Shown one piece after another: positions 1-64,000 of a stretch of DNA of 64,000 nt. Both the position numbers and the translations under genes were made by a program. Numbering within the stretch: the first letter of the stretch is position 1; each line of letters starts with the position of its first letter. The stretch lies in assembly GCF_000621205.1 (NCBI RefSeq), contig NZ_JHYY01000025.1:1-64000 (forward strand), given 5' to 3'. The notes under the pieces were generated by a model. That model saw nothing but the letters and a program-made list of their open reading frames with translations. It ran no database searches and was not told where the DNA came from. The stretch is from Halotalea alkalilenta DSM 17697. Its GTDB lineage: Bacteria; Pseudomonadota; Gammaproteobacteria; Pseudomonadales; Halomonadaceae.

Positions 1-155
1 CGGCGCCGCTCGGGACGAACGGGTTGGGGTCGGCACCCCGTTCGTGTCCTTCGATGCGCTTCGCTTACTCAGGATGCTCGGATAGCCGGTGAGGAACGAG
101 CCGAGTCGAACCACGGCCTCACCACCACCGCTCGGGGCGAACGGGTTTACTGATC
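1..155 (-). repeat. Partial copy of the dispersed CCCGTTCG repeat family
   Basis: Read on the minus strand, this segment contains the same blocks as the tandem repeat field at 29.9-30.5 kb. These are CCCGTTCG-CCCCGAGCGG, then GTGGTTCGACTCGGCTCG, then GAAGGACACGAACGG, then a second CCCGTTCGTCCCGAGCGG. It starts about 20 bp past the stop codon of the gamma-glutamyltransferase gene, in that gene's transcript sense. It runs off the window edge, so its full extent is unknown. No open frame with coding character is visible. Confidence 0.75.
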
Positions 156-173
156 CGTCCATGCCGGTACGCC

Positions 174-1895
174 CTAGGGCTTAGTGTCTTCCGCTCCGGC
201 TGCCGGTGCGCGGTCCGGCCAGAACCGTATGCCGGGGCGGGCAAGGCCGCCGCCCAGCGCTGCAACGGTACCGTCGGCACGCCAGCAGGCGGCACCAGTC
301 ATGCCGCCGTCCTCGTCGAAGGCGATCGCGTTCATCCCGCCGCCGATGTGCGGCATCACCTTCACTTGGTGCCCGCGAAGCTCGAGCGCGCGCTTCGCGC
401 TGCCATAGCCGCTTTCGATCTCGACCTCCTGCCCTTGCGTCCATATCCGCGGCGCTTCGACCGCTTGCTGCAGGCTCATGCCGTGGTCGATCAAGTTGAC
501 GATCGCCTGGAAGGCGGAAGGAAAGATCCGCAGGCCTCCGGGGAGGCCGAGGGCGAAGACCACGCGTCCCTCCTTCAGCACCATCATCGGCGCCATCGAG
601 GTGGGCACCCGTTTGCCGGGCACCACCGAAAGCGCCTTGCCTGGATGGGGATCGAAGTTGCTCATGTAGTTGTTGGGAATGATCCCAGTGCCGGGCACGA
701 TGAAGCGGGCGCCGAAGAGTCCGTTGATCGTATGAGTGGCCGAAACGACGTTGCCATCGCGATCGGCCACGGTGATGTGGGTGGTATCACGGCTCTCCCT
801 GAGCGGGTCGGGGCCGCCGACGCTGCCTCCGGCCTGCCGGATCAGCGCTCGACAGTGCGCGGCATGGTCTTTCGAGATCAGCCTTTCGACCGGCACGTCG
901 ACGAAGGCGGGATCGCCGCTATGCGCCCTGCGATCGGCGAAGGCGATGCGGATGATCTCGGCCAGCAGGTGCAGGCTCTCGGGCGTGCCGAACCCTAGCC
1001 CGCGCACATCGAAGGCCTCGATCATGTTCAGCATCTGCGTGACGTGCACGCCTGACGAGGCCGGTGGCGGCGGGCCGACGATCTCGAAGCCGCGGTAGCT
1101 GCCAATGATCGGCGCGCGCTCGATCGCCCGATAATCGCGCAGGTCCTCGAGCGTCACCCAGCCGGCGTCGGGTCCGCCGGTGGCGATTCGCTCGGCCAGC
1201 GCCGCGCCGAGCTCGCCACCGTGCAGCGCCGCTGCACCTTGACTTGCGATCAGCCGCAGGCTTTCGGCGTAGTCGCCCTGGATCAGCCTTTCGCCCGGCG
1301 CTGGCGCTCGGCCTCCGGGCAGCAGCACGGCGGCCATCGCGGGATCGAGGGCAAGCTCCGCCGCCGCCTCTCCGATCGCACCGGACAGGTAGTGGGTCAC
1401 CGCGAAGCCCCGCGAGGCGAGGCGGATCGCCGGCTCGACCACATCACTCCAGGGCAGCCGGCCGAAACGCGCCTGCATATCGCACCATCCAGCGAGGTTC
1501 CCCGGTACCGCCACCGACGAGGCGCCGATCGCATTGCGCCGATCCTTGGCCTCCATGTAGTCAGCAGGCGCAGCCGATAGCGGCGTGTAGATTTCCGGGT
1601 TCATGCCCTTCGCCGCACAGGAGAGCGCATCGATGACCACGTGGCGGCCGTCGGCCAGCCGCAGGTGCGATAGCCCGCCTCCCGCGATGCCGACCATCAT
1701 CGGCTCCACTACGGTCAGCGCGAGCAGCGCGGCCGCCGCTGCGTCTATGGCGTTGCCGCCCGAGGCGAGGATTTCCGACCCGGCCGCAGAGCCGAGCGGG
1801 TGGTTGGTCACGACGACGCCACCGGCACCGGAGGCGGGACGTTTTTCGCAGCTGAAGGGAAAAGGCGTGGCCATGGAGGGGTGGCGCGGGTCCAT
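174..1895 (-). CDS. ggt: Gamma-glutamyltransferase family protein
   Basis: This 573-residue protein belongs to the gamma-glutamyltranspeptidase (Ntn-hydrolase) family, which cleaves or transfers the gamma-glutamyl group of glutathione and related compounds. The motif DTTHITVADRDGN matches the start of the small subunit. T371 is the predicted autoprocessing and catalytic threonine, which would give a large subunit of about 370 residues and a small one of about 200. A substrate-loop PGGLR segment follows. The first 30 residues hold no convincing signal peptide, unlike periplasmic enterobacterial Ggt, so a cytoplasmic enzyme or a related gamma-glutamyl hydrolase is possible. The ATG is preceded by GAGGAG at about 9 nt. 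The true substrate cannot be told from sequence. Confidence 0.88.
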   Translation of the reverse strand: MDPRHPSMATPFPFSCEKRPASGAGGVVVTNHPLGSAAGSEILASGGNAIDAAAAALLALTVVEPMMVGIAGGGLSHLRLADGRHVVIDALSCAAKGMNPEIYTPLSAAPADYMEAKDRRNAIGASSVAVPGNLAGWCDMQARFGRLPWSDVVEPAIRLASRGFAVTHYLSGAIGEAAAELALDPAMAAVLLPGGRAPAPGERLIQGDYAESLRLIASQGAAALHGGELGAALAERIATGGPDAGWVTLEDLRDYRAIERAPIIGSYRGFEIVGPPPPASSGVHVTQMLNMIEAFDVRGLGFGTPESLHLLAEIIRIAFADRRAHSGDPAFVDVPVERLISKDHAAHCRALIRQAGGSVGGPDPLRESRDTTHITVADRDGNVVSATHTINGLFGARFIVPGTGIIPNNYMSNFDPHPGKALSVVPGKRVPTSMAPMMVLKEGRVVFALGLPGGLRIFPSAFQAIVNLIDHGMSLQQAVEAPRIWTQGQEVEIESGYGSAKRALELRGHQVKVMPHIGGGMNAIAFDEDGGMTGAACWRADGTVAALGGGLARPGIRFWPDRAPAAGAEDTKP

Positions 1896-1991
1896 CGTCG
1901 AAGCTCCTCGGCAATCGAAGACCCCAGCATACCTCCCCGCCGGGCATTTCGGGTATCGACGCTCAGCGCGAGCGCACGCCGATCGGCGCGG

Positions 1992-3221
1992 CTAGCGGTA
2001 GGCGCTGCCTTCGACGTAGCGGTCGTTGAGCGCGTAGTCGCCGATCTCGAGCAGCTTGTAGGCCACCGGATCGTGCAGGGTATGGGTGCGGATATCGCGC
2101 CAGAAGCGGTCGAAGCCATAGCGGTTATGGGTGGCGCGCGCGCCCATCAGTTCGAAGATCCGGGTGCAGATCTCGAGCCCACTACGAGTAGCGTGCGCCT
2201 TGGCGATCGCCACCGCGGCGGCGGCCTCGCCGCGCTGCTCGGCCGTGAACGCCTCGCCTGCGGCGAGCAGCTCGGCCATCCGCTCGGCGGCTCGGTCGGC
2301 CAGGGCGATCATCGACTCGAGCATGATCCAGAGTTCACCGAACTGGGTTCGAATCAGTACATCCTCGCTGGCCGACGCCGCATCGGAATGCAGCCACGGC
2401 CGGGAGGAGTGATGAATGAAACGCTTGGCGGCGCGCAGGGCGCCGAGCGCGAAGCCGATGTAGAAGTTGGTGAACAGCGACTGGTTGACCGGCCCGCGAA
2501 TGGTGGTGACGAAGCGCCCTCGAGAATCATCGCGCTCGAATACCAGCTCATCAGCGGCGGCGAGTACGCCCTCGAGTCCAACGCTGCCGCTCTCGCTGCG
2601 CTCGAGCCCGATCGCGTCCCAGTCCCCACCGAGGGTGATCCCCTCGCGATCGACCGGCAGCAGTGCGAAGCCCGCCTGCTGGGAGTCGCGATGCCTGACG
2701 CTAAAGGTAAGCAGGTCGGCGAACCCGCTGCCGGTGCAGAAGTGCTTGCGTCCGTCGAGCACGAAACCATCGCCTTCGGGCCGCGCCAGCACATCGTCGT
2801 CGCGAGGATTGACCACGCCGGCGAGCCACAGCCGCTGTTCGGCGATGCGCCGTTCGAGCGCATGCCAGCGCGGTGTCGGCTCGCGGCGCAGGTGAAAGGT
2901 CTGCATCAGATGATAGCCGAGCACCGCGCCCACCGAACCGTCTCCGGCGGCTACCTCGCGCACCACCCGGCAGAGTGCGGGCCAGCCCAGCCCAAGCCCG
3001 CCCCTGGAGGCCGCGATCCCGGCAGTGGACAAGCCACTGTGCTTGAGTCGCTCGATCGCCTCGAACGGCAGGCGATCTCGCGCCTCGCGCTCGCCAAGCC
3101 CCGCGGAGAACTCGGCGGCGAGCGATCGGGCCGTCTCCAGCGCCTGGGACTCGATCCGCGCCTGGTCTGTGGCATTACGCTCGATGCGATAGCCGACTTC
3201 GTCACTGCCTCGTTCGCTCAT
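1992..3221 (-). CDS. Acyl-CoA dehydrogenase-like flavin monooxygenase (DszC/SfnB type)
   Basis: This 409-residue protein has the acyl-CoA dehydrogenase fold: an alpha-helical N-terminal domain, a middle beta domain (around HFCTGSGFADLL) and a C-terminal helical bundle. It resembles the dibenzothiophene-sulfone monooxygenase/SfnB group of FMNH2-dependent flavoproteins more than true fatty acyl-CoA dehydrogenases. An upstream in-frame ATG at 3242 exists, but the ATG at 3221 follows AAGGGGAG at good spacing and is preferred. It reads in the same direction as ggt, with 96 bp between them. Members of this group act in organosulfur use or remain uncharacterised. No sulfur-starvation operon surrounds it, so the substrate is open. 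Confidence 0.8.
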   Translation of the reverse strand: MSERGSDEVGYRIERNATDQARIESQALETARSLAAEFSAGLGEREARDRLPFEAIERLKHSGLSTAGIAASRGGLGLGWPALCRVVREVAAGDGSVGAVLGYHLMQTFHLRREPTPRWHALERRIAEQRLWLAGVVNPRDDDVLARPEGDGFVLDGRKHFCTGSGFADLLTFSVRHRDSQQAGFALLPVDREGITLGGDWDAIGLERSESGSVGLEGVLAAADELVFERDDSRGRFVTTIRGPVNQSLFTNFYIGFALGALRAAKRFIHHSSRPWLHSDAASASEDVLIRTQFGELWIMLESMIALADRAAERMAELLAAGEAFTAEQRGEAAAAVAIAKAHATRSGLEICTRIFELMGARATHNRYGFDRFWRDIRTHTLHDPVAYKLLEIGDYALNDRYVEGSAYR

Positions 3222-3412
3222 CGCGCTCCCCTTAGGATGCATACGCTGTACAGAGCGCCACCATAAGCAAAGCAGCCGCGGGTTTGAAATTCCCTTGAAG
3301 GATTACCTGATTCCATTTCCGAGCATGAACCGATAGCGGATCACGATACGATCAGACTGGAGGCGGCCGTCGGAGCCCTGCGCCTGCGCTGGTCGACGGC
3401 ACTTTCGGATCG

Positions 3413-3943
3413 CTAGACCAAGCGCTTTTCCAAAATCTCGAAACGCAGGTCGTCGCGCAGCGGAACGCCGAAGCGCTCGTCACCGTAGGGAAAGGGCTTG
3501 TAGACACCGCTGCGGCGAAAGCCGCGGCGCTGGTACCACTCGATCAGCTCGCCCCGCTGCTCGATCACGCTGATCCGCAGCCACTCGACGCCGAGCCAAT
3601 CACGCGCCAGGCACTCGGCCTCGCCGAGCAGCAGCCGGCCGATGCCCTCCCCTTGCAGGCTCGGGCGTACGGCGAAGGTGCCGAAATGGCCTTCGCCATC
3701 CGCCAAGGCCAGGTGACCACAGCCGAGCAGACGCCCATCGCGCTCAGCGACGATCACCCGGCTTCGCGGACGCTGGATGTCTCGACGCAGCAGCAGCGGG
3801 TCGAGGCGCGGGCCACCGAGCAGCGAGGCTTCAGTGGTCCAACCGCCAGCGTCGATCAGGCGATAGGCCTCGGTGACCAAGGCGACCAGCTCGGTCACAT
3901 CACCCTCGGCCGCATCACGAAAGCGTGGCGCGGCGGCGCTCAT
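3413..3943 (-). CDS. GNAT family N-acetyltransferase
   Basis: This is a 176-residue single-domain GNAT protein. The acetyl-CoA-binding motif A is visible as VRPSLQGEGIGRLLL at about residues 92-106, preceded by the HFGTFAV strand. The C-terminal WYQRRGF segment is typical of motif B. The acceptor substrate is unknown. Its ATG overlaps the TAA of the upstream PEP-mutase-family gene (TAATG), so the two are probably translationally coupled and co-transcribed. Confidence 0.9.
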   Translation of the reverse strand: MSAAAPRFRDAAEGDVTELVALVTEAYRLIDAGGWTTEASLLGGPRLDPLLLRRDIQRPRSRVIVAERDGRLLGCGHLALADGEGHFGTFAVRPSLQGEGIGRLLLGEAECLARDWLGVEWLRISVIEQRGELIEWYQRRGFRRSGVYKPFPYGDERFGVPLRDDLRFEILEKRLV

Positions 3944-4806
3944 TACTCTTTGACTTCCATGTACTCGCGCGCCCAGATCCGGTACTCCTCGAGCGTCGAG
4001 TACTTGGTCGAGAGCTCGGAGGCGGAGAGCTTGGAGGCGGTGACGCCGCGCTGTTCGCGCAGGCAGTCGTAGGTTGCCTTGATCGCGGCGAAATAGGCCG
4101 CATGGCCGTTGACCACCACCCGCACGCCGAGTTCGGCGAGACGCTCGAGATCACGCAGTTCCGGGTTGCCGTAGGCGATCAGCATCATCGGAATGCTCAG
4201 ATGCTCCGAGACCCTGGCGAGATGGTCGATATCACGGATGCCTACCATGCAGATGCCGTCCACCCCCGCCGCCTGGTAGCGCTTGACCCGCTGGATCAGG
4301 GCGTCGTCGTCGAGCACGCCGGCATTGGTACGAGCGAAGATGGAAAGCTCAGGATCCACCCGGGCCTCGATCGCAGCGCGCAGCTTGCCGACCATCTCAT
4401 CGACGCAGATCAGATCGGTGGACTTGTGGCCGAACTGCGCCGGCAGCAGGGTATCCTCGAGGGTCAGCATCGCGATGCCCGCGCGCTCGAGCTCGGTGAC
4501 CGTGCGCATCACGTTGAGCGCATTGCCGTAGCCGTGGTCGGCATCGACGATCACCGGCAGCTGCGCGACGCGGCCGATCCGGGTCGCCTGTTCGACGAAC
4601 TCGCTCAGGGTGATGAGCGCGAAATCAGGCGCGGCGAGCACCTGCAGCGAGGCAACGGAGCCACCGAGGATGCCGACTTCGAAGCCAAGATCAGCGGCGA
4701 TGCGCGCAGACATCGGATCGAACACCGAGGCGGTGTCGTAGCAGGCATTGGAGGCAAGCAGCTGGCGGAACTGGACCCGCAGCTCGCGCTGGGAAGTGGT
4801 GGACAT
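3943..4806 (-). CDS. Isocitrate lyase/PEP mutase superfamily protein, oxaloacetate decarboxylase-like
   Basis: This 287-residue TIM-barrel protein belongs to the PEP mutase/isocitrate lyase superfamily. Metal and substrate ligands are recognisable: S50 in GILGGS and the acidic pair D88/D90 in [11 protein letters not shown]. The isocitrate lyase KKCGH catalytic motif is absent, being replaced by [10 protein letters not shown]. Length and pattern match the oxaloacetate decarboxylase subgroup (Pseudomonas PA4872 type) rather than lyases acting on methylisocitrate. It heads a two-gene unit with the GNAT gene. Decarboxylase activity on oxaloacetate is inferred from subfamily resemblance only. Confidence 0.82.
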
Positions 4807-5167
4807 CTAAACCCTCCATGGAAAGGAGTGGATGCACTGCGACGCAAAGCGCAGTACGCGGGGAGCGACACTTTCCACCCGACGGTGAAACGCCATCGAA
4901 CGGACGCGGGCGGAGGATGCCGGGAGGAAGCGGACGGAATCGAGTTCGAGCCCGATAGGGCGGCGGCCAGGGAACGCCCTCTGCGCGAGGCCATCCAACG
5001 CTTACCACCCCCGTCCGCCAAGCCGGATTCATCGCGCCATGATAGCTCCACGCGATGGAATCGGCGACCCGCAGGCGCCGGGATGCCACGCCCAAAACCT
5101 GACGATGCGGACCTTGGATGAAGAAGAGCGCAAGCCTGGGCAACGACGCTCCGGCGAGGAGCGAGGC
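4807..5167. other. 361-bp gap with no recognised gene
   Basis: This gap lies between the PEP-mutase-family gene and the ChaC gene, both on the minus strand. Open frames here lack a ribosome-binding site and any family resemblance. It probably holds the promoter and leader of the PEP-mutase-family unit, but I could not assign confident -35/-10 elements. Confidence 0.5.
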
Positions 5168-5833
5168 TCACTCCCGCCGGAGGTCGACTGCGAGCAGCAG
5201 GCGCTCGAGCCTTTGATCTCGAATCGCCAACCGATGCAGGTCGTTCACCGTGTTGTGCAGGTACTCGCGGCAGCTGCCGAGCACCCCGCGGCCGGTACTG
5301 AGCAGTTCGACCATCTCGGCGTCGGTGAGCCGGGGGATGTAGCGCGGATGATGGGGATTGCCGACGAAGGCGATCGCCCAGGTAGGGCCCTGCTCGGTGA
5401 CCAGCCGGACCCAGCGCGGCTGGTAGGCGCCGGTGAGCATCTCCCTGCGCCAGACCAGCAGCAGTTCGTGCTCGATGCCGGCCTCGGGCACGCGGATCGC
5501 CATTCCCCGGCAGGAGCCGCCGGGGACCAACGCCAGCATCAGCCCCGGCCACTGCTCGGAGCCACGGCCATGGGTGAGCTTGAGACGAAAATCGCGATGA
5601 TAGCCGTAGAGCCGCGAGGTGCGGTGCTCGACCACCTCGACGCAGGGGTTCCAGATCAGCGAGCCGTAGGCGAACAGGAATACCCCATCGACCCCGCGAG
5701 CTTCCTCGGGCCGTCGCTCGAGCATGGCGCGGATCGAGTCGCGCAAGGCATCATCGTCGAACAGCGCTATATCGGGGTAGTGGCGCTCGAAGTAATGCCT
5801 GATCAGGTTGTGCTCGAGCGTCTGCCGGGTCAT
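5168..5833 (-). CDS. chaC: Glutathione-specific gamma-glutamylcyclotransferase (ChaC family)
   Basis: This is about 221 residues from the ATG at 5833. ChaC enzymes cleave intracellular glutathione into 5-oxoproline and Cys-Gly. The signature FAYGSLIWNP substrate loop is present. The catalytic glutamate is expected in the ELLLVWRREM segment, as in E. coli ChaC ELTLLWKREM. The start is uncertain: in-frame ATG codons lie at 5887 and 5833 and a TTG at 5923, none with an ideal ribosome-binding site. The 5833 start gives an N-terminal arm of about the same length as E. coli ChaC. No cation transporter ChaA lies beside it. Confidence 0.85.
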   Translation of the reverse strand: MTRQTLEHNLIRHYFERHYPDIALFDDDALRDSIRAMLERRPEEARGVDGVFLFAYGSLIWNPCVEVVEHRTSRLYGYHRDFRLKLTHGRGSEQWPGLMLALVPGGSCRGMAIRVPEAGIEHELLLVWRREMLTGAYQPRWVRLVTEQGPTWAIAFVGNPHHPRYIPRLTDAEMVELLSTGRGVLGSCREYLHNTVNDLHRLAIRDQRLERLLLAVDLRRE

Positions 5834-6041
5834 CGGAATGGTTTCACTCGTCGCCACGGCGGCGCTACAGCTGGTTTCTTCTCTCATCGATTGACAGCCC
5901 GGCTTGCCGGCATGCTCCTCCAAGTGACCAGGCGGAGCAGGACTCCGCGATCGCCTTCGCCATGCATGTTAGACGAAAGGCGACATGGTTCGGGCGACGA
6001 ATCATTCTACGCCTAGAGACCAAGCCACCCAAGCCGCCGCG

Positions 6042-7334
6042 CTAGACGCGCGATCGCCGCACCAGGATCAGGTTGAGCAGGATCGCGGTGAAGGTGGCGG
6101 TGCCTATCCCATCGAGGGTGAAACCACCGATCGCCAGATGAAAATTACCGGCACCGAGCACGAGGGTCGCGGCAATCACGATCAGGTGCTTGGTATCGCC
6201 CAGGTCGACTCCGTTCTGCAGCCAGATCCGCGCGCCCGCCACTGCGATCAGGCCGAACACGACGATCGAGGTGCCGCCGAGCACCGGTCCCGGAATGGTC
6301 TGGATCAGCGCGCCAAACTTGGGTGAGAAGCCAAGCAGGATCGCGAGCAAGGCCGCCGCAACGAAGATCAGCGTCGAAAACACCCGGGTCACCGCCATTA
6401 CCCCGATGTTCTCGGCATAGGTGGTCACCCCGGTGCCGCCCACCGAGCCTGACACCATCGTCGCCACACCATCGCCGAGGAACGCACGGCCGATCCAGGG
6501 GTCGAGATTACGCTCGGTCATCGCGCCCACCGCCTTGATATGGCCCAGGTTCTCCGCTACCAGGATCACCGCCACCGGGGCGATCAGCGCGATCGCGCCG
6601 AGCTCGAAACTCGGCGAGGAGAACACCGGCAGCCCCAGCCACGGCGCTTCGAACACCGGGGAGAAATCGATCGGCGTCCCCAGCCCGAAGCCGTTGGCGA
6701 CCACCGCATAGACCAGATAAGCGCTCAGCAGCCCGAGCAGGATCAAAAGCCGCTGGGCGAGCCCGCGACTCCACACCGCGGCGAAGCCGATGCACAGCAC
6801 GGTGACCATCGCCATCCAGCTTTCGAATGCGCTGTTCGAGACGCTCGCCACCGCCACCGGCGCGAGGTTGAGCCCGATCATGGTGACGATCGCGCCGGTC
6901 ACCACCGGCGGCAGCAGTCGCTCTATCCATCCCGTTCCCAGCGCCATCACCACCAGCCCGATCAGCGCATAGACCAGGCCACAGACGATGATCCCGCCGA
7001 GCGCCAGGCCGATCTGCGGATTGGCGCCGCTGCCGGCATAGCCGGTCGCGGCGATCACCACGCCGATGAAGGCGAAGCTGGAGCCGAGATAGCTCGGCAC
7101 CCGGCCACCGACGATGAGAAAGAAGATCAGCGTGCCTACACCCGACATCAGGATCGCGAGGTTGGGATCGAACCCCATCAAAAGCGGCGCGAGCACGGTC
7201 GAGCCGAACATCGCCACCGCATGCTGCACCCCCATCACCCCGGTCTGGAGCAGCGAGAGCCGCTCGTCGGGGGCAACGATCGCGCCCTCCCCGGCCCCTT
7301 TCAGCCGCCATTTCGGAAACCATCCTTCGGCCAC
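6042..7334 (-). CDS. NCS2 family nucleobase:cation symporter (uracil/xanthine permease)
   Basis: This 430-residue polytopic membrane protein has the even spread of hydrophobic segments typical of UraA-like NCS2 transporters (14 segments in solved structures). Conserved features visible are GVQHAVAMFG in segment 1, ENLGHIKAVGAMT in the segment-8 region that binds substrate, and the GSVGGTGVTTYAENIG signature in segment 10. The GTG start at 7334 is preceded by AGGGAGAAG. Much longer open reading upstream in this frame is antisense to the divergent reductase gene and was discarded. UraA-type (uracil) specificity is more likely than xanthine, but is not proven. Confidence 0.88.
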   Translation of the reverse strand: MAEGWFPKWRLKGAGEGAIVAPDERLSLLQTGVMGVQHAVAMFGSTVLAPLLMGFDPNLAILMSGVGTLIFFLIVGGRVPSYLGSSFAFIGVVIAATGYAGSGANPQIGLALGGIIVCGLVYALIGLVVMALGTGWIERLLPPVVTGAIVTMIGLNLAPVAVASVSNSAFESWMAMVTVLCIGFAAVWSRGLAQRLLILLGLLSAYLVYAVVANGFGLGTPIDFSPVFEAPWLGLPVFSSPSFELGAIALIAPVAVILVAENLGHIKAVGAMTERNLDPWIGRAFLGDGVATMVSGSVGGTGVTTYAENIGVMAVTRVFSTLIFVAAALLAILLGFSPKFGALIQTIPGPVLGGTSIVVFGLIAVAGARIWLQNGVDLGDTKHLIVIAATLVLGAGNFHLAIGGFTLDGIGTATFTAILLNLILVRRSRV

Positions 7335-7502
7335 GCCGCTTCTCCCTGATCGATTGAATATGGTGCGCCCCGATCCGCGCCTCGCATGCTCCGACGTATC
7401 TACTAGCCTGATATCCATGCGCCGCGCAGGACCATCGGGCAGGAGGCCCGCCATCGCGCGCGGCGCCTCGTGACCAACGCCAGACGATGAATGGAGGCCA
7501 GG

Positions 7503-8711
7503 ATGCGCCACGACTACGATTATCTGATCATCGGTGCCGGCATGGTAGCCGACGCTGCCGCGCGTGGGATCCGCGAACTCGACGCCGAGGGCACCATCGG
7601 CGTGCTCGGCGAGGAGCAGGATCCACCGGTAACCCGCCCGGCGCTGTCGAAGAAGCTCTGGACCGACCCTGAATTCGGCTACGACCAGATATTCCCGGAT
7701 ACCAGCGGCGATACCGGGGCGGCGTTGCGCCTCGGCGTTCACGTCAGCCGTATCGACCGTGCGGCCAAACGGGTCGAGACCAGCGATGGCGGCAGCTATG
7801 GCTACGGCAAACTGCTGATCGGCACCGGCGGCGCGCCCAAGCGCCTCGAGCTGCCGGCAAGCGAAAGAGTACTCTACTATCGCACCGTCGAAGACTACCG
7901 CAAGCTGCGCGAACTGGCGGGCGAGCAGCGGCACGTGGCGGTGGTCGGCGGCGGCTTCATCGGTACCGAGCTCGCAGCCGCCCTGGTTCAAAACGGCGCC
8001 AGGACCACCTTGATCCTGCCCGAGCGGACCCTTGGCGAGTCGCAGTTCCCCGCGGCGCTGGCCGAGCGCCTCCACCAGACCTTCCTCGACCATGGGGTGG
8101 AGCTGATCGGCGGGCACGAGGTCGTGGACGGCGAGGAGCGCGGCGGCAAAGTGGTGGTGCGGCTCGACGATGGGCTCAGCATCGAAGCGGACGCGGTCGT
8201 GATCGGGCTCGGCATCACTCCCAACCAATCGCTCGCCGAGCAAGCGGGGCTTGCGGTCGATGAAGGCATCATCGTCGATGCGCGGCTCGCCACCGAGGAT
8301 CCCGACATCTTCGCCGCCGGCGACGTGGCCAAGTACCCGGATGCGATCCTCGGGCGCCAGCGGGTCGAGCACGTCGACAACGCCAAGCGGATGGGCCGCT
8401 GCGCGGGCAGGATCATGGCGGGCTCGGACGAGCGCTACACCTATACGCCCTATTTCTATTCGGTGCTCTTCGATCTGGGCTACCAGGCGATCGGCCGGCT
8501 TTCGAGCCAGCTGCAGATGGCTGAAGAGTGGCTGCAAGCGCCAGCGCAAAAGGGCACGGTGTACTACCTCGACGACCACCGCTTGGTCGGCGTGCTGCTG
8601 GTCGGGTTCGACGCCGACGAGCAGGCGGAAAAACTCGATCACGCCCGGGGGCTTTTGGCCGACAAGGGCCCATTCGACCCGGACACGCTGGTCGGCAGAA
8701 AAACCGACTAG
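7503..8711 (+). CDS. FAD/NAD(P)-dependent oxidoreductase (AIF/rubredoxin-reductase-like)
   Basis: This 402-residue pyridine-nucleotide-disulphide oxidoreductase has an N-terminal FAD-binding Rossmann motif (YLIIGAGMVA, residues 6-15). A second NAD(P)-binding motif VAVVGGGFIGTELA lies near residue 148, and the FAD-binding IFAAGDVAKY motif follows further on. No CxxxxC redox pair is seen, placing it with ferredoxin/rubredoxin reductases and AIF-like NADH oxidoreductases. GGAGG a few bases upstream supports the ATG at 7503 over one at 7491. It is divergent from the NCS2 permease and convergent with the LysR gene, sharing its last 4 bp (CTAG) with the LysR stop. No redox partner gene is adjacent. 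Confidence 0.85.
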   Translation: MRHDYDYLIIGAGMVADAAARGIRELDAEGTIGVLGEEQDPPVTRPALSKKLWTDPEFGYDQIFPDTSGDTGAALRLGVHVSRIDRAAKRVETSDGGSYGYGKLLIGTGGAPKRLELPASERVLYYRTVEDYRKLRELAGEQRHVAVVGGGFIGTELAAALVQNGARTTLILPERTLGESQFPAALAERLHQTFLDHGVELIGGHEVVDGEERGGKVVVRLDDGLSIEADAVVIGLGITPNQSLAEQAGLAVDEGIIVDARLATEDPDIFAAGDVAKYPDAILGRQRVEHVDNAKRMGRCAGRIMAGSDERYTYTPYFYSVLFDLGYQAIGRLSSQLQMAEEWLQAPAQKGTVYYLDDHRLVGVLLVGFDADEQAEKLDHARGLLADKGPFDPDTLVGRKTD

Positions 8712-9607
8712 CGCTCGAGCGGCGGCCATCGGTCGGGCAATGCCTCGGCCAGCAGCCGGTCGCGCAGCCAGCCGCCGGCGATGCCCAGGCCGCGCTGGCG
8801 GTGCCAGCCGAGCTCGAGCTCCACCCAGCGCTCGAGACCGGGCGCGATCGGCGTGACCAGCTCGGGCCTTGCGGGCGAGGCGGCGATCACGTGGTCCGAC
8901 ATCAGCGTCCACCCCACCCCGTGCTTGACCAGTTCGAGCATCACGAAATGGCTTTCGACCCACCAGACGTCCGGCGCGATGCGCTCGGCCTGGCGCGAGC
9001 TGCGCTGCCCGCGAGTGGCGACGATCAGCTGGCGATACCGCTTCAGGTCTTCACGCTCGAAGCCCCCCGCGGCGAGCGGATGATCACGCCCACAGACCAG
9101 GCGCAGCGGCACCCGGCCGATCGGCCGGGTCTCGAGCGTGGCCAAGGGTTCGGACGGTCGGCACATCACCCCGAGATCGGCGCTGCCGGCATCGATCATC
9201 CGACCGACATCGTCGAGCAGCGGGAAGTGCAGCTCGACCTCGACGGTAGGGAATCGCGCGGCGAAATCATCCATCAAGCCGCCGATCAGCCGTTCCGGAT
9301 AGAACTCGTCGATCGCCAGTCGCAGCCGTGGCTCGATCCGCTGGTCGAGCCGCCGTGCCACGCCGAGCAGATGCTCGCGCTGCTCCAGCAGGCTGAGCGC
9401 CTCGGCCAGCATCCTTCGGCCGTTGGCGGTCAGTACCGGCAGCCGCTTGCTGCGATCGAACAGCGCGAAGCCGAACTCGAGCTCCAGGTTGGCGACATGG
9501 GTACTGACCAACGATTGCGCCTTACCGAGACGCCGGGCCGCAGCGGAGAACGAGCCTGCCTCGACCGTGGTGACGAAAGCGACCAACTGCTCGTGGGTAG
9601 GATTCAT
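8708..9607 (-). CDS. LysR-type transcriptional regulator, divergent from PACE efflux gene
   Basis: This is a 299-residue LysR-family protein. The N-terminal winged HTH (FVTTVEAGSFSAAARRLGKAQSLVSTHVANLE, residues 10-41) is followed by a periplasmic-binding-like effector domain. The divergent neighbour 96 bp away is a PACE-family efflux pump. This is the same layout as the Acinetobacter AceR-AceI pair, in which the LysR protein activates the pump on binding its substrate. A T-N11-A palindrome lies 14 bp upstream of its start. Control of the PACE gene is inferred from that layout. Confidence 0.93.
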   Translation of the reverse strand: MNPTHEQLVAFVTTVEAGSFSAAARRLGKAQSLVSTHVANLELEFGFALFDRSKRLPVLTANGRRMLAEALSLLEQREHLLGVARRLDQRIEPRLRLAIDEFYPERLIGGLMDDFAARFPTVEVELHFPLLDDVGRMIDAGSADLGVMCRPSEPLATLETRPIGRVPLRLVCGRDHPLAAGGFEREDLKRYRQLIVATRGQRSSRQAERIAPDVWWVESHFVMLELVKHGVGWTLMSDHVIAASPARPELVTPIAPGLERWVELELGWHRQRGLGIAGGWLRDRLLAEALPDRWPPLER

Positions 9608-9620
9608 CCACCGACCTTCT

Positions 9621-9635
9621 ATCTGGATTACAGAT
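9621..9635. promoter_or_regulatory. LysR-type operator candidate (ATCTG-N5-CAGAT)
   Basis: This is a perfect inverted repeat, ATCTG-GATTA-CAGAT, fitting the LysR T-N11-A rule. It is the most symmetric site in the 96-bp region between the divergent LysR and PACE genes. Position and symmetry suggest binding by the LysR protein; no binding data are available. Confidence 0.5.
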
Positions 9636-9703
9636 GGATTCCAACTTTAATTCAGCTCGATGATAGATGATAGTGCCGCGCACCGCCCATCCAGGAGAGC
9701 CCG

Positions 9704-10156
9704 ATGCGCACCACCCTCGACCGCCTGCGCCACACCCTGCTGTTCGAAGCGATCGGCATCCTCATCGTGCTGCCGCTCGGCAGCTACGCCTTCTCCCTCT
9801 CCCCCGGCCACATGGGCGTGGTCGGGATCGTAAGCGCGGTGATCGCGGCGGTCTGGAACTACCTCTACAACCTGGGCTTCGATCATGCGCTGCGCCGCTG
9901 GCGCGGCAGCCTGCACAAGGGAGTGACGATGCGGATCTTCCACGCTTTGCTGTTCGAAGCCGGCCTGCTCTCGATCCTGCAACCGCTGGCAATGCTCTAT
10001 CTCGGCACCGATGCGCTCGCCGCCTTCTCGCTGGTCGCTTCGCTCGCGGTGTTCTACGTCTGCTACGCCTTCATCTACAACTGGGCCTACGACCGCCTCT
10101 TTCCGCTGCCTGCCACCGCCGCCGCCGTGCCCAGCGCCATGGCGCAGCGGCCCTGA
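9704..10156 (+). CDS. PACE family multidrug/biocide efflux transporter
   Basis: This 150-residue protein has four predicted membrane helices arranged as two tandem bacterial transmembrane pair repeats. The paired motifs RHTLLFEAIGILIVLPLG and RIFHALLFEAGLLSI, and WNYLYNLGFDHAL and YNWAYDRLFP, are diagnostic. Family members (AceI and relatives) export chlorhexidine, short-chain diamines or other cationic biocides using the proton gradient. The adjoining divergent LysR regulator supports inducible expression. The natural substrate in this organism is unknown. Confidence 0.92.
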   Translation: MRTTLDRLRHTLLFEAIGILIVLPLGSYAFSLSPGHMGVVGIVSAVIAAVWNYLYNLGFDHALRRWRGSLHKGVTMRIFHALLFEAGLLSILQPLAMLYLGTDALAAFSLVASLAVFYVCYAFIYNWAYDRLFPLPATAAAVPSAMAQRP

Positions 10157-10306
10157 CCTCCAGCCGAGCCGAGAACGTCGCGGATCGCCAAACCTTTTTT
10201 CAGATTTAAGCCCCTCTGGTAATGCTCCTCGCCCTGATTAATGTGGGCCGCTTCTTGTCCGCCGACGAGCAGCAGCTCGCCCACCAACAACGAGGAACGA
10301 CACCGC

Positions 10307-11572
10307 ATGTCAGCTCCCGCTCCGGGTAACGCACCCGCCAGCGCCGGCTTTCGTTTGGCACTCTGGCAGCAAATCATGATCGCGCTGGCGCTCGGCCTGG
10401 TCACCGGCCAACTGCTCGGCGAGGACGCGCAGTACCTCAAGCCGATCGGCGACTTGTTCATCAACGCGATCATGATGCTGATCGTGCCGCTGATTTTCGC
10501 TTCGCTGATCCAAGGCATCACCTCGATGAGCGACCCGGCCAAGATGGGGCGGGTCGGCGGCAAGACCGCGGCGATCTACATGCTCACTACGGTGTTCGCC
10601 ATTTCACTCGGCATGTTCGCGGCCTGGCTGTTCCAGCCCGGCGCCGGTACCGGCATGAGCTTCGCCGCGCAAGGGGGAGAGGCCGCCAAGGAGGCCCCCT
10701 CGCTGGCCCAGATCCTGATCGACCTGGTGCCGCGCAACCCGCTGGCGGCGATGGCCGAGGGCAACATCCTCCAGATCATCGTCTTCTCGCTGATCCTCGG
10801 CATCTCGCTGAGCCTGATCGGTGATGCGGCGGCCCCGATGGTGCGAGGCATCGACAGCCTCGCCCAGGCGATGTTCAAGATGACCAGCCTGGTCATGGCC
10901 TGCGCACCGATCGGCGTGTTCGCCCTGATCTCCTACGTGTCGGGACGCTACGGACTCGAGGTGCTGGTGCCGCTGGCGAAGATCATCGGCGTGGTCTACG
11001 TCACCTGCATCTTCCACGTGCTGGTGGTCTACTCGGGAATGGTCGCGGTATTCACTCGGCTCAATCCCTTGCGCTGGCTGCACGGCAGCATCGATGCGCT
11101 GATGGTCGGCTTCTCGACCACCTCGGGCGCCGCCACCCTGCCGGTGTCGCTGCGCTGCGCCACCAAGCACCTCGGGGTATCGAAGGGCGTCGCCAGCTTC
11201 GTGCTGCCGGTGGGCGCGACGATCAACATGGACGGCACAGCGATCTACCAGGGCGCGGTGACACTGTTCATCGCCCAGCTGATCGGCGTCGAACTGACCA
11301 CCATGGACTACCTGATGATCGTGATCACCGGCACCCTGGCGACGATCGGCACCGCCGGGGTACCCGGCGCGGGGCTGATCATGCTGTCGATCATCCTGGT
11401 CCAGGTCGGGCTGCCGCTCGAGGCGGTGGCGGTGATCGCCGGCATCGATCGCATCCTCGACATGGCGAGGACCACGGTCAACGTCGCGGGCGACCTGATG
11501 ACCAGCGTGGTGGTCGGTCACAGCGAGGGCGAACTCGACCGCGAAGTCTACGATACCCCGCGCATCTCCTGA
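10307..11572 (+). CDS. Dicarboxylate/amino acid:cation symporter (DAACS family)
   Basis: This 421-residue member of the glutamate transporter homologue family imports dicarboxylates or acidic amino acids with protons or sodium. It has eight transmembrane segments and two re-entrant loops. The hairpin-1 serine-rich motif GFSTTSGAATLPVS and the unwound segment-7 motif NMDGTAIYQG are present, and GTAGVPGAGLIML forms hairpin 2. The start at ATG 10307 has GAGGA about 11 nt upstream; an in-frame ATG at 10241 lacks one. Substrate specificity (glutamate/aspartate versus succinate/malate) cannot be set from sequence alone. Confidence 0.92.
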   Translation: MSAPAPGNAPASAGFRLALWQQIMIALALGLVTGQLLGEDAQYLKPIGDLFINAIMMLIVPLIFASLIQGITSMSDPAKMGRVGGKTAAIYMLTTVFAISLGMFAAWLFQPGAGTGMSFAAQGGEAAKEAPSLAQILIDLVPRNPLAAMAEGNILQIIVFSLILGISLSLIGDAAAPMVRGIDSLAQAMFKMTSLVMACAPIGVFALISYVSGRYGLEVLVPLAKIIGVVYVTCIFHVLVVYSGMVAVFTRLNPLRWLHGSIDALMVGFSTTSGAATLPVSLRCATKHLGVSKGVASFVLPVGATINMDGTAIYQGAVTLFIAQLIGVELTTMDYLMIVITGTLATIGTAGVPGAGLIMLSIILVQVGLPLEAVAVIAGIDRILDMARTTVNVAGDLMTSVVVGHSEGELDREVYDTPRIS

Positions 11573-11626
11573 GCCTCGCGGCAACCCGTCGCGAATACCG
11601 TCGTCGATGCGAGGCGGGCGTACGAA

Positions 11627-11655
11627 AAGGGGCACCCGTCGATCGGGTGCCCCTT
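11627..11655 (+). terminator. Hairpin terminator of the DAACS symporter gene
   Basis: A 12-bp perfect stem, AAGGGGCACCCG / CGGGTGCCCCTT, with a 5-nt loop lies 55 bp past the symporter stop. It lacks a long T-run on this strand but is flanked by AAAA, so it could act on either strand. The identical stem recurs at 11986-12014 on the gltD side. Confidence 0.65.
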
Positions 11656-11985
11656 CAGATTAATGACAAACCCCTTTTAGACCCAGCGACACTTTCGATC
11701 CTGGCGAGTCGAGAACCGTTTTCGCCCCAACGAACCTATCGCTCGTTTAGATGCGAGGGGCGGACCCCTCGCGCTCCCCCTTTGGGGGACGCGCCGCCAC
11801 AAAAGCGCGAAACCCTGGCCGATCAATCGCTTGCCCTCGGGTCGGCGCGCATGGACGTCCCTGTCCGGGCGCGCCTTTTGCGACATCCATGTCGCAAACC
11901 CCGGTGCAATCGATTGCCGGCCAGCGCGCTCTTGGAGGCGGCTACAAAGCATCGTGGCATCTTCAAATACTTTGTCGGCAGTCTG

Positions 11986-12014
11986 AAGGGGCACCCGTCG
12001 GTCGGGTGCCCCTT
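11986..12014 (-). terminator. Hairpin terminator of gltBD
   Basis: The stem AAGGGGCACCCG / CGGGTGCCCCTT with loop TCGGT lies 49 bp beyond the gltD stop. It uses exactly the same 12-bp stem as the terminator facing it at 11627-11655. Confidence 0.65.
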
Positions 12015-12063
12015 TCAGTTGCCGTCTTCGTTGCCATCTTCCTGCGGCAGGAGAACGACCCAG

Positions 12064-13524
<1,461 letters not shown>

Positions 13525-13568
13525 TCAGGGTCCGGCGCACCGCCGCATGGCGCGGCGGTGCCGACGAA

Positions 13569-18023
<4,455 letters not shown>

Positions 18024-18225
18024 GAAGTGCCTCTCGAGGTGCTTGTATCCAGTTTCTGACGAAGATATATTGATCTGTTTTGTCATTCCCCCGACATAGA
18101 ATTCGGGCGGTAAGCACCCGGCCACAGGTGGGTGAACGGGCCAGCGAGCATAGCGAGGTTCAGGAACGGGGCGCAATACGTCACTCCCCTTCAAATTCAC
18201 GCTAAGCGACTGATATCGCGCTGCA

Positions 18226-18247
18226 TTTTCTCCCTTTTCGGAGAAAA
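18226..18247. other. A/T-flanked hairpin in the gltB upstream region
   Basis: The perfect 8-bp inverted repeat TTTTCTCC-CTTTTC-GGAGAAAA lies about 205 bp upstream of gltB, inside the 553-bp gltB-citrate transporter gap. On the minus strand its hairpin follows a T6 run instead of preceding one, so it is not an ordinary terminator for a leftward transcript. It may be a leader structure or a binding site. Confidence 0.35.
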
Positions 18248-18339
18248 AACCCTTATCCTTTCATACGTTTGCGCAATGGATGAGAATGATTCCATCGAGT
18301 TGTGGAACGGCGTTCTTTAACTCAAAAAGCCATGCCGAT

Positions 18340-18358
18340 TTTGCATGGGCCATGCAAA
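18340..18358. promoter_or_regulatory. Palindromic operator candidate upstream of gltB (TTTGCATG-N3-CATGCAAA)
   Basis: This perfect 8-3-8 inverted repeat lies about 320 bp upstream of gltB. The symmetry and A/T-rich ends are typical of a dimeric regulator's site. It does not match sigma-54 (GG-N10-GC) or a strict NAC site. The regulator is unknown. Confidence 0.4.
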
Positions 18359-18517
18359 TTTAGACGATCACCATCGTCAAGTCGCACCAAGGCGAGATGG
18401 AAATCCCGCCGCTCGCACCAAGTTGATGCAATTTTTGGCACCGAACTGCGCCCTGCTTGCGCCTCGCCGCTTCCCATCCGCAGGGTCATCGCCCCCAACC
18501 TGGGCACCGGAACGCCG

Positions 18518-18552
18518 AAGGCGCCAGGCTCCCCGTGGGAAGCCGGCGCCTT
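18518..18552 (-). terminator. Terminator of the citrate transporter gene
   Basis: An inverted repeat AAGGCGCC-A-GGCT ... AGCC-GGCGCCTT, with one bulged base and a 10-nt loop, begins 25 bp past the transporter stop. The stem is long and GC-rich, with only a short T tract. Confidence 0.6.
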
Positions 18553-18576
18553 CGAGACAGGCTTGGGAGAGCGCGC

Positions 18577-19968
18577 TCAGAACAGCCCGAACAGCGCGCC
18601 GAGCCCGAGCAGATAGAGACTGAACAGCCAGATGATCGGGAAGGAGAACCTGAGGTGCTGGCCCATCTGCACCCCGGCAAGCCCCACCGCCAGCCATACC
18701 GCCGGCGCGAAGGGACTGACGAAGGTGCCCGCGTTGTTGCCGATCGCCATCGCGTAGACCACCGAGCGGGGGTCTACACCGGCCGGCGCGGTGACTTCCT
18801 GCACCACCGGCAGCAGCGCGAAATAGTATGCGTCGGTACTGGTCAGCATATCGAGCGGCACGCCGAAGATCCCGACCACCACATGCAGCCAGGCGATCGA
18901 TTCCCGCGGCAGGGTATTGGCGAGATCGTTGGCGATCGAGGTCAGCATCCCCCCATCCGAGAGGATACCGAGGAAAGCCCCCGCGGCGCCGATGATCGCC
19001 GCCATGTTGAGCGCCTGGGGCGCATGCTTCTTGATCGCAGCGGCCTGGTCCGCGGGGCGCGGCAGGTTGACCGCGAAGGCGGCGCCGAGGGCGAGCATGA
19101 AGGTGTAAGCCGGTGCTAGCCATCCCATCGCCAGCACCGCCACCACCGTGATCACGATAGCCAGGTTGATCCAGAAGTGCCGAGGCAGGCCCACCTCCGG
19201 GATGCCCGGCTCTTCGTCGTCACCGAACTGCGCCTGCACCCGGCGCTGAATCCGCTTGAACTCGGGCAGGCGACGGGGTTCGCTGGCGGCATGGGCGGCC
19301 ACGGTCGGCTGCATCGTCATCGCACGATGGCTCGATGGTTCACCATGCTGGGCGCGAATCAGCCGCTGCTCCCGCCAGCCGAACAGCGCGGCGAGCGCCA
19401 TGGCGCCGATCATTCCGGCCAGCTGCACCGGGATCAGCGCATGCCAGAGCTCGGTGGGGTCGACCCCGGTGACCGCGCCAGCACGCCCGATCGGCCCGCC
19501 CCAGGGCACCATGTTCATCACCCCCATCGACATCGACATCAGCAACAGCAGCAAGAGTGGGCGCATGCCGAGGCGCTGGTAGAGCGGCAGCAGCGCGGGT
19601 ATCACGATCAGAAAGGTCGCAGCGCCAGAACCATCGAGGTGAACGATGGCGGCGAGCAGCGTGGTCATCACCGCGACGGCGATCACATTGCCGCGAGTGA
19701 GCTTGATCACCCCGCGCACGATCGGATCGAACAGACCGCGCTCCTTCATGATGCTGAAGAACAGGATCGCGAACATGAACATGAAGGCGACGTTGGCCAC
19801 CCGGGTGACGCCGGACTGGAAGAAATCGGATATTTCGCTGAGCGAATAGCCCGCCGCCAGCGCCCCGGCGAAGGGAATCGCAGTCAGCGCCACCAGCGGA
19901 CTGAGCTTTTCGGTGATCAAGGTGGCGACGATCGCCACGATGACGATGAGGCCAATGATGGTGAGCAC
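18577..19968 (-). CDS. CitMHS family citrate (metal-citrate):cation symporter
   Basis: This 463-residue protein has about 11-12 hydrophobic segments and belongs to the CitM/CitH family (ion transporter superfamily), which imports citrate free or complexed with Mg2+ or Ca2+. Conserved stretches are HLDGSGAATFLIVIPALLPLY, NMVPWGGPIGRA and LTSTDAYYFALLPVV. A GTG at 19968 follows GAGAGGAG and gives the N-terminus VLTIIGLIVIV expected for the first helix; upstream in-frame codons do not resemble the family. A hydrophilic central loop of about 60 residues separates the halves. It splits gltB from aroB, which are neighbours in pseudomonads. Confidence 0.9.
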   Translation of the reverse strand: MLTIIGLIVIVAIVATLITEKLSPLVALTAIPFAGALAAGYSLSEISDFFQSGVTRVANVAFMFMFAILFFSIMKERGLFDPIVRGVIKLTRGNVIAVAVMTTLLAAIVHLDGSGAATFLIVIPALLPLYQRLGMRPLLLLLLMSMSMGVMNMVPWGGPIGRAGAVTGVDPTELWHALIPVQLAGMIGAMALAALFGWREQRLIRAQHGEPSSHRAMTMQPTVAAHAASEPRRLPEFKRIQRRVQAQFGDDEEPGIPEVGLPRHFWINLAIVITVVAVLAMGWLAPAYTFMLALGAAFAVNLPRPADQAAAIKKHAPQALNMAAIIGAAGAFLGILSDGGMLTSIANDLANTLPRESIAWLHVVVGIFGVPLDMLTSTDAYYFALLPVVQEVTAPAGVDPRSVVYAMAIGNNAGTFVSPFAPAVWLAVGLAGVQMGQHLRFSFPIIWLFSLYLLGLGALFGLF

Positions 19969-20303
19969 GGTGAGACTCCTCTCAAGATCGAGACGCTGCG
20001 GTCGAGGCCATGACAGGGTCAACGATCGACGCCCTGTTCTTGTAATACCGCCGGCGCGGTGAACGGGCTGGAGGATAGAGAGTCGCCGATGAGCGAGCAA
20101 AAGGGCGAAACGGCAGGCGAACGGCGGAATCTACGCTGTTGGTCGAATATCGAGGGAACCGGATGGAGCCGGTTCGCAGAGGATCGAGATTGTTGAAATT
20201 AATAAAATGTTAAAAAATTTATGAAACCAGCATTCCGACTAGACCAAAGGACAACAGCGACGATGGTCGCATTGCGCATCCATCGCCGCACGCTTGCAGC
20301 GCT
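19969..20303. promoter_or_regulatory. AT-rich promoter region of the citrate transporter gene
   Basis: This 335-bp gap lies between the transporter start and the aroB stop. It contains a sharply AT-rich patch at about 20190-20225 (AATTAATAAAATGTTAAAAA and following) in an otherwise GC-rich sequence. A leftward promoter with upstream activating A/T tracts is the likely content. No CRP or sigma-54 consensus was found and no gene is seen. Confidence 0.4.
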
Positions 20304-21419
20304 TCAGCCAATCGAGTCGCCACGCTGGCGAGCCAGGGTGGCGCGAGGGTAGGCCTTCAGCATCTCACCCAGCAGCGCTTCGTCGACGTTCGCCTCGACC
20401 CGCGCCTGTCCGAGCCGGTCGAGCAGCACCAGGCGCAGCCCGGCATCGAGCACCTTCTTGTCGAGCCTCATCAGCTCGAGGAACCGTTCGCTGCTCATTC
20501 CCTCCGGCGCATGGACCGGCAGGCCGGCGGCGCGCAGCAGCGTCTCCACCCGAGCCAGCGCGGCGGCGTCGAGATCGTTGAGCCGGGCTGACAGGGTCGC
20601 GGCCATCATCATTCCGCTCGCCACCGCTTCTCCGTGCAGCCAGCGCCCGTAGCCCTGGTCGGTCTCGATCGCGTGACCGAAGGTATGGCCCAGGTTGAGC
20701 AGCGCACGCACGCCCTGCTCGGTCTCGTCTTCGGCGACGATCTCGGCCTTCACCGCACAGCTGCGCAGGATCGCCTCGGTCAGCGCCTGGGCGTCGAGGG
20801 CGCGCAGCGCTTCGACGTTGTCCTCGAGCCAGGAGAGGAACTCGAGATCGCGGATCAGTCCGTACTTGATCACCTCGGCGAGCCCGGCCGAAAGTTCGCG
20901 CGGCGGCAGGCTCTCGAGGGTGGCGGTGTCGATGATCACCGCGCGGGGCTGCCAGAACGCGCCGATCATGTTCTTGCCGCGTGGATGGTTGACCCCGGTC
21001 TTCCCTCCCACCGAGGAGTCGACCTGGGAAAGCAGCGTGGTGGGCATCTGGATGAAAGCGATGCCGCGCTGGTAGCAGGCCGCGGCGAAACCGGCCATGT
21101 CGCCGATCACCCCTCCGCCGAGCGCGATGATGGTGGCGCGCCGGTTGAACCGCGCGGCGAGCAGCCCGTCCCAGATCCGCTCGACGCAATCGATGGTCTT
21201 GTACTGCTCGCCGTCGGGGAGAATCGTCTCGGCGAGCCGATAGTCGCCAAGCTGGGCCTTGACCCGCTCGAGATAGAGCGCCGCGACCGTCTCATTGGTG
21301 ACGATCATCACCTGGCGTCCGGCGATGTAGGGCGCATAGAGATCACCGCGATCGATCAGCCCCGGCCCTACGTGGATCGGATAGCTGCGCTCGTCGAGCT
21401 CGACCATCAGGGTCTGCAT
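20304..21419 (-). CDS. aroB: 3-dehydroquinate synthase
   Basis: This 371-residue enzyme is the second in the shikimate pathway, converting DAHP to 3-dehydroquinate with NAD+ and a divalent metal. Typical segments are [37 protein letters not shown] and [11 protein letters not shown], which carry the NAD- and metal-binding residues. The ATG at 21419 is preceded by GAGGAA at 5 nt; ten further upstream codons in frame are not needed. It follows aroK by 87 bp and ends the pilMNOPQ-aroK-aroB unit. Confidence 0.97.
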
Positions 21420-21506
21420 GGAAATTCCTCGATACTGGCGCGGACGCACGGAGCATAGGCGTCCGGATGGAGTGGAATGAGCGAGCGGGGCTTGACGCGC
21501 AAGGGC

Positions 21507-22049
21507 TCAGCCCCGTGCGTCGACCAGATCATCCTGGAGATGGAGCTGACGGCGGATATCGTTGACCACGCTCCTCGGGCTGCGCCGCTCGGTGCTGATC
21601 ACCAGATCGGCGGTGGCGCGATAGAGCGGCTCGCGCACCTCGAACAGCTCGCGCAGCTTGCGGCCCGGGTCCTCGCACTGCAGCAGCGGCCGGTTGCGGT
21701 CCCGCGCGGTGCGCTTGAGCTGCTGCTCGACCGAGGTGCGCAGGAAGATCACCGTACCGCGCTCGCGCAGCAGCCGGCGGCTTTCGGGATGGGTGACCGC
21801 GCCACCGCCGGTGGCGAGCACGACGCCCTGCTGGGTGGAAAGATCGTCGATGACCTGGGCCTCGCGAGCGCGAAAGCCCGCCTCGCCCTCGACATCGAAG
21901 ATCCATGGGATATCGCAGCCGCAGCGCCGTTCGATCTCGTGATCGCTGTCGAAGAACGGCCGCTGCAGCTCAGCGGCCAGCAAACGACCGATGGTGCTCT
22001 TGCCGGTCCCCATCGGACCGATGAGAAATATGTTGAGTGAATCCCGCAT
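21507..22049 (-). CDS. aroK: Shikimate kinase
   Basis: This 180-residue P-loop kinase makes shikimate 3-phosphate. The Walker A motif GPMGTGKST starts at residue 11. The shikimate-binding DSDHEIE and [10 protein letters not shown] segments and the GGGAV glycine triad are intact, as is the lid arginine region RDRNRPLL. Its ATG overlaps the pilQ stop (TGATG), indicating coupling. This pilQ-aroK-aroB order is conserved in pseudomonads and relatives. Confidence 0.96.
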
Positions 22050-23743
22050 CAGCGTGCCGCTCGTTGGTCCTCGATGATGTTCGGCGTGATGAACACCAGC
22101 AGCTCGACTCGCTCCCGTGCCCGCTCCGCACGCCTGAACAACCCGCCGAGCAGAGGCAGATCGCCAAGCCATGGCAGCTTGTACAGCTCATTCGCCTGCT
22201 CGCTGGTCAGGATACCGCCAAGTACCACCGTTTCGCCATTATCGACCAGCACTTGAGTACTGATTCGACTGGTGTCTATCGCGGGGAGGCCATTGAAGCG
22301 ATCGCCCGCGACGCTATCGTTCTGTACGTCGACCGACATCCGAATGCGCCCGTCCGGGGTCAACTGGGGCAAGACCTCGAGGGCGAGCACCGCGTCACGA
22401 AAACTTGTGCTGGTCGAACCATAAGCGCCCGACTCCTGGTAGGGCACCTCCTGGCCTTGGCGGATCATCGCCGGCTCCCGGTCGAGGGTCATCACCCGCG
22501 GCTGCGACAAGGTATGGCTCATCCCCTCGCGCTCGAGGGCGTTGAGCTCCAGCGCCAGCAGTACGTTGCTGTTGATCAACCCCACCGTGAAGGTACCCTG
22601 CGGCGACGCCGTGCCACCGAGCTCGAAACCTAGCCCGAGGAAGGGGCCGCTCCCTTCGCTCCCTGGGCTGAAGCCTCGCCGTTCGCTCGCGATCCCCTCG
22701 CTGAACGCTCGCCCGATGCCGGCCTCCCCCCAGCGAATGCCAAGCTGGCGCGAGACCCGTTCGCGAGCGATCACGATCCTCGCCTCGATCTGCACCTGCC
22801 GCAGCGGCACATCGAGCTCGGCCAGCGCCCGCCTGATCCCGGCCAGCCGAGTCGGCGTATCCTGCACCAGCAGCATATTGGTGCGGGCGTCGAAGCCGAT
22901 CCATCCCCGCGGTGAGAGCAGGCCCGCGCCACCGCCGCCCTCGAGCAGCGATGCCACGTCCTCCGCGCGGGCATAGTCGACCTTGAGCATATCCAGCGCG
23001 AGCGCCTGCTCGTCCCCCGCCGGGCGCGCCTCGCGCGCGACGATGGCCTCGATCGCCGCCGCCGGAGCGACCAGCAGCGCATCGCCATGGCGGCGGCTGG
23101 ACAGCCCTTGCCCCTCGAGCACCAGCGCCAGCGCACGCGACCAGGGGATCGATTCGAGACGCAGGGTCAACTCGCCCTCGACGCCGTCGGCGACCACCAG
23201 ATCGACGCCGCCGGCCTCGGCGAGCAGCGAGAGCGCCGCGCGCACCGGCAGCCGCTGGAAATCCAGGCTGACCGGCGTATCCCCCCCCGAGGGCGGGGCG
23301 ACCACGACACGCTCGACATTGACCGGCAGCGGGCGCTCGGCAGCGGCCTCGGCAACCACCGGCGCGGAGCCGGGCTCGAGCACCACCTCGATCCGCCGAC
23401 CGTGGCGCTCCACCCGGTACCCATGGGGTCTGGCCAGTTCCAGCAGCAAACGCACGCCTCCTGGCGGCGTCGATATCTCCAGCGGCCCGACCCCTGGCAC
23501 CGCATGGGCGGGCGCTCTTCCCTCGAGCAGCGTGCGCGCGCCGGGCAGCGTGAACATCAGCCGCGGCGGCTGGCCGAGCGAAAGCCCATTGATCTCGCTG
23601 GCCTCGTCATCGAACTCGAGCACCATGCGCGCATCACCGCTAGCTGGCTCGATCGAAAGCCGCGCATCGACCAGCTCACTCGCCCAAGTTATCGTCGGCG
23701 CGAACGTGAAAGCGCAGAAGAGCAGCAGGATTCCCAGTCTCAT
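22049..23743 (-). CDS. pilQ: Type IV pilus secretin PilQ
   Basis: This 564-residue outer-membrane secretin forms the exit pore for type IV pili. A signal peptide spans residues 1-21 (ending TITWA). One AMIN-like peptidoglycan-binding domain follows at about 24-125, then STN/N0 and N1 domains at about 155-320, and the secretin beta-barrel at about 330-560, with [26 protein letters not shown] and [10 protein letters not shown]. Family members usually carry two AMIN domains and exceed 680 residues, so this is a compact version. It overlaps pilP by 4 bp and aroK by 1. Confidence 0.92.
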
Positions 23744-24213
23744 CGCTGCGGCTCCGCACCGAGCAGGCGCAGTACTCGCTCTCCCTCCCCTCGTTCAGCC
23801 ACCTCGCCGGGTAGCTCGAGGGTCAGCCCCATGGCATCGAACGCCACCACCTTGGCCCGCTCCTCGCCGATCGCATCACCGACGGCGACGCGTACCACGC
23901 GGCCTTCCGCGGTCTCGACCAGCGCGAATCGACCGTGCCGGTCGCTCAGCACACCGCGAGGAACAAGCTGTCGCACCGAGAACCCCGCCATCGACGCCGG
24001 CGGTATGCCGATCTCCTCCACTGCGCCTCGAAAGGGGTCGTGTCTCAGTGCCGCATCGAGGCGCTGTGCGAATGCGTCATCGCTGATCTTCATCGATACC
24101 GGCGGGAGAGCCGCGACACTCACCTGCTCATGTGCCACTGGCCCGGGGCCGTCGCCACAGCCGCAAAGCGCCACGATGGCTGCCCAGGCCGAGCCGCGTC
24201 TCAGCGGCCTCAT
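23740..24213 (-). CDS. pilP: Type IV pilus assembly lipoprotein PilP
   Basis: This 157-residue inner-membrane lipoprotein links the PilN/PilO alignment complex to PilQ. The lipobox L16-C17-G18-C19 is recognisable, with an unusual cysteine before the glycine. A disordered stretch leads to the DPF motif (RHDPFRG) and a small beta domain (VPRGVLSDRHGRFALVET...VRVAVGD) typical of PilP. It overlaps pilO by 4 bp and pilQ by 4 bp. Confidence 0.88.
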   Translation of the reverse strand: MRPLRRGSAWAAIVALCGCGDGPGPVAHEQVSVAALPPVSMKISDDAFAQRLDAALRHDPFRGAVEEIGIPPASMAGFSVRQLVPRGVLSDRHGRFALVETAEGRVVRVAVGDAIGEERAKVVAFDAMGLTLELPGEVAERGEGERVLRLLGAEPQR

Positions 24214-24815
24214 TGCGAGGGCCCCGGTTCGGCGTCGGGATGCCAGCCGAGCTCGAGGCGCAGCGCCAGCCTCGTAACGGCACCGCCCTCCGCGGTATCC
24301 AGCGCACGGCGCAGTTCGAAGTCGCCGGGCGAGACGGCGCCCAGTGCGGAGGGCGCGAGCATGAACGCGACCAGCGGCGCGAAGTCGCCCTCGAGGCTCA
24401 ATTCGATCAGCGGGCGCCTCCCCTCTCCGAGCGGCGCGAGCCGCGTGATCTCAAGGCCCCGCTCAAGGGCGAGGGCAGAGAGTGCCTCGAGCGGCCGCGC
24501 CGGCACCGCGAACGCCTGGTTTAAGGCTCGGCGGTACTCGGCGATCTCCTGCTCCTGCTCGCGCAGCAGCGTCAACCGCTCGAGCGCCGCTCGGTCTCCA
24601 AGCCGCTGCTCCAACGCCCGCTCCAGCGCTGTGCGAGAAGCAAACAGCGCATCTAGCCCGGGTGCGATCCATAGCGCCCCGCTGAGCGCCAGGGCGAGGA
24701 AAAATCCCCCCCCCACCGCCACGGCCCATAGCCACCGGGGCCAGAACAGCGGATCGAACGGCTCCCAGCGACAGCCGGGCAGGGCACCCACGCGCCAGCG
24801 CGAGATGCTGGTCAT
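24210..24815 (-). CDS. pilO: Type IV pilus inner-membrane protein PilO
   Basis: This 201-residue bitopic protein has a cytoplasmic N-terminus, a transmembrane helix at about 29-50, a coiled coil at about 60-100 and a ferredoxin-like periplasmic domain. With PilN it forms the alignment subcomplex. Similarity is structural more than by conserved motifs, as is common for PilO. AGGAGG before the ATG at 24815 fixes the start, which overlaps the pilN stop (ATGA). Confidence 0.85.
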   Translation of the reverse strand: MTSISRWRVGALPGCRWEPFDPLFWPRWLWAVAVGGGFFLALALSGALWIAPGLDALFASRTALERALEQRLGDRAALERLTLLREQEQEIAEYRRALNQAFAVPARPLEALSALALERGLEITRLAPLGEGRRPLIELSLEGDFAPLVAFMLAPSALGAVSPGDFELRRALDTAEGGAVTRLALRLELGWHPDAEPGPSQ

Positions 24816-25396
24816 CCGACCACCTCCTGCGTGCTTGGCACCTCCTCCACCGGCTCCCCCACCAGCCCGGGCAGCTCGAGTTCGAGCCGGCACCAGCCGC
24901 CCTCCGCCCCAGGCCGATGCTCGATCAGCCGGGCCGATGCCACCTGAGGCAGGCCGCCGAGACGCGCCAGCGCCAGATTGGCGGCTACCAGCGTCCCTTG
25001 CGCCTCCAACCGCAGCAGCCGGCCACGGCGTTCGATCCGCTCGAGCCTGAGCCCCTCCGTGCCGAGCCAGGACAGCGCCGCCCAGAGCTCGACCCAGCCA
25101 TCACGCACCGCGAGCCACTGCTCGAGCGATCGATGCCGCTGCGCGAGCATCGCTCGCTGGCGCTCGATCGCCGTCAGCTCGGCAAGCGTTGCGGTCAACT
25201 CGATGCGTTCGAGCGCGAGCTCCTCCACCCGGCTCTCCCAGCGCTCGCGCTGCAGCGAGAGCCAGCCCGCCAGCGAGGCGCCCAGCGACAAGGCCAGCAC
25301 ACCCGCCACTGCGCACCAGGCGCAAAGACGCAACCGGGCTCTGCGGCGCATGGGCTCTCGCCAGGGGCGTAGATCCACATCGTTCCAGGCGCTCAT
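24812..25396 (-). CDS. pilN: Type IV pilus inner-membrane protein PilN
   Basis: This 194-residue bitopic protein has the conserved short cytoplasmic N-terminus (VDLRPWREPMRRR, corresponding to the INLLPWRE motif that docks on PilM). A transmembrane helix follows at about 23-46, then a coiled coil and a periplasmic ferredoxin-like domain. The N-terminus matches the family with conservative changes (N to D, L to R). It overlaps pilM by 4 bp. Confidence 0.88.
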   Translation of the reverse strand: MSAWNDVDLRPWREPMRRRARLRLCAWCAVAGVLALSLGASLAGWLSLQRERWESRVEELALERIELTATLAELTAIERQRAMLAQRHRSLEQWLAVRDGWVELWAALSWLGTEGLRLERIERRGRLLRLEAQGTLVAANLALARLGGLPQVASARLIEHRPGAEGGWCRLELELPGLVGEPVEEVPSTQEVVG

Positions 25397-26319
25397 CGCC
25401 AGCCTCTCACCGCCAGCGCATAGGCGAGCGCCAGCCGAGCGTCGCCGTCATCGCGGCGACCCGGCCAGGTACCGATGGCCCGCGGCTCATATGGCGCGAC
25501 TCGACGCCCGAGCGCCTCACTCAGACCGACGGGGTCCGACGACGCCCAGCCTTCGCCCGCGAGCCAAAGCCTTACCGGCGGCGCATCGCCCCACGTGGAA
25601 GGCAGCCAGTCGACCAGAGCCTGCCTGGGATCGGCCCCGGCCAGGTCGTTGGCAAGCCGAAGACCATCTCGCACCAGCCAAAGGCGCTGGCCATCACGAT
25701 AGAGCAGGGCATCCGCCGGGGTGCGCTCGACCAGGCGCGAGAGGGCGAACAGGTCGACGTCCATCGCCGCGACCTCGAGACCGAGCCCGGCGAATTCACC
25801 CAGCCGCGCCTCGAGCTCGCTAGGGCGGCAGGCCACCAGCCGCCAGGAAAGCCGCTGCGGAACTCCGCTGCGAAAATCGATGTCATCAGCAAGGCAGAAA
25901 TCGAACACCGGCGGTTCATCGAGGGTCGCGGCCAGCCTGCCCAGCCGCGCGCGGAGGTGCCTTTCCACTTCGCCAGGGCTGAGCCCTGCGGGCAGTTCGA
26001 TGCGCTGTTCGAGCAGTCGCTCGGCGTCCAGCGCGGTGACCACGCGACGGGCGCGCGGGGAAAGTCGCTCGAGCAGCCGCTCGAGCGCAGGGCGTGCGCT
26101 GTGCTCGTCCGGGCGACGCGGCTCCACCCCTGTGCGGGTTACGCTCATGCCGCGGCGCCGGGGCTCCAGCTCGACCAGCGCCACCGCGCGTTCGCCGAGG
26201 GAGATTCCAAGCCGGGGCGAGCGGGCGGGAAGCGCCTGCCCAGAGGCCAGAAAGGTGCAGACGCGTGCCACCCAGTGCGCTAAGGTAACCGGTCGCAACA
26301 AGCCGACATGGTTTATCAC
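25393..26319 (-). CDS. pilM: Type IV pilus actin-like protein PilM (divergent)
   Basis: This 308-residue protein has the PilM position and an actin-like first phosphate loop, RLGISLGERAVALVEL (about 36-51). Family members usually have about 350 residues, and sequence beyond the first strand pair is weakly conserved. A GTG start at 26319 follows AGGAGG. This leaves an unusual 35-residue N-terminal extension before the fold. It heads the pilMNOPQ-aroKB unit, divergent from mrcA by 171 bp. Identification rests on context as much as on sequence. Confidence 0.78.
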   Translation of the reverse strand: MINHVGLLRPVTLAHWVARVCTFLASGQALPARSPRLGISLGERAVALVELEPRRRGMSVTRTGVEPRRPDEHSARPALERLLERLSPRARRVVTALDAERLLEQRIELPAGLSPGEVERHLRARLGRLAATLDEPPVFDFCLADDIDFRSGVPQRLSWRLVACRPSELEARLGEFAGLGLEVAAMDVDLFALSRLVERTPADALLYRDGQRLWLVRDGLRLANDLAGADPRQALVDWLPSTWGDAPPVRLWLAGEGWASSDPVGLSEALGRRVAPYEPRAIGTWPGRRDDGDARLALAYALAVRGWR

Positions 26320-26342
26320 TGGCCCCTCCTGAGGGCGCTACT

Positions 26343-26348
26343 TATAAT
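26343..26348 (+). promoter_or_regulatory. -10 element between pilM and mrcA
   Basis: A perfect TATAAT lies 143 bp upstream of mrcA. The complementary reading (ATTATAAG) could also serve pilM on the minus strand. No strong -35 is seen at 16-18 bp. Confidence 0.35.
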
Positions 26349-26490
26349 GCGCCACGTTTGTGGTTGTTCACCTGTCACGACCTCGATGAGCCGGCTCGCA
26401 CCGGTATCCGCCGCGATTCCCATGCCGCTCGCGTCTTTCGCGACGACCGTTTCAAGCTCGTCGCCACCCACTTCGGATGGGCCGTTCTAA

Positions 26491-29028
26491 ATGAAGTTGA
26501 TCAAACGCACCTTGTTTCATCTTTTCTGGCTGCTGATTGCCTTAACGGCCGCGGGACTGCTCGCTGTAGCCGCGGCGGCGATCTATTTCGTCCCAAGCCT
26601 CCCCGATGTGAATTCACTGCAGAACTATCAGCTGGCGACGCCGCTGCGGGTCTACAGCCAGGATGGCAAGCTGATCGGTGAGTACGGAGAGCAGCGTCGA
26701 CAGATCGTCGACTTCGATGAGGTACCCGCGGATCTGGTCAATGCGATCGTCGCCGCCGAGGACCAGGATTTCTTCAGCCACCCGGGTATCGACCCCAGGG
26801 GGCTTGCACGTGCGGCGATGGAGCTTGCCGCGAGCGGCAGCATCCGCTCCGGGGGCAGCACCATCACCATGCAGGTGGCGCGCAACTATCTGCTCACCCT
26901 GGATCAGACCTTCACCCGCAAGATCCGTGAGATCCTGCTGGCGCTGCAGATGGAGCGGATCCTGACCAAGGAGCAGATCTTCGAGCTCTACGTGAACAAG
27001 ATCTATCTCGGCCAGGGCGCCTATGGGGTCGGCTCGGCGGCGCAGATCTACTTCAACAAGCCGCTCTCGCAGCTGACCCTGCCCGAGGCGGCGACCATCG
27101 CGGGACTGCCGAAGGCACCCTCGAGCCTCAACCCGATCGCCAACCCCGAGCGCTCGCTGATCCGCCGCAACTGGATCCTGCTGCGCATGCAGCAGCTCGG
27201 CTACGTCAGCAACGAGCAGTACCAGCAAGCGGTGCAGGCGCCGATCCAGATCCAGCGCTCGCGCACCGAGCTGCAGCTCCAAGCGCAGTACGTGGCGGAA
27301 ATGGCCCGCCAGTATGCGATCTCTCGCTTCGGCGACAGGGCCTACACCGATGGCTACTCGATCACCACGACGCTCGACAGCCGCACCCAGAACCAGGCGC
27401 GAGATGCGCTGATCGATGGGCTGGTCGCTTATGACGCGCGCCACGGCTGGCGCGGTCCCGAGCAGAGCGGGATTCCCTCGACCTTGGCCGAGGCGCAGGA
27501 GCGCACCGACCGGCGCGGGCTCGAGGAGGAGCTCGCCGCCTCGCCCGAGGTGGCCCAGACCGCCCGCCAAGCGGCCGAGCGCAGCTCGACCCGGGTGGAG
27601 GGCATCGAAGAGGATGTCTCCAACTGGCTGAGGGTGCTCGGCAGTACGCCCAACGTGGGGCCGCTCGAACCAGCGATCGTGATCGACGTCCAGGGTCAGC
27701 AGATGCGCGTGCTGCGACGCAATGGCCAGGTGGAGACGATCGGCTGGGACGAGCTCAAGTGGGCTGCGCCCTACCGCAGCGTGCGCGCCCGCGGGGCATC
27801 GCCGACCCAGGCCGCCCAGATCGCCGCGCGCGGCGATCTGGTGCGGGTCGTGGCCAACGGGCAGGGCAATAGCGAGCGCTGGCGGCTCTCCCAGACGCCC
27901 CAGATCGAAGGTGCGATCGTGGTACTCGATCCACGCACCGGGGCGATCCGCGCGCTGCAGGGCGGTTTCAGCTTCGCCAAGAGCAGCTTCAACCGCGCCA
28001 CCCAGGCACGCCGCCAGCCCGGCTCGAGCTTCAAGCCGTTCATCTACCTGTCCGCGCTGGAACAGGGCAACATGACGCCCGCAACGGTGATCAACGATGC
28101 GCCGATCGTCCAGCAGGAGCTCAGCGGCGACGTCTGGCGCCCGGAGAACGACACCCGTTCCTTCCTCGGCCCGACCCGGCTGCGCGAAGGGCTCTATCGC
28201 TCGCGCAACCTGGTGACCATCCGCGCACTGCAGGCGACCGGGCTCGACAATACCCTGGATATGCTCGAGCGCATGGGCTTCAACCGCGCGCAGCTGCCCA
28301 ACGGTTTGTCACTGGCGCTGGGCAGCGCCTCGCTGACACCGCTCGAGATCGCCCGCGGCTACGCCGAAATCGCCAACGGCGGGTTCAAGGTGCTGCCCTG
28401 GTACATCGCCAGGATCACCCAGGGCGAGGACCAGACCAACCTGCTCGATGAGCCGAACCCACCCGCGGCCTGCCCCGAGTGCGATCCGTTCGAAAGCACG
28501 GTGGAGATCGATGGCCGCACCTATCCGATCGCCGAGCGAGTCGCCGATGGCGCGTCGGTGTACATGCTTCAGGATATGATGCGCGACGTGATCAGACGGG
28601 GCACCGGCCGAGCGGCGCTGTCGATCGGACGCGACGACCTGGCCGGCAAGACCGGCACCTCGAACGATCAGCGCGACACCTGGTTCTCAGGCTTCAACGG
28701 CGCGCTGGTCGCGACCGTCTGGGTCGGAATGGACGACAACTCGAGCACCGGCGAGTACGGCGCCCAGGCGGCGCTGCCGATCTGGACCCAGTTCATGGGC
28801 CAGGCGCTACAGGGCATGTCGCCGCAGTTCCTGCCACGCCCCGAGAACGTGGTCAGCGCCCGGATCGATCCACAGAGCGGCCGACGCCTGCGCGACAACG
28901 ACCCAGGCGGGATCAGCGAGATTTTCCGCGCCGACAATCTGCCCCCCTACCAAGAGCCTTCGGTACGGCCCGATCTGGAGAATGAGTCGGGCTCGCAAGG
29001 CACCGGCTCCTATGACGCCATCTTCTGA
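26491..29028 (+). CDS. mrcA: Penicillin-binding protein 1A, bifunctional transglycosylase/transpeptidase
   Basis: This 845-residue peptidoglycan synthase is anchored by an N-terminal helix (about 9-33). The glycosyltransferase domain carries the catalytic E90 in AAEDQDFFSHPG, followed by GGSTITMQVARN. An inserted OB-like domain (about 300-430) is typical of PBP1A. The transpeptidase domain has the SxxK motif S512-S-F-K515, SRN at 571-573 and KTGT at 720-723, so all catalytic residues are intact. Its position divergent from pilMNOPQ is conserved in gammaproteobacteria. Confidence 0.96.
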   Translation: MKLIKRTLFHLFWLLIALTAAGLLAVAAAAIYFVPSLPDVNSLQNYQLATPLRVYSQDGKLIGEYGEQRRQIVDFDEVPADLVNAIVAAEDQDFFSHPGIDPRGLARAAMELAASGSIRSGGSTITMQVARNYLLTLDQTFTRKIREILLALQMERILTKEQIFELYVNKIYLGQGAYGVGSAAQIYFNKPLSQLTLPEAATIAGLPKAPSSLNPIANPERSLIRRNWILLRMQQLGYVSNEQYQQAVQAPIQIQRSRTELQLQAQYVAEMARQYAISRFGDRAYTDGYSITTTLDSRTQNQARDALIDGLVAYDARHGWRGPEQSGIPSTLAEAQERTDRRGLEEELAASPEVAQTARQAAERSSTRVEGIEEDVSNWLRVLGSTPNVGPLEPAIVIDVQGQQMRVLRRNGQVETIGWDELKWAAPYRSVRARGASPTQAAQIAARGDLVRVVANGQGNSERWRLSQTPQIEGAIVVLDPRTGAIRALQGGFSFAKSSFNRATQARRQPGSSFKPFIYLSALEQGNMTPATVINDAPIVQQELSGDVWRPENDTRSFLGPTRLREGLYRSRNLVTIRALQATGLDNTLDMLERMGFNRAQLPNGLSLALGSASLTPLEIARGYAEIANGGFKVLPWYIARITQGEDQTNLLDEPNPPAACPECDPFESTVEIDGRTYPIAERVADGASVYMLQDMMRDVIRRGTGRAALSIGRDDLAGKTGTSNDQRDTWFSGFNGALVATVWVGMDDNSSTGEYGAQAALPIWTQFMGQALQGMSPQFLPRPENVVSARIDPQSGRRLRDNDPGGISEIFRADNLPPYQEPSVRPDLENESGSQGTGSYDAIF

Positions 29029-29863
29029 ACCAAGCGGGGCGCCCTGCGGGCGCCCCAGAACCGCTCTGCCATCGCGCTGCACCGTCAGTCCCAAGCTACC
29101 GAGCCCCTCGGTACCGGCATGGGCGAGCGCCGCGCTCGCACTCACCATCGCCCTGCTGTCCTTGCCCGCCGAGGCACAGATCGAGGACTTCTCGACGCTG
29201 CTCGATCCCGCCCTGGCGGAGGAGGACTTCGAGGGCAACCTCCAGTTCGGCTTCATCAACCGCACCGGTAACGACGACAGCTCGTCGCTCAATGGGCGCA
29301 CGAACCTGACCTGGTACCGGGACCGCTGGTCGTACAATCTCTATGCTTCCGCCGACAGCGCGCGCAGCGGTGACGAGAGCACCGCCGAGCGCTACGTCGG
29401 CGCGGCCCGCACGCGCTACAACCTCGCCGAAGACAACTATGTGTTCGGCCAGCTGCGGCTGAACGTCGATCGCTTCAGCGGTTACGACAACCAGCTTTCG
29501 CTGGCCGGCGGCTACGGGCGCCAGCTGGTCGATACGCGACCTCACTCGCTATCGGTGGAGATCGGTCCCGGCATACGCCGGGACAAGATTCGCAACGGCG
29601 ACGTCGACTACCGGGCGCTGGCGTACGCCGGCTTCAACTATGGCTATCGCCTCTCCGATACCGCCCGCTTCGAACAAGGGTTCGCCACCGAAGCCGCCGG
29701 CGACGACCTCACCCTGCGCAGCGAAACATCGTCGAGTCTTTCGATCAACGCCGACTTCTCCCTGCGCCTGGCCTATCTCGTCGAGCACAACAGCGATCCG
29801 CCCGACGATGCCGAGTATCGCACCGATACCACGACCACGATGTCGATCGTCTACGGGCTCTAG
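28982..29863 (+). CDS. DUF481/YdiY-like outer-membrane protein
   Basis: This open frame has 293 codons. A signal peptide core (ALALTIALLSLPAEA) precedes a beta-rich domain with repeated aromatic strands of the DUF481 (YdiY) family, thought to be small outer-membrane barrels of unknown role. The last residue pattern (MSIVYGL) fits an outer-membrane terminal strand. The start is unsettled: the frame opens inside the 3' end of mrcA, no codon near the signal core is an ATG, and candidates (28982, 29012) leave 40-60 residues before the hydrophobic core. A hairpin at 29036-29056 falls inside this 5' part. Confidence 0.72.
   Translation: MSRARKAPAPMTPSSEPSGAPCGRPRTALPSRCTVSPKLPSPSVPAWASAALALTIALLSLPAEAQIEDFSTLLDPALAEEDFEGNLQFGFINRTGNDDSSSLNGRTNLTWYRDRWSYNLYASADSARSGDESTAERYVGAARTRYNLAEDNYVFGQLRLNVDRFSGYDNQLSLAGGYGRQLVDTRPHSLSVEIGPGIRRDKIRNGDVDYRALAYAGFNYGYRLSDTARFEQGFATEAAGDDLTLRSETSSSLSINADFSLRLAYLVEHNSDPPDDAEYRTDTTTTMSIVYGL
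29036..29056 (+). terminator. Hairpin just after mrcA
   Basis: The 9-bp stem GGGGCGCCC-TGC-GGGCGCCCC starts 8 bp past the mrcA stop. It has no T-run and lies within the upstream part of the DUF481 frame, so it may be an mrcA terminator or a leader structure. Confidence 0.45.
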
Positions 29864-29884
29864 AAGGTTGGCGGCGGACCGGCA

Positions 29885-30540
29885 TGGTTCGACTCAAGAT
29901 GTTTCCGAGCGTCCTGAGCGAGCCGAAGGACACGAACGGCCCAACGAGCCCGTTCGTCCCGAGCGGCGCCATACGCGCCAAGGTCGAGTTCCAGCTCGGC
30001 AACTGGGGGCGCCAGTCGAGGGATCGTGCGGCGGCGCTAAGGCTGTGGTTCGACTCGGCTCGTTCCTCGCCGGCTCACCACGAGCGGATGTGGGGGATGC
30101 CGGGCCTTCGCGCCAATTTCCAACCCGTTCGTCCCGAGCGGCGCCATACGCGCCAAGGTCGAGTTCCAGCTCGGCAATGGGGGCGCCAGTCGAGGGATCG
30201 AGCGGCGGCGATGAGGCTGTGGTTCGACTCGGCTCGTTCCTCGCCGGCTCACCACAAGCGGATGTGGGGGATGCCGGGCCTTCGCGCCAATTCCCAACCC
30301 GTTCGTCCCAAGCGGCGCCGATACGCGCCAAGGTCGAGTTCCAGCTCGGCAACTGGGGACGCCAGTCGAGGGATCGTGCGGCGGCACTAAGGCCGTGGTT
30401 CGACTGCCCTCGCGCCCCGGGCACTGACCTTGAACGGTTGGGAATGCAGGGCCTTCGCGCCAACTCCCTACCCGTTCGTCCCGAGAGGAGCGAAGCGACG
30501 TCGAGGGATCGGGCGGCTCGAGCGGCCCTTCCTCGGCCGC
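29885..30540 (+). repeat. 173-175-bp tandem repeat field (three copies plus flanking partials)
   Basis: Three near-identical units begin at CCCGTTCGTCCC (29949, 30124, 30298), with a fourth partial start at 30471. Units share GTCGAGTTCCAGCTCGGCAA, CGCCAGTCGAGGGATCG, GTGGTTCGACT and GGCCTTCGCGCCAA. Units 1 and 2 are most alike, and the second half of unit 3 diverges. The flank at 29904-29938 carries the GTCCTGAG...GAAGGACACGAACGG block also found at the left edge of the window. Frames through the field carry no recognisable domain. The field lies directly behind the DUF481 gene, in its sense orientation, and fills the 693-bp gap to the next gene. Confidence 0.9.
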
Positions 30541-30556
30541 TCTCCAGTGCAGCGGT

Positions 30557-31255
30557 CTAGTCCGCCCACCAGGCGTTGAGTTCGTCCAGCACCTCAGCGT
30601 CGATGCCATGGCCGAGCGACGGGTGAAGGCTCCACTGGGTCGTCGCGCCCTGCCGCTCGAGCCAGCGCGCGGTGCGCTCGCCGTGCTGCGGCGGTACCCT
30701 CGCATCCGCATCGCCATGGATCACCAGCACCTTGGCGCCGTCGAGCTCGACGCGGCGAGTGTCGTCGACCAGGAAGCCCGAGAGCAGCGCAGCTCCGTCG
30801 AAGCGCTCGGGCGCTTCGATCAGCACCTCGGCGGCCATCGCCGCGCCCTGGCTGAAGCCGAGCAGGTAGAGCCGCGAAGGAGCGAGCCCCTGCTCTGCCA
30901 GCGCCTCGTCGATGGTCGCGAGCACCGCTTCGCGGCCCTCGGCGACGTCCTGCTCGAGCCCAGGACCGAAACCCTCGACCACGGTGCCTTCGAACCAGCG
31001 ATAACGCTGCGCGGAAAGCTCGAACGGCGCCCGCACGGCGAGCATCCGCCATCCCTCGGGGAGATGTTCGGCCAGCGGCAGCAGGTCACGCTCGTTGGTA
31101 CCGAGGCCATGCAGGGCGACCACCAGCGGCGCGTCCGCGCGCCCCTCTGCCGGCGCCAGGCGATAGGCCAGGCCGGTCTGCGCCCATGCGCTGAAAGCGA
31201 GCGGCAAGAGGAGAATCAGTAGCATGGCGGCGAAGCGAGGATAGCGGCGATACAT
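30557..31255 (-). CDS. Secreted alpha/beta hydrolase (carboxylesterase/phospholipase family)
   Basis: This 232-residue serine hydrolase has an N-terminal signal peptide (about 1-25, ending FSAWA). The catalytic triad is complete: S135 in GFSQG, D184 in HGDADARVP and H216 in LGHGI. The oxyanion segment ALHGLGTNERD is typical of the acyl-protein thioesterase/YpfH-like carboxylesterase group. Export implies a periplasmic or extracellular esterase; the natural ester is unknown. Confidence 0.88.
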   Translation of the reverse strand: MYRRYPRFAAMLLILLLPLAFSAWAQTGLAYRLAPAEGRADAPLVVALHGLGTNERDLLPLAEHLPEGWRMLAVRAPFELSAQRYRWFEGTVVEGFGPGLEQDVAEGREAVLATIDEALAEQGLAPSRLYLLGFSQGAAMAAEVLIEAPERFDGAALLSGFLVDDTRRVELDGAKVLVIHGDADARVPPQHGERTARWLERQGATTQWSLHPSLGHGIDAEVLDELNAWWAD

Positions 31256-31334
31256 GGCATCCAGTGCGAGCTCGGTGAGAGTCCTTCGAGCCTCTCACGC
31301 CCTGCCCGGATTCGCCTTGGCTGGCGCTGAAACG

Positions 31335-31363
31335 CCAGGACCCGCCACGAGGGCGGGTCCTGG
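31335..31363 (-). terminator. Terminator downstream of rpmE
   Basis: A perfect 12-bp stem CCAGGACCCGCC / GGCGGGTCCTGG with a 5-nt loop lies 47 bp beyond the rpmE stop. It separates rpmE from the esterase gene, which reads the same way. Confidence 0.75.
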
Positions 31364-31410
31364 ACGATGATGCTTGGGTGAAGCGTCGCGATGACGCTTC
31401 GGGCGGGGCC

Positions 31411-31626
31411 TCAGCCGCGCTTCACCGCTGCACCGAAACGCTTGTTGAAGCGCTCGACGCGACCACCGGTGGTCGCCTGCTTCTGCTTGCCGGTGTAGAA
31501 CGGGTGGCAGTTGGAGCAGACGTCCAGGTTCAGCGACTCGTTGGAGGTGCTGCCGATTTCGAAGCTGGCACCGCAAGAGCAGCTGGCGGAGATGGTCTGG
31601 TACTGGGGATGAATCGAAGCTTTCAT
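31411..31626 (-). CDS. rpmE: 50S ribosomal protein L31, zinc-binding type
   Basis: This is a 71-residue L31 of the cysteine-containing (C+) type. The zinc ligands are visible as CSC (C16, C18) and [13 protein letters not shown] (C37, C40). The ATG at 31626 has GAGG at 8 nt; codons further upstream in frame are not part of the gene. Organisms with this form often also carry a zinc-free paralogue under Zur control, which is not in this window. It is divergent from priA. Confidence 0.97.
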
Positions 31627-31817
31627 GTGAGACCTCGCTTGGCATGCCGCCACCCGGTCAAGTCAGATTGCGCGTGAATGAGTCGCGCCTTGCCAGGTAC
31701 CGCATGCGAAATGGAAGATGTACGACCTTCGCCGGCCGCCGTGACGACGCTCATCGCGGCGAGCATCCGGGTCGAGCGCATCACCCGAGGGCGGACGCGC
31801 TGAAGACGAAGGCGCAT

Positions 31818-31846
31818 ATTCTAGCAGCTTCGAGTCTGGAGGCCAA
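31818..31846 (-). promoter_or_regulatory. Sigma-70 promoter for rpmE
   Basis: On the minus strand, TTGGCC (-35) and TAGAAT (-10) are separated by exactly 17 bp. The predicted transcript would have a leader of about 185 nt before rpmE. The -35 overlaps the ribosome-binding site of the divergent priA. Confidence 0.5.
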
Positions 31847-31849
31847 TCG

Positions 31850-34102
31850 TTGGTCGAACCCCGCAATACCCCGTCCCCTCACGCCTCACCTTCGGTGCTG
31901 CGCGTGGCGCTGCCCACGCCACTGCGGCGCGTGTTCGACTATCTCCCCGGCCGGGAGCGCCCCGCCGCCGGCTGGGTGCCAGGGCTCAGGGTGCGGGTCC
32001 CGTTCGGCCGCCGCGAGATGGTCGGCGTGGTGGTCGAGGTCGCGGCGGACAGCGACTTCGAGCTCGCCAAGCTCAAGCCGATCGCCGCGCTGATCGACCA
32101 GACCCCGCTACCCGAGGAGTGGCTATGGCTGTGTCGCTTCACCGCCCGCTACTACCAGCATTCGCTCGGTGACACGCTGGCCCACGCGATGCCGGCGCTG
32201 CTGCGCCAGGGGCGTCCGCTCGAAGCGCGCACCCGGGAGCGCTGGCGCTGCACCCCCAAGGGCGCAGCCCTGGACCCCGCCACGCTGCGCCAGGCCAAGC
32301 GGCAGGGCGAACTGCTCGGGCTGCTCCAGCAGCACACTGCGGGCCTGGTCGGCTCCGCGGTGCTCGCCCATGGCTTTGCCCGGCCACAGCTCGAGGGGCT
32401 GCGCGCCAAGGGCCTGGTCGAGTGCGAGGAGGAGCCGCTGACCCGGGCGGTCCAGCCCGGCACCCCGACCCTCGCCGAGCCTTCGCTGACCCTCAACCGC
32501 GAACAGGGCGAGGCGCTGGCTGCGCTGCACGAGGGGCTCGGGCGTTTCTCGCCGAGCCTGCTCCACGGCGTCACCGGCAGCGGCAAGACCGAGGTCTACC
32601 TGCAACTGATCGAGGCGGTGCTCGACCGCGGCGGCCAGGCGCTGGTACTGGTGCCCGAAATAGGGCTGACCCCGCAGACCCTCGAGCGCTTTCGCCGCCG
32701 CTTCAGCGTGCCGGTGGTGATGATCCATTCGGGCGTCAGCGACGGCGAGCGCCTCGACGTCTGGGAGGCCGCGCGCTCGGGCCGTGCGCGAGTGGTGGTC
32801 GGCACCCGCTCGGCGATCTTCACCCCGATGGAGAAGCTCGGCGCGATCATCGTCGATGAGGAGCACGACGCCTCGTTCAAACAGCAGGAGGGGCTGCGCT
32901 ACAGCGCCCGCGACCTCGCCGTGGTCCGCGCCCGCCGCGAGCAGCTGCCGGTGGTGCTCGGCAGCGCCACTCCTTCGCTCGAAAGCCTCGCCCACGCAGG
33001 CCGTGGCCACTATCGCCACCTGAAGCTCAATCGCCGCGCCGGCAGCGCATCGTTCGCCCGCCTCGAACTCGTCGACCTGCGGATCAAGCGCCGCGAGGGC
33101 GGCCTCGGCCAGGAATCGATCGAGGCGATCAAGACCCAGCTCGATGCGGGCCACCAGGTGCTGGTGTTCATCAATCGCCGCGGGTTCGCCCCGACCCTCT
33201 CATGCCAGCAGTGCGGCCATATCTTCGACTGTCCAAGCTGCGATGCGCGCATGACCCTGCACCGCCAGCCTCCCCGGTTGGTCTGCCACCACTGCGATCA
33301 CCAGGCTCCCCTGCCGGATGCCTGCCCGAAGTGCGCAAGCGGCGACCTGCGCCCGCTCGGCGCCGGCACCGAGCGCACCGAGGAGACCCTCCAGGCGCGC
33401 TTCCCGGACGCCCGCATCCTGCGTATCGACCGCGACAGCACCCGGCGCAAGGACGCACTCAGCGACGCGCTCGACGAGGTGCGCAGCGCCCGCCCCTGCA
33501 TCCTGGTCGGCACCCAGATGCTGGCCAAGGGCCATCACTTCCCCCACGTCACCCTGGTGGTGGTGGTCAACGCCGACGGCGGGCTCTACAGCAGCGATTT
33601 TCGCGCCCTCGAGCAGAGCGCCCAGCTGCTGGTCCAGGTCGCAGGACGGGCCGGGCGCGCGGCACTGCCTGGACGGGTACTGATCCAGACCATGCACCCT
33701 GACGACCCCAACCTGCGTCTGCTGGCAAGCCAGGGCTACGACGTGCTCGCCGAACGCCTGCTCGACGAGCGCCGTGCCGCGGGCCTGCCGCCGTTTCGTT
33801 TCATCGCGCTGCTGCGCGCCGAGGCCGCCGACCAGGCAAGCGTCGAGGCCTTGCTGGCGCAGGGGGCCGAGCAGCTTCGTGGCTGGCTCATTGAGCGCGA
33901 ACTGCCGGTCGACTGCCTCGGTCCGGTACCTGCGCCGATGGAGCGCCGCCAGAACCGCTACCATGCCCAGCTGATGCTCGCCGCCGATCGCCGCAGCCAG
34001 CTCCATGAGGCGGCCGCCTGGCTGGTGGCCTGGCTCGAGGGCGCACCGCTCGCGCGCAAGGTGCGCTGGTCGATCGATATCGATCCGCTGAGCCTGAGCT
34101 GA
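31850..34102 (+). CDS. priA: Primosomal protein N' (replication restart helicase PriA)
   Basis: This 750-residue helicase reloads DnaB at stalled forks. It has an N-terminal 3'-DNA-binding domain (about 15-110) and helicase lobe 1 with Walker [10 protein letters not shown] (about 239-247) and DEEH (about 334). Eight zinc-binding cysteines lie in [13 protein letters not shown] and [17 protein letters not shown], and the second lobe has [12 protein letters not shown] and QVAGRAGRA. It begins with a TTG at 31850, supported by GGAGG 8 nt upstream; no ATG fits the conserved N-terminus. All motifs are intact. Confidence 0.96.
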
Positions 34103-34137
34103 GCCCGGTGCCTTTTCGTCCACACGCGCCTGCCGAC

Positions 34138-34166
34138 TTGAGACACCCCAGGGGGTGGACCATAAT
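34138..34166 (+). promoter_or_regulatory. Sigma-70 promoter for argS
   Basis: TTGAGA (5/6 match) and CATAAT (5/6 match) are separated by exactly 17 bp in the priA-argS gap. The predicted start near 34173 gives a leader of about 130 nt. Confidence 0.6.
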
Positions 34167-34304
34167 GCTGCGTTCATCCACGATGCACCGGTAGCGATCC
34201 CCCGGGCGCATCGCACTCGCAGATTCCCGCCGCCGCTGCCCGGATTCGATGGTGCTCCATCGCCGCGGCGCACGGCCACTCCAGCACAGCAACGGTCACC
34301 TTCG

Positions 34305-35990
34305 ATGAAAGAGACGCTCCTCGAGCTCCTCACCCAAGCCCTTTCCACGCTCAAGAGCGAGGGCGTAATCCCCCAGGACCACGAGGTCGAGATCAAGCTC
34401 GATGCGACGCGCGACAAGGCCCACGGCGACTACGCCTGCAACCTGGCGATGATCCTTGCCAAACCGGCGAGGATGGCACCGCGCCAGCTCGCCGACAGGC
34501 TGATCGCGGCACTGCCGGACTCGCCCGCGGTTAGCAAGGTGGAGATCGCAGGCCCGGGTTTCATCAACTTCTTCGCCGCGACCGCGGCGGCGGCGCAGAT
34601 CATCGAGCGCGTGATCGAGTCGGGCGAGCGCTTCGGCCGCAGCGACTTCGGCCAGGGCGAAAGCGTCCAGGTCGAGTTCGTCTCCGCCAACCCGACCGGA
34701 CCGCTGCACGTCGGCCACGGCCGCGGCGCGGTGGTCGGCGACTGCATCGCGCGGCTGCTCGAGGCCACCGGCCACCGCGTCACCCGCGAGTTCTACTACA
34801 ACGACGCCGGCGCCCAGATCACCAACCTCGAACGCTCGGTATCGGCGCGGATCAAGGGTCTCGAACCCAGCGACCCGGCCTGGCCGGAAGACGGCTACCG
34901 CGGCGACTACATCGCCGACATCGCCCACGCCTACCGCCAGGGCGAGACGGTGGTCGCCGACGATCGCCGGGTCACCGCCAAGGCCGATCCCGAAGATCGC
35001 GAGGCGATCCGCGAATTCGCCGTCGCCTACCTGCGCCGCGAGCAGGACCTCGACCTCAAGGCCTTCGACGTGCCGTTCGACGTCTACTTCCTCGAGTCCT
35101 CGCTCTACTCCGAAGGCAAGGTCGCGGCTACCGTCGAGCGCCTGATCGAAGGCGGCCACACCTTCGAGGCGGATGGCGCGCTGTGGCTGCGCACCACCGA
35201 CTTCGGCGACGACAAGGACCGGGTGATGCGCAAGCGTGACGGCGACTACACCTACTTCGTCCCCGACGTCGCCTATCACCTCGACAAATGGCGCCGCGGC
35301 TTCACCACCGTGATCGACGAGCAGGGCGCCGACCACCACTCCACCGTCACCCGCGTGCGCGCTGGGCTCCAGGCGCTCGGGGTGGGCATTCCAGCAGGAT
35401 GGCCCGAGTACGTGCTGCACCAGATGGTCACGGTGATGCGCGGCGGCGAGGAGGTGAAACTCTCCAAGCGCGCCGGCAGCTACGTCACCCTGCGCGATCT
35501 GATCGATGAGGTCGGGCGCGACGCGACGCGCTACTTCCTGGTCGCGCGCCGGGTCGATTCGCAGCTGACCTTCGACATCGATCTGGCCCGCGCGCAGTCG
35601 AACGACAACCCGGTCTACTACCTGCAATACGCCCATGCGCGGCTTTGCAGCGTGCTGAAGCGCGCCGAGACCCAGGGAACCCCCTTCGACCAGGCGCTCG
35701 GCCTGGCCAATCTCGGCCTGCTCGAGGATCCTCGCGAGAAGGACCTGCTCAATCGCCTCGCCGCTTTCCCCGAGCAGGTCGCCCGCGCGGCCAAAAGCCG
35801 CGAGCCGCACCAGATCGCCCAGTACCTGCAGGAGCTGGCCGCCGAATTCCACACCTGCTACAACGCGGTCAAGGTAATGGTCGATGAGCCCGACATGCGC
35901 AATGCGCGCCTCGCCCTCGCCCTCGCCGTACGCCAGGTACTGCGCAACGGCCTCGGCCTGTTGGGCCTCGATGCACCGGAGGAGATGTAA
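34305..35990 (+). CDS. argS: Arginyl-tRNA synthetase
   Basis: This 561-residue class I synthetase has the HIGH-like signature HVGHG in [17 protein letters not shown]. It also has a KMSKS-like KLSKRAG loop and a C-terminal DALR anticodon-binding domain ([13 protein letters not shown] onward). The N-terminal Add-1 domain starts at [13 protein letters not shown], which fixes the ATG at 34305, although the ribosome-binding site is weak. A 50-codon in-frame extension upstream is rejected. The stop overlaps the next start (TAATG). Confidence 0.96.
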
Positions 35991-36769
35991 TGCCGCCACG
36001 CCAGAACAGCGCCTCGCGGCGCGCAGCACCGCGCAGGACGCAGGGTGCCAAGCGCGGCGCGTCGAAAAGCTCGGGGGGCGGCATGCGCATTCCCGGCTGG
36101 CTATGGGCGATCGGCGGCATCATCGCCGGGTTCTTCATCGCCAAGCACTTCCTCGCCAATGAGCCCAGCGACTCCCAGGGCGGCATGGCGGCGATCGTCA
36201 CCCGGCCGGTGCCCAGCGAGCCGCAGGGCCAGAGCGCCGAGCAGTCGCCAAGCGCTTCCCAGCAAGCAGGACAGCCCTCGGCACCCCAGGCGCAGCAGGA
36301 GGGCGGCGAAGACCCGGCGAACAACATGCCGACCTTCGAGTTCTACACCCTGCTGCCCGAGTCGGAGGTGATCGCTCCTTCGGCGCCTTCGGCACCCGCC
36401 GCCGCGCCCCAGGCGCCGCCGGCCGCCACGCCGAGCCAGAGCGCCAGCCGCGAGCCGGCGCAGCCGAGCACGCGGACGCCGCCCGCCGCCCCCAGCGCGC
36501 CGAGCAGCAGCGCGCCCGCCAGCGCCCAGGGCGGTGCCAGCTACATGCTCCAGGCCGCCTCGTTCCGCTCCCAGGCGGACGCCAATACCATGGCGGGCCG
36601 CTTTCGCGACCTTGGCCTGGTGACCCAGGTCAGCCAGGTCAAGACCGGCGACGGCACCACTTGGTATCGCGTCCAGGCCGGCCCCTACAGCGACCAGGCC
36701 GAGCTCGCCCGCGCCCGTGGCCTGATGCAGGCGCGCGGCGTCGACCCGCTGATGATCCGCCAGCGCTGA
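35990..36769 (+). CDS. SPOR-domain cell division protein (FtsN-like)
   Basis: This 259-residue bitopic protein has a basic cytoplasmic N-terminus (1-31) and one membrane helix (about 33-52, IPGWLWAIGGIIAGFFIA). A long Pro/Ala/Ser/Gln-rich periplasmic linker (about 55-180) leads to a C-terminal SPOR domain (about 182-259, SYMLQAASFRSQADA...WYRVQAGPYSDQ) that binds denuded septal peptidoglycan. This layout is that of FtsN-type proteins. Placement after argS and before hslVU is shared with pseudomonads. Translation is probably coupled to argS through TAATG. Confidence 0.85.
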   Translation: MPPRQNSASRRAAPRRTQGAKRGASKSSGGGMRIPGWLWAIGGIIAGFFIAKHFLANEPSDSQGGMAAIVTRPVPSEPQGQSAEQSPSASQQAGQPSAPQAQQEGGEDPANNMPTFEFYTLLPESEVIAPSAPSAPAAAPQAPPAATPSQSASREPAQPSTRTPPAAPSAPSSSAPASAQGGASYMLQAASFRSQADANTMAGRFRDLGLVTQVSQVKTGDGTTWYRVQAGPYSDQAELARARGLMQARGVDPLMIRQR

Positions 36770-36863
36770 TCCCTGCGCCGCGCCACACTGGTGCGGTGCG
36801 GCGCAGGAGAGCCGGTCTATCCTCACGAGTAGCCTTTCGGGATCGCGCGAACGGAGCTCCTCG

Positions 36864-37643
36864 ATGCCATACGCCATGACGCCCTTCATCAAAAGCGCCG
36901 CCGGCGCCCCGCCGACGCTGTTCGCCACCGAGGCGGCGGGGCTTGACTGGCTCGCCGCGGCGGGGGGCGCCGAGGTGGTCGAGGTGCTCGACGTCGCCCC
37001 CGATCGCCTCAGCCTGGCGCGGCTCGATACCAGCGACGCCACCGCAGCCAGCGCCGAGGCCTTCGGCCGTGCACTGCTGGTCACCCACCGCGCCGGCGCT
37101 CCAGCCTTCGGCGCGCCACCACCCCAGGCGCCCGGTCCCCATGGCTTCATCGGCCCGACCGGGGCACCGCTGCCGATGCGCTACGGCGACTGGCCGGAGT
37201 GGGGAGCCTTCTTCGCCGAGGCGAGGATCACCCCCTACCTGCGCCTGGCCCAGGATGCCGGTGCCATCGACCAGGCCGGCAGCGAGACGATCGAACGGCT
37301 GTCCTCACGGCTCGCCGCCGGTGAGTTCGACGACGGCGAGGCGCCGTCCCGGCTCCACGGCGACCTGTGGAGCGGCAACCTGCTCTGGTGCCGCCAGGGC
37401 TGCGTGATGATCGACCCCGCCGCCCACGGCGGCCATTTTCTCGATGACCTGGCGATGCTGGCGCTGTTCGGCGCACCGATGCTCGAGCGCATCCACGGCG
37501 CCTATGCCGAGGCCGCCGGACTCGACGCAGGCTGGCGGCAGCGCCTCGCCCTCCACCAGCTCTATCCGCTGCTGGTGCACGCGGTGCTGTTCGGCGGCGG
37601 CTACGCGGCGCGTGCGGTGAAGATCGCCAAGCGGTTCGGCTAG
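36864..37643 (+). CDS. Fructosamine kinase family protein
   Basis: This 259-residue protein of the ketosamine-3-kinase family has an aminoglycoside-kinase-like fold. The catalytic loop is H165-G-D167-LWSGN and the metal-binding aspartate is D184 in VMIDPAAHGG. It ends with the YPLLVHAVLFGGGY segment typical of the family. It is shorter at the N-terminus than the usual 285-295 residues, and a clear ATP-anchoring Gly-rich loop is not obvious. Members phosphorylate protein-bound fructosamines or ribulosamines to reverse glycation; the substrate here is not known. An alternative start lies 4 codons downstream (36876). Confidence 0.82.
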   Translation: MPYAMTPFIKSAAGAPPTLFATEAAGLDWLAAAGGAEVVEVLDVAPDRLSLARLDTSDATAASAEAFGRALLVTHRAGAPAFGAPPPQAPGPHGFIGPTGAPLPMRYGDWPEWGAFFAEARITPYLRLAQDAGAIDQAGSETIERLSSRLAAGEFDDGEAPSRLHGDLWSGNLLWCRQGCVMIDPAAHGGHFLDDLAMLALFGAPMLERIHGAYAEAAGLDAGWRQRLALHQLYPLLVHAVLFGGGYAARAVKIAKRFG

Positions 37644-37655
37644 CACGGCCGCGCC

Positions 37656-37684
37656 CTTGATTTCATCACCGGGTGCCCGCACCT
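37656..37684 (+). promoter_or_regulatory. Heat-shock (sigma-32) promoter candidate for hslVU
   Basis: CTTGATT is followed after 13 bp by CCCGCACCT, resembling the sigma-32 consensus CTTGAAA-N13-CCCCATNT. It sits about 140 bp upstream of hslV, a classical heat-shock operon. The -10 match is only partial. Confidence 0.35.
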
Positions 37685-37824
37685 AGCCCGTTACATTCGC
37701 GAGAAAGACTCGCACGGCGCCGACGGATCGACACTTCAACCGGCGGGAGTGCGCCGTGATTCACGCCCGCCGACGTTCACATTCACCCGTTTTCGGTTTC
37801 GTCCGAAGCAGACGAGAGAATTCC

Positions 37825-38346
37825 ATGACCACGATCGTATCGGTGCGCCGCAATGGCCAAGTCGCCCTGGCCGGGGACGGCCAGGTTTCCCTTGGCAATA
37901 CCGTGATGAAGGGCAATGCGTCCAAGGTCCGGCGCTTCCACAAAGGGCAGGTGCTGGCCGGCTTCGCCGGCGGTACCGCCGACGCCTTCACCCTGTTCGA
38001 GCGCTTCGAGGCCCAGCTCGAGAAGAATTCGGGCAACCTGACCAGGGCCGCGGTGGAGCTGGCCAAGGAATGGCGCACCGACCGGGCGCTGCGCCGGCTC
38101 GAGGCGATGCTCGCGGTCGCCGACCGCACCGCCTCGCTGATCATCACCGGCACCGGCGACGTGCTCGAACCCGAGCATGGCATCATCACCATCGGCTCGG
38201 GCGGCCACTATGCCAACGCCGCCGCCCGCGCCCTGCTCGAGAACACGGAGCTCACGGCCCGCGAGATCACCGAGAAGAGTCTCAACATCGCCGCCGACAT
38301 CTGCGTGTTCACCAACCACAACATCACCCTCGAGGCGCTGGACTGA
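37825..38346 (+). CDS. hslV: ATP-dependent protease subunit HslV
   Basis: This 173-residue proteasome-like peptidase has a catalytic N-terminal threonine exposed after Met removal ([12 protein letters not shown]). The [13 protein letters not shown] and [17 protein letters not shown] motifs are intact. It forms dodecamers with hexameric HslU caps. An in-frame upstream start at 37756 is rejected because it would bury the catalytic Thr; GAGAG precedes the ATG at 37825. hslU follows after 4 bp. Confidence 0.97.
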
Positions 38347-38350
38347 TCCC

Positions 38351-39673
38351 ATGGCACAGATGACTCCCCGTGAAATCGTACATGCCCTCGACCAGCACAT
38401 CGTCGGCCAGGCCGAGGCCAAGCGCGCGGTCGCGATCGCGCTGCGCAACCGCTGGCGGAGGATGCAGCTCGATCCCGAACTGCGCGCCGAGGTGACGCCG
38501 AAGAACATCCTGATGATCGGCCCGACCGGGGTCGGCAAGACCGAGATCGCCCGCCGCTTGGCGAAACTCGCAGGCGCCCCCTTCCTCAAGGTCGAGGCGA
38601 CCAAGTTCACCGAGGTGGGCTACGTCGGCCGGGACGTCGAGTCGATCATCCGCGACCTGGTCGAGATGGCGATGAAGCTGGTGCGCGAGCAGGCCAAGAC
38701 CCGGGTGCGCAACAAGGCCGAGGACCTCGCCGAGGAACGGATCCTCGATGCGCTGCTGCCGCCGGCCCGAGGCTCCGAGTACGACAGCGGCGCGAGCCGC
38801 GACAGCTCGACCCGCCAGGTGTTTCGCAAGAAGCTGCGCGAGGGCTCGCTCGACGACAAGGAGATCGAGATCGAGCTGGTCCCGGCGAGCCAGGGCATGG
38901 ACATCATGACCCCGCCGGGCATGGAGGAGATGGCGAGCCAGCTGCAGAGCATGTTCTCCAACCTCAACAAGCAAAAGCGCGAGACCCGCAAGCTCAGCGT
39001 CGGCGAGGCGCGCAAGCTGGTGGTCGAGGAGGAAGCCTCGAAGCTGGTCAACGACGATGACCTCAAGAGCCGCGCGCTGGAGGCGGTGGAGCAGAACGGC
39101 ATCGTCTTCATCGACGAGATCGACAAGGTCGCCAAGCGCGGCGAAAGCGGCGGCACCGACGTCTCCCGCGAGGGGGTGCAGCGCGACTTGCTGCCGCTGA
39201 TCGAGGGGTCGACGGTGTCGACCAAGTACGGGATGGTCAAGACCGACCACATCCTGTTCATCGCCTCGGGCGCCTTCCATCTTTCCAAGCCGTCGGACCT
39301 GATCCCCGAGCTGCAGGGGCGGCTGCCGATCCGGGTCGAGCTCTCGGCGCTGACGCCCAACGATTTCGAGCGCATCCTCACTGAGCCTTCCGCCTCGCTG
39401 ACGCACCAGTACCAGGCACTGCTGCGCACCGAGGGCCTCGAGATCGAGTTCACCAGCGATGGCATCAAGCGGATCGCCGAAATCGCCTACCAGGTCAACG
39501 AAGGCACCGAGAACATCGGCGCCCGCCGCCTGCATACGGTGATGGAACGGCTGCTCGAAGAACCGCTCTACGTCGGTGGCGAGATGGAAAAACAGCTGAT
39601 CGACGGCGCGTACGTCGACCAGCGCCTCGGCGAACTGGCCCGCGACGAGGATCTTTCCCGCTACATCCTCTAA
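38351..39673 (+). CDS. hslU: ATP-dependent protease ATPase subunit HslU
   Basis: This 440-residue AAA+ unfoldase (E. coli form 443) has Walker [10 protein letters not shown] near residue 57. Walker B is IVFIDEIDK, the inserted I-domain lies at about 105-240, and the GYVGRDVES pore loop is present. The C-terminal tail [10 protein letters not shown] matches the residues that dock into HslV. It is in an operon with hslV. Confidence 0.97.
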
Positions 39674-39686
39674 GGCGTGCCAACCG

Positions 39687-39710
39687 GCCCCGCGCCTCCC
39701 TGCGCGGGGC
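39687..39710 (+). terminator. Terminator downstream of hslU
   Basis: The 9-bp stem GCCCCGCGC-CTCCCT-GCGCGGGGC lies 13 bp past the hslU stop and is followed by GCGGTCGTT. It separates hslVU from the DUF971 gene. Confidence 0.65.
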
Positions 39711-39827
39711 GCGGTCGTTAAGCCTAAGGCCTGAGCGCATTTGCCGTGCCTGGCGCGACGCGTGTCTAATGCTCGACACGCGCCTTTAGCCGACCGGGCC
39801 AACCTCGCACCGTGCAGGAGCATCATC

Positions 39828-40319
39828 ATGAACCTCGATCCACGCGAGCGCTTCGATCGACTCGCCCGGCCACCCGCGCCTATTCCCGTCCATGTGCACT
39901 ATCATCGCGGGCCGCGGCTGGTAGAGCTGGTCTATGACGCAGGCGAACTGCGCGACACCGAGGCCGCGCGACTCGAAAGCCAGGGCGTCGGCGAGCGCCG
40001 CCAGGAGCAGTTGCACTACCGGCTGCCCGTCGAGCTGCTCAGGGTGTTCTCGCCCTCCGCCGAGGTTCGCGGCCACAGTCCCGACCAGGCAGTGCTGCAG
40101 ACGGGCAAACGCGACGTCTCGCTGCTCGACATCGAGTCGGTCGGCAACTATGCGCTCAAGCTCAGCTTCGACGACGGCCATGACAGCGGGCTCTACACCT
40201 GGGCCTTTCTGTTCGAGCTGGCGCTGCACCAGGAGGCCTGGTGGCGCCACTACCTCAAGGAGCTCGAGGACGCTGGCGCCTCACGCGTACCGCCCGGCAT
40301 CCAGATCAAGCAGCTCTAG
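39828..40319 (+). CDS. DUF971 (gamma-butyrobetaine hydroxylase N-terminal-like) protein
   Basis: This 163-residue protein has the DUF971 fold seen at the N-terminus of gamma-butyrobetaine dioxygenases: LELVYDAGE-like strands, YRLPVELLRVFSPSAEVRGH, and NYALKLSFDDGHDSGLYTW. The domain is probably a small metal-binding or Fe-S-associated module; no dioxygenase domain is fused. It follows hslVU as in many gammaproteobacteria. AGGAG at 8 nt supports the ATG at 39828. Function is unknown. Confidence 0.85.
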   Translation: MNLDPRERFDRLARPPAPIPVHVHYHRGPRLVELVYDAGELRDTEAARLESQGVGERRQEQLHYRLPVELLRVFSPSAEVRGHSPDQAVLQTGKRDVSLLDIESVGNYALKLSFDDGHDSGLYTWAFLFELALHQEAWWRHYLKELEDAGASRVPPGIQIKQL

Positions 40320-40391
40320 GGCGCGTTGACACGCCCCGACCTCATCCTTTGGCCTTAGGCCCATTCCCTCGCGGGCTGGAGCGGTTAGACT

Positions 40392-40415
40392 CGATTCAAA
40401 CATTCATTTGAATCG
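40392..40415. promoter_or_regulatory. TetR operator candidate, perfect 9-6-9 inverted repeat
   Basis: CGATTCAAA-CATTCA-TTTGAATCG lies 10 bp upstream of the TetR start. A 24-bp palindrome directly before an autogenous tetR-fad operon is the expected layout for repression relieved by a fatty acyl-CoA. The centre resembles PsrA/FadR-type TTCAAA...TTTGAA sites. Confidence 0.7.
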
Positions 40416-40424
40416 GGCCCCTGC

Positions 40425-41093
40425 ATGAGCGAACGCGCCACACTCCAGACCTCCGAGCTGATCCTCGACGCCGCCGAGGCGATCTTCGCTGCCGACGGCG
40501 ACACCAACGCCTCCCTGCGAGCCATCACCGCCAAGGCGGGCGTCAACATCGCCGCGGTGAACTACCACTTCGGTTCCAAGGATGCATTGATCCGCGCAGT
40601 GCTCGAGCGGCGCATGGGGATGCTCAACCAGGAGCGCCTGCGCCTGCTCGACGCGCTGGAGGCTGCCGACGAGCCGCCGCGCCCGTCGCAGATCGTCGAC
40701 GCCTACTTCGGCACCCTGGTGCGTTTCGCCAGCAGCCGGGATCCCCATGCCCGCGCCTTCACCGTGCTGATCGAACGCATCGTGACCGATCCCTCCGAGT
40801 TCACCCGCGCGATCGTCGCCGAACAGTTCGCCCACGTGCTCGAACGCTATCGCGAGGCCTTCTACCGAGCGATGCCCCAGGTTCCCCGGGCGGAAGTGAC
40901 TTGGCGCTTCCAGTTCATGCTCGGCGCCACTTCCTATGCGCTGCTCGGCACGCGTCACCTCGGCCCACTGTTCGGCGTCGAGGAGCCCCAGCAGCGGGCG
41001 CTCGACCTGCTGCTGCCGCGGCTGATGAGCTTCTTGCTCGGCGGCCTGCGTGCTCCGCTGCCTGAGTCCGACCAGCAGGACCGGCCCACCTGA
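40425..41093 (+). CDS. TetR family regulator of the fad operon
   Basis: This 222-residue TetR protein has an N-terminal HTH (LRAITAKAGVNIAAVNYHFGSKDALIRAVLERR, about 31-63). The C-terminal ligand domain resembles the CecR/PsrA-like group (DUF1956-type). It is the first gene of a run continuing with fadE 11 bp downstream, so it most likely controls its own operon through the palindrome at 40392-40415. An acyl-CoA or free fatty acid ligand is inferred from context. Confidence 0.9.
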   Translation: MSERATLQTSELILDAAEAIFAADGDTNASLRAITAKAGVNIAAVNYHFGSKDALIRAVLERRMGMLNQERLRLLDALEAADEPPRPSQIVDAYFGTLVRFASSRDPHARAFTVLIERIVTDPSEFTRAIVAEQFAHVLERYREAFYRAMPQVPRAEVTWRFQFMLGATSYALLGTRHLGPLFGVEEPQQRALDLLLPRLMSFLLGGLRAPLPESDQQDRPT

Positions 41094-41104
41094 GGAGAAC
41101 ACCG

Positions 41105-43480
41105 ATGTCCACCTGGATGATCGTGCTGGCTTCGCTACTACTGATCGCGATCGCACTACCCGCGCTGGTGCTCGGCGTCGCGCCGCTGCGCCGCCGCCTG
41201 GTGGTGCGCCCCGCCTTCGACGCCTTTCGCACCAGGATGCCGTCGATTTCGGCTACCGAGCGGGCGGCGCTCGAGGCTGGCACGGTGTGGTGGGAAGGCG
41301 AGCTGTTCGCTGGCGACCCCGACTGGAAGCGGCTGCACGACGTGCCTCTACCGATGCTCAGCGGGCCGGAGCGGCGCTTCATCGAGGACAAGGTCCCCGC
41401 GCTCTGCGCGCTGGTCGACGACTGGGAGGTCACTGCCGAGCGCCAAGACCTGCCACCGCAGGCGTGGGCGTACATCAAGCGCGAGGGCTTCCTCGGCATG
41501 ATCGTGCCCAGGCGCTACGGCGGGCTGGAGTTTTCCGCCTACGCCCACTCCGAAGTCGTCAGCCGCCTGTCGACTCGCAGCTCAGCGCTCGCGGTCAGCG
41601 TGATGGTGCCCAACTCGCTCGGCCCGGCGGAGCTGCTGCTGCATTACGGCACCGAGGCCCAGAAGGACCACTACCTGCCGCGCCTGGCGCGTGGCGACGA
41701 GATTCCCGCCTTCGCCCTGACCAGCCCGTGGGCCGGGTCGGATGCGGCCTCTATTCCCGACCATGGGGTGGTCTGCTGGGGAGAGTGGCAGGGCGAACGG
41801 GTGCTCGGAATGAAAGTCAGCTGGGACAAGCGCTACATCACCCTGGCGCCGGTGTGCACGCTGCTGGGGCTTGCCTTCCAGCTGCACGACCCGCAGCGCC
41901 TGCTCGGCGAGCAGGAAAACCTCGGCATCACCTGTGCGCTGGTGCCGCGGGATCATCCCGGGGTCGAGCTGGGGCGGCGCCATCGACCGCTCGACGCCAT
42001 GTTCATGAACGGCCCGACCCGGGGTAGCGAAGTATTCATGCCACTCGATTTCATCATCGGCGGGGCGCCGATGGCGGGCCAGGGCTGGCGGATGCTGATG
42101 GAGTGCCTCGCCGCCGGGCGGGCGATCTCGCTGCCCTCCGCCAATGCGGCGATGGCGCAGTTCACCGCCCGTACGGTGGGGGCGTATGCGCGGGTACGCA
42201 GCCAGTTCCGCACTCCTATCGGGCGCTTCGAAGGGGTCGAGGAGGCGTTGGCGCGCATCGCAGGGCTTACCTACACCGCCGACGCCGCGCGCAGCATGAC
42301 CGCGGGCGCAATCGACCTCGGCGAGCGCCCCGCGGTGGTCTCGGCGATCGTCAAGTACCACGTCACCGAGCTGACCCGCCAGGTGGTCAACGACGGCATG
42401 GACGTGATCGGCGGCAAGGGAATCTGCCTCGGGCCTTCGAACTTCCTCGGCCGCGCCTACCAGCAGCTGCCGATCGGGATCACCGTCGAGGGCGCCAATA
42501 TCCTCACCCGCAGCCTGATCATCTTCGGCCAGGGGGCGATCCGCTGCCATCCCCACATCCTCGACGAGATGAAGGCCGTCGAGGACGAAGACCGCGAGCG
42601 CGGCTACGCCGCTTTCGAAGTGGCCTTCGAGCGCCATCTCCGGCTGATCCTCGCCAACCTCGCGCGCAGCCTCGGCCGCGGCTTGAGCGGCGCCCGGCTG
42701 GTCAGGGTGCGCGCCGACGTCGCAAACGAAATGCTGCCCTACTATCGCCAGCTGTCACGCTTCTCCAGCGCCTTCTCGCTGCTCGCCGATGCCTCGATGA
42801 TCAGCCTCGGTGCCGCGCTCAAGCGACGCGAACGGCTCTCCTCGAGGCTGGGCGATGCGCTTTCGCAGCTCTACCTCGCCTCCTGCGTTCTCAAGCGTTT
42901 CGAAGACCAAGGACGCAACGCCGAGGACGCACCGCTGGCCCACTGGGCGCTGCAGGATGCGCTCTACAAGCTCGAGCGCGCGCTCGATGAAGCGCTCGCC
43001 AACTTTCCCAACCGCACACTCGCCGTCCTGCTGCGCCCGCTGGTGCTGCCTCTAGGTCGCCGCCGCCGTCCACCGTCGGACGCGCTCTCGCATCGCGCGG
43101 CCGCGCTGCTGCTCGCCCCAGGGGACGGCCGAGACCGGCTCACCGCCTGCTGCCACCTGCCCAACGATGAACACCAGGCCGTCGGCGCGCTCGAACAGGC
43201 ATTGGCGGCAGCGCTCGCCGCCGAGCCGGTGGAGGCGAAGCTGCGTGAGCTCGAACGCCGGGGCGTATTCGCCGGGCAGCCGCGCGCCAACGTTCGCGAC
43301 CTGCCCGGTCTGGCTTTCGAGCTCGGCCATCTCGACGCCGACGAGCATGCGCTGCTCGCGCGCCGGGACGAGCTGCGCGACAGGGCGATCCGGGTCGACG
43401 ACTTCGCCTTCGATCTCGCCCCCGAGCGCGCCGCGCCAGCGCCTGCGAGCACTGCCACCGCCCTTGCCGACGACGCCTGA
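41105..43480 (+). CDS. fadE: Acyl-CoA dehydrogenase FadE
   Basis: This 791-residue long-form acyl-CoA dehydrogenase carries out the first beta-oxidation step. An N-terminal hydrophobic helix (about 5-26) suggests membrane attachment. The acyl-CoA dehydrogenase core spans about 80-520, with FALTSPWAGSDAASIPD, YARVRSQFRTPIGRFEGVEEALA and GITVEGANILTRSLIIFGQGA. The C-terminal FadE-specific DUF1974 domain follows at about 520-780. Length is near E. coli FadE (814). Electrons would pass to ETF and the quinone pool. Confidence 0.95.
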   Translation: MSTWMIVLASLLLIAIALPALVLGVAPLRRRLVVRPAFDAFRTRMPSISATERAALEAGTVWWEGELFAGDPDWKRLHDVPLPMLSGPERRFIEDKVPALCALVDDWEVTAERQDLPPQAWAYIKREGFLGMIVPRRYGGLEFSAYAHSEVVSRLSTRSSALAVSVMVPNSLGPAELLLHYGTEAQKDHYLPRLARGDEIPAFALTSPWAGSDAASIPDHGVVCWGEWQGERVLGMKVSWDKRYITLAPVCTLLGLAFQLHDPQRLLGEQENLGITCALVPRDHPGVELGRRHRPLDAMFMNGPTRGSEVFMPLDFIIGGAPMAGQGWRMLMECLAAGRAISLPSANAAMAQFTARTVGAYARVRSQFRTPIGRFEGVEEALARIAGLTYTADAARSMTAGAIDLGERPAVVSAIVKYHVTELTRQVVNDGMDVIGGKGICLGPSNFLGRAYQQLPIGITVEGANILTRSLIIFGQGAIRCHPHILDEMKAVEDEDRERGYAAFEVAFERHLRLILANLARSLGRGLSGARLVRVRADVANEMLPYYRQLSRFSSAFSLLADASMISLGAALKRRERLSSRLGDALSQLYLASCVLKRFEDQGRNAEDAPLAHWALQDALYKLERALDEALANFPNRTLAVLLRPLVLPLGRRRRPPSDALSHRAAALLLAPGDGRDRLTACCHLPNDEHQAVGALEQALAAALAAEPVEAKLRELERRGVFAGQPRANVRDLPGLAFELGHLDADEHALLARRDELRDRAIRVDDFAFDLAPERAAPAPASTATALADDA

Positions 43481-43498
43481 AACGCCTGAGGAGAGACG

Positions 43499-44803
43499 AT
43501 GGAATTCGAACCGATCTACGTAGTCGATGGAGCCAGGACGCCGTTCCTGCGCGCCCGCAATGCGCCGGGTCCGTTCTCCGCCGCGGATCTCGCCGTCCAG
43601 GCAGGCAGGATGCTGCTCGCCCGCCACCCTGCGCTCGAGCACCGAATCGATGAGGTGATCATCGGCTGCGCCTCGCCCTCTGCCGACGAGGTCAACATCG
43701 CCCGGGTGATCGCTCTGCGTCTTGGCCTCGCCGAGCGCATTCCCGCCTGGACGGTGATGCGCAACTGCGCCTCGGGGATGCAGGCGCTGGACAGCGCGAT
43801 CGCCAATCTCCAGCGCGGTCGCGCCGAAGTGGTGCTGGCCGGCGGGGTGGACGCGCTGTCGCGGGCACCCGTTCTGTTCTCGGATGCGATGGTCAAGTGG
43901 CTCTCGCACTGGTATGCGGCCAAGGGCGTGGGCCAGCGGCTCGCGACGCTCAGGCGCTTGCGCCCGGCGCAGCTGGCCCCGGTGATCGGCCTGCTCAAGG
44001 GGCTCACCGACCCGGTGGTGGGGCTCTCGATGGGCCAGACCGCCGAGAACCTCGCCCACCGCTTCGGCATCGATCGTACCGCGATGGACCGCTACGCCGC
44101 GCGCAGCCACCGTCGCGTCCTCGAGGCGCGCACCCGCGCTGCCTTCGACGCTGAGACGGTGGCGCTGGTCAGCAGCGATGGTCGGATCCACGCCGAGGAC
44201 GACGGCGTGCGCGACGATTCGAGCGAAGAGCGCCTGGCCAAGCTGCGCCCGGTGTTCGACAAACCATGGGGCAACGTCACCGCCGGCAACAGCTCGCAGG
44301 TCACCGACGGTGCCGCGCTGCTGCTGCTGGCCTCGGAGCGGGCGGTGGAGCGCCTGGGGCTCGCGCCGCTCGGGCGGATCACCGACAGCCAGTGGGCCGG
44401 ACTCTCCCCCGAGCGGATGGGCCTCGGTCCGGTACAGGCGGCGACCCCCATCCTCGAGCGCCACGGCCTCGGGCTCAATGAGCTCGACCTGTGGGAGATC
44501 AACGAAGCCTTCGCCGCCCAGGTGCTGGCCTGCCAGGCCGCCTGGGAGGACCCGGACTACTGCGAGTCGGCCCTCGGCACGCCCGCCTGGGGCCGCCTCG
44601 ATGACGCCCGGCTCAACGTCGACGGCGGCGCGATCGCGATCGGCCACCCGGTCGGCGCTTCGGGTGCGCGAATCGTGCTCCACCTGCTCCATGCCCTCGC
44701 CGAACGGAACCTCTCACGCGGCATGGCATCGATCTGCATCGGCGGCGGCCAGGGCGGCGCGATGCTGGTGGAAAACCTCAAACGCACGGAGGTTGCGCGA
44801 TGA
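43499..44803 (+). CDS. fadI: Acetyl-CoA acyltransferase (thiolase)
   Basis: This 434-residue thiolase has the acyl-accepting C90 in MRNCASGMQ, H383 in IGHPVGASG and C413 in SICIGGGQGG, with NEAFA before them, so the active site is complete. Its length and its position before the multifunctional gene favour FadI over the shorter FadA (about 390). It cleaves 3-ketoacyl-CoA in the last beta-oxidation step. Its stop overlaps the next start (ATGA). Confidence 0.92.
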   Translation: MEFEPIYVVDGARTPFLRARNAPGPFSAADLAVQAGRMLLARHPALEHRIDEVIIGCASPSADEVNIARVIALRLGLAERIPAWTVMRNCASGMQALDSAIANLQRGRAEVVLAGGVDALSRAPVLFSDAMVKWLSHWYAAKGVGQRLATLRRLRPAQLAPVIGLLKGLTDPVVGLSMGQTAENLAHRFGIDRTAMDRYAARSHRRVLEARTRAAFDAETVALVSSDGRIHAEDDGVRDDSSEERLAKLRPVFDKPWGNVTAGNSSQVTDGAALLLLASERAVERLGLAPLGRITDSQWAGLSPERMGLGPVQAATPILERHGLGLNELDLWEINEAFAAQVLACQAAWEDPDYCESALGTPAWGRLDDARLNVDGGAIAIGHPVGASGARIVLHLLHALAERNLSRGMASICIGGGQGGAMLVENLKRTEVAR

Positions 44804-46764
44804 ACGCGATCGAACGCGGCGACTGGCGGCTCGAGCGCGACGCCGATGACCTGGTCTGGCTGACCCTCGACTGCCCCGACCGAGCGGTCAATACGCTCTC
44901 CCAGAGCGTGCTCGCCCAGCTCGACGCGACCCTCGATGCGCTGGATGCATCGAAGCCCAAGGGGCTGGTGATCCGCTCGGGAAAATCCACCGGGTTCATC
45001 GTCGGTGCCGACATCGGGGAGTTCGCGGCGCTCGAGAGCGCCGACCAGGCACAGCGGATCATCGAGCGCGGCTGGCGTCTGTTCGAGCGGATCAGCGCGC
45101 TGCGCTATCCGACGCTTGCGCTGATCGACGGCCACTGCCTCGGCGGCGGGCTCGAACTGGCGCTCGCCTGCCGCTACCGGCTGGCGGTCGATCGTCCCAG
45201 TGCGCGGCTCGGCCTGCCCGAGGTAATGCTCGGGATATTCCCCGGCTGGGGTGGGGTCAAGCGCCTGCCCCGGCTGATCGGCGCCCCCGAAGCCCTGGCG
45301 ATGATGCTGAGCGGGCGCACGGTTGATCCCCGCCGCGCCGAGCGGCTGGGCCTGGTCGATGCGCGGGTTCCCGAACGCATCGCCGAGCACGCCGCCGCGC
45401 AGCTCGTCCGCTCGGGGCGCCCAGCCGCGCGAGCCGGCCACCTCCTGCGCCTGCTCGAAAGCGCGCCGTTCAGGCAATTGGTCGCAGCCAAGGCGCGGCG
45501 CGACGTCGAGGCCAAGGACCCCGACCGCCACTATCCAGCGCCGCGCACGATTCTCGAACTGTGGGAGCGCCACGACGGCGATCCACTGATCGAGCCAACG
45601 CTGGTCGGGCGCCTGTTCGGCTCCGCGGTGGCGGCCAACCTGATCCGCGTCTTCCATCTCCAGGAGCGGCTCAAGGGCTTCGCCCGCCAGGGCGACGCCC
45701 GGGATATCCGCGACGTCCACGTGGTCGGTGCCGGGGTGATGGGCGGCGACATCGCCGCCTGGTGCGCGCTGAAGGGTTTCCGGGTCACCCTCCAGGACCA
45801 GCAGATCGAGCGCATCGCACCGGCGATAGCTCGCGCCGCCAAGCTCTATGGCCGACGTTTGAAGCGCGATCACCGCGCGATTCGCGACGCCATGGACCGC
45901 CTGATCCCCGACCCCGATGGTGCGGGCGTCGCCCGCGCCGACCTGGTGATCGAAGCGATCGGCGAGACGCTGGAGGCCAAGCGCGATCTCTATCGTGCGC
46001 TCGAGCCCCTGATCAAACCAGGCGCCCTGCTCGCCACCAATACCTCGAGTCTCGATCTCACCGCGCTGCGTGAAGGGCTGAGCGAGCCCGAACGCCTGGT
46101 GGGCATCCATTTCTTCAATCCGGTGGCGAAGATGCCATTGGTCGAGGTGATCCATGCCGGAGACGGCGCCAGCGACGAGACGAGGCGCGCCTGCGCCTTC
46201 GTCGGCGCCCTCGACAAGCTGCCGCTGCCAGTGAGGAGCACGCCGGGCTTTCTGGTCAACGCGGTGCTCGCGCCCTACCTGCTCGAGGCGATGCGAGTCC
46301 ACGACGAGGGGGTCGCCGCCGAGATCATCGACGCGGCGATGGTCGCCTTCGGCATGCCGATGGGGCCGCTGGAACTGGCCGATACCGTCGGCCTCGACAT
46401 CGTTCGCGACGCAGGCCGCGGGCTCACCGATGGCGCCGCCGCGCCGCGCTGTCTCGAACAGCACCTGGCGCAGGGGCAATTGGGCAAGAAGAGCGGACGG
46501 GGCTTCTATAGCTGGCAGGACGGCAAACCCGCCAAGGGCAAGCCTGATGACGCGCCCGACGGGCTCGCGCTGCGCATCGTTCGCCCCTTGATAGAGCGCA
46601 CCCGCGCCCAGCTCGCCGCCGGCATAGTCGAGGATGCGGACCTGGCCGATGCCGGGGTGATCTTCGGTACCGGCTATGCGCCATTCAGCGGCGGGCCGTT
46701 GAGCGACGAGCGATTGGCACCGAGCGCCACCGGCGCCGGTGCGACGATGAGAGATGACCGATAG
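44800..46764 (+). CDS. fadJ: Multifunctional enoyl-CoA hydratase/3-hydroxyacyl-CoA dehydrogenase
   Basis: This 654-residue protein has an N-terminal crotonase domain (about 10-190). Its oxyanion loop is GADIGEF, and its two catalytic glutamates lie in GHCLGGGLELALACRYR and GLPEVMLGIFPG. A Rossmann 3-hydroxyacyl-CoA dehydrogenase domain (VVGAGVMGGDIA near 310) follows, with catalytic His in IHFFNPVAKMPLVE, and C-terminal dehydrogenase domains complete it. It is 60-75 residues shorter than E. coli FadJ/FadB, mostly at the C-terminus. FadJ is preferred to FadB because of the fadI-fadJ order; the symbol is provisional. Confidence 0.9.
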   Translation: MNAIERGDWRLERDADDLVWLTLDCPDRAVNTLSQSVLAQLDATLDALDASKPKGLVIRSGKSTGFIVGADIGEFAALESADQAQRIIERGWRLFERISALRYPTLALIDGHCLGGGLELALACRYRLAVDRPSARLGLPEVMLGIFPGWGGVKRLPRLIGAPEALAMMLSGRTVDPRRAERLGLVDARVPERIAEHAAAQLVRSGRPAARAGHLLRLLESAPFRQLVAAKARRDVEAKDPDRHYPAPRTILELWERHDGDPLIEPTLVGRLFGSAVAANLIRVFHLQERLKGFARQGDARDIRDVHVVGAGVMGGDIAAWCALKGFRVTLQDQQIERIAPAIARAAKLYGRRLKRDHRAIRDAMDRLIPDPDGAGVARADLVIEAIGETLEAKRDLYRALEPLIKPGALLATNTSSLDLTALREGLSEPERLVGIHFFNPVAKMPLVEVIHAGDGASDETRRACAFVGALDKLPLPVRSTPGFLVNAVLAPYLLEAMRVHDEGVAAEIIDAAMVAFGMPMGPLELADTVGLDIVRDAGRGLTDGAAAPRCLEQHLAQGQLGKKSGRGFYSWQDGKPAKGKPDDAPDGLALRIVRPLIERTRAQLAAGIVEDADLADAGVIFGTGYAPFSGGPLSDERLAPSATGAGATMRDDR

Positions 46765-46783
46765 GCATGCGAGGAGCGCGACG

Positions 46784-48490
46784 ATGAACACACCCTGGCT
46801 CGAAAGCTACCCTCCCGGCGTACCGGCCGAGATCGACGTCACCCGCTTCGACTCGCTGGTCGACATGTTCGATCAGGCCTGCGAGCGCTACGCCCCTCGC
46901 CAGGCCTACGTCTGCATGGGCACGGCCATCGACTATCGTCGCCTTTCGGCACTCTCGAACGACTTCGCCGCCTGGCTGCAAGCGCATGGCATGGGCAAGG
47001 GCGACCGGATCGCGCTGATGATGCCCAACCTTTTGCAGTATCCGGTGGTGCTGTTCGGTGCGCTTCGCGCAGGCTGCGTGGTGGTCAACTGCAACCCGCT
47101 CTACACCACCGATGAACTCGAGCACAAGCTGGTCGACGCCGAAGCGCGGATGATCGTGATCGCCGAGAACTTCGCCCATACGCTGGACAAGGCCGGCTCG
47201 CTGTCGCGCCTGGACGAAGTGATCGTCACCCGGCTGGGCGAGCTGCTCGGCCCGGTCAAGGGCCGGCTGGTGGACTTCACCGTGCGCCGGGTGAAGAAAC
47301 TGGTGCCGGCCTGGCAGCTGCCCGGCCATCGCCGGCTCGACGAGGTACTCGCCGAAGGCAGGCGCCATAGGTTCACCCCGGTGACGCTCGGCCAGGACGA
47401 CCTCGCTTGCCTGCAGTACACAGGCGGCACCACCGGTGTCGCCAAGGGTGCGATGCTCAGCCACGGCAATCTGATCGCCAACGTAGTGCAGGCGAGCGCA
47501 TGGGTGCGCGGCGGCGTGCGCGAGGGCGCAGAGCTGATGGTCACTGCGCTGCCGCTCTATCACATCTTCGCCCTGACCGCGAACTGCCTGGTATTCCTGC
47601 ACCTGGGCGCGACCAACCTGCTGATCACCAACCCACGCGACATCCCGACCTTCGTCAAGACCTTGAAACGCTATCCGTTCAGCTGCATGACCGGGGTCAA
47701 CACCCTGTTCAATGCGCTGCTCAACCATCCCGACTTCGCACGCCTGGACTTTTCCCACCTGAAAGTGGTGCTCGGCGGTGGGATGGCCGTGCAGGGCAGC
47801 GTCGCCGAGCGCTGGCAACAGGTCACCGGCAAGCCGATCACCCAGGCCTATGGACTCACCGAGACCTCACCCGCGGTGACGATCAATCCGATCGTCGAGC
47901 CGCCGCTGCCGTTCAGTGGCTCGATCGGCCTGCCGATCCCATCCACCGAGGTACGGATCCGCAACGAACAGGGGGAGGATCTCGGTATCGACCAGGTCGG
48001 CGAACTCTGCGTGCGTGGTCCCCAGGTGATCTCGGGCTACTGGAAGCATCCCGAGGAGCAGGCCCATGCGTTCTTCTCCGACGGTTTCCTGCGCACCGGC
48101 GACATCGCGCGGATGGATGCCAAGGGATTTTTCTTCCTGGTCGAGCGCAAGAAGGACATGATCCTGGTCTCGGGCTTCAACGTTTACCCCAACGAAGTGG
48201 AAGAGGTCGCGACCCGCCATCCCGGGGTCAGCGAGGCGGCGGCGGTGGGCGTTGCCGACGAGCTTTCCGGCGAGCGGGTCAAGCTGTTCGTGATCCGGCG
48301 CGATCCCGATCTCACCCAAGAGATGCTGATCGAGCACTGCCGCCAGCATCTCTCGGGCTACAAGGTGCCGCGGCAGATCGAATTCCGCGACGATTTGCCG
48401 CGCACCAACGTCGGCAAGATCCTGCGTCGCGAACTGCGCTCCCCTCCCTCGTCGTCGGCCGCCGCGGTGGAGGAGAAGATCCCCGATTGA
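46784..48490 (+). CDS. fadD: Long-chain fatty-acid--CoA ligase
   Basis: This 568-residue adenylate-forming enzyme activates fatty acids to acyl-CoA. The P-loop-like motif YTGGTTGVAKGAMLSH is near residue 211, and QAYGLTETSPAVTINP (A5) follows. Further motifs are LRTGDIARMDAKGFFFLVERKKDMILVSGFNVYPNEVEE (A7-A8) and the catalytic lysine region PRTNVGKILRRELR (A10). The ATG at 46784 has GAGGAG at 7 nt; an in-frame ATG at 46754 would overlap the previous gene. It ends the tetR-fadE-fadI-fadJ-fadD cluster. Confidence 0.93.
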   Translation: MNTPWLESYPPGVPAEIDVTRFDSLVDMFDQACERYAPRQAYVCMGTAIDYRRLSALSNDFAAWLQAHGMGKGDRIALMMPNLLQYPVVLFGALRAGCVVVNCNPLYTTDELEHKLVDAEARMIVIAENFAHTLDKAGSLSRLDEVIVTRLGELLGPVKGRLVDFTVRRVKKLVPAWQLPGHRRLDEVLAEGRRHRFTPVTLGQDDLACLQYTGGTTGVAKGAMLSHGNLIANVVQASAWVRGGVREGAELMVTALPLYHIFALTANCLVFLHLGATNLLITNPRDIPTFVKTLKRYPFSCMTGVNTLFNALLNHPDFARLDFSHLKVVLGGGMAVQGSVAERWQQVTGKPITQAYGLTETSPAVTINPIVEPPLPFSGSIGLPIPSTEVRIRNEQGEDLGIDQVGELCVRGPQVISGYWKHPEEQAHAFFSDGFLRTGDIARMDAKGFFFLVERKKDMILVSGFNVYPNEVEEVATRHPGVSEAAAVGVADELSGERVKLFVIRRDPDLTQEMLIEHCRQHLSGYKVPRQIEFRDDLPRTNVGKILRRELRSPPSSSAAAVEEKIPD

Positions 48491-48596
48491 GCCCGAATGA
48501 GGCGATCGCCGATCGCAGACCGTCCGCCGCGACGAAAGACAAGCCCGGCCCACGGCGCTACACTTCCCCCCTTGCGATGCGCCCCCAGTGGGCGTG

Positions 48597-48621
48597 CGGC
48601 CTTGGCGCTGCGCCAAGGCCG
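48597..48621 (+). terminator. Hairpin after the fad operon
   Basis: An 11-bp stem CGGCCTTGGCG-CTG-CGCCAAGGCCG lies about 107 bp past fadD and 77 bp before ubiE. There is no T-run, so it could be a weak terminator or ubiE leader structure. Confidence 0.4.
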
Positions 48622-48697
48622 GCGACGCCTTCGCTCGCCGATTGATACTCAACGCCGTCGGGGCCACCCCCGACTCGCTACGCCATAGGGGAAGGGC

Positions 48698-49444
48698 ATG
48701 GAGAAACGCACCACTGATTTCGGCTTCCAGGACGTTCCCATCGAGGAGAAAGCCGGTCGGGTCGCCGACGTCTTCCACTCGGTCGCCCGCCGCTACGACG
48801 TGATGAACGACCTGATGTCGATGGGCATCCATCGCCTGTGGAAGCGCGTCACCCTGGAACGCTCCGGCGTGCGCCGGGGCAACAGCGTGCTCGACATCGC
48901 CGGCGGCACCGGCGATCTGACCAAGAAGTTCGCCAGCCGCGTAGGCCCCACCGGGCGCGTGGTGCTCGCCGACATCAACGCCTCGATGCTCAACGTCGGC
49001 CGCGACAAGCTGATCGACGAAGGCATCGGCCACCAGGTCGAGTACGTGCAGGCCAATGCGGAAGCGCTGCCGTTTCCCGACAATACCTTCGACTGCATCA
49101 CCATCGCCTTCGGCCTGCGCAACGTCACCGACAAGGACAAGGCGCTGCGCTCGATGACCCGGGTGCTGAAGCCGGGCGGACGGCTCCTGGTACTGGAGTT
49201 CTCCAAGCCGACCAACGCACTGTTCGAGAAGGTCTACGACCAGTACTCGTTCCAGGTGCTGCCGCGCATCGGCAAGCTGGTCGCCAACGATGCCGACTCC
49301 TATCGCTATCTGGCCGAGTCGATCCGCATGCACCCCGACCAGGAGACGCTCAAGGCGATGATGGAAGCGGCCGGGCTGGACCGGGTCGAGTACACCAACA
49401 TGACCGCCGGCGTCGTCGCCCTGCACCGCGGCGTCAAGCTTTGA
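48698..49444 (+). CDS. ubiE: Demethylubiquinone/demethylmenaquinone C-methyltransferase
   Basis: This 248-residue class I SAM-dependent methyltransferase has the UbiE family start [22 protein letters not shown]. The SAM-binding motif is [15 protein letters not shown], with UbiE signatures [17 protein letters not shown] and [30 protein letters not shown]. It methylates the ubiquinone (and menaquinone) ring. It begins the conserved ubiE-ubiJ-ubiB run. Confidence 0.97.
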
Positions 49445-49496
49445 GCCGCGCCTCTCGGCCGTCCCGCACGTTTTCCATTTCGCCGACGAGAACCCG

Positions 49497-50147
49497 ATGA
49501 CGCTGCTCGCTCCCTTCGCGCTCGCCTGCATCGAGACCACCCTGAACCGGCTGCTGGATCGTGACCCGGCAGCCGCCCCACGGCTGGGTGCGCTCGATGG
49601 CCGGCGCGTGCTGCTGCGCCTGGAGCGGCCTTCGCTGCTGCTGCTGGTCCATATCCAGCGCGATGGCCTGAACCTCGCCCAGCTGGTCGACGCCGAGGAA
49701 GGAGACGCCGATGCGGTGGTCGAGCTCGACCTCGACGCGCTCGGTGCGCTGGCCGTGGGCGAGTCGGTCGACAAGCTGATGTTCGAAGGGCGACTGGCGG
49801 TGCGCGGCGATATCCAGCTGCTTCACCAGGTCCGCACCCTGCTGCTCGATCTCGACGTCGACTGGGAGGGCGGACTCGCCGAACTGGTCGGTGAGACGCC
49901 TGCCCAAGCGCTGGCGCTCGGCATCCGCCGGCTGGCGGCGTTCGGCGTGCGCAGCGGCCGCGAGCTGCGGGAGGACCTGCGCGAGTACGCGTTCGAGGAG
50001 GGGCGGCTGCTCGCTGGCCGCGACCAGCTCGCCGTGGCCCGGGAGCAGCTGACCCTGCTCGAGATCAGCATCGATCGCCTCCAGGCACGCTTGGCTCGAA
50101 TCGAACGGCTCCTCGATGAGCGTCATGGCGGGGGGAGCGCGTGCTGA
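49497..50147 (+). CDS. ubiJ: Ubiquinone biosynthesis accessory factor UbiJ
   Basis: This 216-residue protein has an SCP2-like lipid-binding domain (about 15-110) followed by a C-terminal coiled coil (about 165-205, [19 protein letters not shown]). With UbiK it scaffolds the cytosolic Ubi complex that handles octaprenylphenol intermediates. Sequence conservation is low, as usual, and gene position between ubiE and ubiB settles identity. It overlaps ubiB by 7 bp. Confidence 0.9.
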
Positions 50148-51769
50148 AACTCTGGCGTCTGGTCCGTATCCTCTGGGTGATCGCGCGGTTTCGACTCGAT
50201 GGGCTGGTACCGGTCGAGCGCCTGCCGGCGAGCGCGCGCTTCGTCTTTCGGCTGATGCCGCTGTGGCTGTTCCCGAGGGGCAGCGAGAGCCGCGGCGCGC
50301 GGTTGAGACTGGCCCTGGAGACGCTGGGGCCGATCTACGTCAAGTTCGGCCAGATGCTCTCGACCCGTCGCGACCTGCTGCCCCCGGACATCGCGCTCGA
50401 GCTGAAGAAACTGCAGGACCAGGTGCCGCCGTTTCCGAGCGAACTCGCCCGGGCCACGGTCGAGAGCGAGCTCGGCGCCAGCGTCGAGACGCTGTTCGCC
50501 AAGTTCGATCCTACCCCGCTGGCGTCCGCCTCGATCGCCCAGGTCCATGCGGCGACCCTGCACGATGGCGCCGAGGTGGTGGTCAAGATCATCCGGCCTG
50601 GAATCGACAGGGTGATGCGCAGCGACATCGACCTGATGTTCACCTTCGCCCGCCTGCTGATGCTGGTGCCGGAGATGCGCCGGCTGCGCCCGGTCGAAGT
50701 GGTCGACGACTACCGCGCATCGCTGTTCGACGAGCTCGACCTGCACAAGGAAGCCGCCAACACCTCGCAGTTGAAGCGCAACTTCAAGCACTCGCCGCTG
50801 CTCTACGTGCCTGCGATCCACTGGAGCATGACCCGGCGCAGCGTGATGGTACAAGAGCGTATCTACGGCATCCCGGTCGCCGATGTCGAGGCCCTGCGCG
50901 AAGCCGGGGTCGACCTGCGCAAGCTCGCCGAACGCGGGGTGGAGATCTTCTTCACCCAGGTGTTCCGCGACAACTTCTTCCATGCCGACATGCACCCGGG
51001 CAACATCTTCGTCTCCCGCGAGACACCCGAGGACCCGCGCTACATCGCGATCGACTGCGGCATCGTCGGCAGCCTCACCCGCGAAGACCAGGACTACCTG
51101 GCCCGCAACATCCTCGCCTTCTTCCACCAGGACTACTACGAAGTCGCCACCTTGCACATCGAGTCGGGCTGGGTCGGCGAAGGTACCCGGGCCAATGAGT
51201 TCGCCGCCGCGGTGCGCGCGGTGTGCGAGCCGCTGCTGGAAAAGCCGCTCAAGGACATCTCCTTCGGCCAGGCGCTGCTCGGGCTGTTCCAGACCGCGCA
51301 GCGATTCAACATGGAAGTCCAGCCGCAGTTGGTGCTGCTGCAGAAGACCTTGCTCAACATCGAGGGCCTCGGCCGCACGCTCTACCCCGAACTCGACCTG
51401 TGGCACACCGCCAAACCCTATCTTGAGAACTGGATGAAGGAGCGCGCGGGACCGCGGGGCTTCTGGGAGTCGCTCAAACGCCAAGCGCCGGACCTGGCCT
51501 ATCGGCTACCTGAGCTGCCGGTGCTCGCGCACCAGGTGATGCGCCGCTCGGAAGCCGAAGAGCGCCAGCGCCGCCAGCAGAGCGAGACGATGGGCACGCT
51601 GCAGCGCAGCCTGCGCGGCTTCAGGCGCCGCTCTCGCCAGGTGCGCGCGGGCCTGCTGCTGGTGGCCGGCGCGGTCTTCTGGCAGCCGCTGTGGGGCTGG
51701 GCGTCGCAGCAGCACTGGGGCGTGCTGGTGGCCAGCGGTGTCGGTCTGCTGCTGATCCTTTGGCGCTGA
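50141..51769 (+). CDS. ubiB: Ubiquinone biosynthesis protein kinase-like UbiB
   Basis: This 542-residue ABC1/ADCK-family atypical kinase has the family KxGQ motif ([17 protein letters not shown]) and the Ala-rich nucleotide loop [11 protein letters not shown]. The catalytic segment is [12 protein letters not shown] and the metal-binding part is [10 protein letters not shown]. Two C-terminal membrane helices (about 495-540) anchor it. It starts with GTG inside the end of ubiJ, suggesting coupling. Its role in ubiquinone synthesis is probably lipid extraction powered by ATP. Confidence 0.96.
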
Positions 51770-51922
51770 GCCAATTCGACGGCGCCGCGCATGGTAAAGT
51801 GCATCCGCGCTGCGCTAGACTTGAGACCAGACCCAACGCTCGATCGTGCCGAGTAGCGAGCATGATCGATGCCTTCGCAGGGCGTCGATGTCCTGCCACC
51901 GCACCACGGACAAGCATCACCG

Positions 51923-52279
51923 ATGAACGATACTCTCGAGCGGCTCGCGCAGGTTCTCTCCGAACGGCGCCACGGCGATGCGCAGAGCTCCTACGTCGCG
52001 AGCCTCCACCAGCGCGGATTGAACAAGATCCTCGAAAAGGTCGGCGAGGAGTCGACCGAGCTGATCCTCGCCGCCAAGGAGCTCGAAGCGGCGGACGCTT
52101 CTCGGCTCGAGACCGCCCGCCTCGAGCTGGTCAAGGAAACCGCGGACCTGTGGTTTCACTCCCTGGTCACGCTTTCGCACCTGGGCCTCGGTCACCGCGA
52201 CGTACTCGCCGAACTCGAACGCCGTTTCGGTGTCTCGGGACTCGAGGAGAAAGCCTCGCGAAGCGCGCACAGCCAGTGA
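51923..52279 (+). CDS. hisE: Phosphoribosyl-ATP pyrophosphatase
   Basis: This 118-residue all-alpha MazG-like enzyme catalyses the second step of histidine synthesis. The metal-binding pattern EKVGEESTE...KETADLWFH is intact. The usual partner hisI (PRA-CH cyclohydrolase), which often sits between ubiB and hisE, is absent from this position and must lie elsewhere. The ATG at 51923 matches the family N-terminus. Confidence 0.95.
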
Positions 52280-52370
52280 TCGGCATCCCTTGCCCAAGAG
52301 AAGCCATACCAAGCGCAATCACATTTGGGTTCTGGGCTGATCCAGCTCCCTCTTCCTGGAGAATCACGAT

Positions 52371-52628
52371 ATGTTAGGTGGAATCAGTATCTGGCAGCTG
52401 CTGATCGTACTTGGGATCATCGTCCTGGTCTTCGGCACCAAGAAGCTTCGCAACATCGGCGGCGACCTCGGCGGCGCGGTGAAGGGCTTCAAGCAGGCGA
52501 TGAACGACGACGACAAGAAAGACGCCAGCACCCAGTCCCGGGTTGGCCATGAGGACGGCAACACCTTCCATGGCGAGGCGGTGCACAAGGAAGAGCGCGA
52601 CGAAACCCGGCACGACTCGCGGAAGTAA
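52371..52628 (+). CDS. tatA: Sec-independent translocase subunit TatA
   Basis: This 85-residue protein has the N-terminal membrane helix ([18 protein letters not shown]), the [10 protein letters not shown] hinge and an amphipathic helix ending GFKQAM, followed by a charged tail. It polymerises to form the Tat pore. It is the first gene of tatABC, 6 bp before tatB. Confidence 0.96.
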
Positions 52629-52634
52629 GCGCCG

Positions 52635-53147
52635 ATGTTCAACTTCAGCTTCGGCGAACTGCTGGTGATCGGGGTGATCGCCCTGCTGGTGCTCGGCCCA
52701 GACAAACTACCTGGCGCCGCGCGTACCGCGGGGGTGTGGATCGGCAAGATCAAACGCACCGTCGGCAACCTGCAGCACGAGATCACCTCCCAGCTCGAGG
52801 CGGAGGACCTGCGCCGCGAGCTGAGCAAGCAGGGCAAGCGGATCGACGGCGGAGTGAGCCGTGCCCGCAAGGGCTTCGAACGGTTCACCTCGGAGTTCAA
52901 TGGCGCGGCCTCCTCGTCATCGCGCCAGCCGCCGCTCCCTCCTTCTCGCCCCGAGCCCCCACCGGCGCCAGCCGAAGTGCGCGCAGCCCCCCTGCCGCCG
53001 CTGCGCCCGCCCTCGCGTCCGGTGATCGCCCGCGCCGCCCTCGATGCCCCGTTGCCGTCTCCAGAGCGCGCCACCGAGGCGCCGACCGGCACGCCGATCG
53101 AGTCGTCCATGGATTCATCTCCTTCGAGCAACCAGCGGAATGACTGA
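52635..53147 (+). CDS. tatB: Sec-independent translocase subunit TatB
   Basis: This 170-residue protein has the TatB-type helix FNFSFGELLVIGVIALLVLGPDKLPGAART, with Glu in the membrane segment and a proline hinge. A long amphipathic helix to about residue 85 and a Pro-rich tail follow. It forms the substrate receptor with TatC, and overlaps tatC by 8 bp. Confidence 0.95.
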   Translation: MFNFSFGELLVIGVIALLVLGPDKLPGAARTAGVWIGKIKRTVGNLQHEITSQLEAEDLRRELSKQGKRIDGGVSRARKGFERFTSEFNGAASSSSRQPPLPPSRPEPPPAPAEVRAAPLPPLRPPSRPVIARAALDAPLPSPERATEAPTGTPIESSMDSSPSSNQRND

Positions 53148-53946
53148 CGTGTCCAGAGACTCCGATCCACGGCCCGAAGAAGAGCAGCAGCAGGCGCCGC
53201 TGCTCGATCACCTGATCGAGCTGCGCTCGCGGCTGATTCGCGCGCTGCTCGCGGTGCTGGTGGTATTCCTCTGCCTCTACCCGTTCTCCAACACCCTCTA
53301 CACCTTCGTTGCCGAACCGCTGATGGCACTGCTGCCGGCGGGATCGCAGATGATCGCCACCGAGGTCACTTCGCCGTTCCTCGCGCCGCTGAAGCTGACC
53401 CTGATCGTCGCCTTCTTCATCGCGGTACCCTACGTGCTCTACCAGGTCTGGGCCTTCGTCGCGCCAGGCCTTTACAGTTCGGAAAAACGTCTGGCGTTGC
53501 CGCTTCTCGCCTCCAGCGTGATCCTCTTCTATGCGGGCGCCGCGTTCGCCTACTACGTGGTCTTTCCGCTGATGTTCGCCTTCTTCACCGGCACTGCCCC
53601 AGCGGGCGTGCAGGTGATGACTGACATCAGCGCCTATCTCTCGTTCGTGCTCAAGCTGTTCATCGCCTTCGGCATCGCCTTCGAGATTCCGATCGCCACT
53701 TTCCTGCTGATCCTCACCGGTGCGGTGACGGTCAAGGACCTGGCGGCCAAGCGCGGCTACGTGGTGATCGGCTGTTTCGTCATCGGCATGCTGCTGACCC
53801 CGCCCGACGTGCTGTCGCAGACGCTGCTGGCGATTCCGATGTGGATATTGTTCGAGGCAGGCTTGCTGGCCGGTCGCTTGGTGAAGCGCCAGCGCGGCGG
53901 CCGGGGCACCGCCCCGGACGAAGGCGAAGAGCAGAACCCCTCCTGA
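53140..53946 (+). CDS. tatC: Sec-independent translocase subunit TatC
   Basis: This 268-residue six-helix membrane protein recognises twin-arginine signal peptides. The family N-terminal LLDHLIELRSRLIRAL, the periplasmic APLKLTLIVAFF region and the FVLKLFIAFGIAFEIPI signature are present. Homology begins at the ATG at 53140 inside the end of tatB; earlier in-frame codons are part of tatB in another frame. Confidence 0.96.
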   Translation: MTDVSRDSDPRPEEEQQQAPLLDHLIELRSRLIRALLAVLVVFLCLYPFSNTLYTFVAEPLMALLPAGSQMIATEVTSPFLAPLKLTLIVAFFIAVPYVLYQVWAFVAPGLYSSEKRLALPLLASSVILFYAGAAFAYYVVFPLMFAFFTGTAPAGVQVMTDISAYLSFVLKLFIAFGIAFEIPIATFLLILTGAVTVKDLAAKRGYVVIGCFVIGMLLTPPDVLSQTLLAIPMWILFEAGLLAGRLVKRQRGGRGTAPDEGEEQNPS

Positions 53947-53951
53947 ACCGA

Positions 53952-53981
53952 CAGTGCGCCGGGGAGCCCCTCGGCGCACTG
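53952..53981. terminator. Bidirectional terminator between tatC and the UbiH-type gene
   Basis: A 10-bp stem CAGTGCGCCG / CGGCGCACTG encloses a smaller GGG/CCC pairing. It lies 6 bp past tatC and 38 bp past the convergent hydroxylase stop. Confidence 0.7.
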
Positions 53982-54018
53982 AGTACCACTCCCTAGGCTT
54001 CCAATTCCCGCGCCCCGA

Positions 54019-55263
54019 TCAGCTTGCCTTGCGCTGCGCCCAGAGATGGCCTGGCAGCGCGCGCAGTACGCCGAGCCAGGGAATCTGACGGGGATCGTCC
54101 TGTTCGCAGTTGAGCCCTACCAGCGACTCCAGCGGCCCGGCTACGCGGAACAGCAGCCGGCGCGCCTGGCGTGACAGTGGGTCCTCGCGCCGGAACAGCC
54201 GGCAGATCTCGTTGGTGGCCCGATAAAGCGGCCACGCGGTGGCATGGGCGCGGCGAGAGACCCGCTCGAGCACCTGCCCGTCGCTGAACTCCTCGCCCTG
54301 CTGCCGCGCGGCGAGCAGCTCGGCAACCAGGGAGCGTGCGTTGATCAGGCCCAGGTTCAATCCATGGGCGGTGATCGGCAGCATGCCCACCGCGGCATCG
54401 CCGAGCAGCACGGCACGCTCGACGTGAAAGTGCTCGGCATAGTGGCTGGCCAGCGGCACGTCGAAGCGCCGGGACTCGAGCCGGATCTCCCCCAGCTCGT
54501 CGCCGAGCAGCTCGCCAAGCCAGGCGGTGAAGGCCTGGTCGTCGAGCGCCTTGAGCCGCTCGGCCTCGCTCCAAGGCAGCATCAGCGCAAGCGAACTGCG
54601 ACCGGCGCAGAGCGGCAGCGTGGCGACGCAGCCTCCCGCCTCGAAGCGCTGGACGGTCCAGCCGTCGTGGTCTCGCGAATGAGCGACCCGGCAGCAGAGC
54701 ATGCGCAGCGCGTAGTCATGCTGCCGTATGCCAATGCCCAGCAGCGCGCGCAGCGGTGAACGGCGCCCGTCGGCGACGGCGACGAGCTTCGCCTCGACGC
54801 ATCTGCCGTCGTCGAGGGTCAGCCGGGCACCGCGCGCGTCTCGCTCCACCGCCACCGGCTTGGCACCGAGATACTCGACCACGCCCCGACGCCCGCTCAG
54901 CGCTCGGAAGGCGAGTTCGCGCAGCCGATGCTCCGGGACGAAGGCGCCAATCGAGGCCTCCCCAGGGGCAGGCGCGAAATCGAGGCTGCTATCGGTGAGC
55001 CGATCGACCACGCGGGCACCACGGATCGGTGAGCGCTCCTGCTCGCTCAGCCCTTGGATCACGCCGAGCGACTCGAGCCAGCGCAGGCTGGCGCTAGAAA
55101 TCGCCACGTCACGCCCGTCGAACTCCCCCGCGGCCAGATCATCGGCGGACTGCGGATCGATCACCGCAACGCTGAGCCCGCCCTCGAGCGCGGCAAGCGC
55201 GGTGCAGAGGCCGACGCTTCCAAGCCCGACGACGGCAAGATCGACCTGGTTTTCGCTACTCAT
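54019..55263 (-). CDS. UbiH/UbiF/VisC/COQ6 family FAD-dependent hydroxylase
   Basis: This 414-residue class A flavin monooxygenase has the FAD motif VVGLGSVGLCTALAALEGG near residue 11. The middle motif is VAVADGRRSPLRALLGI, and the ribose-binding motif is LLGDAAVGMLPITAHGLNLGL, where the usual AHxxxP is replaced by AAVGMLP. AGGAGG 6 nt before the ATG at 55263 fixes the start. The family adds ring hydroxyls in ubiquinone synthesis. The altered GD motif and lack of adjacent ubiH/ubiI leave the exact ring position open (UbiF/UbiM-like). Confidence 0.83.
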   Translation of the reverse strand: MSSENQVDLAVVGLGSVGLCTALAALEGGLSVAVIDPQSADDLAAGEFDGRDVAISSASLRWLESLGVIQGLSEQERSPIRGARVVDRLTDSSLDFAPAPGEASIGAFVPEHRLRELAFRALSGRRGVVEYLGAKPVAVERDARGARLTLDDGRCVEAKLVAVADGRRSPLRALLGIGIRQHDYALRMLCCRVAHSRDHDGWTVQRFEAGGCVATLPLCAGRSSLALMLPWSEAERLKALDDQAFTAWLGELLGDELGEIRLESRRFDVPLASHYAEHFHVERAVLLGDAAVGMLPITAHGLNLGLINARSLVAELLAARQQGEEFSDGQVLERVSRRAHATAWPLYRATNEICRLFRREDPLSRQARRLLFRVAGPLESLVGLNCEQDDPRQIPWLGVLRALPGHLWAQRKAS

Positions 55264-55311
55264 CCCGAGCCTCCTCATTCAGGGCCGCGCGGTGCGCGGC
55301 GGATTAGGCGG

Positions 55312-55752
55312 CTACCAGCTGCCGGTATTTTCCATCGATGCCCAGGGCTCGGCCGGCGCGAGTGGCTCGCCACGCTGAAGCAGTTCGATCGAGATACCGT
55401 CGGGGGATCTCACGAACGCCATATGGCCATCACGCGGCGGGCGGTTGATGACCACCCCGGCGTCGACGAACTTCTGGCACAGCGCGTAGATGTCGTCGAC
55501 CCGATAGGCCAGGTGACCGAAGTTGCGACCGCCCTGGTACTCTTCCGGGTCCCAGTTGTAGGTCAGCTCCAGCTCGGGTGCCTGGAATTCACTTGAACTC
55601 CCCAGATCGCTGGGCGCGGCGAGGAAAACGAGGGTGAAACGTCCCTTTTCGTTCTCCTTGCGGCGGACCTCCTCGAGGCCGAGCAAGTCGCAGTAGAACG
55701 CGAGCGACGCATCGATATCTTTGACTCGCACCATGGTGTGCAGGTATTGCAT
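55312..55752 (-). CDS. gloA: Lactoylglutathione lyase (glyoxalase I)
   Basis: This 146-residue metal enzyme converts the methylglyoxal-glutathione hemithioacetal to lactoylglutathione. All four metal ligands of the family align: H5, E62, H80 and E123. AAGGAGAGGAGC before the ATG at 55752 is a strong ribosome-binding site; the frame stays open upstream, but that part has no homology. The leader carries short tandem repeats. A Ni2+-type enzyme is likely, as in E. coli. Confidence 0.95.
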
Positions 55753-55762
55753 GCTCCTCTCC

Positions 55763-55818
55763 TTGGAAAGTGGCCTTGGAAAGTGGCCGTGGAAAGCTTG
55801 GCCGTGGAAAGCTTGGCC
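55763..55818 (-). repeat. Micro-tandem repeats in the gloA leader
   Basis: In plus-strand order there are two copies of TTGGAAAGTGGCC (13 bp) followed by two copies of GTGGAAAGCTTGGCC (15 bp), all sharing TGGAAAG...GGCC. They begin 10 bp upstream of the gloA start codon and adjoin its ribosome-binding site. Confidence 0.9.
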
Positions 55819-55887
55819 GGCGGTGAAAAACCACACGTCATGGCAGATGGCACGCCTACGAGGCCATGGGCCAGCTGGTGTAGATGC

Positions 55888-55896
55888 TGTCATAAT
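55888..55896 (+). promoter_or_regulatory. Extended -10 promoter for tag
   Basis: TG-T-CATAAT forms an extended -10 element 58 bp upstream of the tag start. No good -35 is seen, which is compatible with extended -10 promoters. Confidence 0.4.
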
Positions 55897-55953
55897 CGCG
55901 CTTTTCAAGCCGCAGGGCGAATGCCATCGGCCGCAAGCGACTTCGGAGCATGG

Positions 55954-56493
55954 ATGAGCGATTACTGCCTTAGCGCCATCGACCACCCTTGGCATGGCCC
56001 CTATCACGACCGCGAGTACGGCTTTCCCTTGAACGACGATGACGCCCTGTTCGAACGCCTGGTTCTCGAGATCAATCAGGCCGGGCTCTCCTGGCTTACG
56101 GTGCTGAAAAAGCGCGCGGCCTTCCGCGCCGCTTTCGATGACTTCCAGGTCGATCGCGTCGCCGCCTACGGCGACGCCGAGCGCCAGCGGCTGCTGGGGG
56201 ACGCCGGCATCATTCGCAATCGGCTCAAGATCGAAGCGACGATCCACAACGCCCGCGTGATTCTCGCGCTGCGCGAAAGCCACGGCGGCTTCAAGGCCTG
56301 GCTCGATGCCCATCATCCGCTACCGCTCGCCGACTGGGTCAAGCTGTTCAAGCGCCACTTCCGCTTCACTGGCCCGGAAATCGTCAACGAACTGCTGATG
56401 AGCACGGGCTATCTCCCAGGCGCCCACCATCCCGACTGCCCGGCCTATGCCAAGGCGCTGGCCGCCGAGCCGCCCTGGGCGCTCACACGCTGA
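55954..56493 (+). CDS. tag: DNA-3-methyladenine glycosylase I
   Basis: This 179-residue helix-hairpin-helix glycosylase removes 3-methyladenine. The zinc-binding site of the family is present as C5, H18, H158/H159 and C162. The catalytic/base-binding segment [21 protein letters not shown] is typical. GGAG lies upstream of the ATG at 55954, and the open frame further upstream is unrelated. It is divergent from gloA. Confidence 0.95.
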
Positions 56494-56618
56494 GCAGAGG
56501 CCCCGGCCAGCCGGAGAACGGGCCACCGGACACACGGCGGTAAGCTGAAGATCGACGACTTGCGCCGCAGTCATCGCTCGACGAGTCTTGTCGATCGTCT
56601 CACCCATAGGATTCAACG

Positions 56619-57707
56619 ATGGACTCGATCACCCAGGCCGTTCTCGGTGGCAGCATCGGCGCCACCGTACTCGGCCGACGCCTAGGTCGTCGCGCGGTGC
56701 TGCTCGGCATGGCGATAGCGACACTGCCCGACCTCGACGTAATGCTCGACGCAGGCGACCCGATCGCCAACTACAGCGAGCATCGTGGCATCACCCATTC
56801 GCTTCTGACCCTGCCCCCTTTCGCCGCGCTGTGCGCCGTCCTGGCCTGGTGGATCGGCTGCCGTCGGAGCCGGGGGCGCGACACGCCACCGATCCCGCTG
56901 GCACGATGGGGGTGGTTCTTCGTCCTGGCGCTGGTCACCCATCCGTTGATCGATGCCTTCACCACCTACGGCACCCAGCTGCTGTGGCCGCTGGCTCCGC
57001 CACCGACCAGCTGGAGCTCGATCGCGATCATCGATCCGCTCTACACCCTGCCGCTGCTCGTGGCGGTGATCCTGGTGCTGTGCCGGGGAAGCCGTTCGCT
57101 GCGCGCAGCGCCGATCGCGCTCGGACTCTCGACGCTCTACCTGGGGCTCGCCCTGGTGCTCAAAGGCTGGGTGGTCTCTCAAGTCACACCGGTGCTGATC
57201 GAGCACCGCCTGCAGGACCGCCCGATGCTGGTCCAGCCGGTAATGCCGACCAGCCTGGTCTGGCAGCTGGTGATCAGCGACGGCGAGCGCTATCACCAGG
57301 CCTACGTCAGCGTCTTCGACCGTAAGGACCAGATTCGCTTCGATACCTTCTCACGCGGCGCGCAGCTCGAAGACGCGGCGCTGGCGACCCCTGGTGGACG
57401 ACGCCTGGCCTGGTTCGCCGGTCCTTTCATCGGCTATCGGGAAGACCAAGGGAGGCTTTGGGCCAGCGACCTGCGGGTTGGCATGCCTGGCATCGAAGTC
57501 TTCAGCTTCGCCATCGCCCAGCGCGACGCCGAGGGGGAGTGGCAGGCCTTGGCGACTTCACAGCAGGCCCCCATGGCGCGCCCGGGCTCGGCCCAACTCT
57601 CCTCGCTGGCGCGCCGGCTGTTCGACGACGATGCGCTTTGCGCGGCGGACAACGGTGGACGGACGCGTCTCCCCTCGACCCTGCCCCAGTGCGCGACTAG
57701 CGAATGA
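56619..57707 (+). CDS. Membrane-bound YdjM/YbcI-type metal-dependent hydrolase family protein
   Basis: This 362-residue protein has an N-terminal DUF457-like half with about four membrane segments. Conserved metal-binding candidates are DSITQAVLGG, LPDLDVM, HRGITHSLL and THPLIDAFTTYGTQ. A C-terminal soluble half (about 200-350) follows. Relatives in E. coli (YdjM) are LexA-controlled, but no CTG-N10-CAG site is seen upstream here. Biochemical function is unknown. Confidence 0.82.
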   Translation: MDSITQAVLGGSIGATVLGRRLGRRAVLLGMAIATLPDLDVMLDAGDPIANYSEHRGITHSLLTLPPFAALCAVLAWWIGCRRSRGRDTPPIPLARWGWFFVLALVTHPLIDAFTTYGTQLLWPLAPPPTSWSSIAIIDPLYTLPLLVAVILVLCRGSRSLRAAPIALGLSTLYLGLALVLKGWVVSQVTPVLIEHRLQDRPMLVQPVMPTSLVWQLVISDGERYHQAYVSVFDRKDQIRFDTFSRGAQLEDAALATPGGRRLAWFAGPFIGYREDQGRLWASDLRVGMPGIEVFSFAIAQRDAEGEWQALATSQQAPMARPGSAQLSSLARRLFDDDALCAADNGGRTRLPSTLPQCATSE

Positions 57708-57758
57708 ACATGAATGAAATTAAAGTAAAGGCCAATCAGGCTGAAAAAATCGAATCCA

Positions 57759-58700
57759 ATGCTCGAGCTCCGTCATCTCCGTACTCTCATCGCCCTGCGT
57801 GACTCGGGCTCTTTGGTGGAAGCCGCCGAACGGGTGCACCTCACCCAATCGGCGCTTTCCCACCAGCTAAAAGAGCTGGAAGGCCGCCTTGGCGATGCAT
57901 TGTTCGTACGCAAGACTCGTCCGGTGCAGTTCACCCCCTGCGGCCAGCGGCTGCTCGCGCTGGCCGAGCAGGTGCTGCCCCAGGTAAGGATCGCCGAGCG
58001 CGATGTGGCACGCCTCGCTGCGCGCCGGGACGCACGGCTGCACATGGCGATAGAGTGCCATAGCTGCTTCCAGTGGCTGATGCCGACGATCGATGCCTTC
58101 CGGCACGTCGCCGCCGAGGTCGAGATCGACATCCTCGGCGGCAACGTGTTCGAACCTCTCAACGGCCTGGTACGCGAGCAGCTCGACCTGGTGATCACCG
58201 CCGACCCCCAGGCGCTGCCGGGGATTCACTACCAGCCGCTGTTTCGCTACCAGAGCCTGCTCGCGGTTGCGCCCGACCATCCTTTCGCCGGGCGTGAGTG
58301 GATCGAACCCGAGGAGCTACGCGACCAGACATTGATCATCTACCCGGTCGAACATACCCGCCTCGATGTATTCACCCGCTTCCTCACCCCCGCCGGGGTC
58401 TATCCCCAGGAGGTGCGCAGCGCCGAACTGACGATGATGATGATGCAGCTGGTGGCCAGCGGCCGCGGGGTCTGCGCGTTGCCGAACTGGGCGCTGACCG
58501 AGTATCTGGAACGCGACTACGTCGATGCGGTGCGGCTCGGCGAGCAGGGAGTATGGGGCACGCTCTACGCGGCGATTCGCGCCGAACAGCGGGAGCTGGG
58601 CTGGATGCAGGCCTTCCTCGACACCGCCAAGCGCACCAGTTTCGACGTGCTCGACGGCATCGAACCCCCCGAGGATCGGGATCAGCCGCTGGCTTCCTGA
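57759..58700 (+). CDS. metR: Homocysteine-responsive LysR regulator MetR
   Basis: This 313-residue LysR protein matches MetR along its whole length: LTQSALSHQLKELEGRLG in the HTH, RLHMAIECHSCFQWLMPTID at the start of the effector domain, and LLIYPVEHTRLDVFTRFLTPAGV. MetR activates metE/metH and glyA with homocysteine as co-effector. No target gene is adjacent. Its 3' end overlaps the convergent histidine kinase by 19 bp. Confidence 0.88.
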   Translation: MLELRHLRTLIALRDSGSLVEAAERVHLTQSALSHQLKELEGRLGDALFVRKTRPVQFTPCGQRLLALAEQVLPQVRIAERDVARLAARRDARLHMAIECHSCFQWLMPTIDAFRHVAAEVEIDILGGNVFEPLNGLVREQLDLVITADPQALPGIHYQPLFRYQSLLAVAPDHPFAGREWIEPEELRDQTLIIYPVEHTRLDVFTRFLTPAGVYPQEVRSAELTMMMMQLVASGRGVCALPNWALTEYLERDYVDAVRLGEQGVWGTLYAAIRAEQRELGWMQAFLDTAKRTSFDVLDGIEPPEDRDQPLAS

Positions 58701-60376
58701 CCAGGACTAGAACTGCTGGGCTCGCGTCGCCGTCGACGCAGCAGCCTGCCGCGACTCTGCTCGCGCTGCGGCACCGGCAGCAGCAGTGAGAATCGTGCAC
58801 CGCCAAGGGAGGGCGAGCTGGTCACCACCACCCGGCCGGCGTGCCAGCGCATGATCCTGGCCACGATCGCAAGCCCCAGGCCATAGCCGGATGGCCGCTG
58901 GCCGCGCGCAGGCTGGCGCCGCGCGCGACTGCCATCGAGCCGGGCAAAGGGCTGGAAGATCCGCTTGCGCTCGCTCCTGGGCACGCCCGGGCCGTCGTCG
59001 TCGATGTGCAGGCAGGCGACCCGTCCGATACGTTCGAGGCGGATCTCTACCCGAGAATCCGCATACTGGCATGCGTTGCTGATCAGGTTCTGCAGCGCGC
59101 GGGTGAGATAGCGCACGTCGGCGAGCACCCAAAGCTCGTCGAAACCACTGTGCGTGATCGAGAGCTGGGCATGCAGCGGCGCCAGCGCCTCGACCAGATC
59201 GACGACGATGCTGCGGACATCGCACCACTCGCTCGCCAGCGGCATATGGCCGTCGGCGGCGCTGTCCACCCGTGCGTAGGTGAGAATCTCATCGATCAGA
59301 TGGTCGAGAGACTCGATGTCGTTGTCGACCTCTCCGAGCTGCCGACGAATGGTCTCGGATTCGCTGATGTCGCTGATCATCTGCAGCGCGAAGCGAATCC
59401 GCGCCACGGGGGTCCGGAACTCATGGGAGACCGCGCGCATCAGGTCCTGCTGGGCCCCGAGTGCCGCCTGCACCTGGCTCGCCATCGCGTTGATCTTGAT
59501 CGCGAGCTGAGTGAACTGGGAGTCGTGCTCGATCGACGCGCGAACGTCGAAATCACCCGCGGCTATCTGGCCCGCGCTGACCTCGAGCTCGTTCAGACGC
59601 CGGTCGTCACGGCGTATCATCCAGTAGCCGATCAGCACGTTGAGCAGGCTGAGTATCAACGGCAGCGCGTAGAGCAGCCAAACGGGCGCCTGGGCGAAGA
59701 TGCCGACGGGGCCGACCGCGATCCAGCGGCCATCGTCGAGCATCACGTAAAGCGTCACGGATGGGGCGCTAGGGTTGATGTTGAGCACCACCTGCTGGTC
59801 CACCAGCCGCTGCAACTGCTCGTTGCTCAACCCATCCGGCGTGCCGTTGCCCATCCCCATCGCTATCGAACTGCTCGAACGCAGGCGCTCGAAACGAGCA
59901 TCCCGGGCGTCCCACGGAACCTCCTGGATCCAGTCGCGCATCATCGCCATCAGCTCGAGCGGCAGCTGCTGGCTGAGCGATACCGAGTGCATCACCAAGG
60001 CCCGGCTGCCATCGTCGATCAGCCGGTACAGGCTCCAACCGCTGTTGCCCTCTTCGATGACCACCTGCCCTCGCTCGAGGCGCATCCGCTGCCAGCCGCT
60101 GAGTCCCAGGGTGACCGGATCGACGATCGAGAGCCCCGAGCCGAGCCTGCGCGAATTCTCCTCGAGCCACGCATCGCGATAAGCGGCCGGCTGGTTATCG
60201 ACCAGATAGCCGATCAGCGCCATCGGCGTACTCGCCAGGCGCTCGCGATAGCCCTGCTCACGATAGGATTCGTAAGCCCAGATCGAGACGATGCAGCCGA
60301 CCAGGATCAGCAGCTGCATCAGTACCAGGGTCAGGTAGACGCGCCGGTAGGAGGCGCGAAACGGTTGGAACATCAA
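58682..60376 (-). CDS. Sensor histidine kinase, RstB-like
   Basis: This 564-residue two-transmembrane sensor (helices at about 12-34 and 230-252) has a periplasmic domain of about 195 residues. A HAMP domain (about 253-305) and a HisKA domain follow, with phospho-acceptor H318 in AVSHEFRTPVARIRF. The HATPase_c domain has NLISNACQYAD (N box), DDDGPGVP (G1) and GYGLGLAI (G2). The H-box FRTPVARIRFAL is that of RstB. An Arg/Ser-rich tail of about 25 residues extends over the end of metR. Its ATG overlaps the regulator stop (ATGA). Confidence 0.9.
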   Translation of the reverse strand: MMFQPFRASYRRVYLTLVLMQLLILVGCIVSIWAYESYREQGYRERLASTPMALIGYLVDNQPAAYRDAWLEENSRRLGSGLSIVDPVTLGLSGWQRMRLERGQVVIEEGNSGWSLYRLIDDGSRALVMHSVSLSQQLPLELMAMMRDWIQEVPWDARDARFERLRSSSSIAMGMGNGTPDGLSNEQLQRLVDQQVVLNINPSAPSVTLYVMLDDGRWIAVGPVGIFAQAPVWLLYALPLILSLLNVLIGYWMIRRDDRRLNELEVSAGQIAAGDFDVRASIEHDSQFTQLAIKINAMASQVQAALGAQQDLMRAVSHEFRTPVARIRFALQMISDISESETIRRQLGEVDNDIESLDHLIDEILTYARVDSAADGHMPLASEWCDVRSIVVDLVEALAPLHAQLSITHSGFDELWVLADVRYLTRALQNLISNACQYADSRVEIRLERIGRVACLHIDDDGPGVPRSERKRIFQPFARLDGSRARRQPARGQRPSGYGLGLAIVARIMRWHAGRVVVTSSPSLGGARFSLLLPVPQREQSRGRLLRRRRREPSSSSPGQEASG

Positions 60377-61074
60377 ACATCCCGAACGAAGAGATAGCCT
60401 TTGCTGCGCACGGTCTTGATCCGCTGGGGATGGTGAGGATCGTCGCCGATCTTCGGCCGGATCCTCGAGACACGCACGTCGATCGAACGATCCTGCCCAT
60501 CGTACTTGATCCCCCGCAGGGCGGAGAATATCTCCTCGCGGGTCAGCACACGGCCAGCGTTGGAGGCCAGGAACCAGAGCAGGTCGAACTCAGCGCTGGT
60601 CAGGTCGATGCGCTCGGCGTTGAGCCAGGCTTCGCGAGTGCCGGAATCGATCACCAGGTCGCGAAACTCGAGGCGCGCCTCGGCGGGCGCGCTCTCGAGC
60701 ACTTCGGAGCGACGCAGCAGCGCGCGCATGCGCGCCAGCAGCACCCGTGGAGGCACCGGCTTGGGGACGTAGTCATCGGCGCCCATCTCGAGCCCGAGCA
60801 CCTGGTCCATGTCATCGGTCCGCGCGGTCAGCATCAGAATCGGCCCGGGGAACTGCGGACGTACGCGACGGCAGATGGACAGCCCATCCTCGCCCGGCAG
60901 CATGAGATCGAGGATCACCAGATCGGGACGAAGTGCCAGAATCCGCTCGACGCCTTTCGCACCGTCGTGTTCGACACTGACCTGGAAGCCACTGCCCTCC
61001 AGGTACTCCCGCGTCAGCGACGCGAGACGCTCGTCATCCTCGATGATCAGGATATGGTCGTTACGAGTTTCCAA
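60373..61074 (-). CDS. OmpR-family response regulator, RstA-like
   Basis: This is 233 residues from a TTG start at 61074, which follows GGAG at 6 nt; no ATG fits. The receiver domain has the acidic pair in IIEDDERL, phospho-acceptor D56 in LVILDLMLPGEDG and the conserved Lys in DDYVPKPV. The C-terminal winged-helix DNA-binding domain ends VSRIRPKIGDDPHHPQRIKTVRSKGYLF. It is operonic with the kinase. RstA assignment is by resemblance of both partners; the regulon is unknown. Confidence 0.9.
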   Translation of the reverse strand: METRNDHILIIEDDERLASLTREYLEGSGFQVSVEHDGAKGVERILALRPDLVILDLMLPGEDGLSICRRVRPQFPGPILMLTARTDDMDQVLGLEMGADDYVPKPVPPRVLLARMRALLRRSEVLESAPAEARLEFRDLVIDSGTREAWLNAERIDLTSAEFDLLWFLASNAGRVLTREEIFSALRGIKYDGQDRSIDVRVSRIRPKIGDDPHHPQRIKTVRSKGYLFVRDV

Positions 61075-61204
61075 GACGCGCTCCAAGGCTCGAAGTCGTA
61101 TGACGCCGTCATATCGAGGGTTCAATCATGACGGCGAATGGAGATACTGAGATTCGGGGGCTTTTATACCTTGATCGCCATGATGCTGACAAAACAAACG
61201 TAAC

Positions 61205-61219
61205 TAATGACAGTCATTA
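61205..61219. promoter_or_regulatory. 7-1-7 palindrome, Fur-box-like
   Basis: TAATGAC-A-GTCATTA is perfectly symmetric. With the adjoining TATCATTT it reads on the minus strand as AATGATAATGACTGTC, which shares about 13 of 16 bases with the matching part of the Fur consensus. It lies about 130 bp upstream of the response regulator. Confidence 0.4.
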
Positions 61220-61582
61220 TCATTTCCGGCGAATACGGGAGGCGCCCCGTCAAGCCCAATTGAAAACCGCTTTCCGATAGAAAATTTTTCTGGCCCATTG
61301 CGCCCAAGCAGGACGCGGATCGAACTCCCGATCTCGAAACATACACAGCTTAGTCACAACTTATCCACTTGTGGGGGGAGGCTATCGACTCTATCGTGGC
61401 CGAGGAGATTCCCGTCCCGAGGCGTTAGCGACGCAGTATCGAGCCTCGAGGTTCCAAACCACCGTGCGGCAGCATGCGGACTCGGCCCAGCCCTTGCAGG
61501 GGCGCGCTGAATCGCTCGACGAAGCGGCGGCACCGTACGAGTTCTTGAAGTCCCGGCAAGATCGTTTCAAACGACTTTTTTC

Positions 61583-61604
61583 GAACTGATTGAGAACTGA
61601 TTGA
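61583..61604 (+). repeat. Tandem duplication of GAACTGATTGA
   Basis: Two exact, adjoining 11-bp copies lie immediately before the AAAGGA ribosome-binding-site-like sequence of the micro-ORF. Confidence 0.9.
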
Positions 61605-61617
61605 AAGGACACGAGAG

Positions 61618-61659
61618 ATGCCAAAGCCAACGTTTCGTGACCCTGGCCCCGTGCCCTAG
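61618..61659 (+). CDS. Possible 13-residue proline-rich leader peptide
   Basis: An ATG with AAAGGA at 11 nt and GAGAG directly before it opens a frame encoding MPKPTFRDPGPVP. Five of the thirteen residues are proline. A strong hairpin begins 17 nt after its stop. The layout resembles a leader peptide with an attenuator, but nothing shows that it is translated. Confidence 0.25.
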   Translation: MPKPTFRDPGPVP

Positions 61660-61675
61660 CACGGCGCAACAACGA

Positions 61676-61707
61676 GAAACGCCCAGTGTTGCAGCACTGG
61701 GCGTTTC
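61676..61707 (+). terminator. Strong intrinsic-type hairpin
   Basis: A perfect 13-bp stem GAAACGCCCAGTG-TTGCAG-CACTGGGCGTTTC stands alone in the gap about 150 bp upstream of the Cas2-like gene. It has only a short T tract on either side. Confidence 0.6.
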
Positions 61708-61859
61708 GAGCGGCTCCGAAGGTTGCAGCCTCCGGGGCGAATGTCAGGCAGGCTTCCGACCTCCCCACTACGTGTTTCCAATAGTGGTCGGAATTCCTGT
61801 CGCCGTCAATCTCGCGCCGAAAAAATGGTGCGAGTAGCCGATGCAAGAGGAATCCGACC

Positions 61860-62150
61860 ATGGATCGCTACATCATCACCTGCGACATTCCCGCCGACAC
61901 CGAGCGCTATGACAAGGTGCTCCAGGCGCTGTCCAAGTGCGGCAGCTTCACCCGCGTCACCGACTCCACCTGGCTGGTCGCCACCCGGCTGCCGACGCGC
62001 GAGCTGTTCCTGCGCCTGCGCATGCACACCCACGCCCAGGACACCCTCTACCTGCTCCGCTTCGACGAGGCCCTGGAGGGTTTTGGCCCGCGCCGGATAA
62101 ATCAGTGGATCGAACTCACCGAGAACCAGCCCCGCGCGGCCAACGGCTGA
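61860..62150 (+). CDS. Small Cas2/VapD-fold-like protein of unknown function
   Basis: This 96-residue protein starts RYIITCDIPADTERYDKVLQALSKCG and continues VTDSTWLVAT. The pattern is a beta strand ending in Asp (D9), a helix, then the strand with the S-T-W-L signature. It resembles the ferredoxin-like fold of Cas2 and related stand-alone proteins. No cas1, other cas gene or CRISPR array is in the window. AAGAGGAA lies about 10 nt upstream of the ATG. Nuclease activity, toxin-like action or simple structural similarity are all possible. The assignment is from pattern only. Confidence 0.6.
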   Translation: MDRYIITCDIPADTERYDKVLQALSKCGSFTRVTDSTWLVATRLPTRELFLRLRMHTHAQDTLYLLRFDEALEGFGPRRINQWIELTENQPRAANG

Positions 62151-62211
62151 CGCCGGGGGCACGCCCCAGGCGACTGCCGTGGAGGGCTTTGCCGGTATGC
62201 GCGGCCGTCGA

Positions 62212-63150
62212 TCAAGCATTGATCGCCGCGGCCTGTCCCTCCCGCCGAGCGGCGGCCAGCAGCGCACCTATGCTGCAGCTGGCGATCCGCGCCCGCGCGC
62301 TGTCGGAGCGGCTGGTGAGCACGATCGGAACGCGAGCGCCGAGCACGATCCCGGCCGCCTCCGCACCGGCCAGGTAGATCAGCTGCTTGGCCAGTATGTT
62401 GCCCGCCTCGAGATCCGGTACCAGCAGGATATCCGGGTCACCGGCGACCTCCGAGCGAATCCCTTTGATCCGCGCGGCCTCGGCGCTGATCGCATTGTCG
62501 AAAGCCAGCGGTCCGTCGAGCAGCGCGCCCTCGATCTGCCCCCGATGGGACATGACCACCAGGGCCGCCGCCTCGATCGTCGAAGGCAGCTTCGCGCTGA
62601 TGGTCTCGACCGCGGAGAGGATCGCCACCTTGGGGCGATCGACATGCAGCACTTTCAGCAGATCGATGGCGTTGCGGCAGATATCGGCCTTGTCGTCCAG
62701 GGAGGGGAATATGTTCACCGCCGCATCGGTGACGAACAGCGGCTTGTGGTAGCTCGGCACGCTCATTGCGAATACGTGGCTCAAGCGACGTTCGGTGCGC
62801 AGCCCGCCTTGTCGCGCGGTCACGGCGTGCAGCAGCTCGTCGCTGTGCAGGCTCCCTTTCATCAACATCTCGGCCCGACCCTCGAGCACCATCGCGACGC
62901 CCCGCTCGGCCGCTTCGTGGCTATGGGGCACATCCTCAAGCGGCAGGTCGCTGATGTCGACCCCCGCCTCCCGGGCGGTCGCCTCGATCTTGCCGCGCGG
63001 TCCCACCAGGATCGGCGAGATCAGGCCCAGCGCGGCCGCGTCCAATGCGCCCTTCAACGCACCAGCCTCACAAGGGTGGACCACCACCGTGACGATCGGC
63101 GGCAAGCCGGCGCAGCGTTCGATCAATTCCTGATAATGATCATGGGACAT
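62212..63150 (-). CDS. Phosphate acetyl/butyryltransferase family protein
   Basis: This 312-residue single-domain PTA_PTB protein transfers an acyl group between CoA and phosphate. Recognisable segments are MLMKGSLHSDELLHAV, LSHVFAMSVPSYHKPLFVTDAAVNIFP and GIVLGARVPIVLTSRSDS, the phosphate/CoA-binding end. GAGGA lies 4 nt before the ATG at 63150; the in-frame extension upstream overlaps the next gene and is rejected. It is 19 bp downstream of the dihydroorotate dehydrogenase-like gene, so both are probably one operon. Acetyl versus longer acyl specificity is not settled. Confidence 0.85.
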   Translation of the reverse strand: MSHDHYQELIERCAGLPPIVTVVVHPCEAGALKGALDAAALGLISPILVGPRGKIEATAREAGVDISDLPLEDVPHSHEAAERGVAMVLEGRAEMLMKGSLHSDELLHAVTARQGGLRTERRLSHVFAMSVPSYHKPLFVTDAAVNIFPSLDDKADICRNAIDLLKVLHVDRPKVAILSAVETISAKLPSTIEAAALVVMSHRGQIEGALLDGPLAFDNAISAEAARIKGIRSEVAGDPDILLVPDLEAGNILAKQLIYLAGAEAAGIVLGARVPIVLTSRSDSARARIASCSIGALLAAARREGQAAAINA

Positions 63151-63169
63151 CGTGTCCTCGCTCCTTCGC

Positions 63170-64000
63170 TCATCGATGGCTGACGCTGCTGGCGTAATGC
63201 TCGATAAGATGGATGTAGTTGGCGCGCTCGTAGACACCAGCGGTATGCGCGCGCAAGCGATCGCGGCTCATCACCCCCCGCAGGCCATCCAGCGAAGGTA
63301 CTTGCCGGGCCTCGCACCAGGCTTCGAGGCCCGCCAGCAGCGTGGCGATATGCCCTGGGCCGTGACGCATCACCGCCGAAGTGGTCATCACTACGTCCGC
63401 CCCGGCAAGCAGGTACTTGATCACCTGGTCGGCGCTCTCCACTCCGATCGACCCCGCTAGCGAACAGTCCAACCGTCCGGCAAGCACCGCGATCCATAGC
63501 AGAGAGAGGCGCATTTCGGCCGGCCGGCTCAGTTCCAGCTCGCTGGAGAGCTTCATTTGCAGCAGATCGATATCCGGTTGCAGATAGCGGTTGAACACCA
63601 CCAGCCCGTTGGCGCCGGTTTCGACGAAACGCTGCGCCATGTTGCCGATCGAGCTGAAGTAGGCCGGCATCTTCACTACCACCGGAATCCGCACCTCGCG
63701 CCGCACCGAGGCGAGCACGTCGAGATAGCGCTGCTCGATCGCTGCGCCGGATACGCCGATATCGACCGGCACGTAATAGATGTTGAGCTCCAGTCCATCG
63801 GCACCGGCTTCTTCGATCTGGGCCGCATAGTCGGCCCAACCGCTTGGCGTGGAGCCGTTGAGACTGGCGAACACCGGCACATCGAGCGCCCCCTTGGCCT
63901 TGCGGATCAGCTCGAGGTAGCTGTCCGGTGCGACGCCGTAGGGGCCGTCCAACGCTTGGGTGGGAAGATAGGACTGCGCTTCGGGATTGTTGGCCTCGCC
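63170..64000 (-). CDS. Dihydroorotate dehydrogenase-like flavoprotein (partial, 5' end beyond window)
   Basis: The frame is open to the window edge (276 codons visible plus stop). It shows a TIM-barrel FMN protein of the DHOD-like group: VPVFASLNGSTPSGWADYAAQIEEAGADGLELNIYY, VVKMPAYFSSIGNMAQRFVETGANGLVVFNR, and a phosphate-binding SLAGSIGVESADQVIKYLLAGADVVMTTSA. It lacks the PyrD active-site base context and is not the pyrimidine enzyme. Such genes often accompany pyruvate:ferredoxin oxidoreductase genes, which could lie to the right. Confidence 0.8.
   Translation of the reverse strand, partial: GEANNPEAQSYLPTQALDGPYGVAPDSYLELIRKAKGALDVPVFASLNGSTPSGWADYAAQIEEAGADGLELNIYYVPVDIGVSGAAIEQRYLDVLASVRREVRIPVVVKMPAYFSSIGNMAQRFVETGANGLVVFNRYLQPDIDLLQMKLSSELELSRPAEMRLSLLWIAVLAGRLDCSLAGSIGVESADQVIKYLLAGADVVMTTSAVMRHGPGHIATLLAGLEAWCEARQVPSLDGLRGVMSRDRLRAHTAGVYERANYIHLIEHYASSVSHR

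What the first reader, a model, noticed from the sequence alone, without database searches (positions are those of the whole stretch)
29885..30540. Three-copy 173-175-bp tandem repeat field behind the DUF481 gene
Units starting at 29949, 30124 and 30298 are near-identical, with a fourth partial start at 30471. They contain several short self-complementary blocks (CGTTCG, GTCGAG...CTCGG, GGCGCC) but no credible ORF. The spacing is nearly constant and the last half of unit 3 has diverged. This suggests local amplification of a dispersed unit, not a simple REP pair.
Basis: seen in the sequence. Interest (0 to 1): 0.6.

Follow-up and report, generated by a model that had tools for sequence, protein, structure and literature searches.

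The report
Genus-specific repeat family, IS110 landing site
The three tandem blocks belong to a family of about 80 copies per genome of a palindrome-rich DNA repeat, found so far only in this bacterial genus, which sits between genes, multiplies locally in head-to-tail arrays and is used as a landing site by an apparently RNA-guided jumping gene (IS110 family).

Summary
Window 29949-30485 is a 3.1-copy, 173-175-bp tandem array between a DUF481 gene and a convergent esterase gene. It is not a local oddity: the ~107-bp core was found 79 times at 32 sites in this genome and 80 times at 30 sites in the only other held species of the genus, with only three short weak matches in 273 other genomes of the family. 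All 77 close neighbour pairs are head-to-tail. Sites lie between genes, often convergent ones. Copies resemble array mates (91%) more than copies elsewhere (82%). Most sites are shared by both species, but unit number and linker type differ, and one site is cleanly empty in the sister species. The outer stem is 98% paired, with two compensatory pairs. Best reading: a RAYT-less, REP/BIME-like mosaic repeat that expands by local amplification and inter-site copying. An IS110-family element inserts, in fixed orientation, into the repeat's terminal module (18 of 20 copies in the sister species, including the orthologue of this array). Its leader carries a bridge-RNA-like guide (GTGGTGAG) matching that module; across 12 distinct guides the guide follows each element's own flank. 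Mobility of the repeat itself and any RNA function remain unproven.

The parts
29886..29939 (+). Upstream flanking module of the mosaic: GGTTCGACTC...GAGCGTCCTGAGCGAGCCGAAGGACACGAACGG
   Evidence: Read; the related module CCTGAGYGAGCGAAGCGAGYCGAAGG occurs in both genomes of the genus and in none of the other 248 genomes searched
29949..30123 (+). Unit 1 (175 bp): core 29949-30056 plus 67-bp linker 30057-30123
   Evidence: the linker is 100% identical to a linker at G000:C23 (L046)
30124..30297 (+). Unit 2 (174 bp): core 30124-30230 plus linker 30231-30297
   Evidence: 97% identical to unit 1; linker 97% identical to L046
30298..30470 (+). Unit 3 (173 bp): core 30298-30405 plus a different linker 30406-30470
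   Evidence: this linker is 95% identical over 65 bp to the orthologous flank in G001
30471..30517 (+). Short form of the element: outer palindrome CCCGTTCGTCCCGAG...GTCGAGGGATCGGGCGG without most of the inner part
   Evidence: Read; BLAST matches of its two arms to the units
30074..30087 (+). Unoccupied candidate IS110 target in the terminal module of unit 1 (CTCACCACGAGCGG)
   Evidence: Same sequence as the flank (CCGCTCGTGGTGAG on the other strand) of an IS110 copy of this genome, L126
28982..29863 (+). Upstream neighbour: DUF481 gene (PF04338)
30557..31255 (-). Downstream convergent neighbour: alpha/beta hydrolase (esterase) gene (PF02230)
1..145 (-). Another mosaic copy of the family, cut off by the contig start

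Best explanation
The array is one site of a genus-restricted, non-coding, palindrome-based mosaic repeat family that works like REP/BIME elements. Anatomy (shown): a conserved ~107-bp core with an outer stem, an inner region that some copies lack, and exchangeable linkers, many ending in a second module (...CTCACCACGAACGG). Turnover (shown by comparison of two species): most sites are inherited, arrays differ in unit number and type and are homogenised locally, and linker blocks are shared between distant sites. Inferred: arrays change by unequal recombination or slippage and by gene conversion; new sites arise by an unknown enzyme, since no RAYT-type Y1 transposase is found in either genome; the repeats persist as largely neutral or selfish DNA behind genes. 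Use by a second element (insertion pattern shown, mechanism inferred): an IS110-family element inserts at the terminal module in one orientation, and its leader appears to encode a bridge RNA whose left target guide (GTGGTGAG) matches the repeat, so that the repeats act as abundant, harmless landing sites.
For: Copy number and sites; restriction to the genus; all 77 neighbour pairs head-to-tail; within-site identity 91% against 82% between sites and nearest-neighbour pattern; shared sites with different arrays; clean empty site L048/L225 and sites with short modules only; 100% identical linker at a non-orthologous site; outer-stem pairing and compensatory pairs; intergenic and convergent position; no Y1 transposase. 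IS110: family, 20 copies, target and orientation, guide-like words in the leader, guide follows flank in 12 distinct guides, 0 of 20000 shuffles as good, same guide in the own genome.
Against: No movement was observed; with two species, gain cannot be told from loss at the empty site, and identical linkers may reflect gene conversion alone. Most sites are shared, so recent dispersal is limited. The convergent bias rests on a small baseline from one 64-kb window. Predicted genes are from a simple codon-use script. The bridge RNA is not shown to be transcribed and its right guide was not identified.
Confidence: 0.75

Rival explanations
1. The repeat is mainly a functional RNA element in the 3' ends of mRNAs (stabiliser, attenuator or terminator between convergent genes), kept by selection and homogenised by recombination.
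For: Position behind genes and often between convergent genes; a conserved outer stem with two compensatory pairs; consensus folds somewhat better than shuffles, z -2.1.
Against: No terminator-like site and no Rfam match; unit number varies freely between orthologous sites and one site is simply empty in the sister species; both orientations relative to the upstream gene occur; a 160-nt piece of unit 1 folds no better than shuffles.
Confidence: 0.12
2. The repeat is a non-autonomous transposon (MITE-like, or a by-product of the IS110 element) that spreads by a transposase acting in trans.
For: Dispersed copies, presence/absence of a whole 478-bp block between species, and IS110 copies inside the repeats.
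Against: No target duplication longer than 1 bp and no matching ends at the clean empty site; the IS110 ends differ from the repeat ends and the IS uses the repeat only as target; no Y1 transposase.
Confidence: 0.1
3. A local duplication of a unique intergenic sequence with no wider meaning.
For: The units of one array are very alike.
Against: About 80 copies at about 30 sites in each of two genomes, with a conserved stem.
Confidence: 0.01

Closest known systems
REP / BIME elements, including the GTAG- and CGTC-tagged super-families (PMC2817692, PMC3733652)
   Same: Intergenic, palindromic, dozens to hundreds of copies, predominantly behind genes, clustered in mosaics, genus- or species-specific; CGTC repeats also lack a dedicated transposase.
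   Different: The repeated core is ~107 bp rather than a 20-40-bp palindrome, has neither the GTAG nor the CGTC architecture as defined, and its arrays are strictly head-to-tail rather than alternating; no RAYT.
REP-targeting IS110/IS1111 elements (ISPpu9, ISPpu10, IS621 and others; PMC1525189, PMC11208160, PMC11187229)
   Same: DEDD transposase, insertion into a host repeat in fixed orientation, long left non-coding end with target- and donor-matching words.
   Different: Different host repeat and different guide; the core dinucleotide appears to be AG; transcription of the RNA not shown.
MITEs
   Same: About 100-200 bp, non-coding, able to fold, intergenic.
   Different: No terminal inverted repeats of a resident transposon recognised and no target-site duplication at the one clean empty site.

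Membership tests
REP (GTAG super-family) | Palindrome of 20-40 bp with an unpaired GTAG (or GTGG) tag at one end | tested here: not met
   Core is ~107 bp and begins CCCGTTCGTCCCGAG; no unpaired GTAG tag in the consensus
REP (GTAG super-family) | Associated RAYT (Y1 transposase, PF01797) in the genome | tested here: not met
   None in G000 or G001; E. coli control and many relatives ring
REP in the broad sense | High-copy extragenic palindromic repeat, mostly behind genes | tested here: met
   About 80 copies per genome, intergenic at all sites but one, 15 of 28 classified sites convergent; outer stem 98% paired
CGTC-tagged REP | CGTC tag, 8-9-bp stem beginning with A-T pairs, 4-5-nt loop, CCA-like tail | tested here: not met
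   CGTC is followed by CCGAG, the stem encloses a long inner region, and no CCA tail is seen
BIME | Mosaic of repeat modules with units in alternating orientation | tested here: not met
   Mosaic of modules yes, but 77 of 77 core neighbour pairs are in the same orientation
MITE | Terminal inverted repeats and target-site duplication at empty sites | tested here: inconclusive
   One clean empty site without duplication over 1 bp; other sites not clean
IS110-family element (the inserted element) | DEDD_Tnp_IS110 and Transposase_20 domains | tested here: met
   PF01548 63 bits and PF02371 42.7 bits, both over cut-off
IS110 group bridge RNA (in the inserted element) | Left non-coding end longer than the right, with target and donor guides | tested here: inconclusive
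   Left end 244 nt, right 88 nt; left target guide supported by guide-flank agreement across relatives; right guide and the RNA itself not shown

The most novel reading that the evidence does not exclude
A further kind of REP-like element, larger and strictly head-to-tail, that disperses without any Y1 transposase by an unknown enzyme, and that co-evolves with a bridge-RNA IS110 element programmed to use it as its landing site.
Probability: 0.2. Interest if true: 0.65.

Novelty: new variant of a known kind. Interest (0 to 1): 0.45.

Why it matters
It adds an apparently undescribed, genus-limited repeat family without the transposase usually held responsible for REP spread, and shows by comparison of two species how arrays turn over. 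It also gives a natural case in which the target guide of an IS110 bridge RNA can be read from sequence and matched to a host repeat, which makes guide-target evolution directly testable. For assembly it explains contig breaks: several contigs, including the one holding the window, end in this repeat or in the IS.

Tried and rejected
Rfam at gathering scores and at E up to 1: no match. Protein-coding reading: rejected on codon use. RAYT-mobilised REP: no Y1 transposase in either genome. Literature search with words of the repeat itself: four papers, judged unrelated from title and abstract; papers naming both REP and Halomonas: none on such repeats by title and abstract. Exact 23-mer in genome contigs: nothing, the own genome possibly being left out. 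Plasmids: no match. Viral contigs: one exact 18-mer, not followed. A first script for the IS junctions failed because of locus orientation and was redone. Replichore strand bias was only looked at by eye on G001 coordinates; none was evident.

Full report
What was checked. The array is real: TRF gives 29949-30485, period 174, 3.1 copies, 89% matches. Units are 175, 174 and 173 bp with a fourth start at 30471. It lies between a DUF481 gene and a convergent esterase gene, and its ORFs are not coding-like.

A genome-wide family. A search with unit 1 gives 114 matching pieces in the own genome and 139 in the only other held species of the genus. An iterated profile of the core over the fetched sites gives 79 hits at 32 fetched loci and 80 hits at 30. 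These are lower bounds: only fetched regions were profiled, and a divergent array exists near G001:3.14 Mb (L139). In 273 other genomes of the family only three short weak matches appear, E 2e-4 to 8e-4. A second module of the mosaic is found only in these two of 250 genomes.

Anatomy. The core (~107 bp) begins CCCGTTCGTCCCGAGCGGCG, has a variable middle, continues CGCCAGTCGAGGGATCGAGCGGCGGCG and ends GTGGTTCGACT. The outer stem pairs columns 8-22 with 62-78. It is 98.2% paired in 38 sequences, with compensatory C-G to U-A changes at two pairs, seen in the variants GGCGTTCC...GGGAACGCC and GGCGTCCC...GGGGACGCC. Slid controls are 25-53% paired and no shuffle reaches the observed covariation score; the number of covarying pairs itself (2) is not beyond the shuffles. 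Some copies lack most of the inner part, as at 30471 in the window and at L071. Linkers are exchangeable modules, many ending CTCACCACGAACGG.

Turnover. Neighbours within 400 bp are head-to-tail in 77 of 77 pairs; full neighbours are 146-287 bp apart. Identity averages 91% within and 82% between loci. Of 121 copies, 69 have their best match in the same array, against about 2% at random. Most G000 sites have an occupied orthologue in G001 but with different numbers and types of units. The window's site has 3 units of 173-175 bp here, and 4 units spaced 210 bp plus an IS110 copy in G001. One G000 site is cleanly empty in G001 (478-bp difference, no duplication over 1 bp), and others hold only short modules or unrelated sequence there. 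The linker of unit 1 is 100% identical over 67 bp to a linker at a different site of the same genome, while the linker of unit 3 is the one inherited with the site, 95% to G001. This points to copying between sites; gene conversion and transposition cannot be told apart.

Position. Nearly all sites lie between predicted genes. In G000, 15 of 28 classified sites are convergent, against 4 of 31 gaps in the window, Fisher p 0.002. The baseline is small and the gene calls are a simple codon-use prediction.

No REP transposase. PF01797 finds nothing in G000 or G001, while the E. coli control and 34 of 58 searched genomes match.

The IS110 connection. Near-identical 1.7-1.9-kb blocks in G001 contain a 1661-bp element with a 442-aa IS110-family transposase. 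There are 20 full copies in G001 and fragments at contig ends in G000. Eighteen of 20 left flanks are the repeat's terminal module (CCGTTCGTGGTGAG and near variants). The other two are a similar sequence (GTTCATGGTGAG) in another context and the end of another IS copy. Where a repeat core lies next to it, the transposase runs antiparallel to the repeat. The left non-coding end (244 nt, right end 88 nt) carries GTGGTGAG, and TGGAAAG as at the element's own end. Relatives (58-76% identical for those used) were aligned at their leaders: the column of GTGGTGAG reads each element's own left flank, 59 of 72 positions over 12 distinct guides, shuffled mean 23.9, maximum 45. One relative (L195) whose flank did not align was left out after inspection. 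This is what a bridge RNA left target guide should do, and a left end longer than the right is the IS110-group arrangement (PMC11208160). A G000 copy has the same guide and the flank CCGCTCGTGGTGAG, a sequence also present, unoccupied, in the window at 30074-30087. That REPs are targets of such elements is known (PMC1525189); this pairing of repeat and element was not found described.

Limits. No expression data, no transposition assay, two species only. RNA function is possible but not supported beyond position and a modest stem. The statement that the family is undescribed rests on a few searches of an open-access library.

Noticed in passing
G001, 20 loci (L117-L141); G000 contig ends of C10, C13, C17, C23, C28: IS110-family element whose leader guide (GTGGTGAG) matches the repeat's terminal module; guides of relatives follow their own flanks.
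   Followed up: partly
L159 and L162 (Bradyrhizobium): Relatives of the IS have the flank ATCCTGAG and the guide GTCCTGAG; the same CCTGAG word occurs in modules of this repeat family. Whether they also use a host repeat was not tested.
   Followed up: no
L139, G001 near 3.14 Mb: A divergent tandem array (...CTCGACTGGCGTCCCCCGG...GACGCCGCTCGGGACGAACGG) not picked up by the unit-1 search, so the family is larger than counted.
   Followed up: no
G001 1.75-2.80 Mb: No core copies in about a quarter of the chromosome; cause unknown.
   Followed up: no
window 1-145; ends of G000 contigs C7, C10, C21, C23; C29/C19: Contigs start or end in or near the repeats; the flanks of G001 array L102 lie near the ends of two different G000 contigs.
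   Followed up: partly
L239 (viral contig IMGVR_UViG_3300012971_000502): One exact 18-mer match to the core start, possibly chance.
   Followed up: no
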